Below are positions 1 through 64,000 of a DNA stretch of 64,000 nt, in pieces. Source of the stretch: Aporhodopirellula aestuarii. Lineage in GTDB: Bacteria; Planctomycetota; Planctomycetia; Pirellulales; Pirellulaceae. Below the pieces are notes generated by a model. It made no database searches. It was not told the origin of the DNA and saw nothing but the letters and a program-made list of their open reading frames with translations. A program made the position numbers and the translations under genes. The stretch covers positions 186,001 through 250,000 of the forward strand of contig NZ_JAMQBK010000031.1 in assembly GCF_023701485.1 (NCBI RefSeq). Reading direction: 5' to 3'. How positions within the stretch are numbered: the stretch's first letter is position 1; the number at the start of each line of letters is the position of its first letter.

Positions 1-277
1 TCAGCCCACCATCGACCTGCGATTCCGCTTGCTCGCGAGTGATCTTTTTTGGGTCGTCGACCAACAGTGCGAGGACCTTGGCTTCATAGATGTCACTCTT
101 CCACAACGACTGGGCGAGTGCGTGGTCACGCCCGATCTGTTTGGCATATTTCCTCAACCGGGTTAGACCAATGCCCACGGTCTTGAGAACCTGAGGTCGT
201 TTCTTCCAGTGGTCGATCCCGCGTTGGTCGGCATTCTCCTTCAGCCAGGCAATCACTTCTTTTTTAGTCGTCGGCAT
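1..277 (-). CDS. DNA alkylation repair protein (AlkD-like), N-terminal part
   Basis: The minus strand reads from an ATG at 277 for 92 codons and leaves the window at base 1 without a stop. The visible part has the look of the alpha-helical repeat family of AlkD-type DNA glycosylases: a basic helical start (VIAWLKENADQRG), then LRKYAKQIGRDHALAQSLW and SDIYEAKVLALLVDDP, a stretch usual in small AlkD homologues. AlkD proteins excise alkylated purines using HEAT-like repeats. The catalytic region lies outside the window, so activity cannot be judged. The gene points left, away from the SDR gene, with about 400 bases between them. Confidence 0.72.
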   Translation of the reverse strand, partial: MPTTKKEVIAWLKENADQRGIDHWKKRPQVLKTVGIGLTRLRKYAKQIGRDHALAQSLWKSDIYEAKVLALLVDDPKKITREQAESQVDGGL

Positions 278-676
278 GGATACGTTCTCGCAGTGAAGGC
301 ATGCAGCATCAATCAAAGGGCAGGGGGATGCTCAGATTCTAGCGGATTTCGCATTCCGCCATCCCCAACCCATCGCCCCAACTCGTTTTCAGAGCGTCGC
401 CAGCCAAAATCAGCATGCGGCTTGCAAAGATCGGCGCGCGATTTGCCTCCGGAAGCTCATTGTCCACCACTGAGAACATTTTCAAGATTGAGATATGGGA
501 TGCAGGGCCAGTTCCTGCTGGCCAAATCAAGCCCGTCCGATGGGAAATGACCCCACGTCGTTTCCAAAAGTGCTCTAGGCGTGGACGAGCACTCAAACGC
601 GGCCGAGCATCGATCACCGCGATAACGCCTGATCCGTTGTTGTCTCTCTCTAACCACAACCCCCAACGAACCCAAC
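278..676. other. Intergenic region with no recognised gene
   Basis: This is the 399-base divergent gap between the AlkD-like gene and the SDR gene. The open frames through it have no family resemblance and overlap each other in several frames, as expected by chance in GC-rich DNA. It should hold both promoters, but I see no convincing -35/-10 pair. Confidence 0.5.
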
Positions 677-1465
677 ATGAAAATCGATCTAACAGGGCAA
701 GTGATCCTCGTCACCGGAGGCAGTTCGGGAATTGGCAAAGGGATCGCGATCCATGCCGCCAAGTGCGGCGCTTCGATCTGCGTCGTGAGCCGCGACGAAG
801 AAGACATGCGAGCGGTGGTGAAATCGATCGAGGCCGACGGGGGGACCGCATCGTGGGAACACGCCGATGTTACCAACAGCGAACAGGTTCACGAGGCTGT
901 GGAAAAAACGGTGGCCCGATACGGACGACTCGATGGGGTCGTCGCCAACGCGGGCACCAACGGAACGTGGGCACCGATCGATGAAATGACTCCGGAGCAG
1001 TGGCGCAAAACCATCGACGTCAATCTGACGGGAACCTATTTAACGGTTCACCACAGCGTCCCGCATTTGCGACGCCAAGGTCGCGGCAGCATCGTGATCA
1101 TGTCCTCAATTAACGGCACGCGAACGTTCAGCAACGAAGGTGCGTCGGCGTACGCGTCCAGCAAAGCGGGACAATTCGCGTTGGCCCAAATGCTGGCTCT
1201 TGAACTCGCGCCTTCCAAAATTCGTGTCAATGTGATCTGCCCGGGGGCGATTCAATCCGAGATCCACGAGAAAACCAACCGTGAAAACCTGGAAAAGATC
1301 GAAACTCCGATCGAGTACCCGGAAGGCGATATCCCTTTAACCGGGGGCGAATTCGGAACCCCCAAACAAGTCGCCGAGCTGACCGCATTTCTGATGAGCG
1401 ACCTGAGTAGCCATATCACTGGCACCCCCGTTTGGATTGATGGCGGGCAGTCGTTGATCGTTTAA
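677..1465 (+). CDS. SDR family oxidoreductase
   Basis: A 262-residue classical short-chain dehydrogenase/reductase, a cytosolic NAD(P)-dependent oxidoreductase of about the usual length (250). The Rossmann motif TGGSSGIG sits at residues 13-20, the structural NAG motif at 91-93, and the catalytic set is Ser143/144, Tyr159 and Lys163 (YASSK). The C-terminal PVWIDGGQSL ending is typical of the FabG-like branch. The fold and reaction type are certain, but the substrate cannot be read from the sequence. The gene stands alone, with no partner enzyme directly next to it. No clear Shine-Dalgarno sequence precedes the ATG. Confidence 0.93.
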   Translation: MKIDLTGQVILVTGGSSGIGKGIAIHAAKCGASICVVSRDEEDMRAVVKSIEADGGTASWEHADVTNSEQVHEAVEKTVARYGRLDGVVANAGTNGTWAPIDEMTPEQWRKTIDVNLTGTYLTVHHSVPHLRRQGRGSIVIMSSINGTRTFSNEGASAYASSKAGQFALAQMLALELAPSKIRVNVICPGAIQSEIHEKTNRENLEKIETPIEYPEGDIPLTGGEFGTPKQVAELTAFLMSDLSSHITGTPVWIDGGQSLIV

Positions 1466-1681
1466 CGGCCAACCTGAGCGGGCGTCCGGGGACGACACTG
1501 GCCGACAATTTCGACGATCTGGGTAACGACAATTGCTCTAGCCCGAGTGCCGCGAAGATTGCTAAACCGGACAAACTCGGTTCTAAGACGGTGACCTCAA
1601 TTGGCGCCCATGGTGTTTCACGCTCAAACTCGATCGCAGCAACTTCGCCCAACCGCATTTTTGAATGCCGGTCGATGGAGG

Positions 1682-2086
1682 ATGCCTGCGTCCGCAATCA
1701 CGTTCGCCGTTGTAATCGGCGTGACGCTAGCGAGCTCGGGCTGCGTCCGCCGACGAATGACGGTGCGGACATCGCCTCCTGGAGCAACCGTTTCCGTTGA
1801 CAACCAACTGATCGGAACGAGCCCCGCGGCAACGAGTTTCGTCTACTACGGCACGCGTGAGATCCGGATCGAAAAAGACGGGTACCGCACCGAAACGATC
1901 CGCAGAAAAATCAAGCCGCCGTGGTACCAGTTGCCGGTTGCCGAATTTGTCAGCGAAACATTGTGGCCGGGTGAAATTCGCGACGAACGGATCATCGACG
2001 TTGAGCTCGTCCCGCAGGTCGTCGAACCGTCTGAAAACGTGCTCAACCGAGCCGAACTTCTCCGCAGCCAAGCGACAGGCGGCTGA
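1682..2086 (+). CDS. PEGA-domain lipoprotein
   Basis: A predicted 134-residue lipoprotein. The ATG at 1682 is followed by a hydrophobic segment ending in the lipobox LASSGC. An in-frame ATG at 1601 would add 27 unconserved-looking residues, so 1682 is preferred, although the longer form cannot be excluded. After the lipidated Cys comes MTVRTSPPGATVSVDNQLIG, then a tyrosine-rich stretch and IRIEKDGYRTET, a clear PEGA domain (a small beta-sandwich found on surface and envelope proteins). The last 60 residues are not recognised. A structural or anchoring role in the envelope is likely; no enzyme activity is expected. Confidence 0.8.
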   Translation: MPASAITFAVVIGVTLASSGCVRRRMTVRTSPPGATVSVDNQLIGTSPAATSFVYYGTREIRIEKDGYRTETIRRKIKPPWYQLPVAEFVSETLWPGEIRDERIIDVELVPQVVEPSENVLNRAELLRSQATGG

Positions 2087-2169
2087 AACCTCAGCGGGAT
2101 CGACCGAACCAAGCTCGCGTATCGGTAGCTGTCGATACGTCCCAGACTTCGATGGCTGGTGTCGGATTT

Positions 2170-2178
2170 TGCTATCTT
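2170..2178 (+). promoter_or_regulatory. Possible extended -10 element before the PhyH gene
   Basis: TGCTATCTT fits the extended -10 pattern TGnTATnnT about 95 bases upstream of the PhyH start codon. No good -35 box accompanies it. This is a weak prediction from pattern alone. Confidence 0.22.
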
Positions 2179-2271
2179 AAAGCGTGGCGTGCGTGAATCG
2201 AAAACCGCTGTTTCCGAGCCCGCCCCGGATCAACCAATCCGGCCACCTCAGGCTGCTCTGACGAGATCCCC

Positions 2272-3102
2272 ATGAACGACGCGACCGATTTTGCCATCAT
2301 TCCCGACCGGAAATCCATCGCCACGGTCGAACGTGAAATACGTTTCTTCCCGACCGAAAATCCTGCACCAAGCGTGCTTTCGCAAGCACAAATTGAATCG
2401 TGGAACCGGGACGGCTATCTCGGCCCGCTCGACGTACTCGATCCGCAAGAAACCGCATCGCTGAGAGCGTATTTTGACGATTTGCTTGCTCAAACGTTTG
2501 CCGCAGGCAAAGACAGCTATTCGATCAGCAGCGCTCACCTCAAACACGCTCGCGTCTGGGATCTATTAAGTCACCCAAAAATTGTCGCTTACGTGTCCGA
2601 TTTGTTGGGTGAAAACGTCATCGGATGGGGTTCGCACTTCTTCTGCAAAATGCCCGGCGATGGCAAACGGGTCGATTGGCACCAGGATTGTAGCTATTGG
2701 CCGTTGACGCCGACCAAGGCCGTCACGGTGTGGTTAGCCATCGACGATGCCGACTTGGATAACGGCGGGATGGAGGTGTACACGGGATCTCATCGCCATG
2801 GTTTGATCGACTTTGACACAACCGACGAGGACTCGGGCAACGTGCTCGACCAAGTCGTCGTCGATCCTGAAAAGTACGGCGAACATCGGTTCACACCGAT
2901 TGCGGCTGGCCAAGTCTCGATCCACAGCGACTTGTTGGTCCACGGTTCGGCCCCCAACCAGAGCGATCGGCGGAGATGCGGACTGACGCTCCGCTATTGT
3001 CCTGCCGACGTCACCGCGTATTTGAATTGGGAACGAAAAGGCGTCGTCGTCGCCGGAACAGCTCCCCAGGATCGCTGGCCTGGCGCGACGCGCCCGTTTT
3101 AG
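2272..3102 (+). CDS. Phytanoyl-CoA dioxygenase (PhyH) family protein
   Basis: A 276-residue Fe(II)/2-oxoglutarate-dependent oxygenase of the PhyH family. The iron facial triad is visible: His137 and Asp139 in VDWHQDCSYWPL, with the distal His224 in LLVHGSAPNQSDRRR, whose arginines supply the 2-oxoglutarate contact. GGMEVYTGSHRHG (165-176) is the usual double-stranded beta-helix core. These enzymes hydroxylate small organic substrates, and in bacteria the substrate is rarely known. The length is normal and the gene appears intact. It stands between a lipoprotein gene and ychF without obvious functional linkage. Confidence 0.9.
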   Translation: MNDATDFAIIPDRKSIATVEREIRFFPTENPAPSVLSQAQIESWNRDGYLGPLDVLDPQETASLRAYFDDLLAQTFAAGKDSYSISSAHLKHARVWDLLSHPKIVAYVSDLLGENVIGWGSHFFCKMPGDGKRVDWHQDCSYWPLTPTKAVTVWLAIDDADLDNGGMEVYTGSHRHGLIDFDTTDEDSGNVLDQVVVDPEKYGEHRFTPIAAGQVSIHSDLLVHGSAPNQSDRRRCGLTLRYCPADVTAYLNWERKGVVVAGTAPQDRWPGATRPF

Positions 3103-3347
3103 AAAACGCGTCGCGAATACGCGTCGATGATCCGCGGGACGTCCCCATGCTTTCTTTTGGCGGCCGCGGTGATTTGGTTTGACACGGGCCGGGCATTCTT
3201 TTCTCGGCCGGCCGCGTCGTGGGTCGACGAATCGGGGCCGAGCGGCGATAACATGCATCTTGCGAGGGTGCCGCCAGAACAGAGAACCTGTTCCAGACCG
3301 CGTCCCTGACTCACCTCTCCCGTAGCCCCCACCCATAAAGGTTTTCG

Positions 3348-4439
3348 ATGGAAGCCGGAATCGTCGGCTTGCCGAATGTAGGCAAAAGCACACTGTTCAA
3401 TGCTCTGACCAGCAGCGTCGCGGCTCAAAGTGCCAATTACCCGTTCTGCACGATCGAACCCAACGAAGGCATCGTCAGCGTGCCGGACCCGAGATTGACC
3501 AAAATCACCGAATACATCGTGCCGCAGAAGGTCATTCCTGCCGCGTTGAAACTCGTTGATATCGCCGGCATCGTCAAAGGTGCGTCCGAAGGCGAAGGCT
3601 TGGGTAACAAATTCCTCAGCCACATCCGCCAAGTCGATGCGATCATGCAAGTCGTGCGTTGCTTCGATGACCCTGACGTGACGCACGTTGCGGGCAAGGT
3701 CGATCCGATCGCGGACATCGACACGATCGAGACCGAACTCGTTCTGGCCGACATGCAGACGCTTGAAAACGCGTTGCCGCGTGCCGAAAAGAGCGCCCGC
3801 GGAGGTGACAAAGAAGCGGTCCTGCGGGTGTCGGCGATCAAGAAGTGCAACGCCCACCTCGAAAGCGAACAGCCGCTCCGCACGCTTGAACTGCCCGCTC
3901 CCGAAGCCAACGCGATCAGCAGCTACGGCTTAATGACGGCCAAGCCGATCCTGTATGTCGCCAACGTCGACGAAAACGACCTTGCCGGCGAGCATGAATT
4001 GGTTCAAAAGGTCCGCGAACACGCGAAAAAAACCGGAGCGGTCGTCGCCTGCGTTTGTGCGAAACTCGAAGCCGAAATCGCTGAACTCGATGAAGGTGAT
4101 CGGGCTGAAATGCTCGCCGACGTTGGACTCGAGGAACCCTCACTCAACGTGATCGCCCGCGAAACCTACCGCACGCTCGGTTTGCAAAGTTACTTCACCG
4201 CTGGCGAAAAGGAAGTTCGTGCATGGCCGGTCCCGATCGGAGCAACCGCTCCGCAAGCCGCCGGCGTGATCCACAGCGATTTCGAACGTGGGTTTATCCG
4301 GGCGGAAATCTACAACCTAGCCGACCTGGAACAATACAAATCTGAGAAAGAAATTCGAGCCGCAGGAAAGCTACGCGTCGAAGGCAAATCCTATGTGATG
4401 CAAGACGGCGACATCTGCCACTTCCTGTTCAACGTTTAA
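3348..4439 (+). CDS. ychF: Redox-regulated ATPase YchF
   Basis: A 363-residue OBG-family P-loop ATPase, full length. The Walker A motif GLPNVGKST is at residues 7-15, followed by [12 protein letters not shown] (switch region), DIAG, and the NVDE variant of the G4 motif that shifts specificity from GTP to ATP in this family. The C-terminal TGS domain ends in [11 protein letters not shown], as in other YchF proteins. YchF binds ribosomes and is linked to oxidative-stress regulation. AAAGG lies about 9 bases before the ATG. The membrane-protein gene at 4470 follows after 30 bases and may be co-transcribed. Confidence 0.97.
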
Positions 4440-4469
4440 CATCCCCCGCCAGCCTCCCTCGAGAGATAC

Positions 4470-5060
4470 ATGAGTAAAATGTTAGTACCAATCCTTTTCG
4501 CACTCGGCACCGCGTTCTTTTGGGGATGTTACGGTCCGACGATCGGGAACGCACAAGCTCCCCGTGTCGACGGCGTGCCGTTATGGTCTCCCTTCAAACC
4601 ATACGTGTTTATCGGAATCGCCTATCTCGTGATCGCGATCCTCGGTGGACTCGTCATGATGGGTCTCAAGGGCGACTCGTTCAATTTCACCGGCGAGCAT
4701 TTCGCCACCGCGAAATGGGGATTCTTGGCGGGATCACTGGGGGCGTTTGGCGCGTTGTGTTTGACAACCGCAATGATGACAAGCCGCGGCAACGCGTTGC
4801 TCGTCATGCCGATCGTTTTCGGGGGCGCGGTTTCCGTCACTGCAATCGTCTCGATGATCAAGCTGCACGCCGGAACCAATGTCAGTCCGTTGCTGTGGGT
4901 CGGGATGGGCCTCACCGTGGTAGGCGTCGTCATCGTCGCCATGAACACCCCACACGGACACGCTCCCGCGAAACCAGCTCCCGACACGACGGTCTCCAAT
5001 AGCGTCGAGCCGGCCGCGCTTGCCTCGGACGTCAATCCCGCAGAAGAACCAGCGACGTGA
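4470..5060 (+). CDS. Conserved integral membrane protein, EamA-like topology
   Basis: A 196-residue protein with about five hydrophobic segments: an N-terminal helix containing FALGTAFFWGCYGPTIG, then YVFIGIAYLVIAILGGLVMM, a helix around residues 88-105, a fourth around 113-130, and LLWVGMGLTVVGVVIVAMN. The last 35 residues are Pro/Ala-rich and hydrophilic. The helix pattern and the closing glycine-rich helix recall half of an EamA/DMT-type transporter, but five helices are too few for a full one. Its stop overlaps the start of the next gene by GTGA, so the two are probably translationally coupled. Function unknown. Confidence 0.75.
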   Translation: MSKMLVPILFALGTAFFWGCYGPTIGNAQAPRVDGVPLWSPFKPYVFIGIAYLVIAILGGLVMMGLKGDSFNFTGEHFATAKWGFLAGSLGAFGALCLTTAMMTSRGNALLVMPIVFGGAVSVTAIVSMIKLHAGTNVSPLLWVGMGLTVVGVVIVAMNTPHGHAPAKPAPDTTVSNSVEPAALASDVNPAEEPAT

Positions 5061-5443
5061 ACACGAGTGACGACGCGATAGCGGAACCATCCGGCGACGA
5101 TCATTCGATGGCTCGAGTGCGCGAGATCGACGCTCAACTCACGCACGTCTGGATGGTCCGCACGTTTCTCAAACACTGCGATGAAGCCGAAGACGATGAA
5201 GACATGCGAGAGATCGTTCGTGATCTCTACGACTTTATCCTCGCGGTCGGACCGGTTGATGACTCTATCGACACGTCCGCTTATTTGAAGATGGCCAAGA
5301 AGAAACTGCGGCGACTCGTCGGAGCGACGCAGTTGTACGAGCAGATCCAACCGGAAGTTAGCGCCCACACCAACTTCATCATGGCCGCCCGTTCCCTGCG
5401 ACTCGCCGTCGACGTGATCTCACGCTGCGTCTCCAACGCCTGA
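5057..5443 (+). CDS. Hypothetical protein, helical, coupled to the membrane protein gene
   Basis: A 128-residue cytosolic protein starting with GTG inside the stop region of the preceding gene (GTGA overlap). It is predicted to be almost wholly alpha-helical, with an acidic stretch (HCDEAEDDEDMREIVRDLYDF) and a basic C-terminal half (KMAKKKLRRLVG). I do not recognise a family. The overlap suggests it is made together with the 196-residue membrane protein and may act with it. Confidence 0.65.
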   Translation: MNTSDDAIAEPSGDDHSMARVREIDAQLTHVWMVRTFLKHCDEAEDDEDMREIVRDLYDFILAVGPVDDSIDTSAYLKMAKKKLRRLVGATQLYEQIQPEVSAHTNFIMAARSLRLAVDVISRCVSNA

Positions 5444-5873
5444 TCGCGAGTCCGAGATAAGACAATCCGTTGCACCGGAGATCCTGGTCGATAGGCTGAA
5501 AACGCAGAATCCCACCAGAGCTGCCCGAGTAACAGTTCAGGGACGTCGTCAGTAATCGACTCATCACGTCGAACGGGCCCGAAAGCGCCCAAAACGTCAG
5601 ATTTCCGTCATCGAAATTTGATGAGCACCGATTTTCTCAACGTGCTTCGCACCACACGAATTCGCATGACGGAGACTGAATTCGCGGGGTCGTTCGCGAC
5701 TCTCGGGGACAACGACGAATGGCCGACTCGGCCTTATCAAAACGCCTCTTGCGCCAACGCATGTATTTCCCGGCACGGCAATTGCTTCCCTTCTAAAGCG
5801 AAACTACCTCGCAATCTCGACCTGACGGTTTGTTCCGTCATGCCGATATTCAATATTCGTTTAGGAGCGACCA
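5444..5873. other. Intergenic region with no recognised gene
   Basis: There are 430 bases between the helical protein gene and the CsbD-like gene. A plus-strand open frame from 5618 has no family resemblance and overlaps the real gene at 5874 in another frame. Just before 5874, TTAGGAGCGACC gives an unusually good ribosome-binding site for this window. Confidence 0.45.
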
Positions 5874-6329
5874 ATGTCTCAAACGCAACAAACGACGGAA
5901 GCCTCGTCGGAATGGAATACCGAGCCGTGGAGTCGTCTCAAAGAATCCATCCATTCGCGATGGCCCCACATCAGCGAACAGGATTTACATTCGGTGCCGC
6001 GAAACCGCGACGAGATCGAAAAATTCTTGGGGGAGTTCACCCAGGCCTCGGATGAGGAAATTCAATCCGTGGTGCGTGAACACGCCCCAGCACCGACGAT
6101 TTTGGACCAAGTCGGCCATGTCGGCGAGCAAATCTCTGAACAAGTCACACCTCCCATCCAGTCGGCGGTTGATCGGGTGAGATACGAGGTCGATGAGCAC
6201 CCTGGCACGATCACCGGACTCGCCTTCGTGAGCGGTTTGGCGTTAGGCGCACTGGTAACGGCCGCCTACATGCGGGCGCGTCCGCAACCACCGGCCTACC
6301 GCCAGCTGCTACCTGAACGCTGGCAATAA
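5874..6329 (+). CDS. CsbD/DUF883-like stress membrane protein
   Basis: A 151-residue protein. Residues about 14-65 (WNTEPWSRLKESIHSRWPHIS, then RDEIEKFLGEF) resemble the CsbD-like stress-protein fold, where a Trp plus 'WPHISEQDL' precedes an R(D/E)E-helix. The C-terminal part, with an amphipathic helix (VGEQISEQVTPPIQSAVDRV) followed by one transmembrane helix (ITGLAFVSGLALGALVTAAYM), resembles the ElaB/YqjD (DUF883) ribosome-tethering family. AGGAG lies 7 bases before the ATG. It opens a group of small stress-type genes that runs to 7894. The two-part family assignment is by eye. Confidence 0.7.
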   Translation: MSQTQQTTEASSEWNTEPWSRLKESIHSRWPHISEQDLHSVPRNRDEIEKFLGEFTQASDEEIQSVVREHAPAPTILDQVGHVGEQISEQVTPPIQSAVDRVRYEVDEHPGTITGLAFVSGLALGALVTAAYMRARPQPPAYRQLLPERWQ

Positions 6330-6366
6330 ACCCTGCCGCCGAGCGGATCACGAAGGCATCGCAAAC

Positions 6367-6395
6367 GTGACTCGCAAAAATTTTTGTCGAGTCAC
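6367..6395. repeat. Imperfect 14-bp inverted repeat between two stress genes
   Basis: GTGACTCGCAAAAA is followed directly by TTTTTG, one extra T, then CGAGTCAC. The arms pair over 14 bp with a single-base bulge and almost no loop. The T run lies inside the stem, so this is not a normal terminator; an operator or cruciform-like site is more likely. It sits 38 bases after the CsbD-like gene and about 130 bases before the PPOX-fold gene. Confidence 0.5.
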
Positions 6396-6523
6396 ATCCT
6401 CTGATCCGCCGTTCGCCAGCGCCCGATTATCGACCACATCGTTCGTTATTCGAACAATCGGGTCGCAGTCACGGGTACCACATGGCACGTCCCCACCGCC
6501 TTTTTTCAAACGAGAGCTGAATC

Positions 6524-7006
6524 ATGGACCAACACAAAAAACTAATCGAACTGCTCAACGACTTCGACACCGCAATGTTAACCACGCGGTCCAGCGACGG
6601 GTCTCTTGAGTCACGCCCGATGGCGATCGCGCAAGTAGAACCCGATGGCGACGTATGGTTCGTAACTGACCGCAATTCGGGCAAAGTCGCTGACCTCATG
6701 CTCGATGACGAAGTCGCGGTCACGATGCAGAGTTCAAACAAATTCGCAGCCCTCTCCGGAAACGCCCACGCGGTAGATGATCGCTCGAAACTCGATGAAC
6801 TCTGGAGCGAAACTTGGAAAGTCTGGTTCCCAGAAGGAAAGACCAGTCAATCGATCGTACTGCTGCGAGTGGAAGCCAAACACGGAGAGTACTGGGACCA
6901 CTCCGGAACCGAAGGTCTGCGGTACCTGATTAAAGCCGGCAAAGCATACGTACAAGGCAAACGTCCTCAACCTGACGAATCAATCAACGCTTCCGTCTCG
7001 TTGTAA
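6524..7006 (+). CDS. Pyridoxamine 5'-phosphate oxidase-fold general stress protein
   Basis: A 160-residue split-barrel flavin-binding protein of the general stress protein 26 type. The N-terminal helix and strand (LIELLNDFDTAMLTT) are followed by SRPMAIAQV and VWFVTDRNSGKVADL, the usual FMN-phosphate contact region, and the C-terminal SIVLLRVEAKHGEYWD is characteristic of this subgroup. Members bind FMN or FAD but are not pyridoxine biosynthesis enzymes; their roles are in stress survival. GAGAG precedes the ATG by about 8 bases. It belongs to the stress-type cluster with the CsbD-like and DUF4235 genes. Confidence 0.85.
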   Translation: MDQHKKLIELLNDFDTAMLTTRSSDGSLESRPMAIAQVEPDGDVWFVTDRNSGKVADLMLDDEVAVTMQSSNKFAALSGNAHAVDDRSKLDELWSETWKVWFPEGKTSQSIVLLRVEAKHGEYWDHSGTEGLRYLIKAGKAYVQGKRPQPDESINASVSL

Positions 7007-7373
7007 CGTTCACGTTTTTCCCGGTGGCAAGTCACGTCGCCGGAATGCTTGATTGAATTCGCACCCACAGTTTGGAGTTAGCCCCGGTTGATCGAATGGA
7101 GCTTCAAGATTGAACGAGTCACTCATAACCCAAAGCAAGAGCTTTGACGTTGCGTGTCATGACTTCACCCTCCCGCGCGCGGGAGGGTCGGACGCGGTAG
7201 CGGCCGGGGAGGGCTCTCTCCATGCATTAGGGCCCGACTCTCTCGGAGGAAGATCAAAGGATCACGAATTATTCCTTACACGAGCTACGAGCTACCGAAC
7301 CACCACGCCGCCAACGGCGAACCGGCTTGCGTGCTAATCGATTCCCGCGACTTGCTTAAAGAACAGGACACCC
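7007..7373. other. Intergenic region with palindromic element
   Basis: There are 367 bases without a recognised gene. The notable content is the palindrome at 7167-7188 and the GC-rich stretch after it (to about 7240) with repeated GGGAGGG and CTCTCTC motifs. A plus-strand open frame from 7110 runs through the palindrome and shows no protein-like character. Confidence 0.45.
7167..7188. repeat. Perfect 22-bp palindrome, REP-like
   Basis: The left arm ACCCTCCCGCG is followed directly by its exact reverse complement CGCGGGAGGGT. A further GGGGAGGG occurs about 30 bases downstream. The high GC, intergenic position and hairpin potential fit a REP-type interspersed element or a strong RNA hairpin. 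It is not followed by a T run, so it is not a canonical terminator. Confidence 0.6.
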
Positions 7374-7553
7374 ATGAACACCAAATCTGACGACGCTCCG
7401 CTGAATCAAACACCTTGCCCACATTGTGGTAAGCATGTGGACGACCGCGCGGTCGCGGGCCCGCACTGCGGTGAAAAAATTTACGTTGAACATCCCGGCG
7501 GAATCACTCCCACAAGGCATCCACCCGTTACTTACCCACGTCAAGAAAAGTGA
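7374..7553 (+). CDS. Small zinc-ribbon-like protein (59 residues)
   Basis: The short frame runs from ATG at 7374 to TGA at 7551-7553. It contains PCPHCGKHVDD followed by AGPHCGEKIYVEH. The first knuckle is a regular CPxCG; the second reads GPHCG, so one of the four expected cysteines is replaced by Gly (Pro-His-Cys kept). Its stop lies 5 bases before the ATG of the DUF4235 gene, which supports it being real and co-translated. Zinc binding would be three-Cys or Cys3His at best. Function unknown. Confidence 0.6.
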   Translation: MNTKSDDAPLNQTPCPHCGKHVDDRAVAGPHCGEKIYVEHPGGITPTRHPPVTYPRQEK

Positions 7554-7558
7554 GACCC

Positions 7559-7894
7559 ATGCTCGATCGTATCCAAGAAAAAACCAATCAACTCACTGAG
7601 AGGGCAGAAAGCTATCTGCCATCTAATTCCAAGGACCGCAACCTCGGCATCACCAAGACCGAAAACGTACTGGCGTTCGGTGCCGCCATCGCGACCACGT
7701 TCCTGGTCCGAAACGCTTTACAGGCCGGGTGGAAGACCACGTTTAACCGTGCTCCTCCCAAGAACCCAGCCTCGCTGGAGGTGGACTGGAAGGATGCGTT
7801 GCTGTGGGGTGCCGTATCAGGCGCGGTCGTCGGCATGGCCCGGATCGCGTCGCGACGAACCTCTTCGAGTGCCTATCGCGCATATCGGTCTTGA
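7559..7894 (+). CDS. DUF4235-like membrane-associated protein
   Basis: A 111-residue protein. An upstream in-frame GTG at 7550 overlaps the previous stop; the ATG at 7559 is preferred. It has two hydrophobic segments, VLAFGAAIATTFLVRNALQAGW and ALLWGAVSGAVVGMARI, separated by RAPPKNPASLEVDWKDA, the arrangement of DUF4235 proteins (the NPxxxxVxWxxAxxWA pattern). Family function is not known. Its 3' end overlaps the 3' end of the convergent ABC-permease gene by 22 bases. It closes the stress-type cluster that starts at 5874. Confidence 0.72.
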   Translation: MLDRIQEKTNQLTERAESYLPSNSKDRNLGITKTENVLAFGAAIATTFLVRNALQAGWKTTFNRAPPKNPASLEVDWKDALLWGAVSGAVVGMARIASRRTSSSAYRAYRS

Positions 7895-9966
7895 GGTCGC
7901 GTCCACCATACGATGGCGATTCCCAAAACCATGCACGTGCCGGTAACCGCGAGCCACATCGGAGGAAGGTGACGACTCGATTCCATGTCCGCTCCCAAGA
8001 ACGAGAGTTTCTCGTGGTAGCGAGCAACCATTTCGAGCAAACCGTTGTGCAGGAAGTGCAGTAGCATGCCTGGCAACACGCTGCCGCTACGATAGGCGAG
8101 CCAACCGAGCAGAATCCCCAACAACGTGGTTGGCAAGAACCGCTCGATCAACAAGGCACTGCCCACAAACACGTGGAAGAGCCCAAACAATACCGCGGTC
8201 GTCATGATCGTCTGCCACGGGCGAAGCACGCTCGAAAACGCGGAGAACAGGTAACCGCGGAAGCACAGTTCTTCGACCACGGCGGGGGTGAGCGCCATCG
8301 TCGCCAGCAACACCAGCGGGGAGATCGTCTTCCACTTGTCGAGCACACCACGAGTCCGCTCGATCTGGTCTTCGCTCAGCAACGCCCAACCCCACTGGTC
8401 GGCGAGCACCAACGCTTCATGTGCGAACGCCCACGCACCAAGCGACATCACCGCGGCGCCCAAGTAAAACCCAAGGCTTGTGCGTTCAAGACGATACGTT
8501 GATCGATAACGATGCCGCCCCAGGAACGTCGCGAACCAGGGAATCAAGCCGAATGCAGCAATCAATGCGAAGGCGTTGAGCGTCAACTGGAACGCAACGT
8601 CGACGGCCCCTTCCTGACTTCGCACCCACTGCATCAACGCGTTCGATACGACAAACGAGACGGGTAACAACAACGCGATGACCATCCCGGCTTCGCCAAT
8701 GGTCGGACGCAGTGTCGATTGAGCGGGACGTTTGAACAAAGAACCGATCGACGCGTCACTGGTTCGATTGACGGCATCGTTGCCGAACAATTTTGCCGCG
8801 ATCGCCAGGGCCGCAACGGCATAGAGCACCGTCGAAGCAATCGCCAGCGTGGCACCAAACACATGCACATTGTCGGCAAGAATCTCTCGCGCCAACAGCA
8901 CAATATTGAGCAGCGGCGCAACCGCGAGTGCACCATCTAATCCGATTCCAGGCATCAGTGATAGCATCGCCGGGGCGAGCGATAGCAGCATGACCGGGAT
9001 TAAATACGCCTGTGCCTCTTTAAATGACCGTGCAAAACTGGTCAGCGACAACAGCACCGCCGCAAAAAAAGCACTGAAGAGCACGAGCAGCAAAAAGATC
9101 AAACTCATCTCTTTCAATCCGAGCCCGGCGCCTTCACCAGCTAACATTGGCATCAACCCGGTCAGCGAAAGCGTGGTGAACATCGCCCCCAAGTTCGCGA
9201 CCGCGGTTAACAATGCGACGCTGACCACGGCAACGTACTTCGCGAGTAACAACCACCACCGCGGCACCGGGGAGGCCATCAGCGCCTCCATCGTCCCCCG
9301 CTCCCGTTCACCAGCGGTCAAATCGATCGCGGGATAAACCGCGCCCGTGATCGTCATCAGCACCAAGACCAGCGGAATGATCGACGCGAGCACATTGCCG
9401 CTGGGACGCTCGCCGATTTCGGTTGTGTTGATCTCAAAGGACGTAAAACTCGGCACAACACGTTTCAGGATTCCGACCGTGTCCTCGAGTTTCAGCCAAT
9501 GCAAACGTTCGATCAATATCCGCCGCGCCGATTGGCTCGCTTGATCGCCGGCGAACGCCGTGATCGTGATCGCGGATGGTTCGTTGTTGGCGATCTCAAC
9601 TTTCGCGGCCACGTCGAGCTGATTGTCGAGCAGTGCCTCATTCGGTTCGATAGCGTCGGTAACAACGACTTTGAACTCCGCCAAATTTCCGCCACTAGCG
9701 TCTTGGACCGATTGCGGCGGTGCGCTACGAGGATCATTCAACAACGACTGCAACCAATCGCTTTCATCCGCGGTAGCGACTCCGACAACAAATCCCGTTT
9801 CGCCGGGACCGCCCGATGAGATCAAAAATCGATTCAACGCCATGCTGAGCAATGGGTAGACCAGCAACGGCATCATCACCAACGTGAGAATCGTACGTCG
9901 ATCGCGAAGGGTTTCGCGAAGCTCTTTCCGGCTGAGACGAGCCAACCGTGACCAGGACAATTTCAC
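7873..9966 (-). CDS. ABC-2 type permease fused to CPBP intramembrane protease
   Basis: A 697-residue fusion. The N-terminal half begins with a cytoplasmic segment (RKELRETLRDRRTILTLVMM) and a first helix, a large extracytoplasmic loop (about 40-180), and five more helices, the layout of NatB/ABC-2 export permeases; LTAGERERGTMEALMASPV is a hallmark. The C-terminal half is a CPBP (type II CAAX-like) membrane metalloprotease with its motifs intact: EELCFRG at about 565-571, GLFHV with His at about 598, and HFLHN at about 637-641. The ATP-binding partner lies upstream with an ATGA overlap. The combination suggests export coupled to intramembrane proteolysis. I recall similar fusions as a planctomycete habit. 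Confidence 0.88.
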   Translation of the reverse strand: MKLSWSRLARLSRKELRETLRDRRTILTLVMMPLLVYPLLSMALNRFLISSGGPGETGFVVGVATADESDWLQSLLNDPRSAPPQSVQDASGGNLAEFKVVVTDAIEPNEALLDNQLDVAAKVEIANNEPSAITITAFAGDQASQSARRILIERLHWLKLEDTVGILKRVVPSFTSFEINTTEIGERPSGNVLASIIPLVLVLMTITGAVYPAIDLTAGERERGTMEALMASPVPRWWLLLAKYVAVVSVALLTAVANLGAMFTTLSLTGLMPMLAGEGAGLGLKEMSLIFLLLVLFSAFFAAVLLSLTSFARSFKEAQAYLIPVMLLSLAPAMLSLMPGIGLDGALAVAPLLNIVLLAREILADNVHVFGATLAIASTVLYAVAALAIAAKLFGNDAVNRTSDASIGSLFKRPAQSTLRPTIGEAGMVIALLLPVSFVVSNALMQWVRSQEGAVDVAFQLTLNAFALIAAFGLIPWFATFLGRHRYRSTYRLERTSLGFYLGAAVMSLGAWAFAHEALVLADQWGWALLSEDQIERTRGVLDKWKTISPLVLLATMALTPAVVEELCFRGYLFSAFSSVLRPWQTIMTTAVLFGLFHVFVGSALLIERFLPTTLLGILLGWLAYRSGSVLPGMLLHFLHNGLLEMVARYHEKLSFLGADMESSRHLPPMWLAVTGTCMVLGIAIVWWTRPQDRYAR

Positions 9967-10718
9967 GCGTTGGTCTCATTCAAAGCGGAAGATGGGTTCA
10001 TTAAGTCGTCAAACATTTCGACAAGGTGTTGGCGTCCCGAAGCTTCACGGAGCGCAGAAAGCGTTCCGTGATAACGGAGTTTGCCACGATGCAGCAAACC
10101 AAAATTGTCACACAATCGTTCGGCTTCATCGAGCCGGTGCGTGCACACGACGACGGCCTTTCCGACCTGTCGCAGGTGAGCGATGTAACGAAAAATCGTC
10201 TGCACGCCGACAACGTCGAGTCCGCGGGTGGGCTCGTCGAGCAACATCACCGGTGGATCATGAATCAGTCCACGGACGAGTGTCACGCGTTGTCTTTGTC
10301 CGGTCGACAATGTCCCCGCACGACGATCGAGCAACGCTTTGATATCCATCACGTCGGCGAGCATCTTCAGTCGTTCCACCGCTTCATCGGGCGAAACGCC
10401 GTACAAATCAGCAAAGTACAGCAACATTTCGCGCACGCTCAGCCATGGGTAGACGCCGTCGCTGGCCGACACAAAACCGAGTTTTGATTTAGCCGCAAAA
10501 GGGTCCACCGACGTGCGAACCCCGGCGACTTCGGTGTAACCATCGTCGGGGACGACCAATCCGAGCACCATCCGGAGCGTCGTCGTCTTACCGGCACCGT
10601 TGGGCCCGAGCAAGCCATACACTTCCCCTGGTTGGACATCCAACGACAAGCCATCGACCGCACAGACGACCTCATTCTCGGCCACAAAACGCTTGGTCAA
10701 TGCGTGAATATGAAGCAT
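9963..10718 (-). CDS. ABC transporter ATP-binding protein (NatA-like)
   Basis: A 251-residue ATPase. The start is taken at ATG 10718 (MLHIHALTKRF); an earlier in-frame ATG would add 24 unrelated residues. Walker A is GPNGAGKTT, the signature is LSTGQRQRVTL, and Walker B is VMLLDEPTRGLD followed by the H-loop VVVCTHR. The hydrophobic NGAGKTTTLRMVLGL stretch and the 'LSTGQRQR' signature are typical of Nat/CcmA-type export ATPases. Its TGA overlaps the ATG of the permease-protease gene, so the two form a two-gene operon encoding one transporter. Confidence 0.92.
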   Translation of the reverse strand: MLHIHALTKRFVAENEVVCAVDGLSLDVQPGEVYGLLGPNGAGKTTTLRMVLGLVVPDDGYTEVAGVRTSVDPFAAKSKLGFVSASDGVYPWLSVREMLLYFADLYGVSPDEAVERLKMLADVMDIKALLDRRAGTLSTGQRQRVTLVRGLIHDPPVMLLDEPTRGLDVVGVQTIFRYIAHLRQVGKAVVVCTHRLDEAERLCDNFGLLHRGKLRYHGTLSALREASGRQHLVEMFDDLMNPSSALNETNA

Positions 10719-10817
10719 GGTGTCGCGGTCGGTGGCAACGAGAAGAAGAGAAGGATACACCGGAACACGCCCTACGCACGTTCCAATCAAATGGGTCTAT
10801 GAATTAAAGCTCCGAAT

Positions 10818-13800
10818 TCAGGCTCCAAACCCGCCGCCGCCCGGGGTTTCGAGACACAACCGATCCCCCGCCTCGATCGGAACCGATACACAGCCCGCCA
10901 ACGGCATCTGCTTTCCGTTCCGAATCAACATTTGCCGCCCCGGTTTACCGGCGCCCCCTCCGCGACAACCATACGGCGACGTTGTTCGTCGCGATGTCAT
11001 CAACGAAAGCGTCAACGGTCTCAAAAACTCCATTTCACGTATCATACCATCCCCGCCACGGTGACGCCCGGCACCACCGCTTCCACGCCGGATTGCAAAT
11101 TCCCATAGCCGAACCGGCAATCGCGATTCCAAAATTTCCGGATCAGTGATCCGAGTATTGGTCATGTGCGTGTGCACCGCGTCAGCGCCATCGGCGAACT
11201 CCGTCGCCCCCGCTCCTCCGCCGATCGTTTCGTAGTACCCAAACGTGTCGTCACCGAGCAAAAGATTATTCATCGTTCCTTGAGACGCCGCAGCGACACC
11301 GAGCGCGCCGAGCAACACGTCGACAACGCGATTGGACGTTTCCACATTCCCCGCGACCACGGCGGGACATCGCCACGCGTCTTCATCGCCGGGCGGGTCG
11401 AGTAATCCCGACGGAACGATCAATTCGATCCGCCGTAAAACGCCATCACACAACGGCAGTTCATTGGGGGCCACACATCGTAATACATACAACACAGCCG
11501 CGGTGACAATCGACCGCGTCGCGTTGAAGCCGTTCGGGTGAACGTCTCCCGAACCGGAAAAATCGATGGTCAGACGGCGTGCTTCCGAGTCAGGCGTTAA
11601 TCTGACTTGGATCGGTGTGCCATCATCGAGCTGATCGGCAAAACTTCGAACCTCATTTCCGAGCGATTCGATCCACGTCGCGGTGGCTTCCCCTGCAACG
11701 TGCATCAGTCGCTGGAGAAGCGACGCTAACCGGCCCGGTGGCAGTGATTCCGCCAGGCCCATGATCGCTCGCGCGCCTTCCCTCCCCGCTGCTTCGGCCG
11801 CTGCGATGTCGGCCATGTTTTCTTCCACACTCCGTGATGGATAGCGGCCCGACGACAACAACTCACGCAATGACGCGTGGTGAGAAACGCCAGCACGAGT
11901 CAGCGGCATATTTCGAATCAGCACACCTTCTTCGCCCAAACATGTCGCCGCAGGTGCCATCGACCCCGGAACCATTCCGCCGATTTCCGCGTGGTGGCAA
12001 CGTGACGCGACGAAGTAATCACAGGGCCATCCGAGCGGACGTTGATCCGCCTGCGATTCGCAAAACACCGGCGTCACAACCGTGACATCGGGCAAGTGAG
12101 AACCACCTGTGAACGGATCGTTGCTGATGAAGCAATCACCTTGCTGCATGTCCGGGAACGTTTTCGCCATACTGCGAACGGTATGCCCCATCGCACCGAG
12201 GTGCACCGGAACGTGAGGCGCGTTGGCGACGAGGGATCCATCGCCGAGGAAAACCGCGCAACTGTAATCGCGTCGCTCCTTCACATTAACGCTCACGCTC
12301 GTGCGCCGGATCACCTCGCCCATCGCTTCGGCGATCCCTTGCACGCGCCGACTGACGACCTCCATTTCGATCGCATCATCAGCGTGCTCACCTTCGGCCG
12401 CTTCCGAAGAACCCTGTCGTTGTGAAGCGTCTTCCTCGCCCCGCATCCGCCGCAGTTCGATGATCCCATCGCCCCGCACGTCGGCCGCCCACCCCGACTC
12501 AACATTCAGAATTGAGTGGGGTGAGGAGATGATCGCCGGACCGACAATCGATTCTCCACCCGTGAATTGCTCACGGTCAAAAACGGGAACCGCATCTTCG
12601 GCCGCTGGTGCAAACGCGACCGTTTCGCTGACGACTTGATTGGCCCGGCCGGTGCTTTCGTCGACTGCCGCATGAGCTTTTTGTTGGATAGTCGCTTCAC
12701 ATCGCATCGACACAATCTCGATCGGCATGTTTGTGCGATCGTACCCGAACGTCGACTCATGTTTGGCATCCATCCGAGCGGCGAGTGTTTCGATCGGTTC
12801 CAACGGGATCTCGAGTGTGGACTGTGTTCCTGAATAACGCACGTCGCCCCACAGTGTGACGTGCAAGCGTCCTTTCTGCGGACCGTCATCGGAGAGCGAT
12901 TCTTCTCGGTAAAGCGTCTCGAGACATTCCTCACAGATCTGCGACGCCACATCACTTAACTGCCTTTGACATCCCGCGGGCATACGTCGTGGCATGGATC
13001 CGTCTGCGATCGTTTGTTGCCACGACCGTGTCACGATTCGTCCAACCGCGGCATGACCGATGCCGACTGCGGACAAAATACCGGACTGAGGGTGGTCCAC
13101 GACATGCGACATTCCGAGCGTCTCGGCGACTCGGCAGAGATGCCCACCAGCAGCTCCACCAAAACCCACCAACGCCATCTTGCGAACATCGTTGCCCGCC
13201 GACGTCGTAACGACACGAACCGCCTCGGCCATTTCCGTCACCGCGATCCGCAAGAACCCCTCCGCCAACTGGGTCGGCGACGTCGCAACCTCATCGGGAA
13301 GCAATTTGTGAATCGCATTGAGTTCTTTCCATGATGCCGCCGGATCCAAGCGAAATGGAAAGCGTTCGATCGGCAACCGACCCAAAATCACGTTGATGTC
13401 TGTGATCGTCAGCGGTCCTCCGCGTCCGTAACAGGCCGGTCCCGGATCAGCGCCCGCACTGTCGGGGCCGACGAATAAACGCCCGTCTCTCACCCCGCAG
13501 ATTGATCCGCCTCCAGCGGCAACGGTGTGGATATCCATCATCGGTGTCAGCACACGGATACCACCGATCTGACTCTCTTGACGCCGCCCGATTTCACCAT
13601 CGAAACGGCTGACATCGGTGCTCGTGCCACCCATGTCCAGTCCGACCGCGCCAGGAATCCCGAGCGATTTGGCGATCTCGGCGAGTGCCACCACGCCTCC
13701 CGCCGGCCCCGACAAAACGCTTTCCCTACCGCGAAAACCACCGGAGGCGACCAGGTTCCCACCACTCGTCATCCACCGCAGCTTACACTTCTCCGGCCCA

Positions 13801-14747
13801 CCAAATTGTTCTTCCACGCGAGCGACGTAATCTTCGAGCACCGGTTGCAGATACGCGTCGAGCGTCGTCGTTTCGGCCCGCGGCACGATCCGAGGCAACG
13901 CTGCCACTAACGTCGAACGCACCACTCGATCAAATCCGACCTCGCGTGCGATTCGCTCAGCAAGTCGTTCCTGAGCGTCATTCTGGTACGAATGCATGAA
14001 ACAAATCGCCACGACTTCGGGACGATCAACCGAGTCAAAAAGGGTCTGCAACTGTTTTCTCAAAACAGCTTCGTCGATCGCAATCATTTCGTCGCCAGAC
14101 GCTGCCAATCGGCATCGCACCTCGATAATCTGCTTGGGCAGCGGAGTCGGCTTGACGATTTCGAGCGAGAAGAGATCGGGCCGGTCTTGCGTTCCGATCG
14201 CCAACAAATCGCCGAGCCCCTCGTTAATCAGCAGAGCCGTACTCGCACCTCCGCGCGTCAAGAGTGCGTTGGTGCCTCGAGTGGTTCCCAAGCGAACCTG
14301 CAGATTGGGCAGCGGATCTCGCAATCCGCGTCCGAGTAACAAACGTGTCGCTAACACGGGAGCTTCCAATCCCGCATCAAGCGTGAGCCGTAGCCCCGCG
14401 ACTCGCTCCGTGCCGATCCGGTGATCGCGATCGAGTGTCAGTTCAACCGCAACGCCTTCGCTCGGCTCCCCCACGGTACGATCGACATGACACCTCTGCA
14501 CCACACCGAGCGAGGTTTCATCCACACCGACCAACCGTGCACCGATCCAAAAGTCTTCTCGCACGAGCGATCCCGGCATCCGCACGATCAACTCGCGGGG
14601 TGCCACGACGTCGGCCAGGTCCACCGTCACCAACCCACTGCTGAGCACCTTGAACGTGTCCTGCTGCGGAGCCTCGTGAGGGTGATGCCGCGTGACCAAA
14701 CAATCGGTAAACGTACCGCCGATATCAGCCCAAACTTCGATCATCAT
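10818..14747 (-). CDS. 5-oxoprolinase (HyuA-HyuB single chain)
   Basis: A 1309-residue ATP-dependent hydrolase of the 5-oxoprolinase/hydantoinase family. Residues 1 to about 745 are the HyuA half: [13 protein letters not shown] at the start, [10 protein letters not shown], and [13 protein letters not shown] with the phosphate-binding motif. A hydrophilic Glu/Asp-rich linker (about 750-790) leads to the HyuB half (about 795-1309), recognisable by [31 protein letters not shown] and the glycine-rich end [10 protein letters not shown]. The reaction is ATP-driven opening of 5-oxo-L-proline to glutamate; single-chain forms are usual for true 5-oxoprolinase, although N-methylhydantoin or related substrates cannot be excluded. 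An alternative ATG lies one codon downstream. Confidence 0.88.
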
Positions 14748-14794
14748 CCGTCGCTAATTTGTAATGGACCACCGTTGAAGGTGGCGAGGCTGCA

Positions 14795-16141
14795 TCAATC
14801 GGAATGGAACAAGCTGAGGATTTCGTCGGTGTCATCGAGGTCGATCAGCGCCACGATGATGTCCCCCACCTTCAACACGTCTTTTGCGGTGGGTACGCGA
14901 ACAAAACCGTCTCGCTGAATCGCAGCAATCAAGCATCGCCCGGCCAGCGGCAAGTTTGCCAATGAGGCTTTCGTAATCGGCGAGTCCGGCAACACTTCGA
15001 GTTCATAAACCCCGATCGAACCGTTTGGCAATTTCGTCTGGCTGATCACGGCACCTTCGTTGAGGAAACCGAGGATCTGCCGCGCGACAACGTCGCGTTC
15101 ACTAACCGCCAAGTCGATACCGAGTTTGCCGACGACGTTTGCATAGTCAGGACGCCCGACGACACACATCACCCGAGATGCCCCGAGCTCCCTCGCCTCG
15201 ACGCCAGCCATGATGTTGCTCTCGTCATTGCCCGTACAACCGACGAAATAGTCGACCGTGCCGCCGCCTTCGTCTTCGAGGACACTGCGACGGTTCGCAC
15301 TCGCCTGCACGATCGTCGCGTGAGGCAAGAGTTTGGAAAGTTGTTCGCAGCGGTGAGCATCGGTTTCCAACATCACGACGCGGAAATCCTCACGCCCCAA
15401 CAGGCTGGCCAGGTGATATCCGGTTTCGCCACCGCCAGCGATCATCACCTTGGCTTTCTTGCGTGCACGCTTTTCGCCACCAAACACTTTCCGTGCGACG
15501 CTGATCGCATCAGGCATCCCCACGAGGCTGACCCGGTCGCCGACGTGCGTTTCGTCGGAACCACTCGCGATCCACATGCGGCCCTCGCGAGCGAGCGATC
15601 CGACCCGCACGCCCTGCGGCAAATCCAGCTCCATCAGTTTCTTGCCCGTCGCCGTCGCTCCCCCTGCGACCTCCATCTCGTAGACCTGTAATTGTCCACG
15701 AGCGAAGTGCTCAAGCGGAATCGCATCAGGGTTGCGAATCGCCCGGGCGAGTTCCGACGCCGACAACTGTTCGAGCGATAACAAACTGTCGATACCAAAG
15801 TGCTGTTGGTAATCGAATGTCGCCAAGTCGCGAAACGCGGGTGCGTAGACACGAGCGATCGAGCGGCGGGCACCGAGGGCTTTCGCCATGCTGGCGGCGA
15901 CAATGTTGACTTCGTCGTTGCCTGTGACGGCCAAACAAAGGTCCGCGCTGAGCACGTCCGCCGAAAACAACACGGTACTCTGAGAAGCGTTGCCCTCAAT
16001 CGCACGAACGTCGAGTTCACTGTTGATCGTGCGCACGATTTCCGGATCGCTGTCGATCAACGTCACGCTGTGTCTTCGTCGACACAACATGTCCGCGATC
16101 CAGCGTCCGACTGTCCCGCCGCCGAGCGTTAGAATTCGCAT
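14795..16141 (-). CDS. trkA: Trk potassium uptake regulator TrkA
   Basis: A 448-residue peripheral membrane protein with two RCK units. Each has a Rossmann NAD-binding start: GGGTVGRWIADML with acidic SDPE at the strand end, and IAGGGETGYHLASLL with LETD. Each is followed by a TrkA-C domain (around 145-220 and 365-448). It gates K+ uptake through a TrkH/TrkG pore in response to nucleotides. No pore gene lies in the window. The gene begins 4 bases after a 63-residue membrane-protein gene, so the two are an operon. Confidence 0.93.
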   Translation of the reverse strand: MRILTLGGGTVGRWIADMLCRRRHSVTLIDSDPEIVRTINSELDVRAIEGNASQSTVLFSADVLSADLCLAVTGNDEVNIVAASMAKALGARRSIARVYAPAFRDLATFDYQQHFGIDSLLSLEQLSASELARAIRNPDAIPLEHFARGQLQVYEMEVAGGATATGKKLMELDLPQGVRVGSLAREGRMWIASGSDETHVGDRVSLVGMPDAISVARKVFGGEKRARKKAKVMIAGGGETGYHLASLLGREDFRVVMLETDAHRCEQLSKLLPHATIVQASANRRSVLEDEGGGTVDYFVGCTGNDESNIMAGVEARELGASRVMCVVGRPDYANVVGKLGIDLAVSERDVVARQILGFLNEGAVISQTKLPNGSIGVYELEVLPDSPITKASLANLPLAGRCLIAAIQRDGFVRVPTAKDVLKVGDIIVALIDLDDTDEILSLFHSD

Positions 16142-16145
16142 CGAC

Positions 16146-16337
16146 CTATACCATCCAATCCATGATCAACAGGACGACAAACACAATCCCCATGAACCCC
16201 GTGATCCAGCGGGCGGTGTGCATCGCGTGCTTCAAGATCAAGGTCATGTCCTCATGCCGGGTCGCGCCGAACACCAGCGAAATTGCGACAATCAGCGGCA
16301 GATAATACAGCAGGTAGGTGGGAGAGATTGAAAGCAT
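16146..16337 (-). CDS. Small two-helix membrane protein upstream of trkA
   Basis: A 63-residue protein with two hydrophobic segments, TYLLYYLPLIVAISLVFGAT and ARWITGFMGIVFVVLLIMDW, joined by a hydrophilic loop (RHEDMTLILKHAMHT). The stop is 4 bases from the trkA start on the same strand, and the reading frame is clean, so I consider it real. It is not recognised as a named family. It could be an accessory subunit of the Trk system, but that rests on position alone. Confidence 0.65.
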   Translation of the reverse strand: MLSISPTYLLYYLPLIVAISLVFGATRHEDMTLILKHAMHTARWITGFMGIVFVVLLIMDWMV

Positions 16338-16841
16338 TTTGGATGGGCTGGAAGAGAAAACCGTGTTCGATACCGCAGCATCCTAGTGGAGCCACGCCCT
16401 ACGGGGCAATGGACCCGTCACACACCAAAGTGATCGCCTGTACACACATCGATAATTGGGATACGATCTTGCCGTTGTCCTCCCATTCGGTTTGGTCGAA
16501 TCAGTTGACCGATTCTGGCCCGGAAGCACCGCGTTGAGCCTTCTTTTCGGTAAAGGATTGTCGCTATCTCGACGACAAGCATTGAGATCTCGGACGGCTA
16601 ATCCGGTGTTCTGATAACCATCCGCATTGTGAAAGAACGGGGACACGGATTTGTCCATGGCGATTCCGCCCCGCCTCCGATTGACGATAGGATGGCTGCA
16701 AAAGTCGGGCTGCCAACGGTTTAGGAAATCATCAAGGCTGTGGTAATTCCCGATGAAGCGACCGCAAAAAACTTGACGCCACTGCGTCAAACCCCTATCA
16801 AATGCCCTCTCCCCGCCCCCCAGCCTTCACGAGCAACTTTT
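16338..16841. other. Intergenic region with no recognised gene
   Basis: This is a 504-base divergent gap between the trkA operon and a small membrane-protein gene. A minus-strand open frame of 135 codons (16383-16790) has an amino-acid make-up rich in Arg, Asn, Cys and His with no domain-like pattern, and it would begin less than 60 bases from the divergent gene start. I do not call it a gene. Decayed sequence is possible. Confidence 0.45.
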
Positions 16842-17072
16842 ATGTCGGCACTCACATCGTCAACTTTCCTAGCTCGCCGTGGTATTAGCGGGATCGTCAG
16901 CTGGTTCATTCGAATCGTCATTTATGACATCTGCATTACTGGCATTTCGGATGTTTTGGGTGTCTCGCGGATGGTCGCGTTGTTCATCTTCCTGGGCATT
17001 CTCGGCGTGATCGCGTTCGTCGGCTACATGATGCGGAACAAGTACGCGACGGATGCGGGCAGCGATTTTTAA
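16842..17072 (+). CDS. Small membrane protein (76 residues)
   Basis: It begins at ATG 16842 (MSALTSSTFLARRG), the point where protein-like sequence starts; the frame is open further upstream but that part is proline-rich and unlike a protein. It has one hydrophobic helix around residues 17-32 (VSWFIRIVIYDICITG) and a stronger one at about 43-62 (MVALFIFLGILGVIAFVGYM), then a short hydrophilic tail. No family recognised. It precedes the AIM24-like gene by 75 bases on the same strand. Confidence 0.6.
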   Translation: MSALTSSTFLARRGISGIVSWFIRIVIYDICITGISDVLGVSRMVALFIFLGILGVIAFVGYMMRNKYATDAGSDF

Positions 17073-17147
17073 TTTGAGGCAGGTGGCGTTCGCCCCATTG
17101 GGGTAGCGTCTTTTAAATACTGTCAGCTTCCCCGCGACCCCGCGTTT

Positions 17148-17921
17148 ATGCAGTTTCAGGTCCAGCACTCACCCGTTTTTTCGACGTTAGAAATTTCGCT
17201 CGCCCAAAACGAGTTCGTCGTCGCACAGCCCAACAGCATGCTGACGATGACCGCCGGCATCGGAATCTCGGCTCACATCGGACGGCAATCGCCAAAAGAC
17301 AACGTGGCAGTCGATAGCGATACGTCCCGCGATTCGGCACCGAACACTGGGGGAGTAAGGTCTGCAAAACCGAAGCGAAAACACTCGTGGACCGGCGGCT
17401 TTAAAAGTCTGCTCGGTGGTGAGAGTTTCTTTACAGCCGAATTCCGAGCCAAATCGGATGGCGAAACCGTCGTGCTCGCACCGGAGAGCTATGGCGATAT
17501 CGTCGTTCTCAACCTCGGCGGCGAAACCGGTTTCTACCTCACACGGGGTTCCTACCTCGCCAATACCGGCCAAACCGATATCCGCACCATCTACGGCGGT
17601 CTCAAAGGGTTGATGAGCAAAAAAGGCCTGTTCCTGATGCACGCCTCCGGCGCAGGACACGTTTTTTGTCAAAGCTACGGATCAGTTGTGCACCGCGAAC
17701 TCGCCGCCGATGAAACCATCTTCGTCGACAACCGGTTCATGGTGGCTTTCTCCGATACCGTCACCTACAAACTCGTCAAAGCGACCGAGAGCGTCCGCGA
17801 TTCGTTGATGTCGGGTGAAGGGTTAGTGAACCGTTACACGGGACCGGGGCACGTCTACTACCAAACACGCGGCCGGCCGAGTGGCGGATTCCTCAGCGTC
17901 TTGCTCGACGCATTCTTCTAG
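17148..17921 (+). CDS. TIGR00266/AIM24 family protein
   Basis: A 257-residue protein of the AIM24-like (TIGR00266) family, a double beta-roll fold of unknown biochemical function. It starts directly with the family's opening pattern (MQFQVQHSPVFSTLEISLAQ, then QPNSMLTMTAGI). Typical later elements are GESFFTAEF, LAPESYGDIVVLNL, the YLTRGSYLA strand and VDNRFMVAFSDTVTY. About 35 polar residues (around 45-80, including SAKPKRKHSW) form an insertion between the first strands. It is followed after 33 bases by the M48 peptidase gene and may be co-expressed with it. Confidence 0.87.
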   Translation: MQFQVQHSPVFSTLEISLAQNEFVVAQPNSMLTMTAGIGISAHIGRQSPKDNVAVDSDTSRDSAPNTGGVRSAKPKRKHSWTGGFKSLLGGESFFTAEFRAKSDGETVVLAPESYGDIVVLNLGGETGFYLTRGSYLANTGQTDIRTIYGGLKGLMSKKGLFLMHASGAGHVFCQSYGSVVHRELAADETIFVDNRFMVAFSDTVTYKLVKATESVRDSLMSGEGLVNRYTGPGHVYYQTRGRPSGGFLSVLLDAFF

Positions 17922-17954
17922 CGTCGCTTCCTTTAAGCGCCGCTTCGCCCCGCG

Positions 17955-19244
17955 ATGAAGCTTCCTCGCATGCCCTCAAAAATTCCCGATCGAGCCGATT
18001 TGCTCGAACAACTTCGCCTCGCAAACCGGTTCGTGGCGTTCTGGGTGGTGTTTCGCCTTATCGCAATCGGATCTCTGGCAGCGATCATCCGCTGGGATGG
18101 AGTCCTTCAAGAACCGATCGTTTCGGTGACCGCATGCCTCGTCATCATCGGGCCCTTTGCAATGGAACTGATGATGATTTGGGGACAAAAGAAAAAGCGA
18201 CTTGAAGAGATTAAAGAAACCACCCGCTTCGGTGATCTCGACAAGTACAAACTGCAGACGCTGTTTCGCGAAACCTTGCAGAAGCTCCGCTTGCCCGATC
18301 AACGCATCTCCGTCTTCGTCACCAACGATAAATCACTCAACGCCGGTGCGCTGCGACAGGGACGGTTGTTCGCGTCGCTTGACGGCATTTATCTCAATCG
18401 CCAAGTCCTTCACAAACTCGAAGGAGATGAAATTCAAGCGATCATGGGACACGAATTGGGTCACTACTATCGATTCTATCTCGCCGGTGATCGATTCCGC
18501 TTGCTCACGCTCGCCCTGGGCATCCTGATCGCGATTTTTGTCGTCCAAGCAGCCATGCTCGACGACATCATTGGGTTCTTCGTTCTTTCGATTACGTCGT
18601 TTTTCTTCTGGCGGATCAGCAGCATGGGAATGCTCAAGCATGGCAAAGCGATCGAGCACCTGTGTGATGACCTCGGTGCCCAAGTCAACGGCATCGAACC
18701 GTCAATCAGTGGGCTGATGAAAATCGGATTGGACGCCGAACAGCGTCAACTCATCGAACTGGAACTGCTCGCACGAACCGCCAAGCACGAAATCCTTTCA
18801 CAGAAAGACGTACTCGCTGCTGTCGAGAAGGCAACGCCGTTCGGGCACGTCGCCGACAACGATCTCTACGAGAGCGTCGAGCAAGAATTACGAGCGAAGG
18901 CAAAGTCCAAACAACAAGCATCGCTGTCCGGTTTCCTTCAATATCTGTGGGAAGCCGACGATTCCGACGACGAAGACTACCACGACGAACTGCAGCAGCG
19001 AGCGCGTGCAGTCAATCAGATGCAGCGACTCGATTGGGAATCACTGCTCGACAATCCGCGAGAAGTTCGATTCACTCAATCGCAGGTCGAAAAACTGGTT
19101 GAGATGATTGAGGCGAACCCCACCCATACGCTCTTTCGATTGCTCCACGTCAATGACGGTGTCCACCCGCCACTGGCAAATCGCATCCTCTATCTTTGGA
19201 AGAACCGCCACAGCGACGCATCACTGATTGCGAACAATTGGTAA
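17955..19244 (+). CDS. M48 family metallopeptidase
   Basis: A 429-residue membrane-bound zinc peptidase. Two N-terminal hydrophobic segments (about 26-46 and 56-76) precede the catalytic domain. HELGH at residues 166-170 is the HExxH zinc motif, and EHLCDD around residue 236 supplies the third-ligand Glu. Two more helices lie between these motifs (about 181-215). The C-terminal third is charged and helical. The layout matches HtpX/Oma1-like M48 peptidases, which act in membrane protein quality control, but the long C-terminal part is not recognised. Confidence 0.87.
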   Translation: MKLPRMPSKIPDRADLLEQLRLANRFVAFWVVFRLIAIGSLAAIIRWDGVLQEPIVSVTACLVIIGPFAMELMMIWGQKKKRLEEIKETTRFGDLDKYKLQTLFRETLQKLRLPDQRISVFVTNDKSLNAGALRQGRLFASLDGIYLNRQVLHKLEGDEIQAIMGHELGHYYRFYLAGDRFRLLTLALGILIAIFVVQAAMLDDIIGFFVLSITSFFFWRISSMGMLKHGKAIEHLCDDLGAQVNGIEPSISGLMKIGLDAEQRQLIELELLARTAKHEILSQKDVLAAVEKATPFGHVADNDLYESVEQELRAKAKSKQQASLSGFLQYLWEADDSDDEDYHDELQQRARAVNQMQRLDWESLLDNPREVRFTQSQVEKLVEMIEANPTHTLFRLLHVNDGVHPPLANRILYLWKNRHSDASLIANNW

Positions 19245-19271
19245 ACGCGGCATGTCTCTCGCTTGGTCAGC

Positions 19272-20051
19272 TCATTCGCGTCTTGCCGAAGCCTGCCGGG
19301 CGAGTTGATCGACCGCCGCGAAATACTCACGGGCGTTTTTGCTCAAGATGGTGTTGTGTGTGCCCGTCGGCAAACGAAGCAACCGTTTCTGTCGCGAACC
19401 GGCCCATTTGTAATTTCGTTCAGCGTGTGAGATATCAACTAAACCGTCGTTCTCGGTATGCATCACCAACAATGGATTGGTGTACCCAGACAATTTTCGC
19501 TTGTGATGAAAATGCAGCTTCGTCGCCGCCACCACCTCGCTTTCCGTCATTCCTTCCGCAGTCAAATCCGCGTAGTTAAGAAAACGCTCGGCGGGGTCGG
19601 CAATTCCGCTTTCGAGAATCAGTCCGGCGATCTTCGGTTGCCGAGACACCAGTTCGATCGCGTAGAGCGAACCGATGGAGCGGCCAAAGGCGATCGCCTT
19701 TTCTGGCGCAACCCCCGCTGCCGCCATCACAGCCTCGCCGTCTCCCAACATCGCGACCAACTGAGCGCGCCCTGTTGATCCACCGTACTCTCGGTATTCG
19801 ATGAACAACGAATTCAGCCCCAGCTCGGCAAACCGATCTGAAATCTCAGGGACGTAGTCCGCAACCGCCTCGCCGTTGCCGTGAAAAAAAACGACCGTGA
19901 GCTTCTCAGGGTCGATTCGATCGTGATAGCAAGCCAGCTCCGCCCCCTCGACCTCAACGACAAAGGGGTCACCAACGTGGCGAGATTGTGGAAAGAGATA
20001 TCGTCCACTGATTGCAGGATGGTCAAGGATGCTGTTGTTAGACGAATTCAT
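19272..20051 (-). CDS. Alpha/beta hydrolase
   Basis: A 259-residue serine hydrolase of the alpha/beta fold. The start is set at ATG 20051 (MNSSNNS), which overlaps the stop of the upstream hydrolase gene by ATGA. VVFFHGNGEAVADY is the oxyanion-hole HG motif, GRSIGSL is the nucleophile elbow (Ser in GxSxG), and MHTENDGLVD and PTGTHN supply the acid and His. The group resembles the ABHD13/ABHD17-like 'HGN' hydrolases. Substrate unknown. Together with the next gene upstream it forms a two-gene unit of hydrolases. Confidence 0.85.
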   Translation of the reverse strand: MNSSNNSILDHPAISGRYLFPQSRHVGDPFVVEVEGAELACYHDRIDPEKLTVVFFHGNGEAVADYVPEISDRFAELGLNSLFIEYREYGGSTGRAQLVAMLGDGEAVMAAAGVAPEKAIAFGRSIGSLYAIELVSRQPKIAGLILESGIADPAERFLNYADLTAEGMTESEVVAATKLHFHHKRKLSGYTNPLLVMHTENDGLVDISHAERNYKWAGSRQKRLLRLPTGTHNTILSKNAREYFAAVDQLARQASARRE

Positions 20052-20533
20052 TCGCGTTCTCCTCTCTCGGTCCGTTGAAAATCCAGACACGCCTCCAGCA
20101 TTTTGTTGAGCGGTTCAGGATCAGCGAGCCGATGATCCGTCCCCACCTCGACCAACGCCGATGGCGGCATGCCGCTATTGGCAATCAGATCGACACTGTC
20201 CTCAAAGGGGATCACGTCATCACGTTTGGAATGCAAAATGGTCGTGTTGGGTTTGACAGTGTTGACCGTGCCCCATTTCTTCCAGGCCGGGCACAGCAAA
20301 ACGAGCGGAGTACGACCACTATTCATGTTGATCGCGACGGCGCCACCGCGAGACGAGCCAACGATCACATCAGGATGATGCGTCGCCCACGCCGCTTCCG
20401 CGATGCGCACCGATTCGGCAAAGTCGTCATCGGGTATCGCCGGGTTGATCACCTCGTGACCCGCGGTGGCCAGATATGCCGGCTTTCGCCCGCCCGGCAC
20501 ACTCGTCCAACCATGTAGAAAGAGTATCTTCAT
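20048..20533 (-). CDS. Small alpha/beta hydrolase (YqiA/RBBP9-like)
   Basis: A 161-residue compact hydrolase. MKILFLHGWTSVPGGRK gives the HGW oxyanion motif at the very start, VIVGSSRGGAVA the nucleophile elbow with Ser in GSSRGG, LHSKRDDVIPFEDS the acid, and VGTDHRLADPEP the His. The short length without a lid domain fits the YqiA/RBBP9 group of small esterase-like proteins. Its TGA overlaps the ATG of the next hydrolase gene, so the two are probably translated together. Substrate unknown. Confidence 0.82.
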   Translation of the reverse strand: MKILFLHGWTSVPGGRKPAYLATAGHEVINPAIPDDDFAESVRIAEAAWATHHPDVIVGSSRGGAVAINMNSGRTPLVLLCPAWKKWGTVNTVKPNTTILHSKRDDVIPFEDSVDLIANSGMPPSALVEVGTDHRLADPEPLNKMLEACLDFQRTERGERE

Positions 20534-20630
20534 CCAATCGGCGTTCCATGAGAATAAAAGACCGGCGCGCCCGGCACGGGTAATAAACCAGCCTACCAGC
20601 TAGCCGCAATCCATCGACCAAGGAACAATC

Positions 20631-21152
20631 ATGTCTGACGAAGAACAGATCAATCCGGGGCATACTCAAGTTCGCAGAATCCTGCCTCGATTGGGGCCCG
20701 TGATCCTGGTTATTGGCATTCTGTTCACGATCGTGGGCCTCGGCAGTTTCTTTTCGTCGTTTGGCAGCTTCTCACCACCTCGCTACTTTTGGTGCGGATT
20801 TATCGGTTTACCAATGATTTTTGTCGGTGCCGTGATGACCCAAGTCGGCTTCGTCGGTGCGATCGCCCGTTATCATGCCGGTGAGATCGCCCCGGTTGGC
20901 AAGGACACCTTCAATTACATGGCCGAAGGAACCAAAGACGGCGTCAAAACCGTCGCCTCGGCATTTGCCGCCGGGCTGAGTGAAGGCGTCACGGGTCCCC
21001 AAACCCGCTGTTCCCAGTGTGGCAGCGAAAACGATAACCGGGCAAAATTTTGCGACGAGTGTGGCGCCGCCATTTCCAAAACATGCGTTTCATGCGGGCA
21101 AGTGAACGATGGCCAAGCAAAATTCTGCGACGGATGTGGTACCGCGTTTTAG
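20631..21152 (+). CDS. Membrane protein with two C-terminal zinc ribbons
   Basis: A 173-residue protein with two N-terminal transmembrane helices (GPVILVIGILFTIVGLGSF and FIGLPMIFVGAVMTQVGFVG), a soluble middle, and a C-terminal pair of zinc ribbons: CSQCG with CDECG, then CVSCG with CDGCG. The ribbons are nearly identical in spacing (ENDNRAKFCDECG and VNDGQAKFCDGCG), so they look like an internal duplication. Such ribbons usually mediate protein contacts. Function unknown. The GNAT gene follows after 18 bases on the same strand. Confidence 0.8.
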   Translation: MSDEEQINPGHTQVRRILPRLGPVILVIGILFTIVGLGSFFSSFGSFSPPRYFWCGFIGLPMIFVGAVMTQVGFVGAIARYHAGEIAPVGKDTFNYMAEGTKDGVKTVASAFAAGLSEGVTGPQTRCSQCGSENDNRAKFCDECGAAISKTCVSCGQVNDGQAKFCDGCGTAF

Positions 21153-21170
21153 ACAAACAGGGGCAGCGAG

Positions 21171-21605
21171 ATGAAGTTGATTGCCATTGAACGCAAGGGG
21201 CAAATCGGAGTGCATGACTCTTCCGATGAACACTTGCTAATGCTTATCGAGATGACGATGAAGCACTACTCGCAAACCGGCTATTGCGAACCGTGGATCG
21301 GTTATCTGGCGTTGGCAGAGACCGAACCGGTGGGCGTTTGCGGTTTCAAATCCGCACCGACCGACGGACGTGTTGAGATCGCGTACACGACGTTACCCAA
21401 ACACGAGGGACGCGGCATGGCCACGGCAATGGCCGCAGACCTTGTCCGCATCGCCCGAGCAGAAGACGAAAACCTGATCATCACCGCCCAAACACTCCCC
21501 GAGAAAAGTGCCTCAACCTCGATCCTGACCAAGCTAGGATTCAAACTAACAGGTCACGTCGAAACCCCCGACGACGGCACCGTTTGGCACTGGGAGCTGC
21601 ATTAA
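21171..21605 (+). CDS. GNAT family N-acetyltransferase
   Basis: A 144-residue acetyltransferase. The central strand (AETEPVGVCGFKS) leads to VEIAYTTLPKHEGRGMATAMAADLV, which contains the acetyl-CoA-binding motif A with the R/Q-x-x-G-x-G/A pattern (HEGRGMA). The closing strand LTKLGFKLTGHVETPDDGTVWHWEL is the usual C-terminal beta-hairpin of RimJ/RimL-like GNATs. It transfers an acetyl group to an amine; the acceptor is unknown. Confidence 0.88.
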   Translation: MKLIAIERKGQIGVHDSSDEHLLMLIEMTMKHYSQTGYCEPWIGYLALAETEPVGVCGFKSAPTDGRVEIAYTTLPKHEGRGMATAMAADLVRIARAEDENLIITAQTLPEKSASTSILTKLGFKLTGHVETPDDGTVWHWELH

Positions 21606-21755
21606 ACAGGTCGCTCCATCCCAAAGAAATCGGCCCGATCGCCCCGCCACTCGATGCGTCCGAGCGTCAATCACATCGAAAGCAGATCCCGTGTGGACAG
21701 CAAAGCGAGGCTGTGCTCGATCCCAGCATTTTTATGACTGCGGGAGAGCAAGAAG

Positions 21756-21842
21756 CGGATGGGGTGGGATTCGAACCCACGGTAGAGTTACCCCTACGCT
21801 AGTTTTCAAGACTAGAGCCTTCGTCCACTCGGCCACCCATCC
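21756..21842 (-). tRNA. tRNA-Ser (anticodon UGA)
   Basis: Read on the minus strand, the 87-base sequence folds as a class II tRNA. The acceptor stem GGATGGG pairs with CCCATCC, followed by discriminator G. The D region contains GGCCGAGTGG; the anticodon stem CTAGT/ACTAG encloses the loop CTTGAAA with anticodon TGA. A long variable arm (CGTAGGGGTAACTCTACG) is as expected for serine tRNA, and the T arm GTGGGTTCGAATCCCAC is complete. No CCA is encoded. It reads UCA-type serine codons. Confidence 0.96.
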
Positions 21843-22004
21843 GGCGAGCTGGCAGATTTTAGCAGGTGAGGTGAGGTTCGCCCACTGGCGGTCGAAATGA
21901 ATCGGCGAAGGTTTTTTGCGGATTAAGCAAAGTTTGCCGCCCGGCCTGCCGATGAGTCTATTGGGGGTGGAGGCGATGCGCGATCATGCTACTGGCTAAG
22001 ATCC

Positions 22005-23333
22005 GTGAAACTCGCATCAAACGTTCGGACGCTCAATCAATCGACCTACCATCAAGCGGACAGCCGCTGGGTGGCTTGGGGAGCCCGCGTTCCGATGCTT
22101 CTTGGACTTGCCCTGCTGCTGATTTGTTCAGCCGGTGGATGTTCGCTGATCCCCGAAACCCGGACCCGCGATTCGCTGCACAATCCCTTTCCGCAGCTCA
22201 AACGCGTCGCGGTGTTGCCGTTCTTCAATCAGAGCGACCAACCCAACGTCGACGGCAACGAAGTCGCGCGGGCGTACTACGCCGCTTTGCAGGCGATTCC
22301 CGGATTTGAGGTGCTGCCGGTCGGTGTGACCGCGATGCAGTGGCGTTCGTACGCGGCACAATACGGTGAACCTCGCACCGGGGCGGAATTCCAACGCCTC
22401 GCCCAAATGATGGATGTCGAAGCGATCGTGGTCGGGTCGGTCACCGATTTCAACGCCTATTATCCGCCGCGAATGGCGATGACCGTCCATTGGTACGCTG
22501 CCAATGAAGGATTCCACGCGATCCCACCCGGTTACGGCTTGCCTTGGGGCACCGAAAGCGAAGACAAAATCCCCGCTCGGATCGCCAAAGAAGCGGAATT
22601 TGAATTGGCACGCAGCCAGCTCAAAACTCAAGAACCGCAGAGCGTTCCGCTCGCACAAACCCCGCCCGCGGCTCCCGACGGAGTCAATCCGAACGGCCTA
22701 ACACCTTCAACCGCTCCCCCGGCCACCGCCGGACGTCCTGCACCAACCGACCCGTGGGGCGAACCGGTTGTGAAATCGAGCATCTCCCGAACCCAGTTCA
22801 ACGAAACCACGGCCGGACAGCAAATTGTGGTGCCATCGGTCGGCGCCGCTTCGTCGCCCGCACAGCCTGCAGGACCACGACGCACGGGTAACGAGTCCGG
22901 GATCGAATTCGAGTTCGCCGACACGTACTCTCCCGACGGTGCCTGCATCGATGGCGATGGCGCCAGCGATAGTGGCGTTTGGATGGACGGCGAATTCGCC
23001 GCAGCATCGCCGTTGCCCGCCAGCTGGCCTGATCCCACGGACCTGATTCCCGATCCGCCGCAGCCGGTGCCGCCGATGATGATCCGGCAACATGAACCGG
23101 TTCTGACACATACGCGGCTGTATCGTGGTGACGACCCTTACTTTACGGCAAGACTCGCCGATTATGTCGAAACCGGTGACGATGCCCGGGGGATGTCCTG
23201 GCAGGGTTATATCAAACGTAGTGAAGATTTCATTCGTTTCTGTTGTCACCTGCACATTGCGGAAATGTTGGAGTCTCGGGGCGGTCAAGACCCAAGCGAC
23301 CTCATTCTTCGTTGGCCTGTCAGCCGATACTGA
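22005..23333 (+). CDS. Conserved lipoprotein with TolB/CsgG-like N-terminal domain
   Basis: A 442-residue predicted lipoprotein starting at GTG 22005; an internal ATG at 22095 would also leave a complete signal sequence. The hydrophobic stretch MLLGLALLLICSAGGC ends in a lipobox (Cys46). Residues about 65-165 (RVAVLPFFNQSD, ARAYYAAL, VLPVGVTAMQ, VEAIVVGSVTDF) recall the alpha/beta fold shared by CsgG/TolB-N and DUF799-type outer-membrane lipoproteins. The middle (about 200-300) is Pro/Ala/Thr-rich and probably disordered. The C-terminal part (LYRGDDPYFTARLADYVE) is not recognised. An envelope assembly or secretion role is possible but unproven. Confidence 0.72.
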   Translation: MKLASNVRTLNQSTYHQADSRWVAWGARVPMLLGLALLLICSAGGCSLIPETRTRDSLHNPFPQLKRVAVLPFFNQSDQPNVDGNEVARAYYAALQAIPGFEVLPVGVTAMQWRSYAAQYGEPRTGAEFQRLAQMMDVEAIVVGSVTDFNAYYPPRMAMTVHWYAANEGFHAIPPGYGLPWGTESEDKIPARIAKEAEFELARSQLKTQEPQSVPLAQTPPAAPDGVNPNGLTPSTAPPATAGRPAPTDPWGEPVVKSSISRTQFNETTAGQQIVVPSVGAASSPAQPAGPRRTGNESGIEFEFADTYSPDGACIDGDGASDSGVWMDGEFAAASPLPASWPDPTDLIPDPPQPVPPMMIRQHEPVLTHTRLYRGDDPYFTARLADYVETGDDARGMSWQGYIKRSEDFIRFCCHLHIAEMLESRGGQDPSDLILRWPVSRY

Positions 23334-23350
23334 GCAAACGTCGGAAGTGC

Positions 23351-23408
23351 TGCATCAGGTCGGATCTCCCGAACCGGGCTGCATTTGGCCTGATCTCCCG
23401 AACCGGGC
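23351..23408. repeat. Imperfect tandem repeat of a 29-bp unit
   Basis: Two adjacent 29-bp units share the 5-base start TGCAT and an identical 17-base end, GATCTCCCGAACCGGGC; only 4 positions in the 7-base middle differ. The repeat lies in the 135-base gap before the 82-residue protein gene. Each unit contains the short inverted arms CCCG and CGGG around AAC, so each could be a protein-binding site or form a small hairpin. Confidence 0.6.
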
Positions 23409-23468
23409 CATGAACCGACGCAACACTCCTCCCCCGCTGCGTGACCCAACTCAGGACGAGAACAAAAG

Positions 23469-23717
23469 ATGGAAAAGGAAGTCAACGTATTGGCATTGGT
23501 AAAAGGTGAAGAGAAGTTCATCTTTTTGTTTGACGACGAAAACCGCGACGAAACGCTCCGCCAACTCGCCCGCTTTGCCGCCAATCCGGAGCTGGACTTC
23601 TCCTGGTACGACGCCGCCATGCTGTCTCGCAAGATTCGCGAAACGGTCATCACCGAGTACGACGAGCTCTCCGCGAGCGAAGAGTTCGACAGCATTTCGA
23701 TCGACGATTTTGCCTAG
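23469..23717 (+). CDS. Small conserved-looking acidic protein (82 residues)
   Basis: An 82-residue soluble acidic protein: MEKEVNVLALVKGEEKFIFL begins with two predicted strands, followed by an Arg/Glu helix (DETLRQLARFAANPELDF), a second helix (AAMLSRKIRET) and an acidic tail ending in DSISIDDFA. I do not recognise a family name. The clean start, regular composition and position immediately upstream of xerC (180 bases) support it being a real gene. Confidence 0.6.
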   Translation: MEKEVNVLALVKGEEKFIFLFDDENRDETLRQLARFAANPELDFSWYDAAMLSRKIRETVITEYDELSASEEFDSISIDDFA

Positions 23718-23766
23718 GGGACGTTAGGACAAGGTATCGGCCGGTGATCGGAACACGAACGGTTTT

Positions 23767-23799
23767 CTGAACCGGTGGCGTTCGCCACGGGCCTTTCAG
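23767..23799. terminator. Possible stem-loop after the 82-residue protein gene
   Basis: Outer arms CTGAA and TTCAG enclose an inner hairpin, GTGGC, loop GTTC, GCCAC. It follows the 82-residue gene by 50 bases. No T run follows, so termination would have to be Rho-dependent or absent. A second hairpin-forming stretch (CGACCGG, then CCGGTCG) lies about 27 bases further downstream. Confidence 0.28.
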
Positions 23800-23897
23800 G
23801 AACAGCGATTGTTTCCGCACGCCCGCGACCGGGTTTTCCGGTCGGCGGCGTCGGGGAAATGCATCGAAGAATTTGTTTTTTGTGTTAGGAACGGTTC

Positions 23898-24815
23898 ATG
23901 GCGCGAGTCCCATTGTCATCGGCAATCACTCGGTTTTTGAGATACATGGCGACCGAACGCAACGCGTCGGAGCTGACGATCAAAGCCTACCGGGAAGATT
24001 TGTTCGGGTTTGCGCAGTGGCTCGAAGCTGGCCCGTTTGCGGGCACCACGCTCGATGCCCTCGATCCGTCACACCTGCGTCAGTTTCAAGCGGCGTTGCA
24101 GCAAGCTGACTACGCCAAGAGCACGATCTCCCGGAAGCTCGCGTCGCTGCGCAGTTTTTTCAAGTTCGCGATTCGCGAAGGGTCCGCAAAAACCAACCCC
24201 GCCAAACCACTCCGCAACCCGCGGCGAAACCGCAAACTACCGCTCGTTCTTTCCAACGAAGAGATCGGGCGTCTGCTGACGACCCCGCCGGCGCATGATC
24301 CGGCCGGTTTGCGAGATCGGGCGATTTTGGAAACGATGTACTCGTCGGGTCTCCGGGTCAGTGAGCTGGTTGCCCTCCGAGACGGTGACCTCGACTTTAG
24401 CCAAGGCATTGCGCGGGTACGAGGTAAGGGACGCAAAGAACGGCTCAGCCCACTTGGTTCCTACGCGATCGCCGCGATTCGGGCTTATGCGGCCCGCCGC
24501 AATCGTTCGGCCGAAGCTGAAAAACTCGGCCAAGCGGCGCCGGTCTTTGTAAACCGATTCGGCAATATTTTGACCACCCGCAGCGTCGGACGAATGCTCG
24601 ACAAATACATCGCCGACGCGGAACTCGACTCTCGGGTCAGCCCCCACACGCTGCGACACTCCTTCGCCACCCACCTTCTCGATCGGGGCGCCGACATTCG
24701 CAGCGTGCAGGAATTGCTCGGTCACAAATCATTGACCACCACTCAGATTTACACCCACGTTAGCGCGGCGAATCTGCGAACGATTTATGAGAAGGCTCAC
24801 CCTCGGGCTCAATAG
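23898..24815 (+). CDS. xerC: Tyrosine recombinase XerC
   Basis: A 305-residue site-specific recombinase. The N-terminal SAM-like core-binding domain (ITRFLRYMATERNASELTIKA) is followed by the catalytic domain with all active residues: Arg153 (SSGLRVSEL), Lys177 (VRGKGRKER), His250 and Arg253 (SPHTLRHSFATH), His276 (ELLGHKSL) and nucleophile Tyr285 (TTTQIYTHV). The C-terminal AHPRA matches XerC rather than XerD. It resolves chromosome dimers at dif with a partner recombinase. Its 3' end overlaps the convergent SulP gene by 56 bases. Confidence 0.9.
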   Translation: MARVPLSSAITRFLRYMATERNASELTIKAYREDLFGFAQWLEAGPFAGTTLDALDPSHLRQFQAALQQADYAKSTISRKLASLRSFFKFAIREGSAKTNPAKPLRNPRRNRKLPLVLSNEEIGRLLTTPPAHDPAGLRDRAILETMYSSGLRVSELVALRDGDLDFSQGIARVRGKGRKERLSPLGSYAIAAIRAYAARRNRSAEAEKLGQAAPVFVNRFGNILTTRSVGRMLDKYIADAELDSRVSPHTLRHSFATHLLDRGADIRSVQELLGHKSLTTTQIYTHVSAANLRTIYEKAHPRAQ

Positions 24816-27051
24816 TCGACGTTCCGAAGAAATCGACAACTCCCGTTTTGACATCGTATAACGCGCCGATCACTTTGACTCGTCCTTCGCCGACGGCATT
24901 GCGGATCACCTGACTGCGGCGCGTGATTGCCTCTGCGGTGTGAATCACATTGAGTCTGGCGACATTGTCCACAAACGTCTCGAGGTCTTCCTCAGCCAAA
25001 TCATCGAGCGGCCGTGGCGGCAGGTCCTTGACGCTCGGGGCGATCTCGTCCACGATCGATTGCAAGTGTTCACAACCGGTCACGGACATCGCATCCAATT
25101 TTCCGGCGACGAGTTTGACCGAGGAAGTCACAGCGCCGCAGCGGGTGTGCCCCATCACCACGACCAACTTCACCCCAGCAACCCCAACGGCATATTCAAG
25201 ACTGCCGAGCGATTTGGTGCCGATGACGTTGCCAGCAACACGGACGCTGAAGATGTCGCCCACACCGAGGTCAAAAACCAACTCCGTCGGGACCCGCGAA
25301 TCAATGCAGCTGAGGATCGCGGCTAACGGGTTTTGGCCGATCGCCGTGGCGTTCACTTGCCGGCCCAGATCACGGTTCAATCGTGTTCCAGCGACGAAGC
25401 GTTTATTGCCTTCCTCCAAAATCCGAATGACCTGATCGGCGACCACCTGGTCCTGCAACTCTCGCGTGGAGTAGTCGGCAAACTGCACATCATCATTGAG
25501 CCGGTACTTCCGTTTGAACCCGATCAGGTTCACCAGCACCTTCCGGGCGGGAGCGACATTGTCCTTGTAGTCTCGAATCAAACTCAGAACATCGGGATCG
25601 ATGTAGTCCGAGTCACTGGCGTCGATCGTCATCCGGCTGCCCGGTTTCGCTTCATCGAGAATCCGTTCGATCGCCGCCCGATTGAGAAAACTAACTTGAT
25701 TTGCCAATTCGACATGGGTCACGTCGCCCGCCAAGTGGGTCTCGATAACACGGCGAATCGGACGACGCAGGTTACTGTTAAGAATAAACAGAACCGCCAC
25801 ACCCAACCCGATCAAAATCCCGATCAACAGGTCGGTGAAGACGATCGCCAGCACGGTGATGATGAACGGAATGAACTGATAGCGTCCTTCGTCCCACATC
25901 TGTTTGAATAGAGACGGGCTAGCGAGTTTGAATCCGGTCACCAACAGGATCGCCGCCAGAGCCGACAGGGGAATCATGTTCATGTACGTCGGCAAAATCG
26001 CGACGCTGAGCAGCAACAACACGCCATGGAAGATCGCTGAGACCTTTGTCTTCGCGCCCGAGTTAACGTTGACACTGCTGCGTACGATGACCGACGTCAC
26101 GGGCAAACCGCCGATCAAGCCGCAAACCATGTTGCCACAACCCTGAGCAATCAATTCACGACTGGGCGGAGAACTTCGTTTTTCGAGATCGATCTTATCG
26201 ACCGCTTCCAGGTTCAACAGCGTCTCAAGGGATGCCACGACGGCGATCGTGATCGCGCCGATGTAGATGGCCGGGTTCACCAGCTGCGTGAAGTCCGGCA
26301 GACGCAAAAAACCGACGAATTCTGAAACACTGCTGGCGATCGGGATCTGCACGAGATGGCTCTCGCCGATCAACCACTTCGCCCCCATCCGACTAAAAAG
26401 GACATTTAGCAGGACGCCCAGCAGGACGACGAGCAACGGCGCCGGAACAATCGACTTCTTTAGCTTCGGTATCCGATCCCAAACCGCAAGAAAAATGATC
26501 GATGTGATGCCGATCACCATCGCGCCGATGTGGATGTCGCCGGCGATCATGAGGAACAGCTCTGTAAACGTGTTCTCGCTGTCGGGCTGGATGAACGACA
26601 TCTCGCCCTCCGGATCCGAGTCGTGACCAAAAACGTGCGGCAGCTGTTTCAAGATCAGAATCACGCCGATCGCGACCAACAAACCTTTGATCACACTCGA
26701 TGGAAAGAACGCCGAAAGGGCACCCCCTTTGGCAATACCGAACCCGACTTGAATCATGCCCCCGATGAAGACGGCGAGCAAAAACGCTTCGAACGAGCCC
26801 AATCCGGCAATTTGAGCGGCGACAATCGCGGTCAAACCGGCGGCGGGTCCACTGACACTGGTGTGAGAGCCACTGATCGCGGCGACCACGATCCCGCCAA
26901 CGATTCCGGAGACTAATCCCGAAAACAAATTGGCGCCGGAAGCCAACGCGATGCCGAGACAGAGCGGCAACGCGACCAAGAAAACCACCGTCCCGGCGAC
27001 TAAGTCGGGAAGAAGGGTAGAGGATTTAGGTGAAATAGTTTGGGAAGACAT
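24760..27051 (-). CDS. SulP anion transporter fused to beta-carbonic anhydrase
   Basis: A 763-residue three-part protein. Residues about 12-430 are a SulP/SLC26 membrane domain (VAGTVVFLVALPLCLGIALA, SGPAAGLTAIVAAQI, GGLPVTSVIVRSSVNVNSGA). Residues about 440-515 form a STAS domain (MTIDASDSDYIDPDVLSLI). The C-terminal part (about 535-745) is a beta-carbonic anhydrase with zinc ligands Cys582, His635 and Cys638 (CIDSR, MGHTRCG) and the Asp584/Arg586 pair, all intact. The fusion points to bicarbonate or another anion being moved and hydrated/dehydrated at the membrane. It overlaps the 3' end of xerC. Confidence 0.93.
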   Translation of the reverse strand: MSSQTISPKSSTLLPDLVAGTVVFLVALPLCLGIALASGANLFSGLVSGIVGGIVVAAISGSHTSVSGPAAGLTAIVAAQIAGLGSFEAFLLAVFIGGMIQVGFGIAKGGALSAFFPSSVIKGLLVAIGVILILKQLPHVFGHDSDPEGEMSFIQPDSENTFTELFLMIAGDIHIGAMVIGITSIIFLAVWDRIPKLKKSIVPAPLLVVLLGVLLNVLFSRMGAKWLIGESHLVQIPIASSVSEFVGFLRLPDFTQLVNPAIYIGAITIAVVASLETLLNLEAVDKIDLEKRSSPPSRELIAQGCGNMVCGLIGGLPVTSVIVRSSVNVNSGAKTKVSAIFHGVLLLLSVAILPTYMNMIPLSALAAILLVTGFKLASPSLFKQMWDEGRYQFIPFIITVLAIVFTDLLIGILIGLGVAVLFILNSNLRRPIRRVIETHLAGDVTHVELANQVSFLNRAAIERILDEAKPGSRMTIDASDSDYIDPDVLSLIRDYKDNVAPARKVLVNLIGFKRKYRLNDDVQFADYSTRELQDQVVADQVIRILEEGNKRFVAGTRLNRDLGRQVNATAIGQNPLAAILSCIDSRVPTELVFDLGVGDIFSVRVAGNVIGTKSLGSLEYAVGVAGVKLVVVMGHTRCGAVTSSVKLVAGKLDAMSVTGCEHLQSIVDEIAPSVKDLPPRPLDDLAEEDLETFVDNVARLNVIHTAEAITRRSQVIRNAVGEGRVKVIGALYDVKTGVVDFFGTSTIEPEGEPSHKSFADSPR

Positions 27052-27322
27052 CGGTGCACATCCTGATGATAAAAACTGAACTGATCACAGCAACGCTAGC
27101 GTCAGCAGGGGATAAACGCACACATCGCCAAACACAGCGAGAACACTCGCAAGGCGAAGGTAGGTATCCGCAAGAGGGAAAAAGAAACGCAGCCAAAAAC
27201 CCGCGTGACCAACAGCAGACAACTCAAATGAGCAGCCCATCGCAATGGACCGCACGCGTCTACGGATGATCTCCGCATGGATTGAAACTAACTAATGCAA
27301 AACGAAAGAGATTTGCGTTTCG

Positions 27323-27649
27323 CTAACAGCGGATCGGCGCCAAATTGTCGCTGGAGAGACGATGCCCCACGAGGGCTCGCGGGAAGTCGATGGTACGGAC
27401 CACTTCCCAATACGGCGTGCCGACGCGGAGTATGCTGAGACCGGAATCTTCCGCAAGATTCGCACGCTGACGACGCTCGACCGAACACGGCACGCGTTCT
27501 TCTAACTCTTCGGATTGATTCTGCGTCTCACGGTCGAGCGAAATCCGAGATACCGTGGCGGTAATCCCAAAACTCGGCAACGCAAACAGCAACAGCATGA
27601 TGCAAGGCATCATCCAATGCGGCTCAACGAATTGCGATTTTTTCGTCAT
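27323..27649 (-). CDS. Possible small exported protein (108 residues)
   Basis: A 108-residue frame with an N-terminal hydrophobic segment (MMPCIMLLLFALPSFGITAT) that could be a signal peptide or anchor, then a polar region (SLDRETQNQSEELEERV) and a more ordered end (GLSILRVGTPYWEVVRTIDF). The codon pattern (G/C-rich third positions in the second half) looks coding. No family is recognised and no ribosome-binding site is seen. It is the only candidate gene in the 850 bases between the SulP fusion and the acyltransferase gene. Confidence 0.45.
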   Translation of the reverse strand: MTKKSQFVEPHWMMPCIMLLLFALPSFGITATVSRISLDRETQNQSEELEERVPCSVERRQRANLAEDSGLSILRVGTPYWEVVRTIDFPRALVGHRLSSDNLAPIRC

Positions 27650-27901
27650 GGAGGGCGAAAATCGGCGTGTGAGTTTGGAATGTGGAGTTAGGTTGTGCGA
27701 CTATTCTTACGAACTCCGCATTCAGGAGCAAGAGAGATCGGAGTGATCCAACCGTCGCCCACCTACTGTATAGCGTCTCATTGATGCGATGGGTCCAGCA
27801 ATTCGATATAAATCACCGCAATAACGAGATGACGGGTGCCCTGGAAGCGGCCGATTGTCACCGAAAATTCATCGTTTTGGCGGGCGGATGCGATCCCACG
27901 C

Positions 27902-28612
27902 TCAGGCCGCTCGACAGGATCCAGCCTTCGCTTGCGACTGCTCAAGCTGCGCCGCGGGCAGCCGGGGTTCCGTGTACGGAAATTCTTCTGGGTCAGCGAT
28001 CGACTCCAGCTCTGCTAACGTTTCTTGAATTCGCCGGCGGTAGGCTTCGAGCGTTTCATCGTCGCCGCATTTGAGTGGTTCAGAAAAATGCAGCTCGATC
28101 GTCGTGAACGGTTTGGGAACCTGCATCCGATCCCATGCTTTGCTAACGATCCATCGCCGGCGTGGAACTACGACAGCAGCCAGTACCACGGCACCGGATT
28201 GGCGTGACAGATCGCCAATTCCTTTGTGCACACGCCCACGTGGCCCACGTGGCCCATCGACCGTCAAACACGCCGGCCGCCCGTTGCACACGTGCCTGAT
28301 GAGATTGCGGAGCGCCGTCCGCCCGCCACGATTCGCCACCCCCTGTCCGCTCGATCCACGGACAGCCACGCAACCACTCAGCATCAAAGAGGGGACAATC
28401 ATTTCGCCGTCGGCGGATCGTGAAACCATCGCGCCGAGCCCACGCTCTGCTACCATCAACGCGGCGAATTGATGGGCATGCAAAACGGCAAAAACATAGG
28501 GCGTTTTTGACTGGCGCAGCACCGGACGGATGTCGTTGTAAACCTTGACACGACATGTCCAACGCAAGGCAACTAAAGTGATGGCAACGAGCCACGAAAA
28601 GAACGTTCTCAT
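27902..28612 (-). CDS. Lysophospholipid acyltransferase family protein (DUF374)
   Basis: A 236-residue protein of the LPLAT/DUF374 group. An N-terminal hydrophobic segment (FFSWLVAITLVALRW) is followed by YVFAVLHAHQFAALM, where the DUF374 catalytic H(x4-5) motif lies, then VSRSADGEMIV, AVRGSS and LTVDGPRGPRGRVHKGI, a hallmark of this family. Members transfer acyl chains in lipid A or phospholipid metabolism at the inner membrane. The C-terminal 30 residues are Ala/Gln-rich. It is divergent from the transporter gene at 28790. Confidence 0.88.
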   Translation of the reverse strand: MRTFFSWLVAITLVALRWTCRVKVYNDIRPVLRQSKTPYVFAVLHAHQFAALMVAERGLGAMVSRSADGEMIVPSLMLSGCVAVRGSSGQGVANRGGRTALRNLIRHVCNGRPACLTVDGPRGPRGRVHKGIGDLSRQSGAVVLAAVVVPRRRWIVSKAWDRMQVPKPFTTIELHFSEPLKCGDDETLEAYRRRIQETLAELESIADPEEFPYTEPRLPAAQLEQSQAKAGSCRAA

Positions 28613-28789
28613 CCTCTTTAACGCTCTGCGGTGTCAGTCGAATCAGTTCGACAAAATCGAAGGGGCATTTTTGTTCACGCACACCACGACTCCATCTAGC
28701 CCGGTTGACGGGTCGAAACGCTATTTAGAAAAAATGCTCGCACAGGTAAACCGCAACTTGTGTAAATTTCCAATCTACCGGATGCCGCA

Positions 28790-30130
28790 TTGAGCCTCCC
28801 CACGTATCGAGCAATTGGCGCCCTCTTTTGCTTCGCGTTCCTGATTTCCGCCTCATACGTATTGAACAGCTCAATCGGCATGAGTTTGTATCTTGCGCGG
28901 GTCGGAACGTCGGCGCTGCCTCTTGTTCTGGTCGCGTCGGCCGTCGTTGTCGTCGTCGTCTCCTCGCTCACGTATGTCTTGATCAACTGGGTCGCCCCGC
29001 GGCGATGCATCGTGGCAACGTGGGCTCTACTGGCATCGGCGTCGGCATTTTTGTCGCTGCAACTTGCGGAATCTCATCACTCGGCGATCATCCTTGGATT
29101 GATCTACGTGCTGGCCGAGGTGCGTGGATGCGTGAACACCGTTTTTTTAACAACGGTGACGACGGATTGGTTTCGCAATTCCGATTCCAAACGTCCCTAC
29201 ACGCTGGTGGCGGCGGGCGCGCCCATCGCCGGAATCGTGGCTGGTCTGTTTCTGACTTGGGGCGCGATCTCGGTCGGCAATGTGAGAATTTTGCAAATCA
29301 TCTCGCTGCTCGACGTCGCCGTGGCGGTGCTGGCGTGGTCGCTGCCGAAGCATTCATTGATGTCATCGGCAGCCACATCGAATAGCGACGACGATGGATC
29401 CGAACTCGCGTTTGCACACGTCACTGCGAAGGCCTCGAATGATGCCGCGACACCCGAACTCACCCACATCGCTCACCACGACTCTGAATCCGTCACCGAC
29501 GTTCACCCGGTCACGCGGGTCGCCCCCTCTAAATTGCTGTTGCAGTTTCGTTCGTACATTGTCGTCTTGATGGTGCTCAAAACGGCGGTGCTCACGTTGA
29601 TCGGCTACCAATGGAAAGTCGCCATCTCTGATTATTGGCACGAAGACGAGGCCGATCTGATTGCGTATTTCGCCGCCTACTACGCAACCGTCGACACTTT
29701 GATTTTGTCTTCTCAAATATTCTTTGCCGGTCGATTGCTTGATCGATTCGGCGTGGGAATGGCGCTGCGTGGTTATCCGTTGCTGTTAGCCTCGATGGCC
29801 TTGGCCGCCATAGTCTTTGACAGTGCCTTGGGTTTGATGGTCGTCTTCACACTCGCTCGCGCGTTCGATGTGTTTCGACGGTCACTCCATGATCCCGCAC
29901 TCGCGTCCGCGTTCACGATCTTAAGCAAACGATTTCGCCGCCAATCGATCGTGATGATCAAGGGGATCGCCAAACCGATCGCGGAAGTCGTTACGGCGTT
30001 GGCGTTGTTTGTCTATGCGTCCCAAATCACGTCCGATGAGATCACGGTCATCTGGTGGGTGCTTCTGATCCCGTGGATTTTGGCGGCAACAGCAGCAAGC
30101 AAGATCCATCACCTAAGCAACGGTCACTAA
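28790..30130 (+). CDS. Multi-helix transporter, MFS or nucleotide-translocase-like
   Basis: A 446-residue polytopic membrane protein with about 11-12 hydrophobic segments and a long hydrophilic loop in the middle (about residues 195-245, rich in Ser, Asp and His). The frame has no upstream ATG before an in-frame stop, so a TTG at 28790 (MSLPTYRAIGALFCFAF) is the likely start. The first half, with YVLINWVAPRRCI and a six-helix bundle, recalls MFS and ATP/ADP-translocase-like transporters. Substrate unknown. The divergent acyltransferase gene starts about 180 bases away. Confidence 0.72.
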   Translation: MSLPTYRAIGALFCFAFLISASYVLNSSIGMSLYLARVGTSALPLVLVASAVVVVVVSSLTYVLINWVAPRRCIVATWALLASASAFLSLQLAESHHSAIILGLIYVLAEVRGCVNTVFLTTVTTDWFRNSDSKRPYTLVAAGAPIAGIVAGLFLTWGAISVGNVRILQIISLLDVAVAVLAWSLPKHSLMSSAATSNSDDDGSELAFAHVTAKASNDAATPELTHIAHHDSESVTDVHPVTRVAPSKLLLQFRSYIVVLMVLKTAVLTLIGYQWKVAISDYWHEDEADLIAYFAAYYATVDTLILSSQIFFAGRLLDRFGVGMALRGYPLLLASMALAAIVFDSALGLMVVFTLARAFDVFRRSLHDPALASAFTILSKRFRRQSIVMIKGIAKPIAEVVTALALFVYASQITSDEITVIWWVLLIPWILAATAASKIHHLSNGH

Positions 30131-30140
30131 ACTCGCGCTT

Positions 30141-30884
30141 CTAATCGAGCGGGGTGATCGGTTGATTGGCGTGAACAGATGCCGAGGAGGTTGAGCGTGT
30201 CATCAGTCCGTCTTCCATTTCATAAATCGTGTCGAAAACATCAAGGGCACGATGGTCGTGCGTCACGACGATCACGCCGGCTCCCTGTTCATGAGCAACC
30301 TTGGCAAACAGTTCCATCACTTGACGTCCACGCTGTCCATCGAGCGCCGCGGTGGGTTCGTCCGCCAAAATCACGCTGGGCCGATTCGCCAACGCCCGCG
30401 CAACAGCGACACGTTGTTGTTGCCCGCCTGAAAGCATGGATGGGAAATTGCCGGCGCGATCGGCGACACCGAGGTAGTCCAACAATTCCATCGCACGGTG
30501 GCGAGAGGCCCGCGCGGATTCGCCGCTGAGCTGCATCGCGATTTGAACGTTCTCGATCGCTGACAAAAACGGTATCAGGTTGGATTTTTGAAAGATGAAT
30601 CCAAGATGTTTGCGGCGGAAGGACCGCAGATTCGTGTACGCGGCATCCCCATCTTGAACGAGTTTCCCACCGATGGTGATTCGACCCGACGTGGGCGTAT
30701 TGATCAGCCCCACGGCGGTGAGGAACGTTGATTTTCCGCTGCCGCTAGGTCCGAGCAACGCGACCACTTCGCCCCGGGCGACTCGCATCGAAGCGTTTTT
30801 CATCGCGACGACTTCGGTGTTGCCACTGCCGTATATTTTCGTTAGCCCCTCCGCTTCGATAGCCGCTGGTTCTGCCTGACTCAT
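30141..30884 (-). CDS. ABC exporter ATPase (DevA/LolD/MacB type)
   Basis: A 247-residue ATPase; ATG 30884 is chosen because it overlaps the upstream permease stop by ATGA. Walker A is GPSGSGKST, the signature [15 protein letters not shown], Walker [13 protein letters not shown], and the H-loop VTHDHR. This set, together with the [12 protein letters not shown] stretch, marks the MacB/LolD/DevA subfamily that powers FtsX-like permeases. It is the last gene of the five-gene overlapping chain that begins at 34915 and works with the permease and adaptor directly upstream. Confidence 0.93.
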
Positions 30885-32092
30885 GCCAGCGCCTCGTTTG
30901 GGGAGATCTTCATCGCTTTCCAAATTCCCAGCAGGCTCGACAGCACCGAGATCGCCAACACAATGCCCGCCAACTGCAGTAAGTCGGCATTGGCCAAAAT
31001 CACTCGACGCGGAAACAGCGGAAACAACTGTTGACCAATCAGATAGGCGATACCGAATCCGACAAAACCGAGGATCAATGCCTGCTGCATGATCATGCCC
31101 AACACCACGGTGTTCGGCGCTCCGATCAGTTTCAACAATGCGATCGAGTGGATTTTATCGAGCGTCAATGTGTACAAGATCAAGGCCATGATGATTGCCG
31201 CAATCACGGTGAGCAGTACGCGAAACAACCCGATCTGTCGCCGCACTCGTTCGACACTGCCTTTGAGCAACAGTTCACGTTGACCATCGGCGGTGTAGAC
31301 CGACACGTCACCCCAGCCAGAAATCACGTCCGCGACTCGTTCGGGGTCCGCGCCCGGCGAGAGCGTCAACATCACGGCACTGATCTGCGGTTCGGCGACC
31401 GCGGGCAATTCGCTCGCTGGCCGCATCGCGTTCTCGAGCACCGACGGTTGCTGGATCGCCAGCTCAAACTGCTCGCCACGTGATCGGCGAGCGGCCCGTT
31501 CCAAACGTGTGGCTTCGCCCGGCGTGTCAAACTGAATCGCCAATGCATCGCTAACGCTAAAAAATGCCAACCCGTCGCCGCTCGCACTGATCATGTTCTC
31601 GGTCAGGCCCACGACCGTATACGTTTCTTTGCCGAGTTTGATTCGCTCACCAAGGGCAAGTCCGAGTTGTTTGTCGGCGATCATTTCAAAATGAACTTGA
31701 CCGAGCGTTCGGCCAGCCGACAACGGCAACCACTCACCCTTATCGGTCGGCCAACTCAATCCCAACACCGCGATGCGAAGCGGTTTCCCGTCACGTTGGC
31801 GTTGAATCGTGTGATAGACAAATTCACGTGCCTGACTGACGCCGGGCACCGCCGCGGCACGGTAAACCAGATTCGATGAAACGCGAGACAACTCCGCAAA
31901 CGGCCCGCGTGTGTTTCGTTGCACGATCCAGAGGTCGGCATCGACACGTTCGATCAACAACGTTGCGTCTTCGACCACACCGCGATAGATGCCTCCCATG
32001 CCCATCACGACCATTAACAACATGCCGATGCCCACCGCAGTCAGTGCGAATCGTCCGAAGTTGTGACGGATGTCTTTGGTGGCAAGGTTCAT
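30881..32092 (-). CDS. ABC exporter permease (DevC type, FtsX/MacB domain)
   Basis: A 403-residue permease. The first helix (FALTAVGIGMLLMVVMGMGG) is followed by a large periplasmic MacB-PCD-like domain (about 45-270, with VGLTENMISASGDGLAFFS) and three C-terminal helices (VLLTVIAAIIMALILYTLTL, ALILGFVGFGIAYLIG, LAGIVLAISVLSSLLGI) of the FtsX family. The layout equals DevC of the DevBCA exporter. ATGA overlaps join it to the adaptor gene upstream and the ATPase gene downstream. The complex probably moves a lipid or small molecule outward from the inner membrane. Confidence 0.9.
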   Translation of the reverse strand: MNLATKDIRHNFGRFALTAVGIGMLLMVVMGMGGIYRGVVEDATLLIERVDADLWIVQRNTRGPFAELSRVSSNLVYRAAAVPGVSQAREFVYHTIQRQRDGKPLRIAVLGLSWPTDKGEWLPLSAGRTLGQVHFEMIADKQLGLALGERIKLGKETYTVVGLTENMISASGDGLAFFSVSDALAIQFDTPGEATRLERAARRSRGEQFELAIQQPSVLENAMRPASELPAVAEPQISAVMLTLSPGADPERVADVISGWGDVSVYTADGQRELLLKGSVERVRRQIGLFRVLLTVIAAIIMALILYTLTLDKIHSIALLKLIGAPNTVVLGMIMQQALILGFVGFGIAYLIGQQLFPLFPRRVILANADLLQLAGIVLAISVLSSLLGIWKAMKISPNEALA

Positions 32093-33249
32093 CGCGAAGC
32101 GTCCGTACGAATCGCGATCCTGCGTCCTGGCGACAGCCCCGTCGCCGGATTCACAGCCGAGACAATCACGTCACCCTCTTCTACACCTTGCAACACTTCC
32201 ACGGTGTCGCGACCGCGAACCCCAAGATTCAACTCATGCCATGCGGCGGTCCCGCCGTCGTTCGTGAAAACACCGAAACGCCCGTCTCGATGGACGAGTA
32301 ATTTTTCTGGCAGGACGAGTGTGTCAGACCGCTGAGCGACGTCGATGAACGTCTCCGCTCGCTGACCCACAGCCCAATTCTCGGGTAGCTCCAACACTCT
32401 CACGTCGACAATGAATTCGCGGGTTTCTCGGTCGGCTTCTCTTCCCAGCCGAGCGACCTTGCCGGGATAAGATTGCTCGGGTTCGCTGCGGAAGACGACG
32501 CGAGCGGTTTGTTCGGTTTTCAACTTGGACATGGCTGTTTCGTCCACCCACGCGCTGATCCATAATTCATCGAGCGAGATCAACGTCATGATGGAACTGC
32601 CGGGCACAACGACGTCGCCGGGTTCACGATTTCGCCGGACGATCAATCCATCGAAGGGGGCGTGGATTTCCGTGTCACGCAGGCGAGTGCTGTGATACTG
32701 CGCGGTCTTTTCGGCGGCGATGTATTCCTTTTGTCCTTCGGCGATTCCCGCCTCCGCGCGGGCAATATCCGCCTGAGCGACGGAGAGCGCCTCGGTCGCT
32801 TTGTCGGCATCGTCACGACTGGCGGCGTTCTTTTCAACGAGCGACTGAATCCGATCGTAACTCCGACGGGCCTGCTGATAGACGGCCTCGGCACGTTCTT
32901 TGTCTATCTTGAGGCGGGTGACCCCTGCGGCCGCCGCATCCACATTCGCCTGGGCGATGGCCACCTGTTGTGTTAACTCTTGATCGTCGAGTCGGACGAG
33001 CAATTCGCCCGCCGTCACACGCTCGCCTTGATCGACAAAGACCTCAACGATCCGTCCCGAGATTTTAGGACTGACCGTCGCCTCCACGCGTGCCTCTAAC
33101 GTCCCCGTCCCCATCACTTCCGCCACGATCGCGTCACGTTCGATCGTGTACGCCGCGACCGGTATCGGCGAGAACTTCAATTGATAAACCACTCCTCCGA
33201 CGACAACCGCGAAGAGGGCGAGTTTAAGTAGTTGCCATTTGATTTTCAT
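32089..33249 (-). CDS. HlyD/DevB-type periplasmic adaptor
   Basis: A 386-residue membrane-fusion protein; the start is placed at ATG 33249 (MKIKWQLLKLALFAVVVGG), overlapping the upstream stop by ATGA. A single N-terminal helix anchors it. VMGTGTLEARVEATVSPKIS and VDQGERVTAGELLVRLD form the first half-lipoyl motif, a coiled-coil hairpin spans about 85-185, and IHAPFDGLIVRRNREPGDVV is the second half-lipoyl motif. Beta-barrel and membrane-proximal domains follow. It bridges the DevC-like permease to the outer membrane. Confidence 0.92.
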   Translation of the reverse strand: MKIKWQLLKLALFAVVVGGVVYQLKFSPIPVAAYTIERDAIVAEVMGTGTLEARVEATVSPKISGRIVEVFVDQGERVTAGELLVRLDDQELTQQVAIAQANVDAAAAGVTRLKIDKERAEAVYQQARRSYDRIQSLVEKNAASRDDADKATEALSVAQADIARAEAGIAEGQKEYIAAEKTAQYHSTRLRDTEIHAPFDGLIVRRNREPGDVVVPGSSIMTLISLDELWISAWVDETAMSKLKTEQTARVVFRSEPEQSYPGKVARLGREADRETREFIVDVRVLELPENWAVGQRAETFIDVAQRSDTLVLPEKLLVHRDGRFGVFTNDGGTAAWHELNLGVRGRDTVEVLQGVEEGDVIVSAVNPATGLSPGRRIAIRTDASR

Positions 33250-34376
33250 GCGACTTGGTATTCCTCGACAAATCGTTTGTCGATCCATGTTTTTAGGTGC
33301 CAACACCAACGTGAGTGAACACTCAAAGGCCCATACTCAAGGAATGCTTTCCCATCGCCGGTATTAAGCAGTTTCAAAAAATCCGACTGAGGCTGGAATG
33401 ACTCCAGCGGACCGCCCGCGAAGAAAGCTCGTAGGTTGTGCCACAGTACGGGTGACTGACGTACCGCATAGACACCTGCCTTGGGTGACGGGGATTCGAT
33501 CACGGTTCCTGAATCACCCACCGCAAATACCCGAGGGTCGGTCAGAGATTGCAGGGTAGGGGAGGTCGCGATGAATCCACGGTCATCTGTCTGCAGGCCG
33601 AGCTTGCCAAGCACGGGCGGTGCCGCGGCACCGGTGGCCCAGATCACGCAATCGGTTTGATGTGTTTGACCGTCCTCTGTCGTGATGCTGTCCTGACCAA
33701 CGTCGGTGACCCGTTTTCCAGGTCGAACGCGGATCCCTCTTGAACTCAGTAGCGTTTCGAGACGGCGGATACTGCGGTCGCTCATCCCATCCGCCACGCG
33801 GTCACTGCTGGTAAAGATCTCGATTGACAGGTCGGCGGCCTTCTTTTGATCGCGTTTGGCAAATTGTTGAAGCAAACAAAACGCGATCTCAACGCTCGCG
33901 ACGCCGCCCCCAACAACCGACACTCTCAACGGCGAATTCGGTTGAGCGGCGCCATCCAAGTGCTGCTCTAAACGGGTCAGGAATGTTTGCATTGGTTTGA
34001 TCGGCACCATCAATGGCGAGTCGGCATGATCTTGCCAACCGGCCGGCATGGAGCCAACACCAACGGACAGCGCATTAAAAGAAATCGGTTCGTGATCTGA
34101 AAAGTGAATCATTCCCGATTCCAAATCCAACCGCTCGGTATCGGCCAAAATCAACTTCGCCCCCGCTCGCTCGGCAAGAGACTCCAAATGGATACGCATC
34201 TCGTCGTCTTGGAATTGCCGACCCAATGTTCCCGGCAGCATGCCCGAATAAGTTGCCGTGGGAAACCGACTGATACACGTCAACGAGCAATCGGCAATCG
34301 GCTCACTCGCCCACTTCTTCACAACGTGAGCGTTCGTGTGTCCGATCCCCAGCAGAATGACGTTTTGAGTAGCCAC
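33246..34376 (-). CDS. FAD-dependent pyridine nucleotide oxidoreductase, SelD-associated type (TIGR03169-like)
   Basis: A 376-residue flavoprotein beginning at GTG 34376 with NVILLGIGHTNAHVVKKW, a GxGxxN variant of the FAD-binding motif, followed by TATYSGMLPGTLGR, RAGAKLILADTERLDL and SVGVGSMP. This pattern matches the oxidoreductases found fused to or beside selenophosphate synthase (TIGR03169), distant relatives of NDH-2 and sulfide:quinone reductase. CVIWATGAAAPP and VFAVGDSGTV give the second nucleotide-binding and FAD-ribityl sites. No SelD is in the window. Here it lies between an exported rhodanese and an ABC exporter, joined to both by overlapping stop/start codons, so a sulfur role is equally possible. 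Confidence 0.85.
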   Translation of the reverse strand: MATQNVILLGIGHTNAHVVKKWASEPIADCSLTCISRFPTATYSGMLPGTLGRQFQDDEMRIHLESLAERAGAKLILADTERLDLESGMIHFSDHEPISFNALSVGVGSMPAGWQDHADSPLMVPIKPMQTFLTRLEQHLDGAAQPNSPLRVSVVGGGVASVEIAFCLLQQFAKRDQKKAADLSIEIFTSSDRVADGMSDRSIRRLETLLSSRGIRVRPGKRVTDVGQDSITTEDGQTHQTDCVIWATGAAAPPVLGKLGLQTDDRGFIATSPTLQSLTDPRVFAVGDSGTVIESPSPKAGVYAVRQSPVLWHNLRAFFAGGPLESFQPQSDFLKLLNTGDGKAFLEYGPLSVHSRWCWHLKTWIDKRFVEEYQVA

Positions 34377-34915
34377 TACCGAGTGACCTGTTCGTACTTG
34401 GGTGGAATCTTGTAGCGGTCGCTATAGGTGTGAACGCGATTGGTGAGTTCCCCGTCGAGAGTCACCACGGGCAACCCGGCACCGACCCATTTCAAAATAC
34501 TTCCTTGGTAGTTTTTCACCTTCACGCCTTTGGCAACAAGCTCTTTTGCGTACGCGCCGCTACGGCCGCCGACGGTGCAATAGGGGATGACCAATTTTCC
34601 TCGATACTTCTCCGCATTCTTTTCAAACTCTGCTTTCGTGACGGCACCGGGGATGACCGACACGTTCACTTCGGCCTCCGAGCGAACGTCAACGACAACG
34701 AAGTCAGCTAACGGAACCGGTTTTCCCGCTTCCCTGGCCTTGGCTTCGGACTGCTGCTTCTGCACCAGCATTTTGTGGAGATCGTCAGTGCTGATGGTGT
34801 CGATCTTAGGGCCACCAAAAAAGCCACCGAACTGAGCGGGCGCAGGCGAAACACCCAAAAGAACGGGGACGACAAATGCAAACAGGGCTACCAAACGGAG
34901 TGTCGGATACTTCAT
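34376..34915 (-). CDS. Exported rhodanese-like protein
   Basis: A 179-residue periplasmic protein from ATG 34915. The signal sequence RLVALFAFVVPVLLG ends near APAQ. One rhodanese domain follows: VDVRSEAEVNVSVIPGAV is the substrate-binding entry, and CTVGGRSG is the active-site loop with its catalytic Cys. Rhodaneses carry sulfane sulfur on that Cys. The stop TAG shares one base with the GTG start of the FAD oxidoreductase, so the two should be made together. It starts the five-gene overlapping chain. Confidence 0.88.
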   Translation of the reverse strand: MKYPTLRLVALFAFVVPVLLGVSPAPAQFGGFFGGPKIDTISTDDLHKMLVQKQQSEAKAREAGKPVPLADFVVVDVRSEAEVNVSVIPGAVTKAEFEKNAEKYRGKLVIPYCTVGGRSGAYAKELVAKGVKVKNYQGSILKWVGAGLPVVTLDGELTNRVHTYSDRYKIPPKYEQVTR

Positions 34916-34978
34916 ACAATTCGTTCTCAATGGGGTGTTAACTGTCGAACGGGAAACTTATTCGAAAAAGATCGAAAA

Positions 34979-35572
34979 CTACTCGGATTGAACCCAAAAC
35001 CAACCACGCAGCTCGCCTTCGCTAAAACCGGTTGCTTGGTCGTCTGGGTAAAGCCTCGCGAGTTGGTCCTGGATGATGGGTGCGATTTGGTCGGACGGTC
35101 CATGACACATCAGGCACTGCACCTGCAACTTGATGGGCAGGAGTGCGGCCACGTGCTGGTTAGACAGCGTGACGAAGGTCGGTGTCTGCGTCTTCGCATC
35201 CGTCAATGGTTTCGCCCAGGCGGGCGGCGTGTTGTTCGGATTGCGAAGCCGGACTCCGACGCGGCCGATCTTCACATCGAATTCCTCTCCGACTTCCGTG
35301 GCGATCTTCGGAGCTTCTTGATTACAGACCTGGATCGCCGCAGCGGGACCTTGAGCCATCGCCTCCATCAATCGCCCCGACAATCGCTGCTGTAGTGCAT
35401 CTTTGGCCGCAATGAGCGTTTGCTGTTGTTCAGCATTGGGCTCACTACCATCGACAATCGTCACCGACACCTGCTCGGTTGCCGCTGGTGTCGGCGTGGA
35501 TGGCTTGGGCGAGCAACCGGCGAACACGACCGTTGCCAACGACAACGTTGTTACGATGCGAATGCGTTTCAT
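34979..35572 (-). CDS. Tll0287-like (DUF3365) haem-binding lipoprotein
   Basis: A 197-residue lipoprotein from ATG 35572 (MKRIRIVTTLSLATVVFAGC, lipobox LxxVFAGC). The soluble domain resembles the Tll0287-like/DUF3365 group: AIQVCNQEAPKIATEV, then RVGVRLRNPNNTPPAWA with the conserved R(N)P-N pairs, and a single covalent haem-binding site CLMCHG near residue 165. The location should be periplasmic, tethered to a membrane. It probably acts as a redox sensor or electron carrier. In this operon it could accept electrons from sulfur oxidation, which is inference from context. Confidence 0.85.
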   Translation of the reverse strand: MKRIRIVTTLSLATVVFAGCSPKPSTPTPAATEQVSVTIVDGSEPNAEQQQTLIAAKDALQQRLSGRLMEAMAQGPAAAIQVCNQEAPKIATEVGEEFDVKIGRVGVRLRNPNNTPPAWAKPLTDAKTQTPTFVTLSNQHVAALLPIKLQVQCLMCHGPSDQIAPIIQDQLARLYPDDQATGFSEGELRGWFWVQSE

Positions 35573-35664
35573 GTCATCGGTCCTGAATGAGAAGACGGGG
35601 CGGCTAAAAATTCGATTCGGGAGAGCAGTCAAGAGACGAGCATACCCCCGATGCGTCACAGGCA

Positions 35665-36771
35665 TCACTTCAATAATGGCACGTACGCATATCCGTCGGC
35701 CTGCAAATTCACCACGGCGGTGAGCGCCGAAACCGCCGTATCGATGAAAACGGCGGTGTCAGAAGTCTGATATCCGGCGGCGTCCAAGCTCTGACCACAA
35801 ACATACAGGCCCACCCCCGCTTCATGCAGTTGGTGCAGAAGATCGAGGTTCGGGTTGTCTGTGGTTTGGAATTTTTCCGCATAAGCATCCGAGTTGAGAA
35901 CCGTAAGAGTCGCTCCCCCGTGAAGGACGACGGCAATCTCGACTTGGGCCGGCTTCGCACCGCCGCCGGAATAGATACTGAAGTACTTCGCGACCTGCTC
36001 GATCGCAGGGTTCACTTTGTCAGGATCGCTACCACGAGTGATATCGACTAGAAATTTTGTGCCATCGCGGGGTTGCAGCACCGCATTGGGCAACCGAACC
36101 ACCGTTCCGTTGCCAATCTTTGCCGGATGTTTGTCCGCCACCTTCGTGGCGGCTTCGGCTCCCGGTACCGCGTGGTTCTTCATCGCCTCGGCGAAACCGC
36201 GCTCGACAAACCCCGAGACCGCCTTGGCGTGGGCTTTGATCAATTGGGCCACGTACGGATCGGCCGACGTCTCGGTCACGCGAACGCCTTTTTCCGTATC
36301 CTCGTGTACCATCTTGATCTGATCGGTGTGTTGAAAGATTTCCGCGAACAGAGGGTCACGCATGCGAATCGGATTCGTTTCTTCGATTCGATACTCCATC
36401 CATTCGACGTGCTCCTTGATCTTGTCCGCTACGTCGGGGTCATCCGATTCCGTCAGCGTCTCGACGCCGTCGGACAACTCCTTGACGCTGCGTTGGATCT
36501 TTTCGTGATTGGCGAGGAGGTATTGAAAAACGTCGCGATCTTCATCGTGACGATCATCGTGCGAATGCCCGTCGCCGCTGTCTTGCAACTGACGCCCCAT
36601 CGCCTGACCGGCCCCCATGCCCCGCCCACCACCGAAGCCGGGACCTCCGCCGAATCCTCGGCCACCACCGAACCCCGGGCCGCCTTGAGCCCGAGCCTCC
36701 GGCAACGGCATCGAAACCAAACAGGCTAGAAACAACAGAAATCCGAACACGGGTAAGGTCGAGCGATTCAT
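35665..36771 (-). CDS. Exported DsrE-domain protein with Gly-rich N-terminus
   Basis: A 368-residue exported protein. The signal sequence (LPVFGFLLFLACLVSMPL, cut near ARAQ) is followed by a low-complexity Gly/Phe/Arg segment (about 30-58) and a His/Asp cluster (SHDDRHDEDRD). A mostly helical part (about 75-205) comes next, and a C-terminal DsrE/DsrF-like domain (about 235-368), with VEIAVVLHGGATLTVLN, the LHEAGVGLYVCGQSLDAAGY Cys loop and VVNLQADGYAYVPLL. DsrE-family proteins carry sulfur on that Cys. Export of a DsrE domain is unusual and fits a periplasmic sulfane-sulfur role. Confidence 0.82.
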   Translation of the reverse strand: MNRSTLPVFGFLLFLACLVSMPLPEARAQGGPGFGGGRGFGGGPGFGGGRGMGAGQAMGRQLQDSGDGHSHDDRHDEDRDVFQYLLANHEKIQRSVKELSDGVETLTESDDPDVADKIKEHVEWMEYRIEETNPIRMRDPLFAEIFQHTDQIKMVHEDTEKGVRVTETSADPYVAQLIKAHAKAVSGFVERGFAEAMKNHAVPGAEAATKVADKHPAKIGNGTVVRLPNAVLQPRDGTKFLVDITRGSDPDKVNPAIEQVAKYFSIYSGGGAKPAQVEIAVVLHGGATLTVLNSDAYAEKFQTTDNPNLDLLHQLHEAGVGLYVCGQSLDAAGYQTSDTAVFIDTAVSALTAVVNLQADGYAYVPLLK

Positions 36772-36785
36772 GGGGGGTCCTTTGT

Positions 36786-37265
36786 CTAGGCGGATGGTGT
36801 GGTTGGCATGTGTTTGGCTATGTAGGCAGGTTCACCCATGCGTTGAAGCAAATCGAGTTGCAACTCGAGCCAACCCATGTGCTGTTCTTCATCCATGGCG
36901 ATGCGTTCGAAAAGTTGCCGCGAACCGATGTCACTATCGGCAGCGGCTTCTACGGAGGCCTTTGTGTAGAAGGCGAGTGCTTCCTGCTCGTCTGCTAGAT
37001 CCAGTTCGAACATTTCCTTCAGTGAAGTGGCTTGGATCGGCGTCTTGGCGAGTTTGAGTTCCGGAGTCCCTTTGAGGAAAAGGATTCGCACCATGAACTC
37101 TTCGGAATGCCCCAACTCTTCTTGCATTTCTTCACGCATTTGATTTGCCAACAGCCCCATTCCCCAATCGTCCAGAACACCCGCGTGCAATTGATATTGG
37201 TGGGTTGCGGACAATTCCATGGACAGCGCGGTTTGCAGATTTTCAATCGTTTTGGTCGAACTCAT
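36786..37265 (-). CDS. Bacterioferritin-like ferritin without the haem methionine
   Basis: A 159-residue four-helix ferritin of the bacterioferritin group. Diiron ligands are in place: Glu17, Glu50 and His53 (EELGHSEE), Glu93, Glu126/127 and His129 (DEEQHM). By comparison with E. coli Bfr, the haem-ligating Met52 position is Leu51 here (E-L-G-H instead of E-M-K-H), so haem binding is doubtful. It would oxidise Fe(II) and store or detoxify iron. Its gene lies 15 bases upstream of the DsrE gene and 79 bases downstream of the persulfide dioxygenase gene. Confidence 0.88.
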   Translation of the reverse strand: MSSTKTIENLQTALSMELSATHQYQLHAGVLDDWGMGLLANQMREEMQEELGHSEEFMVRILFLKGTPELKLAKTPIQATSLKEMFELDLADEQEALAFYTKASVEAAADSDIGSRQLFERIAMDEEQHMGWLELQLDLLQRMGEPAYIAKHMPTTPSA

Positions 37266-37343
37266 TGGAGTTTCTCTTTTGGTGAAAGGAAGGTAGGAGA
37301 CTGAGTTGTGAATTGTACAAACATGTCTCCTGGGGCGATCGGC

Positions 37344-38774
37344 TTAGACGATTTCGCTCATTTCAGGGACCGCGTTGGCGCTCGGCAAACCTGCCGCCTT
37401 CCAAGCCAGATAACCGCCCGACAGGTTGATAACGTCTTTGAAGCCCGCCGCTTGCAGCACGCTCGCCCCGATTGCCGATCGTGCGCCGCTGCGGCATTGC
37501 ACCACAAGTGTTTGATTGCGAGGTAGATCGGCGAGGTGATCCGGCAGACGTCCCAGGAAACGATGATCCGCCTGCCCGATGTGTCCCTCGTTCCATTCAT
37601 CGTTCGAGCGAACATCAATCAACTTCACCTCACCTGATTCAATCGCGAAATCCAGTTCGCTCGGATTCACGCTGGCGTAGTCCTCCGTGGCCATCCCCGA
37701 GTCGAGAACGTCGCCGACAGAGAACCCTCCGACAATTTCTTCCACGCCAATCTTGTGCAAAACCCGAGCGGCCTCTTCCAATTGTCCCGGTTCGCAAATC
37801 AGGTAGGTCGGCCTTTCGTAATCGACCAACCATCCCGCCCAACCGGCCAACATTCCCAGCGGAATATTGATCGTTCCCGGAACATGCTTGGCCGCAAACT
37901 GTGACGACGGTCTCAGGTCGATCACCGTTCCCCTTTTCAAAGCGTCACGCAGTTGAAAGCGATCAAGCATTTGATGGTGATGGTCGGCACCGAGAGCGAT
38001 CGGGCCTTCTTTGTTAACCCGTTTCATTACCGCAAAGTACTTCGGTGCTTCGGGCTGATCGGCCAGAATGTATTTCACGAATTCATCTTCATCGGTGAAC
38101 TGCAATGCCGGGTTAAAGAGTTTTTCATACCCGACCGTGGACGATGGGATGGCGCCGAGTCCCTTGCCACAGGCGCTGCCGGCGCCGTGGGCGGGCCAGA
38201 CTTGTAAGTAATCCGGCATCGATTTGAATCGTTCGGCCGAGCGGAACAAATCGCGTGCCCCTGGTTCCGCGGTGCCCTTGATTTGGGCGGCTTCCTCTAA
38301 CAAATCAGGGCGTCCGATTGAGCCGACAAATACGAAATCGCCCGTAAAGATTCCCATCGGCTTGTCCGCGCCTCCTCCCTGATCGGTGAGCACAAACGAG
38401 ATGCTCTCGGGCGTGTGTCCGGGTGTGTGCATCACCTCAAATTTGATATTGCCGAGCATGAATTGGTCACCGTCATGCAAACGTTGATGGTCGTAGGCAT
38501 CCAAATACTGATACTTCCATTCGTTCGGCCCTTCGTCGGAAACATACAATTTGGCGTCCACACGGTCGGCCAACTCACGGGCACCCGAAACGTAGTCCGC
38601 GTGAATATGCGTTTCCGCGACCCCGACAATTTTCATGCCCTCACGCTCTGCCATCTCGAGGTATTGGTCGATATCCCGACCGGGATCAACCACCAAGGCA
38701 ACGTTCGCCCGCTGACAACCGACCAAGTAGGAGGCGTGAGCGAGTTTTTGGTCATAGAAATACTTGAGCAACAT
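37344..38774 (-). CDS. CstB-like persulfide dioxygenase-rhodanese
   Basis: A 476-residue multidomain sulfur enzyme. The metallo-beta-lactamase domain (1 to about 240) has the persulfide-dioxygenase iron ligands His56 (THIHADY), His116 and Asp146. A first rhodanese-like domain (about 280-365, loop LICEPGQ) and a C-terminal rhodanese with active Cys427 (CRSGARS) follow. Further cysteines at 20 and 202 fit the three-cysteine layout I recall for staphylococcal CstB. It should turn persulfide plus O2 into sulfite and/or thiosulfate. The usual DH of lactamase motifs is DY here, as in CstB-type enzymes. Confidence 0.9.
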   Translation of the reverse strand: MLLKYFYDQKLAHASYLVGCQRANVALVVDPGRDIDQYLEMAEREGMKIVGVAETHIHADYVSGARELADRVDAKLYVSDEGPNEWKYQYLDAYDHQRLHDGDQFMLGNIKFEVMHTPGHTPESISFVLTDQGGGADKPMGIFTGDFVFVGSIGRPDLLEEAAQIKGTAEPGARDLFRSAERFKSMPDYLQVWPAHGAGSACGKGLGAIPSSTVGYEKLFNPALQFTDEDEFVKYILADQPEAPKYFAVMKRVNKEGPIALGADHHHQMLDRFQLRDALKRGTVIDLRPSSQFAAKHVPGTINIPLGMLAGWAGWLVDYERPTYLICEPGQLEEAARVLHKIGVEEIVGGFSVGDVLDSGMATEDYASVNPSELDFAIESGEVKLIDVRSNDEWNEGHIGQADHRFLGRLPDHLADLPRNQTLVVQCRSGARSAIGASVLQAAGFKDVINLSGGYLAWKAAGLPSANAVPEMSEIV

Positions 38775-38805
38775 GATTCGGTTTTCCTGTTAATGATTCT
38801 TTGGC

Positions 38806-39630
38806 CTACGAGACCGTCGATCGGAAGATTACGAAGATTGCGACCAACACGACCGCGATCGAAAATGTTTTTTGAAGTGTTGGGCCTTTCAAACGTTGGG
38901 CCACCATGCCGCCCAACCACATCCCGACAAATCCGCCCAACAGGAATTGCCACGCTATTTCCATCGGCAATACGTTGCCGCCGGCGAGGTGTGATGTCAC
39001 GCCGCTGATGCTGACTAACACGATCACAAATAGTGATGTCCCGACCGCTTGGTGAATCGCCATCCCGCTGAATAAAACCAATGCCGGCACAATCACAAAA
39101 CCGCCACCGACGCCGAACATGCCTGACAGCACACCCGTCATCAGACCCACGATCACCAACAACCGGGCACACTTCGACGTCAGCCGCAACTTGCCATCAA
39201 GGTCACGCTGACAGACGCTCCTGTCACGTTCGTCGATCGATTCGGTAGGACACACCCCGCTGGCAATCTTCGGGTTCCTCGCTTTCGCCCACATTCGATA
39301 GGCCACCACCAACATCAATATCGCGAACAGCATCAATAACGCCTGCTCGGGGATCAATGTTGAGAGATAGGTGCCCAGAGGAGCACCCATCATGCCCGCG
39401 ATTGCAAACAGCAGCCCGGTCCGCAATTCGACTTCGCCACGCATCAATCGAGGGATCGTTCCGAAGAACGCAGTGCCGCCAACCGAAGCCAAGGAGATTC
39501 CGACCGCTTCGCGTGGCGCCACTGACAACCCGTAGACCAACAACGGAACGGCAAACACACCTCCACCGCCACCGGTCAATCCGAGCGCGAACCCGACGAT
39601 GCAGCCGAAGAGAATTGCTAGACCGAACAT
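38806..39630 (-). CDS. TSUP family transporter (sulfite/organosulfonate exporter)
   Basis: A 274-residue membrane protein; ATG 39630 is used because sequence before it lacks membrane character. It has two repeats with the TauE/SafE signature: GFALGLTGGGGGVFAVPLLV and GVLSGMFGVGGGFVIVPALVLF. About eight helices are predicted, with a hydrophilic loop (about 125-160) containing two Cys. TSUP proteins export sulfite or similar anions. The start lies inside the 3' end of the upstream rhodanese gene (13-base overlap), and the CstB-like gene follows after 31 bases. Confidence 0.88.
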   Translation of the reverse strand: MFGLAILFGCIVGFALGLTGGGGGVFAVPLLVYGLSVAPREAVGISLASVGGTAFFGTIPRLMRGEVELRTGLLFAIAGMMGAPLGTYLSTLIPEQALLMLFAILMLVVAYRMWAKARNPKIASGVCPTESIDERDRSVCQRDLDGKLRLTSKCARLLVIVGLMTGVLSGMFGVGGGFVIVPALVLFSGMAIHQAVGTSLFVIVLVSISGVTSHLAGGNVLPMEIAWQFLLGGFVGMWLGGMVAQRLKGPTLQKTFSIAVVLVAIFVIFRSTVS

Positions 39631-40163
39631 GAGCCTCCACCGACGCACTGATTCCACGGCATCTTTGCGATCAACGATGCCATCGGACAAAGCCCGGTGA
39701 AACCAGCAAACATCAGACCAGCGCCGACAAATCCGGAAAGCCCGACGAAGTATGGGTGAACGAAGTAGCCCAGTACGACGCCGAGCAAGACCAAGAACCC
39801 AGCAGTAATCTGTACTTGCTGCATTAGCGGTAGCGACTTTTTGCCACGCACGACGGGCAAGCCGGCTTGCTCCCACGCCAACGTGCCGCCTTCGACGTTG
39901 ACGACATTGTCAAAGCCGGCCGCCGCGAATTTCTCACACGCCTGAGCCGAGCGATTCCCGCTGCGACAGATCACATACAACGGCTCGCCGGCCGAACCGT
40001 TTCTCGCCGACATGATCGCTTGCGGATCGAGCGACTCCAGCGGAACGGAACGCGCACATTCGGCGTGAATCGCACGGAACTCTGTGGGCATCCGCACATC
40101 GATCAAATCGAAGTGTCCATCGGGGTGTTGGTCGCTCAGACGTTTTACTTCAATCGTTTGCAT
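39618..40163 (-). CDS. Rhodanese with DUF2892-like membrane tail
   Basis: A 181-residue protein from ATG 40163. The N-terminal rhodanese domain has the loop CRSGNRS with catalytic Cys and the ending GGTLAWEQAGLPV. The C-terminal part has two transmembrane helices (TAGFLVLLGVVLGYFVHPYF and FVGAGLMFAGFTGLCPMASLI) and the GLCPMA..L(I/L)xxMPWN pattern of the DUF2892 inner-membrane unit. It anchors sulfane-sulfur transfer at the membrane. It is the first gene after the promoter/operator at 40340-40367. Confidence 0.9.
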   Translation of the reverse strand: MQTIEVKRLSDQHPDGHFDLIDVRMPTEFRAIHAECARSVPLESLDPQAIMSARNGSAGEPLYVICRSGNRSAQACEKFAAAGFDNVVNVEGGTLAWEQAGLPVVRGKKSLPLMQQVQITAGFLVLLGVVLGYFVHPYFVGLSGFVGAGLMFAGFTGLCPMASLIAKMPWNQCVGGGSCSV

Positions 40164-40339
40164 CTTAATTCTCCTCATGCAATCAACGCCCGCCGCACAC
40201 GCAAAACAGCGTCACATCGCGACTAGACGATATATTTTGGTCAAAAATACGACGGGTCTGAAACAATCCGATTCCGCCGATAGCTGCGTAACGTGGTACC
40301 GAGTCCCAAACGGACCGAGTTACCCGCGACGCTGCAATC

Positions 40340-40367
40340 ATCATATCGTAAGGTTACGATATGTCAA
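40340..40367 (-). promoter_or_regulatory. Near-consensus sigma-70-type promoter of the sulfur operon
   Basis: On the minus strand TTGACA (40367-40362) is followed by a 16-base spacer and TATGAT (40345-40340): a perfect -35 box and a five-of-six -10 box. A start site near 40333 would give a leader of about 170 bases before the rhodanese gene at 40163. It is the strongest promoter I can see in the window. Confidence 0.72.
40342..40363. promoter_or_regulatory. Perfect 10-bp inverted-repeat operator
   Basis: CATATCGTAA, two bases (GG), then TTACGATATG. The arms are exact reverse complements, and the site covers the whole spacer plus the ends of both promoter boxes, so a bound protein would block polymerase. 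The ATATCGTAA-type arm is what winged-helix dimers of the ArsR kind bind. A lone half-site ACGATAT occurs at 40227-40233 inside the leader. No regulator gene lies beside it. Confidence 0.72.
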
Positions 40368-40604
40368 TACAATTAAAAAGCTGAGATTGTGCAAATGCGT
40401 CGAAATCTCACGCCCCAGATCTCAAATTTGCTTGCGCGGGCAGCCGGCGGCGGACGGCATGGGGCAGGACAGGGCGGCTCAAACCTGAAAAGGACAGATC
40501 CACCCGGCGAGGCCGCGGGTGCGGGAACGCAGCGTGGGGCAGGGCAGTGTGAGGAAAGAAAGGCTGCGGAGGTGCGCCAGAGTGGCTCGGGGGCAAACAG
40601 CAGC

Positions 40605-41390
40605 TTATTTCATCACGCCCGTGAACAGACTCGAGCCGATACGGACCATCGTCGCACCTTCGGCGATCGCCGCCTCGTAATCGCCACTCATGCCCATCGA
40701 TAACTCAGGCCATTCAAGCTTCGTCAGCAGTCGCATCTGATCGCGAAGTTCTCGCAATCTCGCGAATTGCGGGCGAGCCTGTTGCGGGTCGGTGCCCCAG
40801 CCCGCCATCGCCATCAAACCGATCAGTCGCACGCCGGCATCGGACGCATTCGCGTCTCCCATCCGCAAAACATGTCGCTCCACCGCGCCGGCCAGTTCAT
40901 CGGGGGGCAATCCCGTCTTGGCGGCCTCACCGCTGACGTTGACCTCGATCAACACGTCGACACCGATCGATTGCCGGACAGCTTCGCGGTGGATTTCTTC
41001 GAGCACTCGTTCGCTGTCGACCGAATGAATCGTCGGACAGGTGGACAATAACCGGCGGACTTTATTGCGTTGCAGGTGACCGATTTGATGCCAGCGAATT
41101 TCCCCGGCCACATCGCCTCGATTCGTCGCAAACCAATCGGCTTTTTGCATCAACACTTGCGGCCGATTCTCGCCGAGATCACGGCACCCCGCATCGATTA
41201 ACCAACTCGTGATTTCGGCGTCAACATACTTCGAGACGCCCACCACACGCACTTCGGCAGGATCGCGGTTGGAATGGGAGGCGGCGTCGGCGACGTCTGC
41301 GCACACCCGCTTCCAATTGTCCGAAATTCGCAAACGTGCCTCTTCGACCGAACAAGCGATTTGGGTGGAATCGATAGGATCGGCTGCCAT
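40605..41390 (-). CDS. YggS/PLPBP family pyridoxal-phosphate homeostasis protein
   Basis: A 261-residue PLP-binding protein. Strand 1 carries the PLP lysine in VVGVSKYVDAEIT, then CRDLGENRPQVLMQKA, IRWHQIGHLQRNK, LIEVNVSGEAAKTGL, and GLMAMAGWGTDP; the end SMGMSGDYEAAIAEGATMVRIGSSLFG-like (here SLFTG) carries the phosphate-binding loop. The family keeps free PLP levels in balance and has no known enzyme reaction. The N-terminal 15 residues are a weakly conserved extension. It lies on the same strand as the sulfur operon but upstream of that operon's promoter. Confidence 0.92.
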   Translation of the reverse strand: MAADPIDSTQIACSVEEARLRISDNWKRVCADVADAASHSNRDPAEVRVVGVSKYVDAEITSWLIDAGCRDLGENRPQVLMQKADWFATNRGDVAGEIRWHQIGHLQRNKVRRLLSTCPTIHSVDSERVLEEIHREAVRQSIGVDVLIEVNVSGEAAKTGLPPDELAGAVERHVLRMGDANASDAGVRLIGLMAMAGWGTDPQQARPQFARLRELRDQMRLLTKLEWPELSMGMSGDYEAAIAEGATMVRIGSSLFTGVMK

Positions 41391-41477
41391 GGGGAACCTT
41401 TATGAAACTCGATACGACCTGACCTGAGTGCCAGGATACAACGGGAGCGTGGGCCCGCCCATGACACCGCTCGCTCG

Positions 41478-43472
41478 TCACTCACTGCCGCTCGTATCGT
41501 CGACCGTCACCAACTCTTCCATTCCGCCATCGCCCGGATGGAACCGTGCGGCAAAGAAGTCGGCGATCAGGTGTTTGCCCATCACCGAACGTGGCCCACC
41601 CGCGGACATCGATCGATACACGACCCAGTGCTCGCTGCCGGTCTGGACGCGAAAACCCGCGGCGACATTGCGAGGAATAATGGAAAGGTTTTCGGCAACC
41701 GTGAGTTGCCGCCAAGTCCGTTTTCTGCGAGCACGTCGAGGCTGCAAATCGAGCCAAACGGGTGAATACACCGCACCTTGACCTGACGTGGTCACAACGA
41801 GGTGCCGATCCTCCGACACGGTCACCTGACAAGCCGATGGCCCGACCCGCCATTCATTCGCGGCCAGTGGCATCAGCAGCGCTCGTCGTTTATTGCCGCT
41901 CATCAACAGCAGTTCGCGTGTCTCGTCATCTTCGACGACCTCGACACCGGGTGCCAACGGAAGCCGGCTGACGCAAACAATCTCCGGTGCAGGTTCCGGT
42001 TCTCCGCTTTTTGTTTTTGTCACCGCCGATACCTCATCCGATGCCTTCTTCGTTCTCGGCAACACGGCGTCGGAGACCATCACACAGCAATCATCACGGA
42101 CCAACATCCATTGACGTTGCAGAACGACGCCGCCGGTAAACGGTTGCTCGATTTCGATCAGGTGGACGTCGTCATCGGTGTATTCGCAAGTGCATTCCCA
42201 CTCTCCATCGGGTTGCTGGTCGACGCCGTTAACGCGGATCATGGTTTGATGCTCGCCTGTCAATATCGACTGACGCCCCGCCGTCAGCTCGACGCGTACA
42301 TCTTCGGCCGAATAATCGACAAAGGTGCGTCCCCGCCGCACATCCCATTGGGGCAACATCGCGAGTGTTTTTCCGGCTTCGCTGTGCCACATCGCTTCGG
42401 GCAACGACACCTCCCACGCCAATTGCCCGCCGGAGTGACTCTGGCCGAGTGCGGCTGCCAAGGCGGGCGTGAGACTTTCGTTGTCAAAATCAGACGCAGC
42501 CTTCATCAAACCGTGCAGTTCGTTCTGGCTCGCCTTGACTCGCGAACTGGTTTTGCGGCGGGTCCTTGTCTTGGACGATGAATCGGCCGCGGAAGAATAC
42601 GCCATGCAATCGACATCGCACTCATCGGCGTCGGCGTAGGAAAAGACTTGCGTGCCATCGTGCCGAGCGAGCGCCGCCATCCAAGTGGCGAATTCGGCTG
42701 CGATCTCACGTGCTCGTTTTTTGAACTTGCGTTTGCTGACCAACGGAAACAATCGCTCGCACCGAACCAGCGAAGCCACGATCAATCGCAACTCGCAAGC
42801 TTTGGTCACCGACCGGTCGATGGACTCGCCCTCACCCTCCAGAAAAACCGTGACCGCCTCGACAGCAGGTTCAACGAGTGCTTGGCACGATGGAAGTCCT
42901 CCAAGGCCCCACGCAAGCGTCAGTCCGAGTTCACCAGCGAGCAGCAGATGCAAGGGTGACGTGGCGTCGGATCGCAACGCCGCATCGGCGCGAATTTGCA
43001 TGAGTTGTTCGCCGCAATGCCACCAGACTTCTCGCGGCAGGATCCGGCTGAGACTCGGCATCGCCGCCGCCCACAGGATCGTTTCCGCCGCGTCGATGCC
43101 AGACATTTCGTCGTTGAAGACGCGATCGATCAGACGCTGCGACTCCGTGGCGAGCATTTCTTGGTCGGCATCGGACGTTTGGCCGCCCTCGCCATCGACG
43201 CGGGTCGCCAATTCCGCGAGTTTCTGCTGGAGAACCGTCGTTGGCCCGTGCATTGCAGTCGCCATCCCCCACAGATAGATGGCTCCTCCCGCCGCATCCT
43301 GACCGAAATACTTTGCCGCCGAGCGACTCCGCAGGTCCGTGTTCTCCAGCTCGCTTTGCAGTGTTTCCCATTGGTCAGCCGACACCGGAACGCCGAAATC
43401 GGGAGTGATCGCCCGTTTCGCCGACTTATTGGACCGTTTACGTGGTGAGGGGGCGGTGGAAGTCAATGTCAT
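41478..43472 (-). CDS. Large conserved-looking protein with alpha-toroid and beta-sandwich parts
   Basis: A 664-residue protein from ATG 43472 (an earlier in-frame ATG adds 38 residues). It begins with a Ser/Lys-rich segment. Residues about 30-300 are helical (YLWGMATAMHGPTTVLQQKL, LAGELGLTLAWGLGGL), and about 340-640 are beta-rich (VELTAGRQSILTGEHQTMIR, GGVVLQRQWMLVRDDCCVMV). A helical toroid followed by a beta-sandwich is the plan of heparinase II/III-like lyases, but I see no certain catalytic motif, so the function is left open. No signal peptide is seen on the preferred start. The divergent YdjY lipoprotein gene starts 135 bases away. Confidence 0.62.
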   Translation of the reverse strand: MTLTSTAPSPRKRSNKSAKRAITPDFGVPVSADQWETLQSELENTDLRSRSAAKYFGQDAAGGAIYLWGMATAMHGPTTVLQQKLAELATRVDGEGGQTSDADQEMLATESQRLIDRVFNDEMSGIDAAETILWAAAMPSLSRILPREVWWHCGEQLMQIRADAALRSDATSPLHLLLAGELGLTLAWGLGGLPSCQALVEPAVEAVTVFLEGEGESIDRSVTKACELRLIVASLVRCERLFPLVSKRKFKKRAREIAAEFATWMAALARHDGTQVFSYADADECDVDCMAYSSAADSSSKTRTRRKTSSRVKASQNELHGLMKAASDFDNESLTPALAAALGQSHSGGQLAWEVSLPEAMWHSEAGKTLAMLPQWDVRRGRTFVDYSAEDVRVELTAGRQSILTGEHQTMIRVNGVDQQPDGEWECTCEYTDDDVHLIEIEQPFTGGVVLQRQWMLVRDDCCVMVSDAVLPRTKKASDEVSAVTKTKSGEPEPAPEIVCVSRLPLAPGVEVVEDDETRELLLMSGNKRRALLMPLAANEWRVGPSACQVTVSEDRHLVVTTSGQGAVYSPVWLDLQPRRARRKRTWRQLTVAENLSIIPRNVAAGFRVQTGSEHWVVYRSMSAGGPRSVMGKHLIADFFAARFHPGDGGMEELVTVDDTSGSE

Positions 43473-43607
43473 GGACCAATGAGCGAACAACAGAGATACT
43501 AAAGCGGTCAGGCAGTTTAACCACCATGCCGGGCCAAGGAAGACGTAACATCGACGCTTCGGCCCAGCCCATGGCCGTGCATTCATTCCCCAAATCGATT
43601 TCTCGCC

Positions 43608-44879
43608 ATGAAATCTCCATTAATGTTCCCCCTCTCAGCCGTCTTGGCCCTCGCAATACTGACCGCCGGTTGCAGCCGCGACCGCAGCGGCGAGGCGACG
43701 ACGAAGGCGGTCACATCCGATTCGCCAACCGAAACCGTAACCGCCCCCATCGCGGAAACACCGGCCTCGGCGAACACGGAAAGCCAGGCCATTACTACCG
43801 AACCGGCGGGGCAGACCGCCCCCGCTGCCTCAGCCGCCTCCGACACGGAACCGGGTGAGCCCGTCTCCGATTCCCCCCCGCGAATGTTGCCCACCCCAGG
43901 ATCGGATTCGCCGGCAACCGATACGATGGCTAACGCAAACGTCTCAACCGGGACCTCACCGGATGGCACAGACGAAATGGCCACCGAGGAGGCTCCAGAC
44001 GTCGGCGATGACCTCGACGAGGAATACGAGATCGATCCCGAGATCATGGCGCACATCGAAGCTCAACGGGTGGCCCTGCGACGGATTGCGGACACCTACG
44101 CGCCGCCCCCTGGTGCCAAACAACTCGGCGAGCAGCCCGATCTTTGGGTCGACCTCAAAGCCAAACGGGTTTACGTCGACGGCTACGTCGCGATGAACCG
44201 CGGCCCGCTCGAAATGTTGGCTTGTCCCGTGGGGACGAAAGAGCACGAATCGGTGATCGCGGTGTTCGCCAAGAGCAGCGAAGTCCACGCGGCGTTGCTC
44301 GCGATCGGCGCCCAAAGCGGTACGCCGGTGCGTTGGATCCCTGAGTTCTTGCCACCCACCGGACAAACCATTTCGGTCTGGGTCGCGTGGCGAAAACCGC
44401 AACCGAGCACTGCACAGGATGTCGCCGATAACACCTCGGATGAAGACGCCCTGGACGAACCCTCGCCGGCGGAGCCTTTCATCCCGAGTGACGAGTTTAT
44501 GGTCGTCGACGCGCGGAAATGGGTCCGAAGCGTGGAAACGCAAACCGAACTGGCAGAACCCTGGGTATTTGCGGGCAGCACGTTTTGGTCAGATCCGGAA
44601 GATGGCATCGAACACTATTCGGCCAACGCGGGCGACATGATTTGTGTTTCCAACTTCAGTACCGCGATGCTCGATGTGCCGTTCAACAGCAGCGCCGAAA
44701 CCGGCAATCTGATGTTTGAACCCTTTACCGAACGCATCCCTGAACGGGGCACGCCTGTTCGCCTCATCCTGGTTCCCCAACCGATCCCACGCGACGAACC
44801 GGCACCGCCGCCAGCGGTTGACCCGACAACTCCGCCTGACGAGTCCATCCTGCCAATCTCTGAACAGGCCAAACCGTGA
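43608..44879 (+). CDS. YdjY-domain lipoprotein
   Basis: A 423-residue lipoprotein: signal MKSPLMFPLSAVLALAILTAGC with the lipobox LTAGC. A Thr/Ala/Glu/Pro-rich segment (about 25-140) with low complexity probably spans the periplasm or forms a flexible linker. The rest is a YdjY-like domain: LWVDLKAKRVYVDGYVAMNR, LEMLACPVGTKEHESVIAV, then GAQSGTPVRWIPEF and TISVWVAW, closing with WVFAGSTFW and MICVSNFSTAMLDVPFNSSA. The domain's function is unknown; it is frequent in planctomycetes. The stop overlaps the next gene by GTGA. Confidence 0.8.
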   Translation: MKSPLMFPLSAVLALAILTAGCSRDRSGEATTKAVTSDSPTETVTAPIAETPASANTESQAITTEPAGQTAPAASAASDTEPGEPVSDSPPRMLPTPGSDSPATDTMANANVSTGTSPDGTDEMATEEAPDVGDDLDEEYEIDPEIMAHIEAQRVALRRIADTYAPPPGAKQLGEQPDLWVDLKAKRVYVDGYVAMNRGPLEMLACPVGTKEHESVIAVFAKSSEVHAALLAIGAQSGTPVRWIPEFLPPTGQTISVWVAWRKPQPSTAQDVADNTSDEDALDEPSPAEPFIPSDEFMVVDARKWVRSVETQTELAEPWVFAGSTFWSDPEDGIEHYSANAGDMICVSNFSTAMLDVPFNSSAETGNLMFEPFTERIPERGTPVRLILVPQPIPRDEPAPPPAVDPTTPPDESILPISEQAKP

Positions 44880-46129
44880 ACGACGTTCATGGCTCTGAAA
44901 ACCAACACGCCCCGGTTCAAGTGCTGTTAGTCGGCGCCGGTGTCGTCGGACGCGCGATCGCGGTGGATCACTTGCGATCGGGAATCGAGGTCTGGATGTC
45001 TGACGTTGACGAAGACGTGCTGCGTAAGAGCTGTGACTTGGTCTTGCGCGAGAGCGATGGGGTAGCCGATTCGGCATCGCCATGGGGCGCCCGCATCCCG
45101 ATGCCGATCGTCCATTTCTCGCCACCGGAAACGCGTGCCGGTTCACAAGACACGCCGACCACATCTGCCGTTCCCCGTTGGCTTCTCATTGAATCGATCG
45201 CCGAACGCCTCGATGTGAAGCAGGCATTCTTTGCCCAAGCGGAACAGTGGTTTGACCGAGCGGCGGTCTTGACCACCAACACGTCAACGCTTCCGATCGG
45301 GTCGATCGCGGCCAAGATGCAATCCCCGGAACAACTTTGCGGCCTGCATTTCTTTATGCCGGTGACCGATCGCCCAGCCGCGGAGATCATCCCGCACCAA
45401 TCTTCTTCCGACCTTCACGATTCAAACGCTTCGACGCATCCGGAAGTGGTCCAAACATGCTGCGAACACGTCAAAACGCTCGGCAAAACCCCGCTGAAGG
45501 TTCGCGATGCCCCCGGATTTGTGGTCAACCGATTATTGGCCCCTTATCTAAACTTGGCAACCGATCTGTTATGTGGCGGCATCGAGGCCCAAACGATTCG
45601 GACAGCAGCTCTGCGATATGGGATGCCGATTTCGCCGTTTGAACTTGTCGATTTAATCGGAACTCGCACCGCGTTTGACGGTGGCCGAATCGTCTGGAGT
45701 GCGTTCCCTGGACGGATGGATCCTTCTCCGCTACTGCCAGCCCTAGTAAAACGGAAATTGGCGGGAGTCGCCGTCGGCGAAGGTTTTTATCGCTATGACG
45801 AAAGCGGGAATCGAATGGGCGACGACCTCTCGCCGCTCACCGCGGAACTCGCCGCAAAATATAGACACGACTCTTTTGCAAATTTCCCACACGAAGAAGA
45901 GGATCGGATTAACCTTCTGACGGAACTGCTCGCCGCGGCAATCCGTCTGGAAGCGATCGCGATCGAACAGGATGGCGTGGCCGATGCGGCAACCATCAAC
46001 GCCGCGATGAAAGGTGGACTGGGCTGGAAACCGGACGTGGGCGATAAGGGTCCGATCGACACTCTGTCTCCCGAACGTGCACAAGAACTTGCGAACCGAT
46101 TCCCGAAACTCAAATCGATCCAACCGTGA
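44876..46129 (+). CDS. 3-hydroxyacyl-CoA dehydrogenase family protein
   Basis: A 417-residue NAD-dependent dehydrogenase starting at GTG in the GTGA overlap. VLLVGAGVVGRAIAVDHLRS is the NAD site with the acidic MSDVDE strand end; TNTSTLPIGSIA, GLHFFMPVTDRP (catalytic His) and AEIIPH (catalytic Glu pair) are followed by DAPGFVVNRLLAPYLNLA. A second C-terminal domain (about 200-400) ends the protein. It resembles the dehydrogenase half of FadB/FadJ without the hydratase half. Overlaps on both sides place it in a three-gene operon with a lipoprotein and an exported amidohydrolase. Confidence 0.9.
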   Translation: MNDVHGSENQHAPVQVLLVGAGVVGRAIAVDHLRSGIEVWMSDVDEDVLRKSCDLVLRESDGVADSASPWGARIPMPIVHFSPPETRAGSQDTPTTSAVPRWLLIESIAERLDVKQAFFAQAEQWFDRAAVLTTNTSTLPIGSIAAKMQSPEQLCGLHFFMPVTDRPAAEIIPHQSSSDLHDSNASTHPEVVQTCCEHVKTLGKTPLKVRDAPGFVVNRLLAPYLNLATDLLCGGIEAQTIRTAALRYGMPISPFELVDLIGTRTAFDGGRIVWSAFPGRMDPSPLLPALVKRKLAGVAVGEGFYRYDESGNRMGDDLSPLTAELAAKYRHDSFANFPHEEEDRINLLTELLAAAIRLEAIAIEQDGVADAATINAAMKGGLGWKPDVGDKGPIDTLSPERAQELANRFPKLKSIQP

Positions 46130-47511
46130 ATGAGTTCATGACCCCATTCTGTTTCCCCGACGTCAAGAATAGAACGTTGGCGGATAGCAAATCCAACCTC
46201 CAAGTGCTTCTGGCTTGGACGCTTGGAGTGTTGCTCTGCACTGCCACCGTCGCTCAAGGAACCACACCCACCAACGTCACGCCCGCGCCTGGTGCATCCA
46301 CAGCGGACGCGACCAATCCGGATCAATCGAGCCAGGATGCTGCCGCACCCGAATCGGATTTGCCATCGGTTGAAAAGAACGGAGACGCCCAACAGATTCT
46401 CGATGGCTGCGACGGACGCGAGCTTTCGGTGCGTAAGTTCAACCCGATCCCTCAGCTGAAAGTTGCCTCGACGCCGCTAACGCACGCCCGCTTTCCAGTC
46501 GTCGACGTGCACACACATATTTTTTATCGATTGCGTCACAACGAGGAAGCGCTCGATGACCTCGTCGCGATGATGGACCGCAACCGGATCGCGGTCTGCG
46601 CGTCGCTCGACGGGAAACTCGGTAGCCAACTCGACGAACACCTCGAACATCTGTGGTCGCGATACCGCGACCGTTTCGTTGTGTACGCCAACGTGGACTG
46701 GCAAGGCGATGGGGCGACGGACGATCCCGCCACGTGGGCCTGCCATCGCAAAGGCTTCGCCGAACGCACCGCCGAAAAACTCCGCATCGCGGTTTCTCGC
46801 GGCGTGTCAGGACTCAAGATTTTCAAACGGTTGGGATTGGGATATCGCAATCCTGACGGATCGCTGATCAAAATCGACGATCCACGCTGGGATCCGATCT
46901 GGGAGGTGTGCGGCGAGTTAGAGATCCCCGTGATCATTCACACCGCAGATCCGGCCGCTTTCTTTGAACCGATCGACTCTTCCAACGAACGCTGGGAAGA
47001 GTTATCCCGCCATCCAGACTGGAGCTTTCACGGCGACGAGTATCCTTCGCGTGATGAACTGCTGCAGGCCCGCAACCGCGTCATTGCCCGACACCCCAAC
47101 ACGCAGTTCATCGGCGCCCACATCGCTAACAATTCCGAAGACCTGCAGACGGTATCAATGTGGATGGAACGATACCCGAATCTATGGCTGGAGCCCGCAT
47201 CGCGAATCAGCGAACTCGGCCGGCAACCTTACACATCGCGGGACTTCATCATCCGTTATGCCGATCGCATTTTATTTGGCACTGATGGCCCCTGGCCGGA
47301 AAAACGCTTAAACCTGTACTGGCGTTTCTTCGAGACCCGCGATGAGTACTTTCCGTACAGCGAAAAATCTCCGCCGCCACAAGGACTGTGGCAGATCTAT
47401 GGCATCCATCTGCCCGACGAAGTGCTGCGGAAGATCTACTTTGAAAACGCCTCGAGGCTGATCCCCGGGGTGAAGTGGCGGATCGAGAAATTTCGCGAAC
47501 TGGCTCAGTAG
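46126..47511 (+). CDS. Exported amidohydrolase family protein
   Basis: A 461-residue protein starting at GTG in a GTGA overlap. The N-terminus has a hydrophobic stretch (VLLAWTLGVLLCTATVAQ) that looks like a signal peptide, then a linker, then an amidohydrolase-2 TIM barrel: VVDVHTHIFY carries the HxH metal motif, VIIHTADPAAFFEP the third His, FIGAHIANNSEDL and RILFGTDGPWP the fourth ligand and catalytic Asp. It resembles decarboxylase/lactonase members of this superfamily. Export of such an enzyme and its pairing with a hydroxyacyl-CoA dehydrogenase gene are unexplained. Confidence 0.85.
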   Translation: MNEFMTPFCFPDVKNRTLADSKSNLQVLLAWTLGVLLCTATVAQGTTPTNVTPAPGASTADATNPDQSSQDAAAPESDLPSVEKNGDAQQILDGCDGRELSVRKFNPIPQLKVASTPLTHARFPVVDVHTHIFYRLRHNEEALDDLVAMMDRNRIAVCASLDGKLGSQLDEHLEHLWSRYRDRFVVYANVDWQGDGATDDPATWACHRKGFAERTAEKLRIAVSRGVSGLKIFKRLGLGYRNPDGSLIKIDDPRWDPIWEVCGELEIPVIIHTADPAAFFEPIDSSNERWEELSRHPDWSFHGDEYPSRDELLQARNRVIARHPNTQFIGAHIANNSEDLQTVSMWMERYPNLWLEPASRISELGRQPYTSRDFIIRYADRILFGTDGPWPEKRLNLYWRFFETRDEYFPYSEKSPPPQGLWQIYGIHLPDEVLRKIYFENASRLIPGVKWRIEKFRELAQ

Positions 47512-47515
47512 CGAT

Positions 47516-48286
47516 TCAATCGCGTCGGTCATAACGCTTTTGCTTGACTCGCATCAACAACCCGATCTGGTGCTTTAGCGCCGGTTGAACGCGGTCATTG
47601 ACCTTCACCCGCCGCGACTGGTCGGCGGGACCGACGACACCATGATTCAACTCGATGTCCAACCGCACGGTATCAAACCGCTGGAGTGATGGATCCGAGA
47701 ACTCCAATCGCACGCACTGCGCGTCTTCTTTGGTCTCGCAAAACGCTTCCACTCCGCCGTCGGTTTCCGTTGACCATTGGTAGTGCCGCTCGTCGAGCAA
47801 CGCCCGACGCAGATGGCCGAGCCCCGGGAATGCGGTCAATTCCACCGGCTCGAAATCCGAACCCTTCCGCGGCAACAGCATGACGTGATCCCCGAGCTGG
47901 ATCGCGGTGATCGTCGTGGGGCCCCAAAATCGAGTTGTCGCTTCCAAACGGGTTCGGCGGACGTAGATACTCGACACTGCAAAGATGGCACCGCCGATCA
48001 AAATCGCCACCATCGACGCCCAAGCCTTCCATCCGAAGTGGACACGGGGGTCGTTGTACTTATCCGCGTGCGGGTCGCCGGTCGTTGTGGCGCCAGCGGG
48101 CAACGGGCGTTCGTCGGCGACAGGACTCTCGGTAGCGGGTGTGTCGGCAGAGGGTGAGTCAGACAAGGTGGGATCCGATAGGGCGGTAGATAGATTCGGT
48201 CGTATCGCTTGGAACCCGCGATAACGGTTAAGATAGGGCGCGACCGAGACACGCCTCGCATTCTTCCAATCACTCCGTTTTATCAT
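47516..48286 (-). CDS. Hypothetical single-pass membrane protein
   Basis: A 256-residue protein; ATG 48286 (MIKRSDWKN) is the best-looking start, with an alternative 23 codons upstream that would run into aroB's start. A disordered Ser/Thr/Pro-rich N-terminus (about 35-85) is followed by one transmembrane helix (AWASMVAILIGGAIFAVSSIYV) and a soluble C-terminal domain of about 130 residues with mixed strands (TITAIQLGDHVMLLP, CVRLEFSDPSLQRFD). No family recognised. Starts of this gene and aroB are only 7 bases apart, so they share a promoter region or one start is set wrongly. Confidence 0.6.
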   Translation of the reverse strand: MIKRSDWKNARRVSVAPYLNRYRGFQAIRPNLSTALSDPTLSDSPSADTPATESPVADERPLPAGATTTGDPHADKYNDPRVHFGWKAWASMVAILIGGAIFAVSSIYVRRTRLEATTRFWGPTTITAIQLGDHVMLLPRKGSDFEPVELTAFPGLGHLRRALLDERHYQWSTETDGGVEAFCETKEDAQCVRLEFSDPSLQRFDTVRLDIELNHGVVGPADQSRRVKVNDRVQPALKHQIGLLMRVKQKRYDRRD

Positions 48287-48293
48287 ACCTGCC

Positions 48294-49445
48294 GTGCCAA
48301 TCCCTCCCCGCACCGAGTCCGCCGCCACCTCGACCGCCGACGCCTCCGTAATCACCGTTGAATTGGGAGATCGCAGCTACCCAATCGCCATCAACAGCGG
48401 CGAAACAGGCCTCGCCGACCAGGCAGGCTTCGCAGGCCACGCGCAAGCGGCATTAGGCGACTGCACTCACGCGATCATCATCCAAGACAAAGCCGTCGCC
48501 GATTCGGCCGGCGTGAAGATTGCGAAATCGCTCAAACAAATCGACCTCCGAGTCAGCGTGATCGAAGTGGCCTCGGGCGAAACGAGCAAATCGACCGACC
48601 GGATCGCCAAACTGTGGAATGAAATGCTGGACACCGCGGCCGACCGTCGCAGTGTCGTGATTGCCGTCGGTGGCGGAGTGATTGGTGACTTGGCCGGGTT
48701 CGCGGCGGCGACATTCACGCGTGGTTTGCGACTCGTTCAAGTTCCTACCACATTGCTAGCAATGGTCGACAGCAGTGTTGGAGGCAAAACGGGGATCAAC
48801 CTCCCGGGTGGAAAAAACCTCGTCGGCGCATTTTGGCAACCTCATCTGGTTTGGATCGATACTGATTTCCTCAACACATTGCCGGAACGTGAATACATCA
48901 GCGGGCTGGCCGAGGTGATCAAGTATGGCGTCATCGAAGACGCCGAATTCTTTGAATACTTAGAAACGGACATGGCGGGAATTCTGCAGCGAGATCCCGT
49001 TCCGACTCGTCACGCGATCGCAAAGAGCTGCCAATCCAAGGCCCGCGTGGTGGCCGAGGACGAACGCGAAACAACCGGCCGCCGCGCGATTCTCAACTAT
49101 GGCCACACGTTTGCCCACGCGATCGAATCCACCGCCGGTTACGGCGTGATGCTGCACGGCGAAGCGGTCGCGATCGGAATGCAAATGGCCGCCAACCTGA
49201 GCATCAACCTCGGCCGCTGCGACGAGCAGCTTCTGGAACGGCAAACCGAACTGCTCGCCGCCGCAAAACTGCCACTCACTTGGAAAGATGCCGACCCGAA
49301 CGACATGATCGCGGTCATGGCTCGCGACAAAAAAGTCGCCCATGGAAAGCTGCGGTTTGTGCTACCGGACCGCATCGGCAACGTCGAACTCGTCGGCGAC
49401 GTCCCCGCGCCTCAAGTCGTCGCTGCCATCAAAGCGTGTCGATAA
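48294..49445 (+). CDS. aroB: 3-dehydroquinate synthase
   Basis: A 383-residue cytosolic enzyme of the shikimate pathway, converting DAHP to 3-dehydroquinate with NAD and a divalent metal. Typical motifs: GGGVIGDLAGFAAATFTRGL, VQVPTTLLAMVDSSVGGKTG, NLPGGKNLVGAFWQP, and the metal ligands in EVIKYGVI, NYGHTFAHAIE and MLHGEAVAIGM. The start is a GTG at 48294, giving a Thr/Ala-rich leader of about 20 residues before VITVELGDRSYPI. Length is usual for the family. Confidence 0.96.
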   Translation: MPIPPRTESAATSTADASVITVELGDRSYPIAINSGETGLADQAGFAGHAQAALGDCTHAIIIQDKAVADSAGVKIAKSLKQIDLRVSVIEVASGETSKSTDRIAKLWNEMLDTAADRRSVVIAVGGGVIGDLAGFAAATFTRGLRLVQVPTTLLAMVDSSVGGKTGINLPGGKNLVGAFWQPHLVWIDTDFLNTLPEREYISGLAEVIKYGVIEDAEFFEYLETDMAGILQRDPVPTRHAIAKSCQSKARVVAEDERETTGRRAILNYGHTFAHAIESTAGYGVMLHGEAVAIGMQMAANLSINLGRCDEQLLERQTELLAAAKLPLTWKDADPNDMIAVMARDKKVAHGKLRFVLPDRIGNVELVGDVPAPQVVAAIKACR

Positions 49446-49503
49446 AACTCCGGCGGTGTGCCGCGGGATGACGGCACGGGCAAATCAGCAGGGTGAAGAA
49501 GCG

Positions 49504-49524
49504 GGGCAGGGCAGGGCAGGGCAG
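49504..49524. repeat. Four tandem GGGCA units
   Basis: GGGCA is repeated four times without interruption (plus one G), preceded by another G. A shorter two-unit version is at 40537-40546. Pure G-rich pentamer runs can expand or shrink by slippage and can form G-quadruplexes. It lies 58 bases after aroB, in the gap before the SH3-domain protein gene, and outside coding sequence. Confidence 0.6.
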
Positions 49525-49698
49525 ACAACTCAGCCGCGAGGGTGTGCTGGAGCGTGACGCAAGACTCGTAGTTCGAGAACTGATCTTGCCGTCACGTCGG
49601 TTTTCTAGCTATCGCTGACTTCATAGCCTCGGCGTCGCCGCAGCTATCGAACTTGCTCATTGAACCGTTCCTTTACCCGTCACAACGGAAGCCGCACG

Positions 49699-51876
49699 AT
49701 GCGTCGGTCCCCGCTGACTTATTTATCGCTCCAATTCCCGGCTCGTTCTGTGTGGACGTCAGGCGTCTGCGTGCTGCTTTTTGCCGCATTCGGACTCGTT
49801 TGCCCTGCCGTACCGGCGCAAACAATCGCTGCCCCATCCGGCGAATCCGGCCCCGCGAACACGGTCGTCTCGGAGCCCTATCTCGTGTTTGTTGCCGAAG
49901 AAGCGGCACATTTGCGCTGCGGCCCGTCAGGCGAATACTACCGCACCGATCCGCTGCGCCATGGTCAAGAACTCGAGGTTTACGTCGAAACCGAAGACGG
50001 CTGGCTAGGCGTTCGCCCGACCGAAGACAGCTTTTGCTGGATCCCAGCCGATGCGACTCAGTTAGTCCAGTCCGATCTGCCAGCGAACGTCAAACCTGAC
50101 GCCATTGAAGCCGAAATCATCGAAGACAAGACGGTCGCCTGGATCGGCACCAATCTAGGACGGGCGCGTCGTTATCGCTGGCAAGTGCAGCTCGGCGAGG
50201 GCGAAATCGTCACGATCCTGGGTCGCAGCGAACGCGACGGCCCCGATGGCCCTCAGACCTGGTACCGAATCGTGCCACCCTCGGGCGAGTTTCGCTGGAT
50301 CCATCAAGATCAAGTCGCCACGACGGCCGAAGAGTTGATCGCCAGTTTGCGAAACGAAGACTCCGGCGAACCCGTCGAATTCCTTCCCGCCGGCCCATCC
50401 TCGATCTCGAATCCAAGCGGCCGCGCCGACCGGATCGCCTCCGCATCACGCTCGGGTGCCGCCGGATCGGGACTACGCCGCGTCTCCGACGACCAGCCTT
50501 ACCGAGAGAATTCGTCCGACGACGCCGAACGAAAACGGCTGGAATCACTTGCCGAAATCCGTCGACTCGATGAAATCGAACGGAACATCGAAGCCCGTCG
50601 CCGCAGCCGGTTTGATCGCGAATCAGACGACTCGAATTCCGGCAGTGCGATCGCCAGTGACTCCTCGTCCGCAAACGCCGAGCACATCGCCGGCCATGAA
50701 TCTGACGCCCACCACCCGCGCAGTTTCTCGCAACGGGTGACCGATAGCATTTCATCGTTAATCGGTGGTCGCAAAACGGATGCTCAAGAACTCGAACCAT
50801 CGACCCAGTCGAGCCGCCGGTTGCCGGACCTCGTTCCAATCGGCAGTGGATTGGCGTCTAACTATCACGCCCCTGCCGAAACTTACCCGAGCGAACCGAT
50901 AGTCGAACCGACCGCCCCTGCCGCGGCAAATACCTTGGCTGAAGCCGCACCCGCGCCGAGCGTGACGTTGCAGACTCCTTCCGCATTGCCCAACGCCGCA
51001 ACGCCGGCTCCCAAAACGGTCGCCGCGACGGCTCATCCTGAATTCCGTTCCGGAGAGTCTCAGATCGCCATCATGTCAGCACCTCGACTCGTCGCTCGCT
51101 CGGAAGCTCCTCTGACGTCGCCGAATTCGTTCGTGACACCTCGAAAACTTCGCACGATCACCGCGGCCCAAATCGAAGAGGTGCAGCAAGCGGTCGCATC
51201 CTCCTCGCCCGAGTCGCTGCCGATGATCATGTCCTCCTTGATGGCACGCGGGGCATCGGCCCCCGAAATTCGACTCGTCGCTGACGCCGCCCAGCGGTTC
51301 TCAATGCACGACCTCGCACAACGGGCGCGTGATTACGAATCGTTGGCCCGCCGCCGCGATGGTGATACCGTCGTATCGACACAGTATCTCGGCACCCCGA
51401 GCATGATCGCCAGCACGCCATCCTACCCGGTCGCGCCATCCTACCCGGTCACCCCCCACAGCTCGGCCGCCCCCGCCTATCCCGCACCGGCCTCTTCGCC
51501 GACGACCGGTGGCAACTTTGTCGCACGAACGGGTGGGCTGATTTTCAGTCAATCGACAAACGCGATCGTCCCCACCTCGCACACCGAAATCCAACCGATC
51601 GCCGCAGCTCCGACGGCTGGGTCGATCGACTCGCCAACGCCCGCGATGGAACAAAGCGGGACGCTCGTCGAGGTGTATTCCGCCGATCCCAACCGGCCCC
51701 CATACGCGATTACTGACCAAGGTGGTCAAACGCTCGCGTACGTCACTCCGGCTCCTGGAGTCGATCTGAAAAAGCACTTGGGCAGCCGAGTTCGCGTGCA
51801 GGGTGAAAGCGGATTTTTGCAAGGACTCGACACTCCTCACGTGCTGGCAACCGCCGCCGAGAGGCTTCTCCGCTAG
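49699..51876 (+). CDS. Exported SH3-domain protein, mostly low complexity
   Basis: A 725-residue exported protein. ATG 49699 is chosen: it gives a signal peptide (SVWTSGVCVLLFAAFGLVCP, cut near AQ) and has GGAAG upstream; a TTG at 49660 would add 13 residues. Residues about 55-110 form a bacterial SH3 domain (LRCGPSGEYYRTDPLRHGQE, then WIPAD) and a second, similar unit follows (about 120-195). The rest is Ser/Pro/Ala/Arg-rich and probably disordered, with a short ordered end (VEVYSADPNRPPYAITDQGG, VDLKKHLGSRVRVQG) resembling a nucleic-acid-binding or OB-like strand set. Likely a cell-envelope protein. Confidence 0.68.
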   Translation: MRRSPLTYLSLQFPARSVWTSGVCVLLFAAFGLVCPAVPAQTIAAPSGESGPANTVVSEPYLVFVAEEAAHLRCGPSGEYYRTDPLRHGQELEVYVETEDGWLGVRPTEDSFCWIPADATQLVQSDLPANVKPDAIEAEIIEDKTVAWIGTNLGRARRYRWQVQLGEGEIVTILGRSERDGPDGPQTWYRIVPPSGEFRWIHQDQVATTAEELIASLRNEDSGEPVEFLPAGPSSISNPSGRADRIASASRSGAAGSGLRRVSDDQPYRENSSDDAERKRLESLAEIRRLDEIERNIEARRRSRFDRESDDSNSGSAIASDSSSANAEHIAGHESDAHHPRSFSQRVTDSISSLIGGRKTDAQELEPSTQSSRRLPDLVPIGSGLASNYHAPAETYPSEPIVEPTAPAAANTLAEAAPAPSVTLQTPSALPNAATPAPKTVAATAHPEFRSGESQIAIMSAPRLVARSEAPLTSPNSFVTPRKLRTITAAQIEEVQQAVASSSPESLPMIMSSLMARGASAPEIRLVADAAQRFSMHDLAQRARDYESLARRRDGDTVVSTQYLGTPSMIASTPSYPVAPSYPVTPHSSAAPAYPAPASSPTTGGNFVARTGGLIFSQSTNAIVPTSHTEIQPIAAAPTAGSIDSPTPAMEQSGTLVEVYSADPNRPPYAITDQGGQTLAYVTPAPGVDLKKHLGSRVRVQGESGFLQGLDTPHVLATAAERLLR

Positions 51877-51898
51877 CCGCGATATCGCCGCAGAAGCA

Positions 51899-51927
51899 TT
51901 GACACTGAACCGGTCTTTCGATAGGTT
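51899..51927 (+). promoter_or_regulatory. Probable nusA promoter
   Basis: TTGACA (51899-51904), a 17-base spacer, then TAGGTT (51922-51927). The -35 box is perfect and the -10 box keeps the important first T, second A and last T. Transcription would start near 51934, about 158 bases before the nusA ATG and only about 23 bases before the hairpin at 51957. Confidence 0.55.
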
Positions 51928-51956
51928 CGATAGCACAGACTTCAGGCAAACCTTTG

Positions 51957-51991
51957 TTGGCCCGGGCCTTTTCGGTCCGGGCTAATTTTTT
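51957..51991 (+). terminator. Intrinsic terminator in the nusA leader (possible attenuator)
   Basis: TTGGCCCGGGCC and GGTCCGGGCTAA pair as a 12-bp stem with two G-U pairs around the loop TTTTC, followed by six Ts. This is a textbook intrinsic terminator. It lies 80 bases after the upstream gene's stop, so it may simply end that transcript, but it also sits just downstream of the predicted nusA promoter and would cut nusA transcripts at about 58 bases. Confidence 0.72.
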
Positions 51992-52091
51992 ATCCCCTAC
52001 TTCATGGTGGATAGACCTATGGTTGTGTTTGCAACGTCTTTTCCCCACAAATTCCAAGCCCTTTTCATCCTCGCCGCCCCTCTTTGTCGCC

Positions 52092-53582
52092 ATGAACCCG
52101 CAAGACATTTTGCGTTACGTCGATTCGCTCCATCGCGACAGAAACATCGATCCGGAATTACTATTCCAAGCAATCGAATCTGCACTTCAGAGCGCCGCCA
52201 AACGCCAATACGGTGAAGACTCGGACGTCGTCGTTTCGATCAGCCGCGAGAACGGACAGATTTCCGCAACGCTCGAAGGCGAACCGCTCGGCGACGATCA
52301 AATCGGTCGTATTGGCGCCCAAACGGCGAAACAAGTCATCATCCAAAAGGTCCGCGAAGCAGAGCGTGACGCGTTGATGATCGAGTACCGCGACCAGATC
52401 GGTGAGATCGTCAGCGGCATGATCGGACGCGCCGATGGCGGCGTGGCGACCGTGAATCTCGGTAACGTCGAAGCCATCCTGCCACGCAGCGAACAGATCC
52501 CCGGCGAAAGCCTCCACGCCAACGAACGCGTCCGCGCGATCGTTTACGAAGTGCGTCCTCAAGGCGGAAACCGCGTCCGCGTCGTGCTCAGCCGCACCCG
52601 CCCGCAGTTCGTCCAACGTCTGTTTGAACAGGAAATCCCGGAACTCAACGACGAAGTCATCGCGATCAAGTCGATTTCCCGCGAACCGGGTTACCGCAGC
52701 AAAGTCGCCGTTAGCAGCGACGACGTGAACATCGACCCGATCTCGGTGTGCGTCGGCTACCGCGGCAGTCGCATCAAAGCCGTCCGCGAAGAACTCGCCG
52801 GCGAACACATCGACGTCGTCCGCTACGACAGCAACCCGGAAGTCCTGATCCCGAACGCGTTGCAGCCTGCCGAAGTCGACCAGGTCCTGCTCTGCGACAT
52901 GATCGGCCGCGCAATCGTACTGGTCAAAGAAGACCAATTGTCGCTCGCCATCGGCCGCCGCGGACAAAACGTGCGGCTTGCTAGCAAACTGTGCGGTTGG
53001 GACATTGAAATCATGACCGGCTCGGAACTCGAGGAACAAATCGAGCGAGCCGTGGCCGGATTCAGCCAAATCCCTGGTATCAGCGAAGAGATCGCACAAT
53101 CGCTCGTCGAGCAAGGCTACCTCTCCTACGACGACTTGTCGGTGATCGAGCCTGACCAATTCGCTGAAATGGCGGGCTTGACCGAAGAGCAAGTCGATCA
53201 AATCGTTGAAATCGCCGAAGCCAAGGCGGAAGAAGCCGAGCGAGCGGCAGCCGACGAACGCCGCGCCCGCCGCGAAAACGAAAAACTCGATCGCGATCGA
53301 GCCGAAATCGAAGCGAAAATGCCGGCATCTGAAAAGACTGCCCCAGACGCTGACGCGACCGAGACGACGGCGGAATCCACCGATGCAGAACCATCGGCGG
53401 AATCGCCTGAACCGGCAATTACAAACGCCAATAGCGACGAAACGGCGTCCGAACCCGCTTCGGCTCCGGAAGCGAATGAGGAATCTTTAGCCGCGGCAGA
53501 AACGCCTTCGGAAGAGCCCGCAGCGGTCGGAGAATCGACCTCCGAAGGCGAATCCGAGAAAGATTCCGGAGGAAACGCGTAA
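52092..53582 (+). CDS. nusA: Transcription termination/antitermination factor NusA
   Basis: A 496-residue RNA polymerase-binding factor from ATG 52092 (MNPQDILRYVDSLHRD). Domains in order: the N-terminal RNAP-binding domain (about 1-120), an S1 domain (about 125-195, GEIVSGMIGRADGGVATVNL), and two KH domains (about 205-345, CVGYRGSRIKAVREEL and IGRRGQNVRLASKLCGW). A helix-hairpin-helix repeat follows (IPGISEEIAQSLVEQGY). The last 130 residues are acidic low-complexity sequence. It leads the nusA-infB-rbfA cluster; the usual upstream rimP is absent from this position. Confidence 0.96.
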   Translation: MNPQDILRYVDSLHRDRNIDPELLFQAIESALQSAAKRQYGEDSDVVVSISRENGQISATLEGEPLGDDQIGRIGAQTAKQVIIQKVREAERDALMIEYRDQIGEIVSGMIGRADGGVATVNLGNVEAILPRSEQIPGESLHANERVRAIVYEVRPQGGNRVRVVLSRTRPQFVQRLFEQEIPELNDEVIAIKSISREPGYRSKVAVSSDDVNIDPISVCVGYRGSRIKAVREELAGEHIDVVRYDSNPEVLIPNALQPAEVDQVLLCDMIGRAIVLVKEDQLSLAIGRRGQNVRLASKLCGWDIEIMTGSELEEQIERAVAGFSQIPGISEEIAQSLVEQGYLSYDDLSVIEPDQFAEMAGLTEEQVDQIVEIAEAKAEEAERAAADERRARRENEKLDRDRAEIEAKMPASEKTAPDADATETTAESTDAEPSAESPEPAITNANSDETASEPASAPEANEESLAAAETPSEEPAAVGESTSEGESEKDSGGNA

Positions 53583-53895
53583 GACTAACGAGGAAGCCGT
53601 TTTCATATTTCCTCGCTTTGCGTTATCCTATCGTCTCCGCGTTCGGGCATCCGTGCCTTTCACGGACAGTCCATTTTTTTGACCGCTATGAAATTCCCCG
53701 GCATTGTGACGGATTCCAAACCTCGATTCCACGTTCGGCCACTCACGTGAGCCCTCCCCTGGATGACGCGTTTGGGACCAGACTTAATGTCGATGGAGGT
53801 CTTTTTATGCGATTTTGAACAAAACAAAATGAAGCCGAGCAGCCCGAGCGGGGCCGTCGGACTTCATCTATCGAATTTGACAGGATCCCCCCCCA
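53583..53895. other. nusA-infB intergenic region, no recognised gene
   Basis: There are 313 bases between nusA and infB. A short inverted repeat, CGAGGAA (53589-53595) and TTCCTCG (53609-53615), follows the nusA stop but lacks a T run. The ylxR gene often found here is missing. Just before infB, CAGGA followed by a run of eight C's precedes the GTG. Confidence 0.5.
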
Positions 53896-56865
53896 GTGCC
53901 AGTACGCATTTACGCGCTTGCCAAAGAACTCGACCTCGACAGCAAAGATCTCGTTGATCTGGTGAAGAAAGCCGGAATCACCGGCAAAGGCTCTGCGCTA
54001 GCAAGTCTCACCGACGACGAAGCCCGACAAGTACGCGATTCCATTTCGAGTGCCTCCAAGGCGGCGCCAAAGCCCGCCCCTGCCGCCACGGCAACCAAAG
54101 AAGCACCGACGCAACCGGTCGCCCCGGTTCGCGATTTGGACCGCTCCTCCCTCCGGCGTCCTCCCGCCATCCAACTCGGGCGTCCCAAGACGCGCGAAAG
54201 CGCCCCACCGGAAAGCTCCGAGCCCAAGCGTCCGGCTCCGGTCCTGCGTGCCCCGGTACTCAAACCAGCTGCGCCGCCCCGCCCTGCCGAACCCGCCGAA
54301 CCGAGTTCGCCTAAGCCGGAAGTGCGTCTCAAAGACGTCATGCCTGCGGCTCGACAAGACAAACCCGCCTCGCAAGAGCCAGCGGCCGGTGCACCCGCCG
54401 CCCAAACTCCCGCGCCCAAACCGCCAGCCAGCGGTAACGAACAGGGTGCGTCTCCTGCAGCACCTGCCGGCGGAATGGCCAGCCGAATCGCCGACCGCAT
54501 GGCCAGCAATTCGGGCGGACGCGTGGTCCCCAATCGTCCGGGTGAACCGGTACGTCGTGAAATGCACACCGGCGGCGGTAAAATGCGTTCGCTCGATCGC
54601 ACCTCCGGCCGCTCCGGTGGCGATAAACCCGCCGAAGGTGGCAAGGCTCGCAAACGCGAACCACGTATCAAAGTCAACCTCGCCCAGCTGCCCAGCGCTC
54701 CCGCGCCGACAGCACCTGTCTCGAACACAGGGCCTGCCCAAAAGCCTGACATCAAGCTGACCCGCGACGTCATCGAAGGCCACAAACAAGGCATGAAGGC
54801 ACCTTTGGCGCGGCTCGAAAAAGACGACGCCGAAAAGAAACGCGTCAAGAAAGAAGGCACCGCCGTCGGTGACTTCGCCGGCCGCAAAAAGATTGTCGAC
54901 GAAGACGAAAAACCACGTGGCAAAAAAGGCCTCGCGGGAATGGCCAGTGCCCGCGCCGAACGTGCCCGCGGAGGCGGTGGCCGACGCGTTATCGGAACAG
55001 GCGACAACGACCGCAGCCAAATGCGTCGCAATCGCCCACGGATCCGACGCAAAGGCACTAATACCGCTGCCCCGCGGAAAGAACGCGTGCAGCTCGAACT
55101 TCCGTGCACGGTGCGCACGTTCTGCGAAGCCTCCGGTGTGTCGATGTCCGACGTCATGAAAACCCTCATGGGGATGGGCATGATGATCAACATCAACTCC
55201 GAAATGGACCTCGAAACAGCCGAACTGATTGCGACCGAACTCGGCGTCGATATCGAGCTCAAAGCCGCCGAATCGCTCGAAGATGAGCTGATCACGGAAA
55301 TCGAAACCCAAGAGGACACCGCCGAGTCGCTTGTCCCTCGTGCTCCGATCGTGACCTTCCTCGGCCACGTCGACCACGGCAAAACCAGCCTGCTCGACTA
55401 CCTGATCAACATCAACGTTGCCAGGGGCGAAGCCGGCGGGATCACCCAACACATTCGTGCTTACAACGTCGACAAAGACGGTCGTAGCGTCACGTTTGTC
55501 GATACGCCGGGTCACGAAGCGTTTACCGAAATGCGTGCCCGTGGTGCCAACGTCACCGACATCGCGGTGCTCGTCGTCGCCGCTGACGACGGAATCATGC
55601 CTCAAACCGAAGAGGCAATCAGCCACGCCAAGGCAGCCGAAGTGCCGATCGTGGTTGCACTCAACAAGATCGATCTCGAAGGCGTCGATGCCAACCGCGT
55701 CATGACGCAATTGACCGAACACGGCCTGACCCCGAGTGAGTGGGGCGGTGATGTCGAAGTCGTCAAAACCAGTGCCACGACCGGCGAGGGCATGGACGAG
55801 TTGCTCGAAACGCTGCTCACCATCGCCGAATTGAACGAGTTCAGCGCGAACCCCGAACGTTCAGCGTACGGCGTTTGCCTGGAAGCGGAACAACACGGTG
55901 ACAAGGGTGTCGTCGCGAAGATGGTCGTCCAAAACGGAACACTCCGTGTCGGCGACATCATCGTTTGCGGTCCCGCTCACGGTCGTGTGCGAGCATTGCA
56001 AAACCCACTGACGGGCAAGACGATCACCGAGGCCGGACCGAGCATGCCGGTCAGCTTGACCGGACTGGACACACCTCCCGGTGCGGGCGACCGTTTCCAC
56101 GTGCTTAAAGACATCACGCAGGCACGTGAGATCGCGGGCAGCCGCGAAGACGAGTTCAGCCGTCAGTCACTCTCGGGAATCACCACGAAGGTCTCGTTCG
56201 ATACGTTCCAAGACATGCTTGCCGGCGGTACGCTCGGCGGCGAAGAACGTGCCAAGTTGAACTTGATCATTCGCGCCGACGCCCGTGGTTCGCTCGAAGC
56301 GATCGACAAGGAACTCAGCAAATTCGATCACCCCGAAGTCGAACTGCGTGTCCTCCAACGTGCAGTGGGCGGCATCTCGCTCGCCGACGTTACCTTGGCG
56401 AGTGCCTCCGACGCGGTGATCCTCGGATTCAACGTGATCCCGGATGACAAGGCACGCCAACTCGCCGATCAACGTGACATCGAGATCCGTCGCTACAACG
56501 TCATCTACAAACTCACCGATGACATCCGCATGATGATCGAAGGCCGCCTCAAACCCGAGGAACGTGTCGTCGAACTCGGGCGAGCGTTGGTCAAACAGGT
56601 CTTCTCGATCAGTCGCGTGGGAACCATCGCGGGTTGCTACGTCGCCCAAGGTTCGATCGTCCGTGGTTGCCGCATCCGCGTCAGCCGCGACGGCCGTGTG
56701 ATCGGGGAATACCCACTCGACACGCTGCGTCGGATCAAAGAAGACGTCAAAGAGGTGCCACGTGGCATGGAGTGCGGCATCCGGCTGTCCGGTTTCAACG
56801 ACATCAAACAGGACGATGTTCTCGAAGCCTATCGCATCGAAGAGGTCGCACGAAAGCTCGACTGA
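53896..56865 (+). CDS. infB: Translation initiation factor IF-2
   Basis: A 989-residue GTPase starting at GTG 53896; VRIYALAKELDLDSKDLVDL is the usual IF2-N opening. A long Pro/Ala/Lys-rich region (about 55-400) follows, then a second IF2-N helical part (RTFCEASGVSMSDVMKTLM). The G domain has GHVDHGKT at 490-497, DTPGHE from 536 and NKID at 590-593. Domains II-IV follow, ending in the C2 domain that binds fMet-tRNA (VGTIAGCYVAQGSIVRG). It delivers initiator tRNA to the 30S subunit. The long linker makes it larger than E. coli IF-2. Confidence 0.97.
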   Translation: MPVRIYALAKELDLDSKDLVDLVKKAGITGKGSALASLTDDEARQVRDSISSASKAAPKPAPAATATKEAPTQPVAPVRDLDRSSLRRPPAIQLGRPKTRESAPPESSEPKRPAPVLRAPVLKPAAPPRPAEPAEPSSPKPEVRLKDVMPAARQDKPASQEPAAGAPAAQTPAPKPPASGNEQGASPAAPAGGMASRIADRMASNSGGRVVPNRPGEPVRREMHTGGGKMRSLDRTSGRSGGDKPAEGGKARKREPRIKVNLAQLPSAPAPTAPVSNTGPAQKPDIKLTRDVIEGHKQGMKAPLARLEKDDAEKKRVKKEGTAVGDFAGRKKIVDEDEKPRGKKGLAGMASARAERARGGGGRRVIGTGDNDRSQMRRNRPRIRRKGTNTAAPRKERVQLELPCTVRTFCEASGVSMSDVMKTLMGMGMMININSEMDLETAELIATELGVDIELKAAESLEDELITEIETQEDTAESLVPRAPIVTFLGHVDHGKTSLLDYLININVARGEAGGITQHIRAYNVDKDGRSVTFVDTPGHEAFTEMRARGANVTDIAVLVVAADDGIMPQTEEAISHAKAAEVPIVVALNKIDLEGVDANRVMTQLTEHGLTPSEWGGDVEVVKTSATTGEGMDELLETLLTIAELNEFSANPERSAYGVCLEAEQHGDKGVVAKMVVQNGTLRVGDIIVCGPAHGRVRALQNPLTGKTITEAGPSMPVSLTGLDTPPGAGDRFHVLKDITQAREIAGSREDEFSRQSLSGITTKVSFDTFQDMLAGGTLGGEERAKLNLIIRADARGSLEAIDKELSKFDHPEVELRVLQRAVGGISLADVTLASASDAVILGFNVIPDDKARQLADQRDIEIRRYNVIYKLTDDIRMMIEGRLKPEERVVELGRALVKQVFSISRVGTIAGCYVAQGSIVRGCRIRVSRDGRVIGEYPLDTLRRIKEDVKEVPRGMECGIRLSGFNDIKQDDVLEAYRIEEVARKLD

Positions 56866-56924
56866 TCGCGTCAGCGTCTCATGACCGAGCCACGTGAACG
56901 TTTCGCGAAACTGACGCTTCCCTC

Positions 56925-56954
56925 ACCACCACATTCGTGGTGGTTTCGATTTTT
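56925..56954 (+). terminator. Terminator-like hairpin between infB and rbfA
   Basis: ACCACCAC, loop ATTC, GTGGTGGT: a perfect 8-bp stem, followed by TTCGATTTTT. It lies about 60 bases after infB and 140 bases before the rbfA start. It could terminate or attenuate transcripts that read from infB towards rbfA. Confidence 0.6.
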
Positions 56955-57064
56955 CCGAGCAACAGACGCGTCTTCCGTGGCCGAGCAGATCGCCCCCGTG
57001 GCCGTTGCCGCCGTTTTCAGGCTCTGTTCAGGCTCCGGTAGCCGCACCCTATTCTACGCCCACA

Positions 57065-57085
57065 CTCCTCACTCCTCACTCCTCA
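57065..57085 (+). repeat. Three tandem CTCCTCA units before rbfA
   Basis: The 7-base unit CTCCTCA is repeated three times, ending 8 bases before the rbfA GTG start. In mRNA the CUCCU core equals the 16S rRNA anti-Shine-Dalgarno sequence, not its complement, so this stretch cannot serve as a ribosome-binding site and could pair with a Shine-Dalgarno-like sequence elsewhere. Confidence 0.65.
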
Positions 57086-57093
57086 GCCTTCCT

Positions 57094-57588
57094 GTGTCCA
57101 GTCGTCGCCAACTCAAAGCCGCCGAAGCAATCCGCGAAGTCGTTGCCACTTCTGTTTTGACCGATATCCGAGACCCACGCGTCCGTGACGTCACGATCAT
57201 CTCCGTCAGCGTCTCCCCCGATATGCGTGAAGCCAAGGTTTCCGTCAGCGTCATGGGGGATGAAGCCCAAAAACAACTTTCGATTCGCGGATTACAGAAC
57301 TCCGCCGGATTTTTGCAAAGTAAAATTGCAAACCGGCTCGACACGCGGTACACCCCGCGACTGTCCTTCGAGCTCGACAAAGGCCAAGAGAATGCACTCG
57401 CAGTCTCGGAAATCTTGGCTCGAATTGCCGCCGAACAAAGCGGGGAAACTCCCGCCGAGACGCCTCCGACACCCACGTCAACGCAATCGCACGCCGAAAC
57501 GGACGCCTCATCCTCTGAAGACATGTCGACCGAAGACGAGCATCCCCAAGACGAGCCAACCAAAGACGACAGCGGGCTCCAATCCTAA
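57094..57588 (+). CDS. rbfA: Ribosome-binding factor RbfA
   Basis: A 164-residue 30S assembly factor. The GTG at 57094 gives the family's start (SSRRQLKAAEAIREVVATSV); the open frame reaches back to 56881 but that part is not RbfA-like. The KH-like core includes LTDIRDPRVRDVTIISVSVSPDMREAKVS-type strands with the conserved DPR and the ending RYTPRLSFELDKGQENA. The last 50 residues are an acidic Ser/Thr/Glu tail not present in E. coli RbfA. It binds 16S rRNA near helix 1 late in maturation. It has no Shine-Dalgarno sequence. Confidence 0.92.
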   Translation: MSSRRQLKAAEAIREVVATSVLTDIRDPRVRDVTIISVSVSPDMREAKVSVSVMGDEAQKQLSIRGLQNSAGFLQSKIANRLDTRYTPRLSFELDKGQENALAVSEILARIAAEQSGETPAETPPTPTSTQSHAETDASSSEDMSTEDEHPQDEPTKDDSGLQS

Positions 57589-57657
57589 CAGCGTTCAATC
57601 CATCGCGTGAACGCCCCCGCTGACCTCAGCCACCTGAACACCGAACTCCTATAGTCT

Positions 57658-58764
57658 ATGTCCGCCACCAATCGCTCCAAACTCATCGCCAAGCTGCACG
57701 CAGCACTCAAGAAAAACTACAGCGTCCCACCGGCGAGCCCCTCTCGCCCTCTGCTTGAGCATGCACTCTACGCTTGCCTTCTCGAAGATTGCCCCAGTGA
57801 ATTGGCTGACGAAGGCCTCGCTAAACTCGAGCAAGACTACTTCGATTGGAATGAAGTCCGTGTCACGACCGTCACGGAACTTTCGGACGTCCTTTCGAGC
57901 TTGCCCGATCCGACGAAAGCTGCCACCCGGCTGAAGTCGAACCTGCAATCCATTTTTGAAGAGTTTTACTCCTTCGATCTCGACCATCTGAAGAAAGAGA
58001 ACCTCGGCAAAGCGGTTGCGAAGTTCGAAAAACTTCCGGGCATGACGCCGTTCGTGCTCAGTTACATCATCCAACACGGTCTCGGCGGTCACTCGATCCC
58101 GATCGACTATTCCGCGATGGTGATCATGCTCGTCAGCGGAATCGCAAGCCAAGCCGAAGCAGCCGACGGACGCGTTCCCGGCCTCGAACGGGCGATCCCC
58201 AAGAGCAAAGGCGTCGAGTTCGCAAACCTCCTGCACCAACCCGCCGTCGCGCTGCTGATGGACCCGTCGGACAAGACCGCTCGGGCGATGCTCGAGTCGG
58301 TCGCCAAGGGCAGTTCCGCTGAACTCGACGAGTGGCTCGTCAGCAAGAAAGCCGCCAAGAAACGCGTCGCCAAACGGAAAGCGGAAGAACGAGAGCACGC
58401 AAAGCAAGAAGCCGAAGCTGCCGCCGTCGCCGAACCTGTCGCAAAAGCCCCAGCGGGCAAGAAGAAACCGATCCGATCGGCCGCCAAAGCCACTTCGACG
58501 ACCAACAAACCGAAGGCCGCCAAGAAAGCCGCGACGCCGAAAGCAAGCGAAGTAAAAGCGGAAGCGAAACCCGCCGCCGAAGAAGCCAAACCGAGCAAGC
58601 CCAAAAAGAGCGCCAAGAAGTCGGCGAGCAAGAAGACTGCTGAAACCACCACCAAAAAGAAAGGTGATGCCGGCGTCGCAGAGGCAGCAGACACGAAGAA
58701 ATCCACGACAAGCGGCGGCAAGAAAGCTGCCAATCGTAAACTGACCAAACGAAAACCACGCTAA
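57658..58764 (+). CDS. Endonuclease-III-fold (HhH-GPD) protein with histone-H1-like tail
   Basis: A 368-residue protein in two parts. Residues 1 to about 225 have the HhH-GPD pattern of base-excision glycosylases: the hairpin LPGMTPFVLSY (126-136) and IPID with Asp150. Compared with E. coli Nth (LPGVGRKTA ... VD138), the hairpin-to-Asp spacing is identical (24 residues), but the catalytic Lys120 position is Phe132. No Fe-S cysteine cluster is visible. Residues about 229-368 are a Lys/Ala/Glu-rich tail with repeated KKA/AKK runs, like bacterial histone-H1 homologues. It likely binds DNA; glycosylase activity is uncertain. It precedes yebC by 27 bases. Confidence 0.72.
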   Translation: MSATNRSKLIAKLHAALKKNYSVPPASPSRPLLEHALYACLLEDCPSELADEGLAKLEQDYFDWNEVRVTTVTELSDVLSSLPDPTKAATRLKSNLQSIFEEFYSFDLDHLKKENLGKAVAKFEKLPGMTPFVLSYIIQHGLGGHSIPIDYSAMVIMLVSGIASQAEAADGRVPGLERAIPKSKGVEFANLLHQPAVALLMDPSDKTARAMLESVAKGSSAELDEWLVSKKAAKKRVAKRKAEEREHAKQEAEAAAVAEPVAKAPAGKKKPIRSAAKATSTTNKPKAAKKAATPKASEVKAEAKPAAEEAKPSKPKKSAKKSASKKTAETTTKKKGDAGVAEAADTKKSTTSGGKKAANRKLTKRKPR

Positions 58765-58791
58765 GTTTTCTAAACCGAAGGAATCACGGAA

Positions 58792-59526
58792 ATGGCAGGG
58801 CACTCAAAATGGGCCAACATCCAACACCGCAAAGGTCGTGTTGACGCAGCTCGCGGAAAACAGTGGAGCAAACTCAGCAAAGCGATCATCGTCGCCGCCA
58901 AAACAGGTGGCGGTGACCCTGCGGCCAACATCCGTCTTCGCAAAGCGATCGACGACGCCAAAGCCGTCTCGATGCCCAAAGACAACATCGAACGCGCGAT
59001 CAAACGCGGCACCGGTGAACTCGGTGGTGACGCCGTCGAAGAAGTCCTTTACGAAGGCTACGGCCCCGGCGGTGTGGCCGTGATGTGCTCGGCATTGACC
59101 GATAATCGCAATCGCACGACCCCCGAACTACGCACCCTGTTCGGAAAACACGGCGGTGAACTCGGTAAGACCGGCTGCGTTTCGTACCTCTTCGAACGCA
59201 AAGGCCTCTTCATTTTCCCCGCCGGTACCGATGAAGAACGCGTTACCGAAATCGCGTTGGAAAACGGCGCCGAAGATGTCGAACCCGACGACGACGGCCA
59301 AATCCAGGTCACCTGTGCCCCCGAAAATTTTGACGGCCTCTCCGACGCGTTTGACGCCGCCGAAATCGAAGCTGACGTTCGGGAAGTCACTCAGATCGCG
59401 TCGACCAATGTCGATCTGGACAAATCGGTAGCCGGCCAAGTGATGTCATTGCTGGAAGTCCTTGACGACCACGACGACATTCAAACCGTCAGCACCAACG
59501 CAAACTTCCCCGAAGACAACGACTGA
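58792..59526 (+). CDS. YebC/PmpR family regulator
   Basis: A 244-residue protein of the YebC/TACO1 family, full length. It begins with the family signature GHSKWANIQHRKGRVDAARG, continues with AAKTGGGDPAANIRLRKAID and AKAVSMPKDNIERAIKRGTG, and has YEGYGPGGVAVMCSALTDNRNRT and ELGKTGCVSYLFERKG. Members act as transcriptional regulators or, as shown for some, promote translation of proline-rich stretches. Downstream of infB-rbfA the translation role fits well. The gene appears co-directional with the HhH-GPD protein gene. Confidence 0.94.
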   Translation: MAGHSKWANIQHRKGRVDAARGKQWSKLSKAIIVAAKTGGGDPAANIRLRKAIDDAKAVSMPKDNIERAIKRGTGELGGDAVEEVLYEGYGPGGVAVMCSALTDNRNRTTPELRTLFGKHGGELGKTGCVSYLFERKGLFIFPAGTDEERVTEIALENGAEDVEPDDDGQIQVTCAPENFDGLSDAFDAAEIEADVREVTQIASTNVDLDKSVAGQVMSLLEVLDDHDDIQTVSTNANFPEDND

Positions 59527-59534
59527 AGACTCTC

Positions 59535-60563
59535 TTACGAGAACTTCTTCACCCATTGTTTGCCTTGCTCGATCCGTTCGAATTTCAATTCATCGAGCTG
59601 TGTGAGCAGTTTTTGGTCGTCACGATCAATCGCCGTTTCAACCGAAAAGATTTGCCGGTTGGAAAGGGATTGCACTAACGACGCAATCAGAAACTGCTGC
59701 TCCGTCGTGAGCTCGATCGCCCCCGATTCCTCTTCCAAATTGGGTTCGATCTGAACCGGCAACCCGTTGTAAGTGTGCGCGTCGAGCAGCGTTAACGAGA
59801 GAATCGCTTTTGAACTCTCCATCACTTGGACTTCCGGATCACCCATCCACAATCCGCACATCGCCAGCGTTTGCTGCTGTTGGTAGTCGACCAGCATGTA
59901 ACGTTCGATGTCAAAGTGACTCATCGCAGAGGCGACACGGGGCGATGATGGCAAGACCGGCACATGATCCAATCGCGTGCTTCGCCGCAACTGCAAAAAC
60001 GAACGATTCACTGGCGGTCGATATGTCGATGTCTGCACCACCATTCTCTCGATTGTCCGAGAGACTTGGTATCCGTTGCGTGAGAGCAGCGAGCCGGTCC
60101 TCGCGTCGGAGACCGGAATCCCGATCCCATGCCCCACCGGGGCCAATCCCGCATACCCGTTAACGTCATCGCGAACCGCTCCGACGAAGATCTGCTGCAC
60201 TCCATCGGCACGCAAATACTCTTCAGCCGCTTTGAGCATCTGGTCGCAGATCGCCAGTCCCGGCTCGTCGGCAAAACACAACGCCGCGATCGTGGCGGTC
60301 GACGACTCACCCTCTTCGGATCCTTCGCCGTTCGCCGAGTCGGACACCGGAGGATCACGAAACACATGTGTCCAAGCAATCACCCGACCGTCGGCGAGCC
60401 CGACGATCAGATCCGCTGGCCGGAAAAAACTACGTGACATCAGCGCGCGTTCCAAGATCGAAACGCTTACCGGTGGCGTCTGCCGGGCCGCGAGCCAATG
60501 CCGAATCCAAACCTCGAATACCCCCGGCAGATCGGAGTTTTGGAACGGTCGAATTATGGCCAT
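59535..60563 (-). CDS. GNAT-like N-acetyltransferase
   Basis: A 342-residue protein with a GNAT-type N-terminal half (AIIRPFQNSDLPGVFEVWIRHW, ADGRVIAWTHVF) and a central EYLRADGVQQIFVGAV stretch typical of motif A surroundings in two-domain acetyltransferases. The C-terminal part (about 200-342) is less conserved-looking and helical at the end. Several acetyl-CoA contact glycines are not obvious, so activity is uncertain. It is convergent with yebC (8 bases apart) and downstream of the DUF255 gene on the same strand. Confidence 0.68.
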   Translation of the reverse strand: MAIIRPFQNSDLPGVFEVWIRHWLAARQTPPVSVSILERALMSRSFFRPADLIVGLADGRVIAWTHVFRDPPVSDSANGEGSEEGESSTATIAALCFADEPGLAICDQMLKAAEEYLRADGVQQIFVGAVRDDVNGYAGLAPVGHGIGIPVSDARTGSLLSRNGYQVSRTIERMVVQTSTYRPPVNRSFLQLRRSTRLDHVPVLPSSPRVASAMSHFDIERYMLVDYQQQQTLAMCGLWMGDPEVQVMESSKAILSLTLLDAHTYNGLPVQIEPNLEEESGAIELTTEQQFLIASLVQSLSNRQIFSVETAIDRDDQKLLTQLDELKFERIEQGKQWVKKFS

Positions 60564-60587
60564 GGGATAATCTCGAGTCGGCTACCG

Positions 60588-60624
60588 AGCACGCATGCGT
60601 GCTGTGCCGCTTCATTGCGGCACA
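60588..60624. repeat. Adjacent palindrome and hairpin before the GNAT gene
   Basis: AGCACGCATGCGTGCT (60588-60603) is a perfect 16-bp palindrome. It is joined, sharing one base, to a hairpin TGTGCCGC, loop TTCATT, GCGGCACA (60603-60624) with a perfect 8-bp stem. They lie in the 115-base gap between the DUF255 gene and the GNAT gene, both on the minus strand, 25 bases upstream of the GNAT start. No T run follows on either strand. Confidence 0.6.
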
Positions 60625-60678
60625 TTCCTGCGTCGAAACGCAAAAACAAAAACTAACCTAGCATTCCAGTACGCACAA

Positions 60679-62727
60679 TCACGGATCCACGACCGGCGAC
60701 TCACAATGATATTCACGGCATCTGTATAACGTGCACGTTTTCCCCAATGAAACCTTGCCATTCAACAATTCAGGGGCAACCGGACACGCATCGCCTCCCC
60801 CCTCTACTGAGTCGTCTGCGGGCAACGTCCAAGCCACCGTCAGCCCCGGCTCATACCGCGCGAGAACCTGTCGCGCAACGCGGTTCACACCTCCTCGGTC
60901 ACTTACCGCGATCACTAATTCGCCCTGATCGAAATGCAGTTCATCGACCACACTGATCAACGCAGCACATGCCCGCGTTTGTTTGCGAATGACAGCTTCG
61001 CCACACCGCAACGTTCTGGTTGCCGCGTCGAGCCATCGCGAGTTCCCCGTCAAGCGAGACAATTTCAACAACACCATCGCCGCAGCCGCATTACCGCTGA
61101 CGAGTGATCCGTCATGCCAGTCCTTGTTACGTGTGATCAGAGCATCGGTATCGCTCGCGGTGTAATAGAACCCACCTTCGTCCGCATCCATAAACCGATC
61201 CACTAACGTCTCGGCAAGCGATAACGCTTCGCTCAACCACTTCTCGTCCGCAGTTCCCTGGTAGAGCGATAGGAATGCGTCAGCCAAGATCGCGTAGTCA
61301 TCAACAAACGCATTTCCGTGTGCCGTGCCATCGCGATAGACGTGCAACAATCGCCCGTCGTCGCGACGCATCGCCTCCAACACGAATCGTGCGGCGCGTA
61401 TGGCGGTTTCGAGATAGTCCTCTCGATGCATCGCAACACTCGCAATCGCAAACGCTCGGATCGCGAGGGCATTCCACGCGACAACGATCTTGTCGTCTCG
61501 TTGCGGTTTCACCCGGCGTTCACGAACGAGTCTCAATCGCTCACGATCGTCCGCCAACTCGCCGCTCAACGACTCCAGCGACATCGAAAACGATTCCGCC
61601 CATTGCGCAAGAGGACGGGGTAAGTTCGCGATCGATTTACCCTCAAAATTGCCTGCGGCTGTGATGTCGTAAATCTCGCAGAATCGCTTGCCTCGTTCTT
61701 CGCCGAGCACGTCAATCACCTCGGCAGGATCCCACACATAGAACTTGCCCTCGACTCCTTCGCTGTCGGCGTCTTCGCTGCAGTGGATACCACCGGAAGG
61801 ATCGATCAGGTCTCGCTGGATGTAGTCCAAAATTTCCGCGGCGACGTGCCCATGTCGTGCATTCCCGGTGACCTGCATCGCCCTCGTGTAGACCTCAGCC
61901 AACAACGCGTTGTCATAGAGCATTTTTTCGAAGTGCGGCACCAACCAGTGTCCATCAACGCTGTAACGTGAAAACCCTCCCCCGATATGATCGCGAATGC
62001 CACCGGCAGCCATTTTATCGAGCGTCAATTCTGCCGCCTCGATCAACCGGGTATCGCCGGTTCTCGCCGCCACGCGCAGCAACAATTCCAAATCGGTCGC
62101 GTGAGGAAACTTGGGTGCTTCGCCGAACCCTCCCCATTCCCAATCCACGGTTTTCAATAACAACTCGATCGCGACGCCGACTCGATCGCCGCCCGGTGTT
62201 CGATCCGCCGTCTCGCCGGTACCCACGGCGAGCTGCCGCAGACTTTCGGTGATTTCGCCGGCGTGGCTCGTGATTTCTTCACGGCGATTCGCCCACGCAT
62301 CCACCAACGCGTCGAGCACCTGCGGAAAACTCGGCATCCCGCCCCGTGGCAGCACCGGCCAATACGTTCCCGCATAAAACGGCCGAGCCTCGTGATCGAG
62401 AAACACGCTCATCGGCCAACCACCACGGCCGGTCATGAGCTGCACCGCGTTCATGTAAATTTGATCGATGTCCGGGCGTTCTTCCCGATCGACTTTGATG
62501 GAAACGAAATGCTCGTTGAGATACGCGCCGACCTCTTCGTTTTCAAAACTTTCATGGGCCATCACGTGGCACCAATGGCACGCGGCATAACCAACCGACA
62601 GAAACACGGGAACGTCGCGGGCACGAGCACGCTCAAATGCCTCTTCGCCCCAGGGCATCCAATCGACCGGATTGTTCTGATGCTGTAGCAGATAGGGGCT
62701 GAGCGATTGAGCGAGTTGATTGGGCAT
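60679..62727 (-). CDS. DUF255 thioredoxin-domain protein (YyaL/SSP411-like)
   Basis: A 682-residue protein of the YyaL/spermatogenesis-associated-protein-20 family. It begins with [21 protein letters not shown] and the thioredoxin-like domain with the CHWCHVM motif, then [13 protein letters not shown] and [12 protein letters not shown]. An alpha/alpha-barrel resembling N-acylglucosamine 2-epimerase folds follows (about 195-560; [35 protein letters not shown]). It is a full-length cytosolic protein whose function is unknown, possibly redox- or sugar-related. Confidence 0.93.
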
Positions 62728-62933
62728 GGAATGGTAGAAAAAGACGGGTCGGGCAAAAACGATTCACGGGACGAACATCATAAGGGGTTTGATCCCGACG
62801 ATCACCGAGGCCAAACATTCGATAATCAATCGCAGATTACACCGTTCCCTTTATTCGCGACCTCCGATGGGGTACAACAACGTCCCTACCGGCGCACTCG
62901 GCAACAGGGCCCTTTGGTGAAAAAAACTTGGAT

Positions 62934-63350
62934 ATGAACGAGAGTATCGTATCGAACGAAATGCCGCCGATCGTTTCCGTCGGGACGCAGTGGGTGGTGG
63001 ACGCGAGCGGTTGCGATCCTCCAACGTTGCAATCTCTTGAGATCATCGGATCGCTTTGCCAACGCGTCATCGATTCACTTGGGCTCCACGTCATCGGTAG
63101 CCCCGCGGCTCATCGATTCGCCGCACCACACGGCGTGACGATGCTGTATCTATTGAGTGAATCACATCTCGCCGTGCACACCTACCCGGAACATGGGTTG
63201 GCGACCTTCAATTTTGTTTGCTGTCGCGAACATGCCGATTGGCCTTGGGAAACAGAATTGACGCGGACACTTGGGGCCAGCCACGTTTTCTTGCGAGTGC
63301 TTCGTCGCGGCGCATGGTCGATCGAATCGGCCGCGGAGACCGCCCGATGA
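62934..63350 (+). CDS. speD: S-adenosylmethionine decarboxylase proenzyme (SpeD)
   Basis: A 138-residue pyruvoyl enzyme of the short prokaryotic class. ATG 62934 (MNESIVSNEMPP) is preferred; a TTG two codons earlier is possible. LLSESHLAVHTYPEHGLATF holds the self-cleavage site: the Ser of ESH becomes the pyruvoyl group, and the His and Cys (FVCCREH) complete the active site. It makes decarboxylated SAM, the aminopropyl donor for spermidine. The ATGA overlap with the DUF4178 gene means they are translated together. Spermidine synthase is not in the window. Confidence 0.92.
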   Translation: MNESIVSNEMPPIVSVGTQWVVDASGCDPPTLQSLEIIGSLCQRVIDSLGLHVIGSPAAHRFAAPHGVTMLYLLSESHLAVHTYPEHGLATFNFVCCREHADWPWETELTRTLGASHVFLRVLRRGAWSIESAAETAR

Positions 63351-64000
63351 TTGGCGCCAGATCACTTAAGAAGAAAGGCGCGCCGTGCCCCAATTGTGGC
63401 GGACCGGTTGAGTTCCGGTTCGGCGGCACGATGGTTACGGTTTGCGAATTCTGCCATAGCGCTATCGCGAGAAAAGACCGAGACATCGAATTGATCGGCA
63501 AAGTCTCGGATCTGGTCGAAACCGACAGCGTGCTGCACCTCGGATCGACGGGAAGTTATCGCGGCAAACCCTTTGAATGCGTCGGACGGGTGCAGTACCA
63601 ACACTCCGCCGGCGGTTTTTGGGACGAATGGTATCTGCGGCTTCCCGGTGACAAGATGGCGTGGCTCGCCGACGCCCAGGGCCAATTGCACATGACCTTC
63701 CCGCGTGAAATTCGCAAACGCATGCAAGTGCCTGAGTTTGATCACCTCGAAGTCGGAAAAGCCGTCTCTCTTGGTGACAACCAACTCGTCGTGACGGAAA
63801 AAGGAACCGCGAAGGCATACGCCGCCCAAGGCGAAATCCCGTGGGCGTTCCGGCCTGGAGACGATCACGTTTACGCCGACCTGCGAGGTGAAGGCGACTG
63901 GTTCGCGACCTTCGAATACGATTCCAAAGACGACGGCGCACACAAACGCCTTTCGGTTGGCAAAACCATTTCTCTGGACGAACTCAACCTCACACCGCCG
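63347..64000 (+). CDS. DUF4178 protein with zinc ribbon, cut by the window end
   Basis: The first 218 codons are visible, from ATG 63347 in the ATGA overlap with speD; the frame is still open at 64000. An N-terminal zinc ribbon (CPNCGGPVEFRFGGTMVTV, then CEFC) precedes a DUF4178 domain: GSTGSYRGKPFECVGRVQYQ and GFWDEWYLRLPGDKMAWLAD are its hallmark. The section from about 170 may begin a second DUF4178-like unit. I recall DUF4178 genes beside speD and DUF350 membrane genes in other bacteria, so a polyamine-linked membrane stress function is plausible. Confidence 0.85.
   Translation, partial: MIGARSLKKKGAPCPNCGGPVEFRFGGTMVTVCEFCHSAIARKDRDIELIGKVSDLVETDSVLHLGSTGSYRGKPFECVGRVQYQHSAGGFWDEWYLRLPGDKMAWLADAQGQLHMTFPREIRKRMQVPEFDHLEVGKAVSLGDNQLVVTEKGTAKAYAAQGEIPWAFRPGDDHVYADLRGEGDWFATFEYDSKDDGAHKRLSVGKTISLDELNLTPP

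Follow-up and report, generated by a model that had tools for sequence, protein, structure and literature searches.

A candidate trans-encoded ArsR-type repressor for an orphan sulfur operon of Aporhodopirellula aestuarii

The sulfur operon and its promoter

The window, that is, the whole 64,000-nucleotide stretch of the genome of the marine planctomycete Aporhodopirellula aestuarii analyzed here, contains an apparent run of 11 genes on the minus strand that is opened by a gene for a YgaP-like rhodanese. The genes and the regulatory features 5' of them are as follows, where "persulfide dioxygenase" and "sulfite exporter" are to be read as names of families.

40362..40367, minus strand: -35 hexamer TTGACA (promoter scan)
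40342..40363, unstranded: operator O1, perfect 10-bp inverted repeat with a 2-bp centre (in this genome, copies with at most 3 mismatches lie only 5' of arsR and hlyD)
40340..40345, minus strand: -10 hexamer TATGAT, spacer of 16 bp (promoter scan)
40243..40247, minus strand: T5 run; on the coding strand, O2 follows 9 nt after its end (leader comparison)
40214..40233, unstranded: O2, operator-like dyad with 2 mismatches of 14, about 50 bp 5' of ygaP (corresponding block in relatives)
39618..40163, minus strand: YgaP-like rhodanese with membrane anchor (PF00581, PF11127)
38806..39630, minus strand: TauE/SafE family protein, sulfite exporter family (PF01925)
37344..38774, minus strand: protein with metallo-beta-lactamase-fold and rhodanese domains, putatively persulfide dioxygenase-like (PF00753, PF00581)
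36786..37265, minus strand: bacterioferritin-like protein (PF00210; TIGR00754 below cut-off)
35665..36771, minus strand: DsrE/F-like protein (PF02635)
34979..35668, minus strand: Tll0287-like protein (PF11845)
34376..34930, minus strand: rhodanese-domain protein (PF00581)
33246..34376, minus strand: FAD oxidoreductase of the pyridine nucleotide-disulfide oxidoreductase family (PF07992; TIGR03169 over cut-off)
32089..33255, minus strand: HlyD/MacA-type adaptor (TIGR01730 over cut-off)
30881..32092, minus strand: MacB/FtsX-type permease (PF12704, PF02687)
30141..30923, minus strand: ABC ATPase, last gene of the presumed operon (read from the sequence; gene order kept in the related genome G087)

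In G087 the identical run stands in identical order behind the same site, and in both genomes a YggS gene lies upstream. Elsewhere in the window, positions 24760-27051 encode a 763-aa protein that, by eye, combines a SulP-type transporter with a carbonic-anhydrase-like C-terminal part.

Read on the minus strand, positions 40367-40340 (TTGACATATCGTAACCTTACGATATGAT) form a near-consensus sigma-70 promoter overlaid by the 22-bp dyad O1 (CATATCGTAA-GG-TTACGATATG, 40342-40363, with 10-bp arms and a 2-bp centre), which lies about 180 bp 5' of the rhodanese gene. The first-pass annotation had described a perfect 10-bp inverted repeat within a TTGACA/TATGAT promoter, and both elements are present, with a 16-bp spacer; its statement that the repeat exactly fills this spacer needs correction, since the dyad also extends into both hexamers, by 2 bases at -35 and by 4 bases at -10. 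The layout fits simple repression, in which a bound dimer would block the polymerase, as that annotation had proposed. TTGACA-16-TATGAT was the sole promoter-like match of our scan of positions 40100-40640, where shuffles lead one to expect 0.3. The arms alone prove little, because perfectly paired arms of 10 bp are not unusual in the window: a search allowing gaps of 0 to 8 listed three rows at two places, and the same search on five Markov controls gave 1, 3, 1, 0, and 0. The window's only other perfect inverted arms of at least 10 bp with such a gap are at 7167-7188 (CCCTCCCGCG arms). O1 is nonetheless a real operator, a conclusion that we draw from its promoter setting, its rarity in the genome, and its conservation.

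Occurrence of the site in the genome and across the family

The first-pass annotation had proposed a genome-wide scan and named recurrence of the site at many unrelated promoters as an outcome that would refute its reading; for close matches, the scan did not show this. In the 9.07-Mb genome, only three sites differ from the 20 fixed bases at 3 or fewer positions (reversed control, 0), and all three have the 16-bp-spacer geometry. The first is the promoter of the sulfur operon. The second ends 62 bp before the start of a gene for a 108-aa ArsR protein on contig 119 (G000:C119:89032-89355), which is followed by a second YgaP-like rhodanese gene and then by a gene for a CoA-disulfide-reductase-like protein fused to a rhodanese domain (PF07992 and PF00581 matched; TIGR03385 at 455.9 bits, below its cut-off of 578.8). 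The third lies 5' of an hlyD-RND gene set, with a methyltransferase gene and cydAB about 0.7 kb beyond. Because of this gap after the RND gene, control of cydAB from the third site is uncertain; the order through cydAB is nonetheless kept in the related genomes G087 and G088. Sulfide is reported to induce cydAB in other bacteria (PMC7315123), which, by analogy, would fit such control here without showing it.

A looser 14-base core with up to 2 mismatches was found at 15 places in the genome against 4 for the control, so that weaker targets cannot be told from chance. One of these 15 places, the near-identical dyad CTATCGTCAATCGACGATAG (G000:C78:16441-16460; loci L016 and L024), lies 5' of another ArsR match, C78:16617, and may indicate cross-talk; the C78:16617 gene adjoins ArsA-, ArsM-, and Acr3-like genes, as named from their translations.

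G087 and G088, whose ArsR matches show 98% and 90% identity, respectively, carry each of the three promoters in front of the counterpart genes. Within the genus, each of the 13 genomes has a match somewhere with 3 or fewer mismatches; the search gave 35 places, of which 30 were made into annotated loci, 7 of these without any query gene. The pattern search covered the window's family, with 80 genomes sampled from a larger group. Of these, 55 have the ArsR (E up to 1e-15); 39 of the 55 contain sites with no more than 2 mismatches, versus 1 of the 25 ArsR-negative ones (Fisher, 1.4e-8; counted by eye, own genome included).

The site was also sought upstream of ArsR genes that had been identified from protein similarity without use of the pattern (61 genes out of 64 matches). 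In 43 of these 61 cases, the gene is preceded by a match that deviates at no more than 3 of 19 positions, a count given without shuffles. For the best 80 of 417 relatives, a set that shares genomes with the first, the corresponding number is 70 of 80, and 400 shuffles never fell below 6. The matches often lie 15 to 30 bp before the gene. Since 18 of the 61 and 10 of the 80 genes are without such a match, and 16 of the 55 ArsR-positive genomes are without a site of at most 2 mismatches, the site drifts or is missing in some relatives.

The association of the site with sulfur genes, which the first-pass annotation had seen at one promoter, extends beyond the window, in that most genes behind the sites are sulfur genes: among 15 sites outside the own genome that have at most 2 mismatches and do not precede arsR, 12 precede sulfur genes (rhodanese, TauE, dioxygenase-like, or DUF1641 plus FAD-oxidoreductase genes), and the remaining 3 are exceptions. 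Loci L110 (3 mismatches), L111 and L112 (2 mismatches), and L291 of G015 (2 mismatches), with no sulfur gene behind them, were taken as chance matches. Two sites of G027 (L106 and L107, 3 mismatches) were left uncounted, as they resemble the sites of a different ArsR; they read TTGC..-ATCGTA/TACGAT-TATNAT, one lies near a cystathionine-lyase-like gene (named from its translation) and a gene for a cysteine-rich ArsR-like protein, and together they perhaps reflect a related regulon of another ArsR.

The contig 119 ArsR as candidate regulator

The first-pass annotation had remarked that no ArsR-type gene lies within the window, and PF01022 and protein searches of the genome likewise found none on the window's entire contig. 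The genome holds five PF01022 matches, among them the contig 119 ArsR, plus one more ArsR-like match from the protein search, and two PF02583 (CsoR/CstR superfamily) genes. With a copy of the site at the contig 119 arsR, and with site and ArsR co-occurring across genomes, an ArsR-type regulator is the best candidate, as suggested by the annotation. We take the contig 119 protein to be that regulator on the basis of site conservation, ArsR co-occurrence, and the sulfur genes behind the sites; going by these genomic data, the missing regulator is most likely this trans-encoded ArsR protein, and it probably senses persulfide.

We put a probability of roughly 0.8 on the following reading as a whole, whose statements on DNA binding, repression, and inducer are inferences. 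The repressor, an ArsR-family dimer with its gene on contig 119, would act in trans on O1 and its copies. In its reduced form it would occupy the DNA between and over the -35 and -10 hexamers and so exclude RNA polymerase, shutting three promoters: that of arsR, ygaP, and the CoA-disulfide-reductase-like/rhodanese gene, that of the sulfur operon of the window, and that of hlyD-RND, with the methyltransferase gene and cydAB behind it. When sulfide-derived persulfide or polysulfide accumulates, the repressor's cysteines would be modified and the repressor would leave the DNA, allowing expression of the rhodaneses, the dioxygenase, the exporter, the reductase, and the efflux genes. The leader also holds a second dyad, O2, a weaker version of the site, whose probable effect is to add to repression or to impede elongation. 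This reading names a likely regulator for an orphan sulfur operon and outlines a compact three-promoter regulon whose operator motif is common to many genomes of the family. Among the papers searched, judged by titles and the openings of abstracts, we found none on sulfur-sensing ArsR proteins of planctomycetes.

The contig 119 protein exceeds the cut-offs of PF01022, PF12840, and NF033788, which places it in the ArsR family, and it also matches the general model HTH_metalloreg. A structure model (pLDDT, 90.9) of L174, a close relative from R. rubra that shares 98% identity in the matched part, superposed on the top-of-list ArsR-type structures with Z scores of 13 to 16, a comparison that re-ranks Foldseek's own hits and thus speaks only for the families among them. 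Four cysteines are conserved: Cys27, Cys57, Cys74, and Cys101 are kept in 61, 60, 60, and 61 of 61 proteins and, in a second set, in 56, 51, 56, and 56 of 56. In the L174 model they are predicted to lie in alpha1, at the end of alpha3, just past alpha4, and in alpha5, respectively.

SqrR from Rhodobacter capsulatus has the same fold (Z, 13.9; rmsd, 2.3 over 93 residues), with residues 16-108 of the L174 model aligned to residues 16-108 of the SqrR chain. If this alignment is gapless, as the equal ranges suggest, Cys41 and Cys107 of SqrR presumably correspond to Gln41 and Leu107 here. Column 41 is Gln in 61 of 61 and 54 of 56 proteins (His in the other 2), and a profile alignment places Cys31 of YgaV at this Gln41; Cys98 of YgaV falls past the aligned stretch and would reach approximately Leu107 if the alignment were extended without gaps. 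No cysteine occupies column 107 in either protein set (61 and 56 proteins); cysteines slightly beyond it occur in 6 of 56 and 2 of 61, and any cysteine within columns 34-46 occurs in 1 of 61. The contig 119 ArsR therefore lacks the alpha2/alpha5 cysteine pair of SqrR, BigR, YgaV, and HlyU, whereas all known ArsR-type persulfide sensors are described, in the excerpt of the survey drawn on here, as one cluster with cysteines in alpha2 and alpha5 (PMC10509353).

The operator differs as well. That of SqrR has been deduced as ATTC-N8-GAAT and is reported to be present at ygaV and not at katG (PMC9774250); the core here is ATCG-N8-CGAT, equal in spacing and different in its half-site. With both sensing cysteines missing and a half-site of ATCG rather than ATTC, the membership in the BigR/SqrR group that the first-pass annotation had favored does not hold. 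The BigR model NF040642 scores 51.7 bits against a cut-off of 155, which no match in the genome passes and which is so narrow that YgaV itself fails it at 59. What the candidate does share with the SqrR/BigR/YgaV/HlyU group is predicted sites upstream of sulfide and persulfide genes, and its targets lead us to think that it probably works like these sensors while standing outside their group on the features compared. The absence of the canonical cysteines offers a clear test of whether persulfide sensing by ArsR proteins evolved more than once.

Among characterized systems, YgaV-YgaP of Escherichia coli is similar in pairing an ArsR-fold repressor with a neighboring YgaP rhodanese gene, and YgaV is reported to bind the sigma recognition region of its own promoter, to respond to sulfide, and to use half-sites 8 bp apart, as here (PMC9774250). 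Unlike in that system, two further promoters bear the site here, with dioxygenase-like, TauE, and efflux genes behind them. The BigR operon of Xylella fastidiosa and Agrobacterium tumefaciens likewise is described as joining an ArsR-fold repressor to rhodanese/dioxygenase and TauE-related transporter genes (PMC5823870), whereas here the regulator gene is separate from the operon and the cysteine pair is missing. RexT, a hydrogen peroxide sensor, shares the ArsR fold and cysteine-based redox sensing, but its reported adjacent Cys40-Cys41 in alpha3, with an operator of ATTCG-N15-CGAAT (PMC8960804), have no counterpart in the contig 119 ArsR, which lacks neighboring cysteines in alpha3.

Alternatively, the four conserved cysteines could bind a metal or metalloid, which would then be the inducer for the same ArsR and operator. 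These cysteines do not match the known persulfide pair, the HTH_metalloreg model is matched, and the targets include efflux genes, all of which would suit a metal sensor. We nevertheless consider it unlikely, since the genes behind the sites are mostly of rhodanese, dioxygenase-like, TauE, and CoA-disulfide-reductase-like types, the CmtR model reaches 45.5 against a cut-off of 150, and a separate ArsR gene pair adjoins the ArsA-, ArsM-, and Acr3-like genes (names again from translations). Moreover, canonical arsenic and metal ArsR proteins are described as carrying a CXC motif in alpha3 (PMC10509353), and inspection of alpha3 (model residues 50-57) found a single Cys57 and no such motif.

Another regulator, either a different ArsR or a CsoR/CstR-family protein, might instead run the operon, the match at the arsR promoter reflecting cross-talk or an older arrangement. 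The genome does offer proteins for this role, in its two PF02583 genes, four further PF01022 genes, and one more ArsR-like match, yet the idea is improbable: close copies of the site stand at three promoters only, including that of the contig 119 arsR itself, presence of the site tracks presence of the contig 119-type ArsR across genomes, and the alpha2/alpha5 cysteine pair is absent, by inspection, from the four other ArsR-type proteins read (three PF01022 matches and a rhodanese fusion; C78:16617 was left out). The fusion, G000:C75:51644-51868 (L013), joins an ArsR-type domain to a C-terminal domain that looks rhodanese-like by eye and has no sensor cysteine pair. That the dyad is a chance repeat, or the promoter strong but without an operator, we regard as negligibly probable, for although perfect arms of 10 bp are no rarity in 64 kb, the spacer with its operator has been kept at corresponding genes and the shuffle test upstream of ArsR genes is independent of the window.

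History of the operon and the second dyad in its leader

In a midpoint-rooted tree of 100 ygaP genes, the window's ygaP and those of G087 and G088 form one clade (support, 0.995) that is nested within ygaP genes immediately preceded by arsR (0.851); L102, a further operon lacking arsR, has a separate nested position. This nesting fits a loss or relocation of arsR from the operon. Of the genes in the tree, 88 of 100 have arsR upstream, a proportion that says nothing on frequency because most loci were fetched through arsR. The window's operon thus looks like a relative of the arsR-ygaP-tauE-dioxygenase operons from which arsR was lost or moved.

The leader contains a further element. What the first-pass annotation had listed as a lone half-site at 40227 turns out to be the right half of an imperfect full dyad, O2 (40214-40233), which is also found in relatives: the corresponding block has 2, 3, and 4 mismatches in G087, G088, and G028, respectively. 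An O2-like dyad (at most 3 mismatches of 14) occurs in 29 of 58 arsR-ygaP intergenic regions versus 2 of 1160 shuffles; 44 regions classed as "ygaP alone" were kept out of this evidence, since O1 falls inside some of them and arsR stands at a greater distance in others. Runs of six or more T's lie within 150 bases downstream of arsR in 70 of 135 regions (28 of 1350 shuffles), and in 60 of these 70 an O2 with at most 4 mismatches follows in the 60 bases past the run (13 of 700 shuffles), the gap between the two being exactly 8 in 41 arsR downstream regions. Among 23 O1 leaders without arsR, which include matching leaders of three related genomes, the composite of T-run and O2 (run of at least 5 T's, gap of 6 to 10, at most 5 mismatches) is present in 9, including the window's (T5, gap of 9) and that of hlyD, versus 0 of 460 shuffles. 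It is absent from the other 14, including the ygaP leader of G088, where the dyad is there and the gap is wider.

The T-run with O2 is thus a recurring, putatively regulatory part. It is tempting to see the run as the intrinsic terminator of arsR, but strong abutting hairpins were found at 21 of 55 runs versus 286 of 1100 shuffles (mean z, -0.52), and as hairpins before the run are barely enriched, it is not simply a terminator. A simple scan flagged a terminator-like hairpin at 40223-40211, where shuffles lead one to expect 0.8, and the structure of the leader RNA (z, -1.45) is not striking. Nor does O2 seem to act as an RNA hairpin, as inspection showed that many right halves read CGACAT, which would create A-C mismatches. 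We also considered that an antisense promoter might lie at O2 or that O2 might act as a roadblock to polymerase; one guess is that ArsR bound at O2 affects elongation.

A broader reading, which we offer tentatively and hold to be less probable than its opposite, is that the family commonly carries a persulfide-sensing ArsR lineage that senses through cysteines other than the alpha2/alpha5 pair and that uses two operators at many targets: one that keeps polymerase off the promoter, and a second that gates elongation or release of RNA polymerase, set at a fixed distance of roughly 8 bp past a T-run, either in the leader or downstream of arsR. If this were true, neither the alternative cysteine set nor the gating second operator would have a precedent among ArsR-type sulfur sensors in the excerpts of the literature consulted. 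In relatives, the T-run and O2 lie behind arsR in, for example, L119, L189, L209, and L240, and a further CGA half-site often follows.
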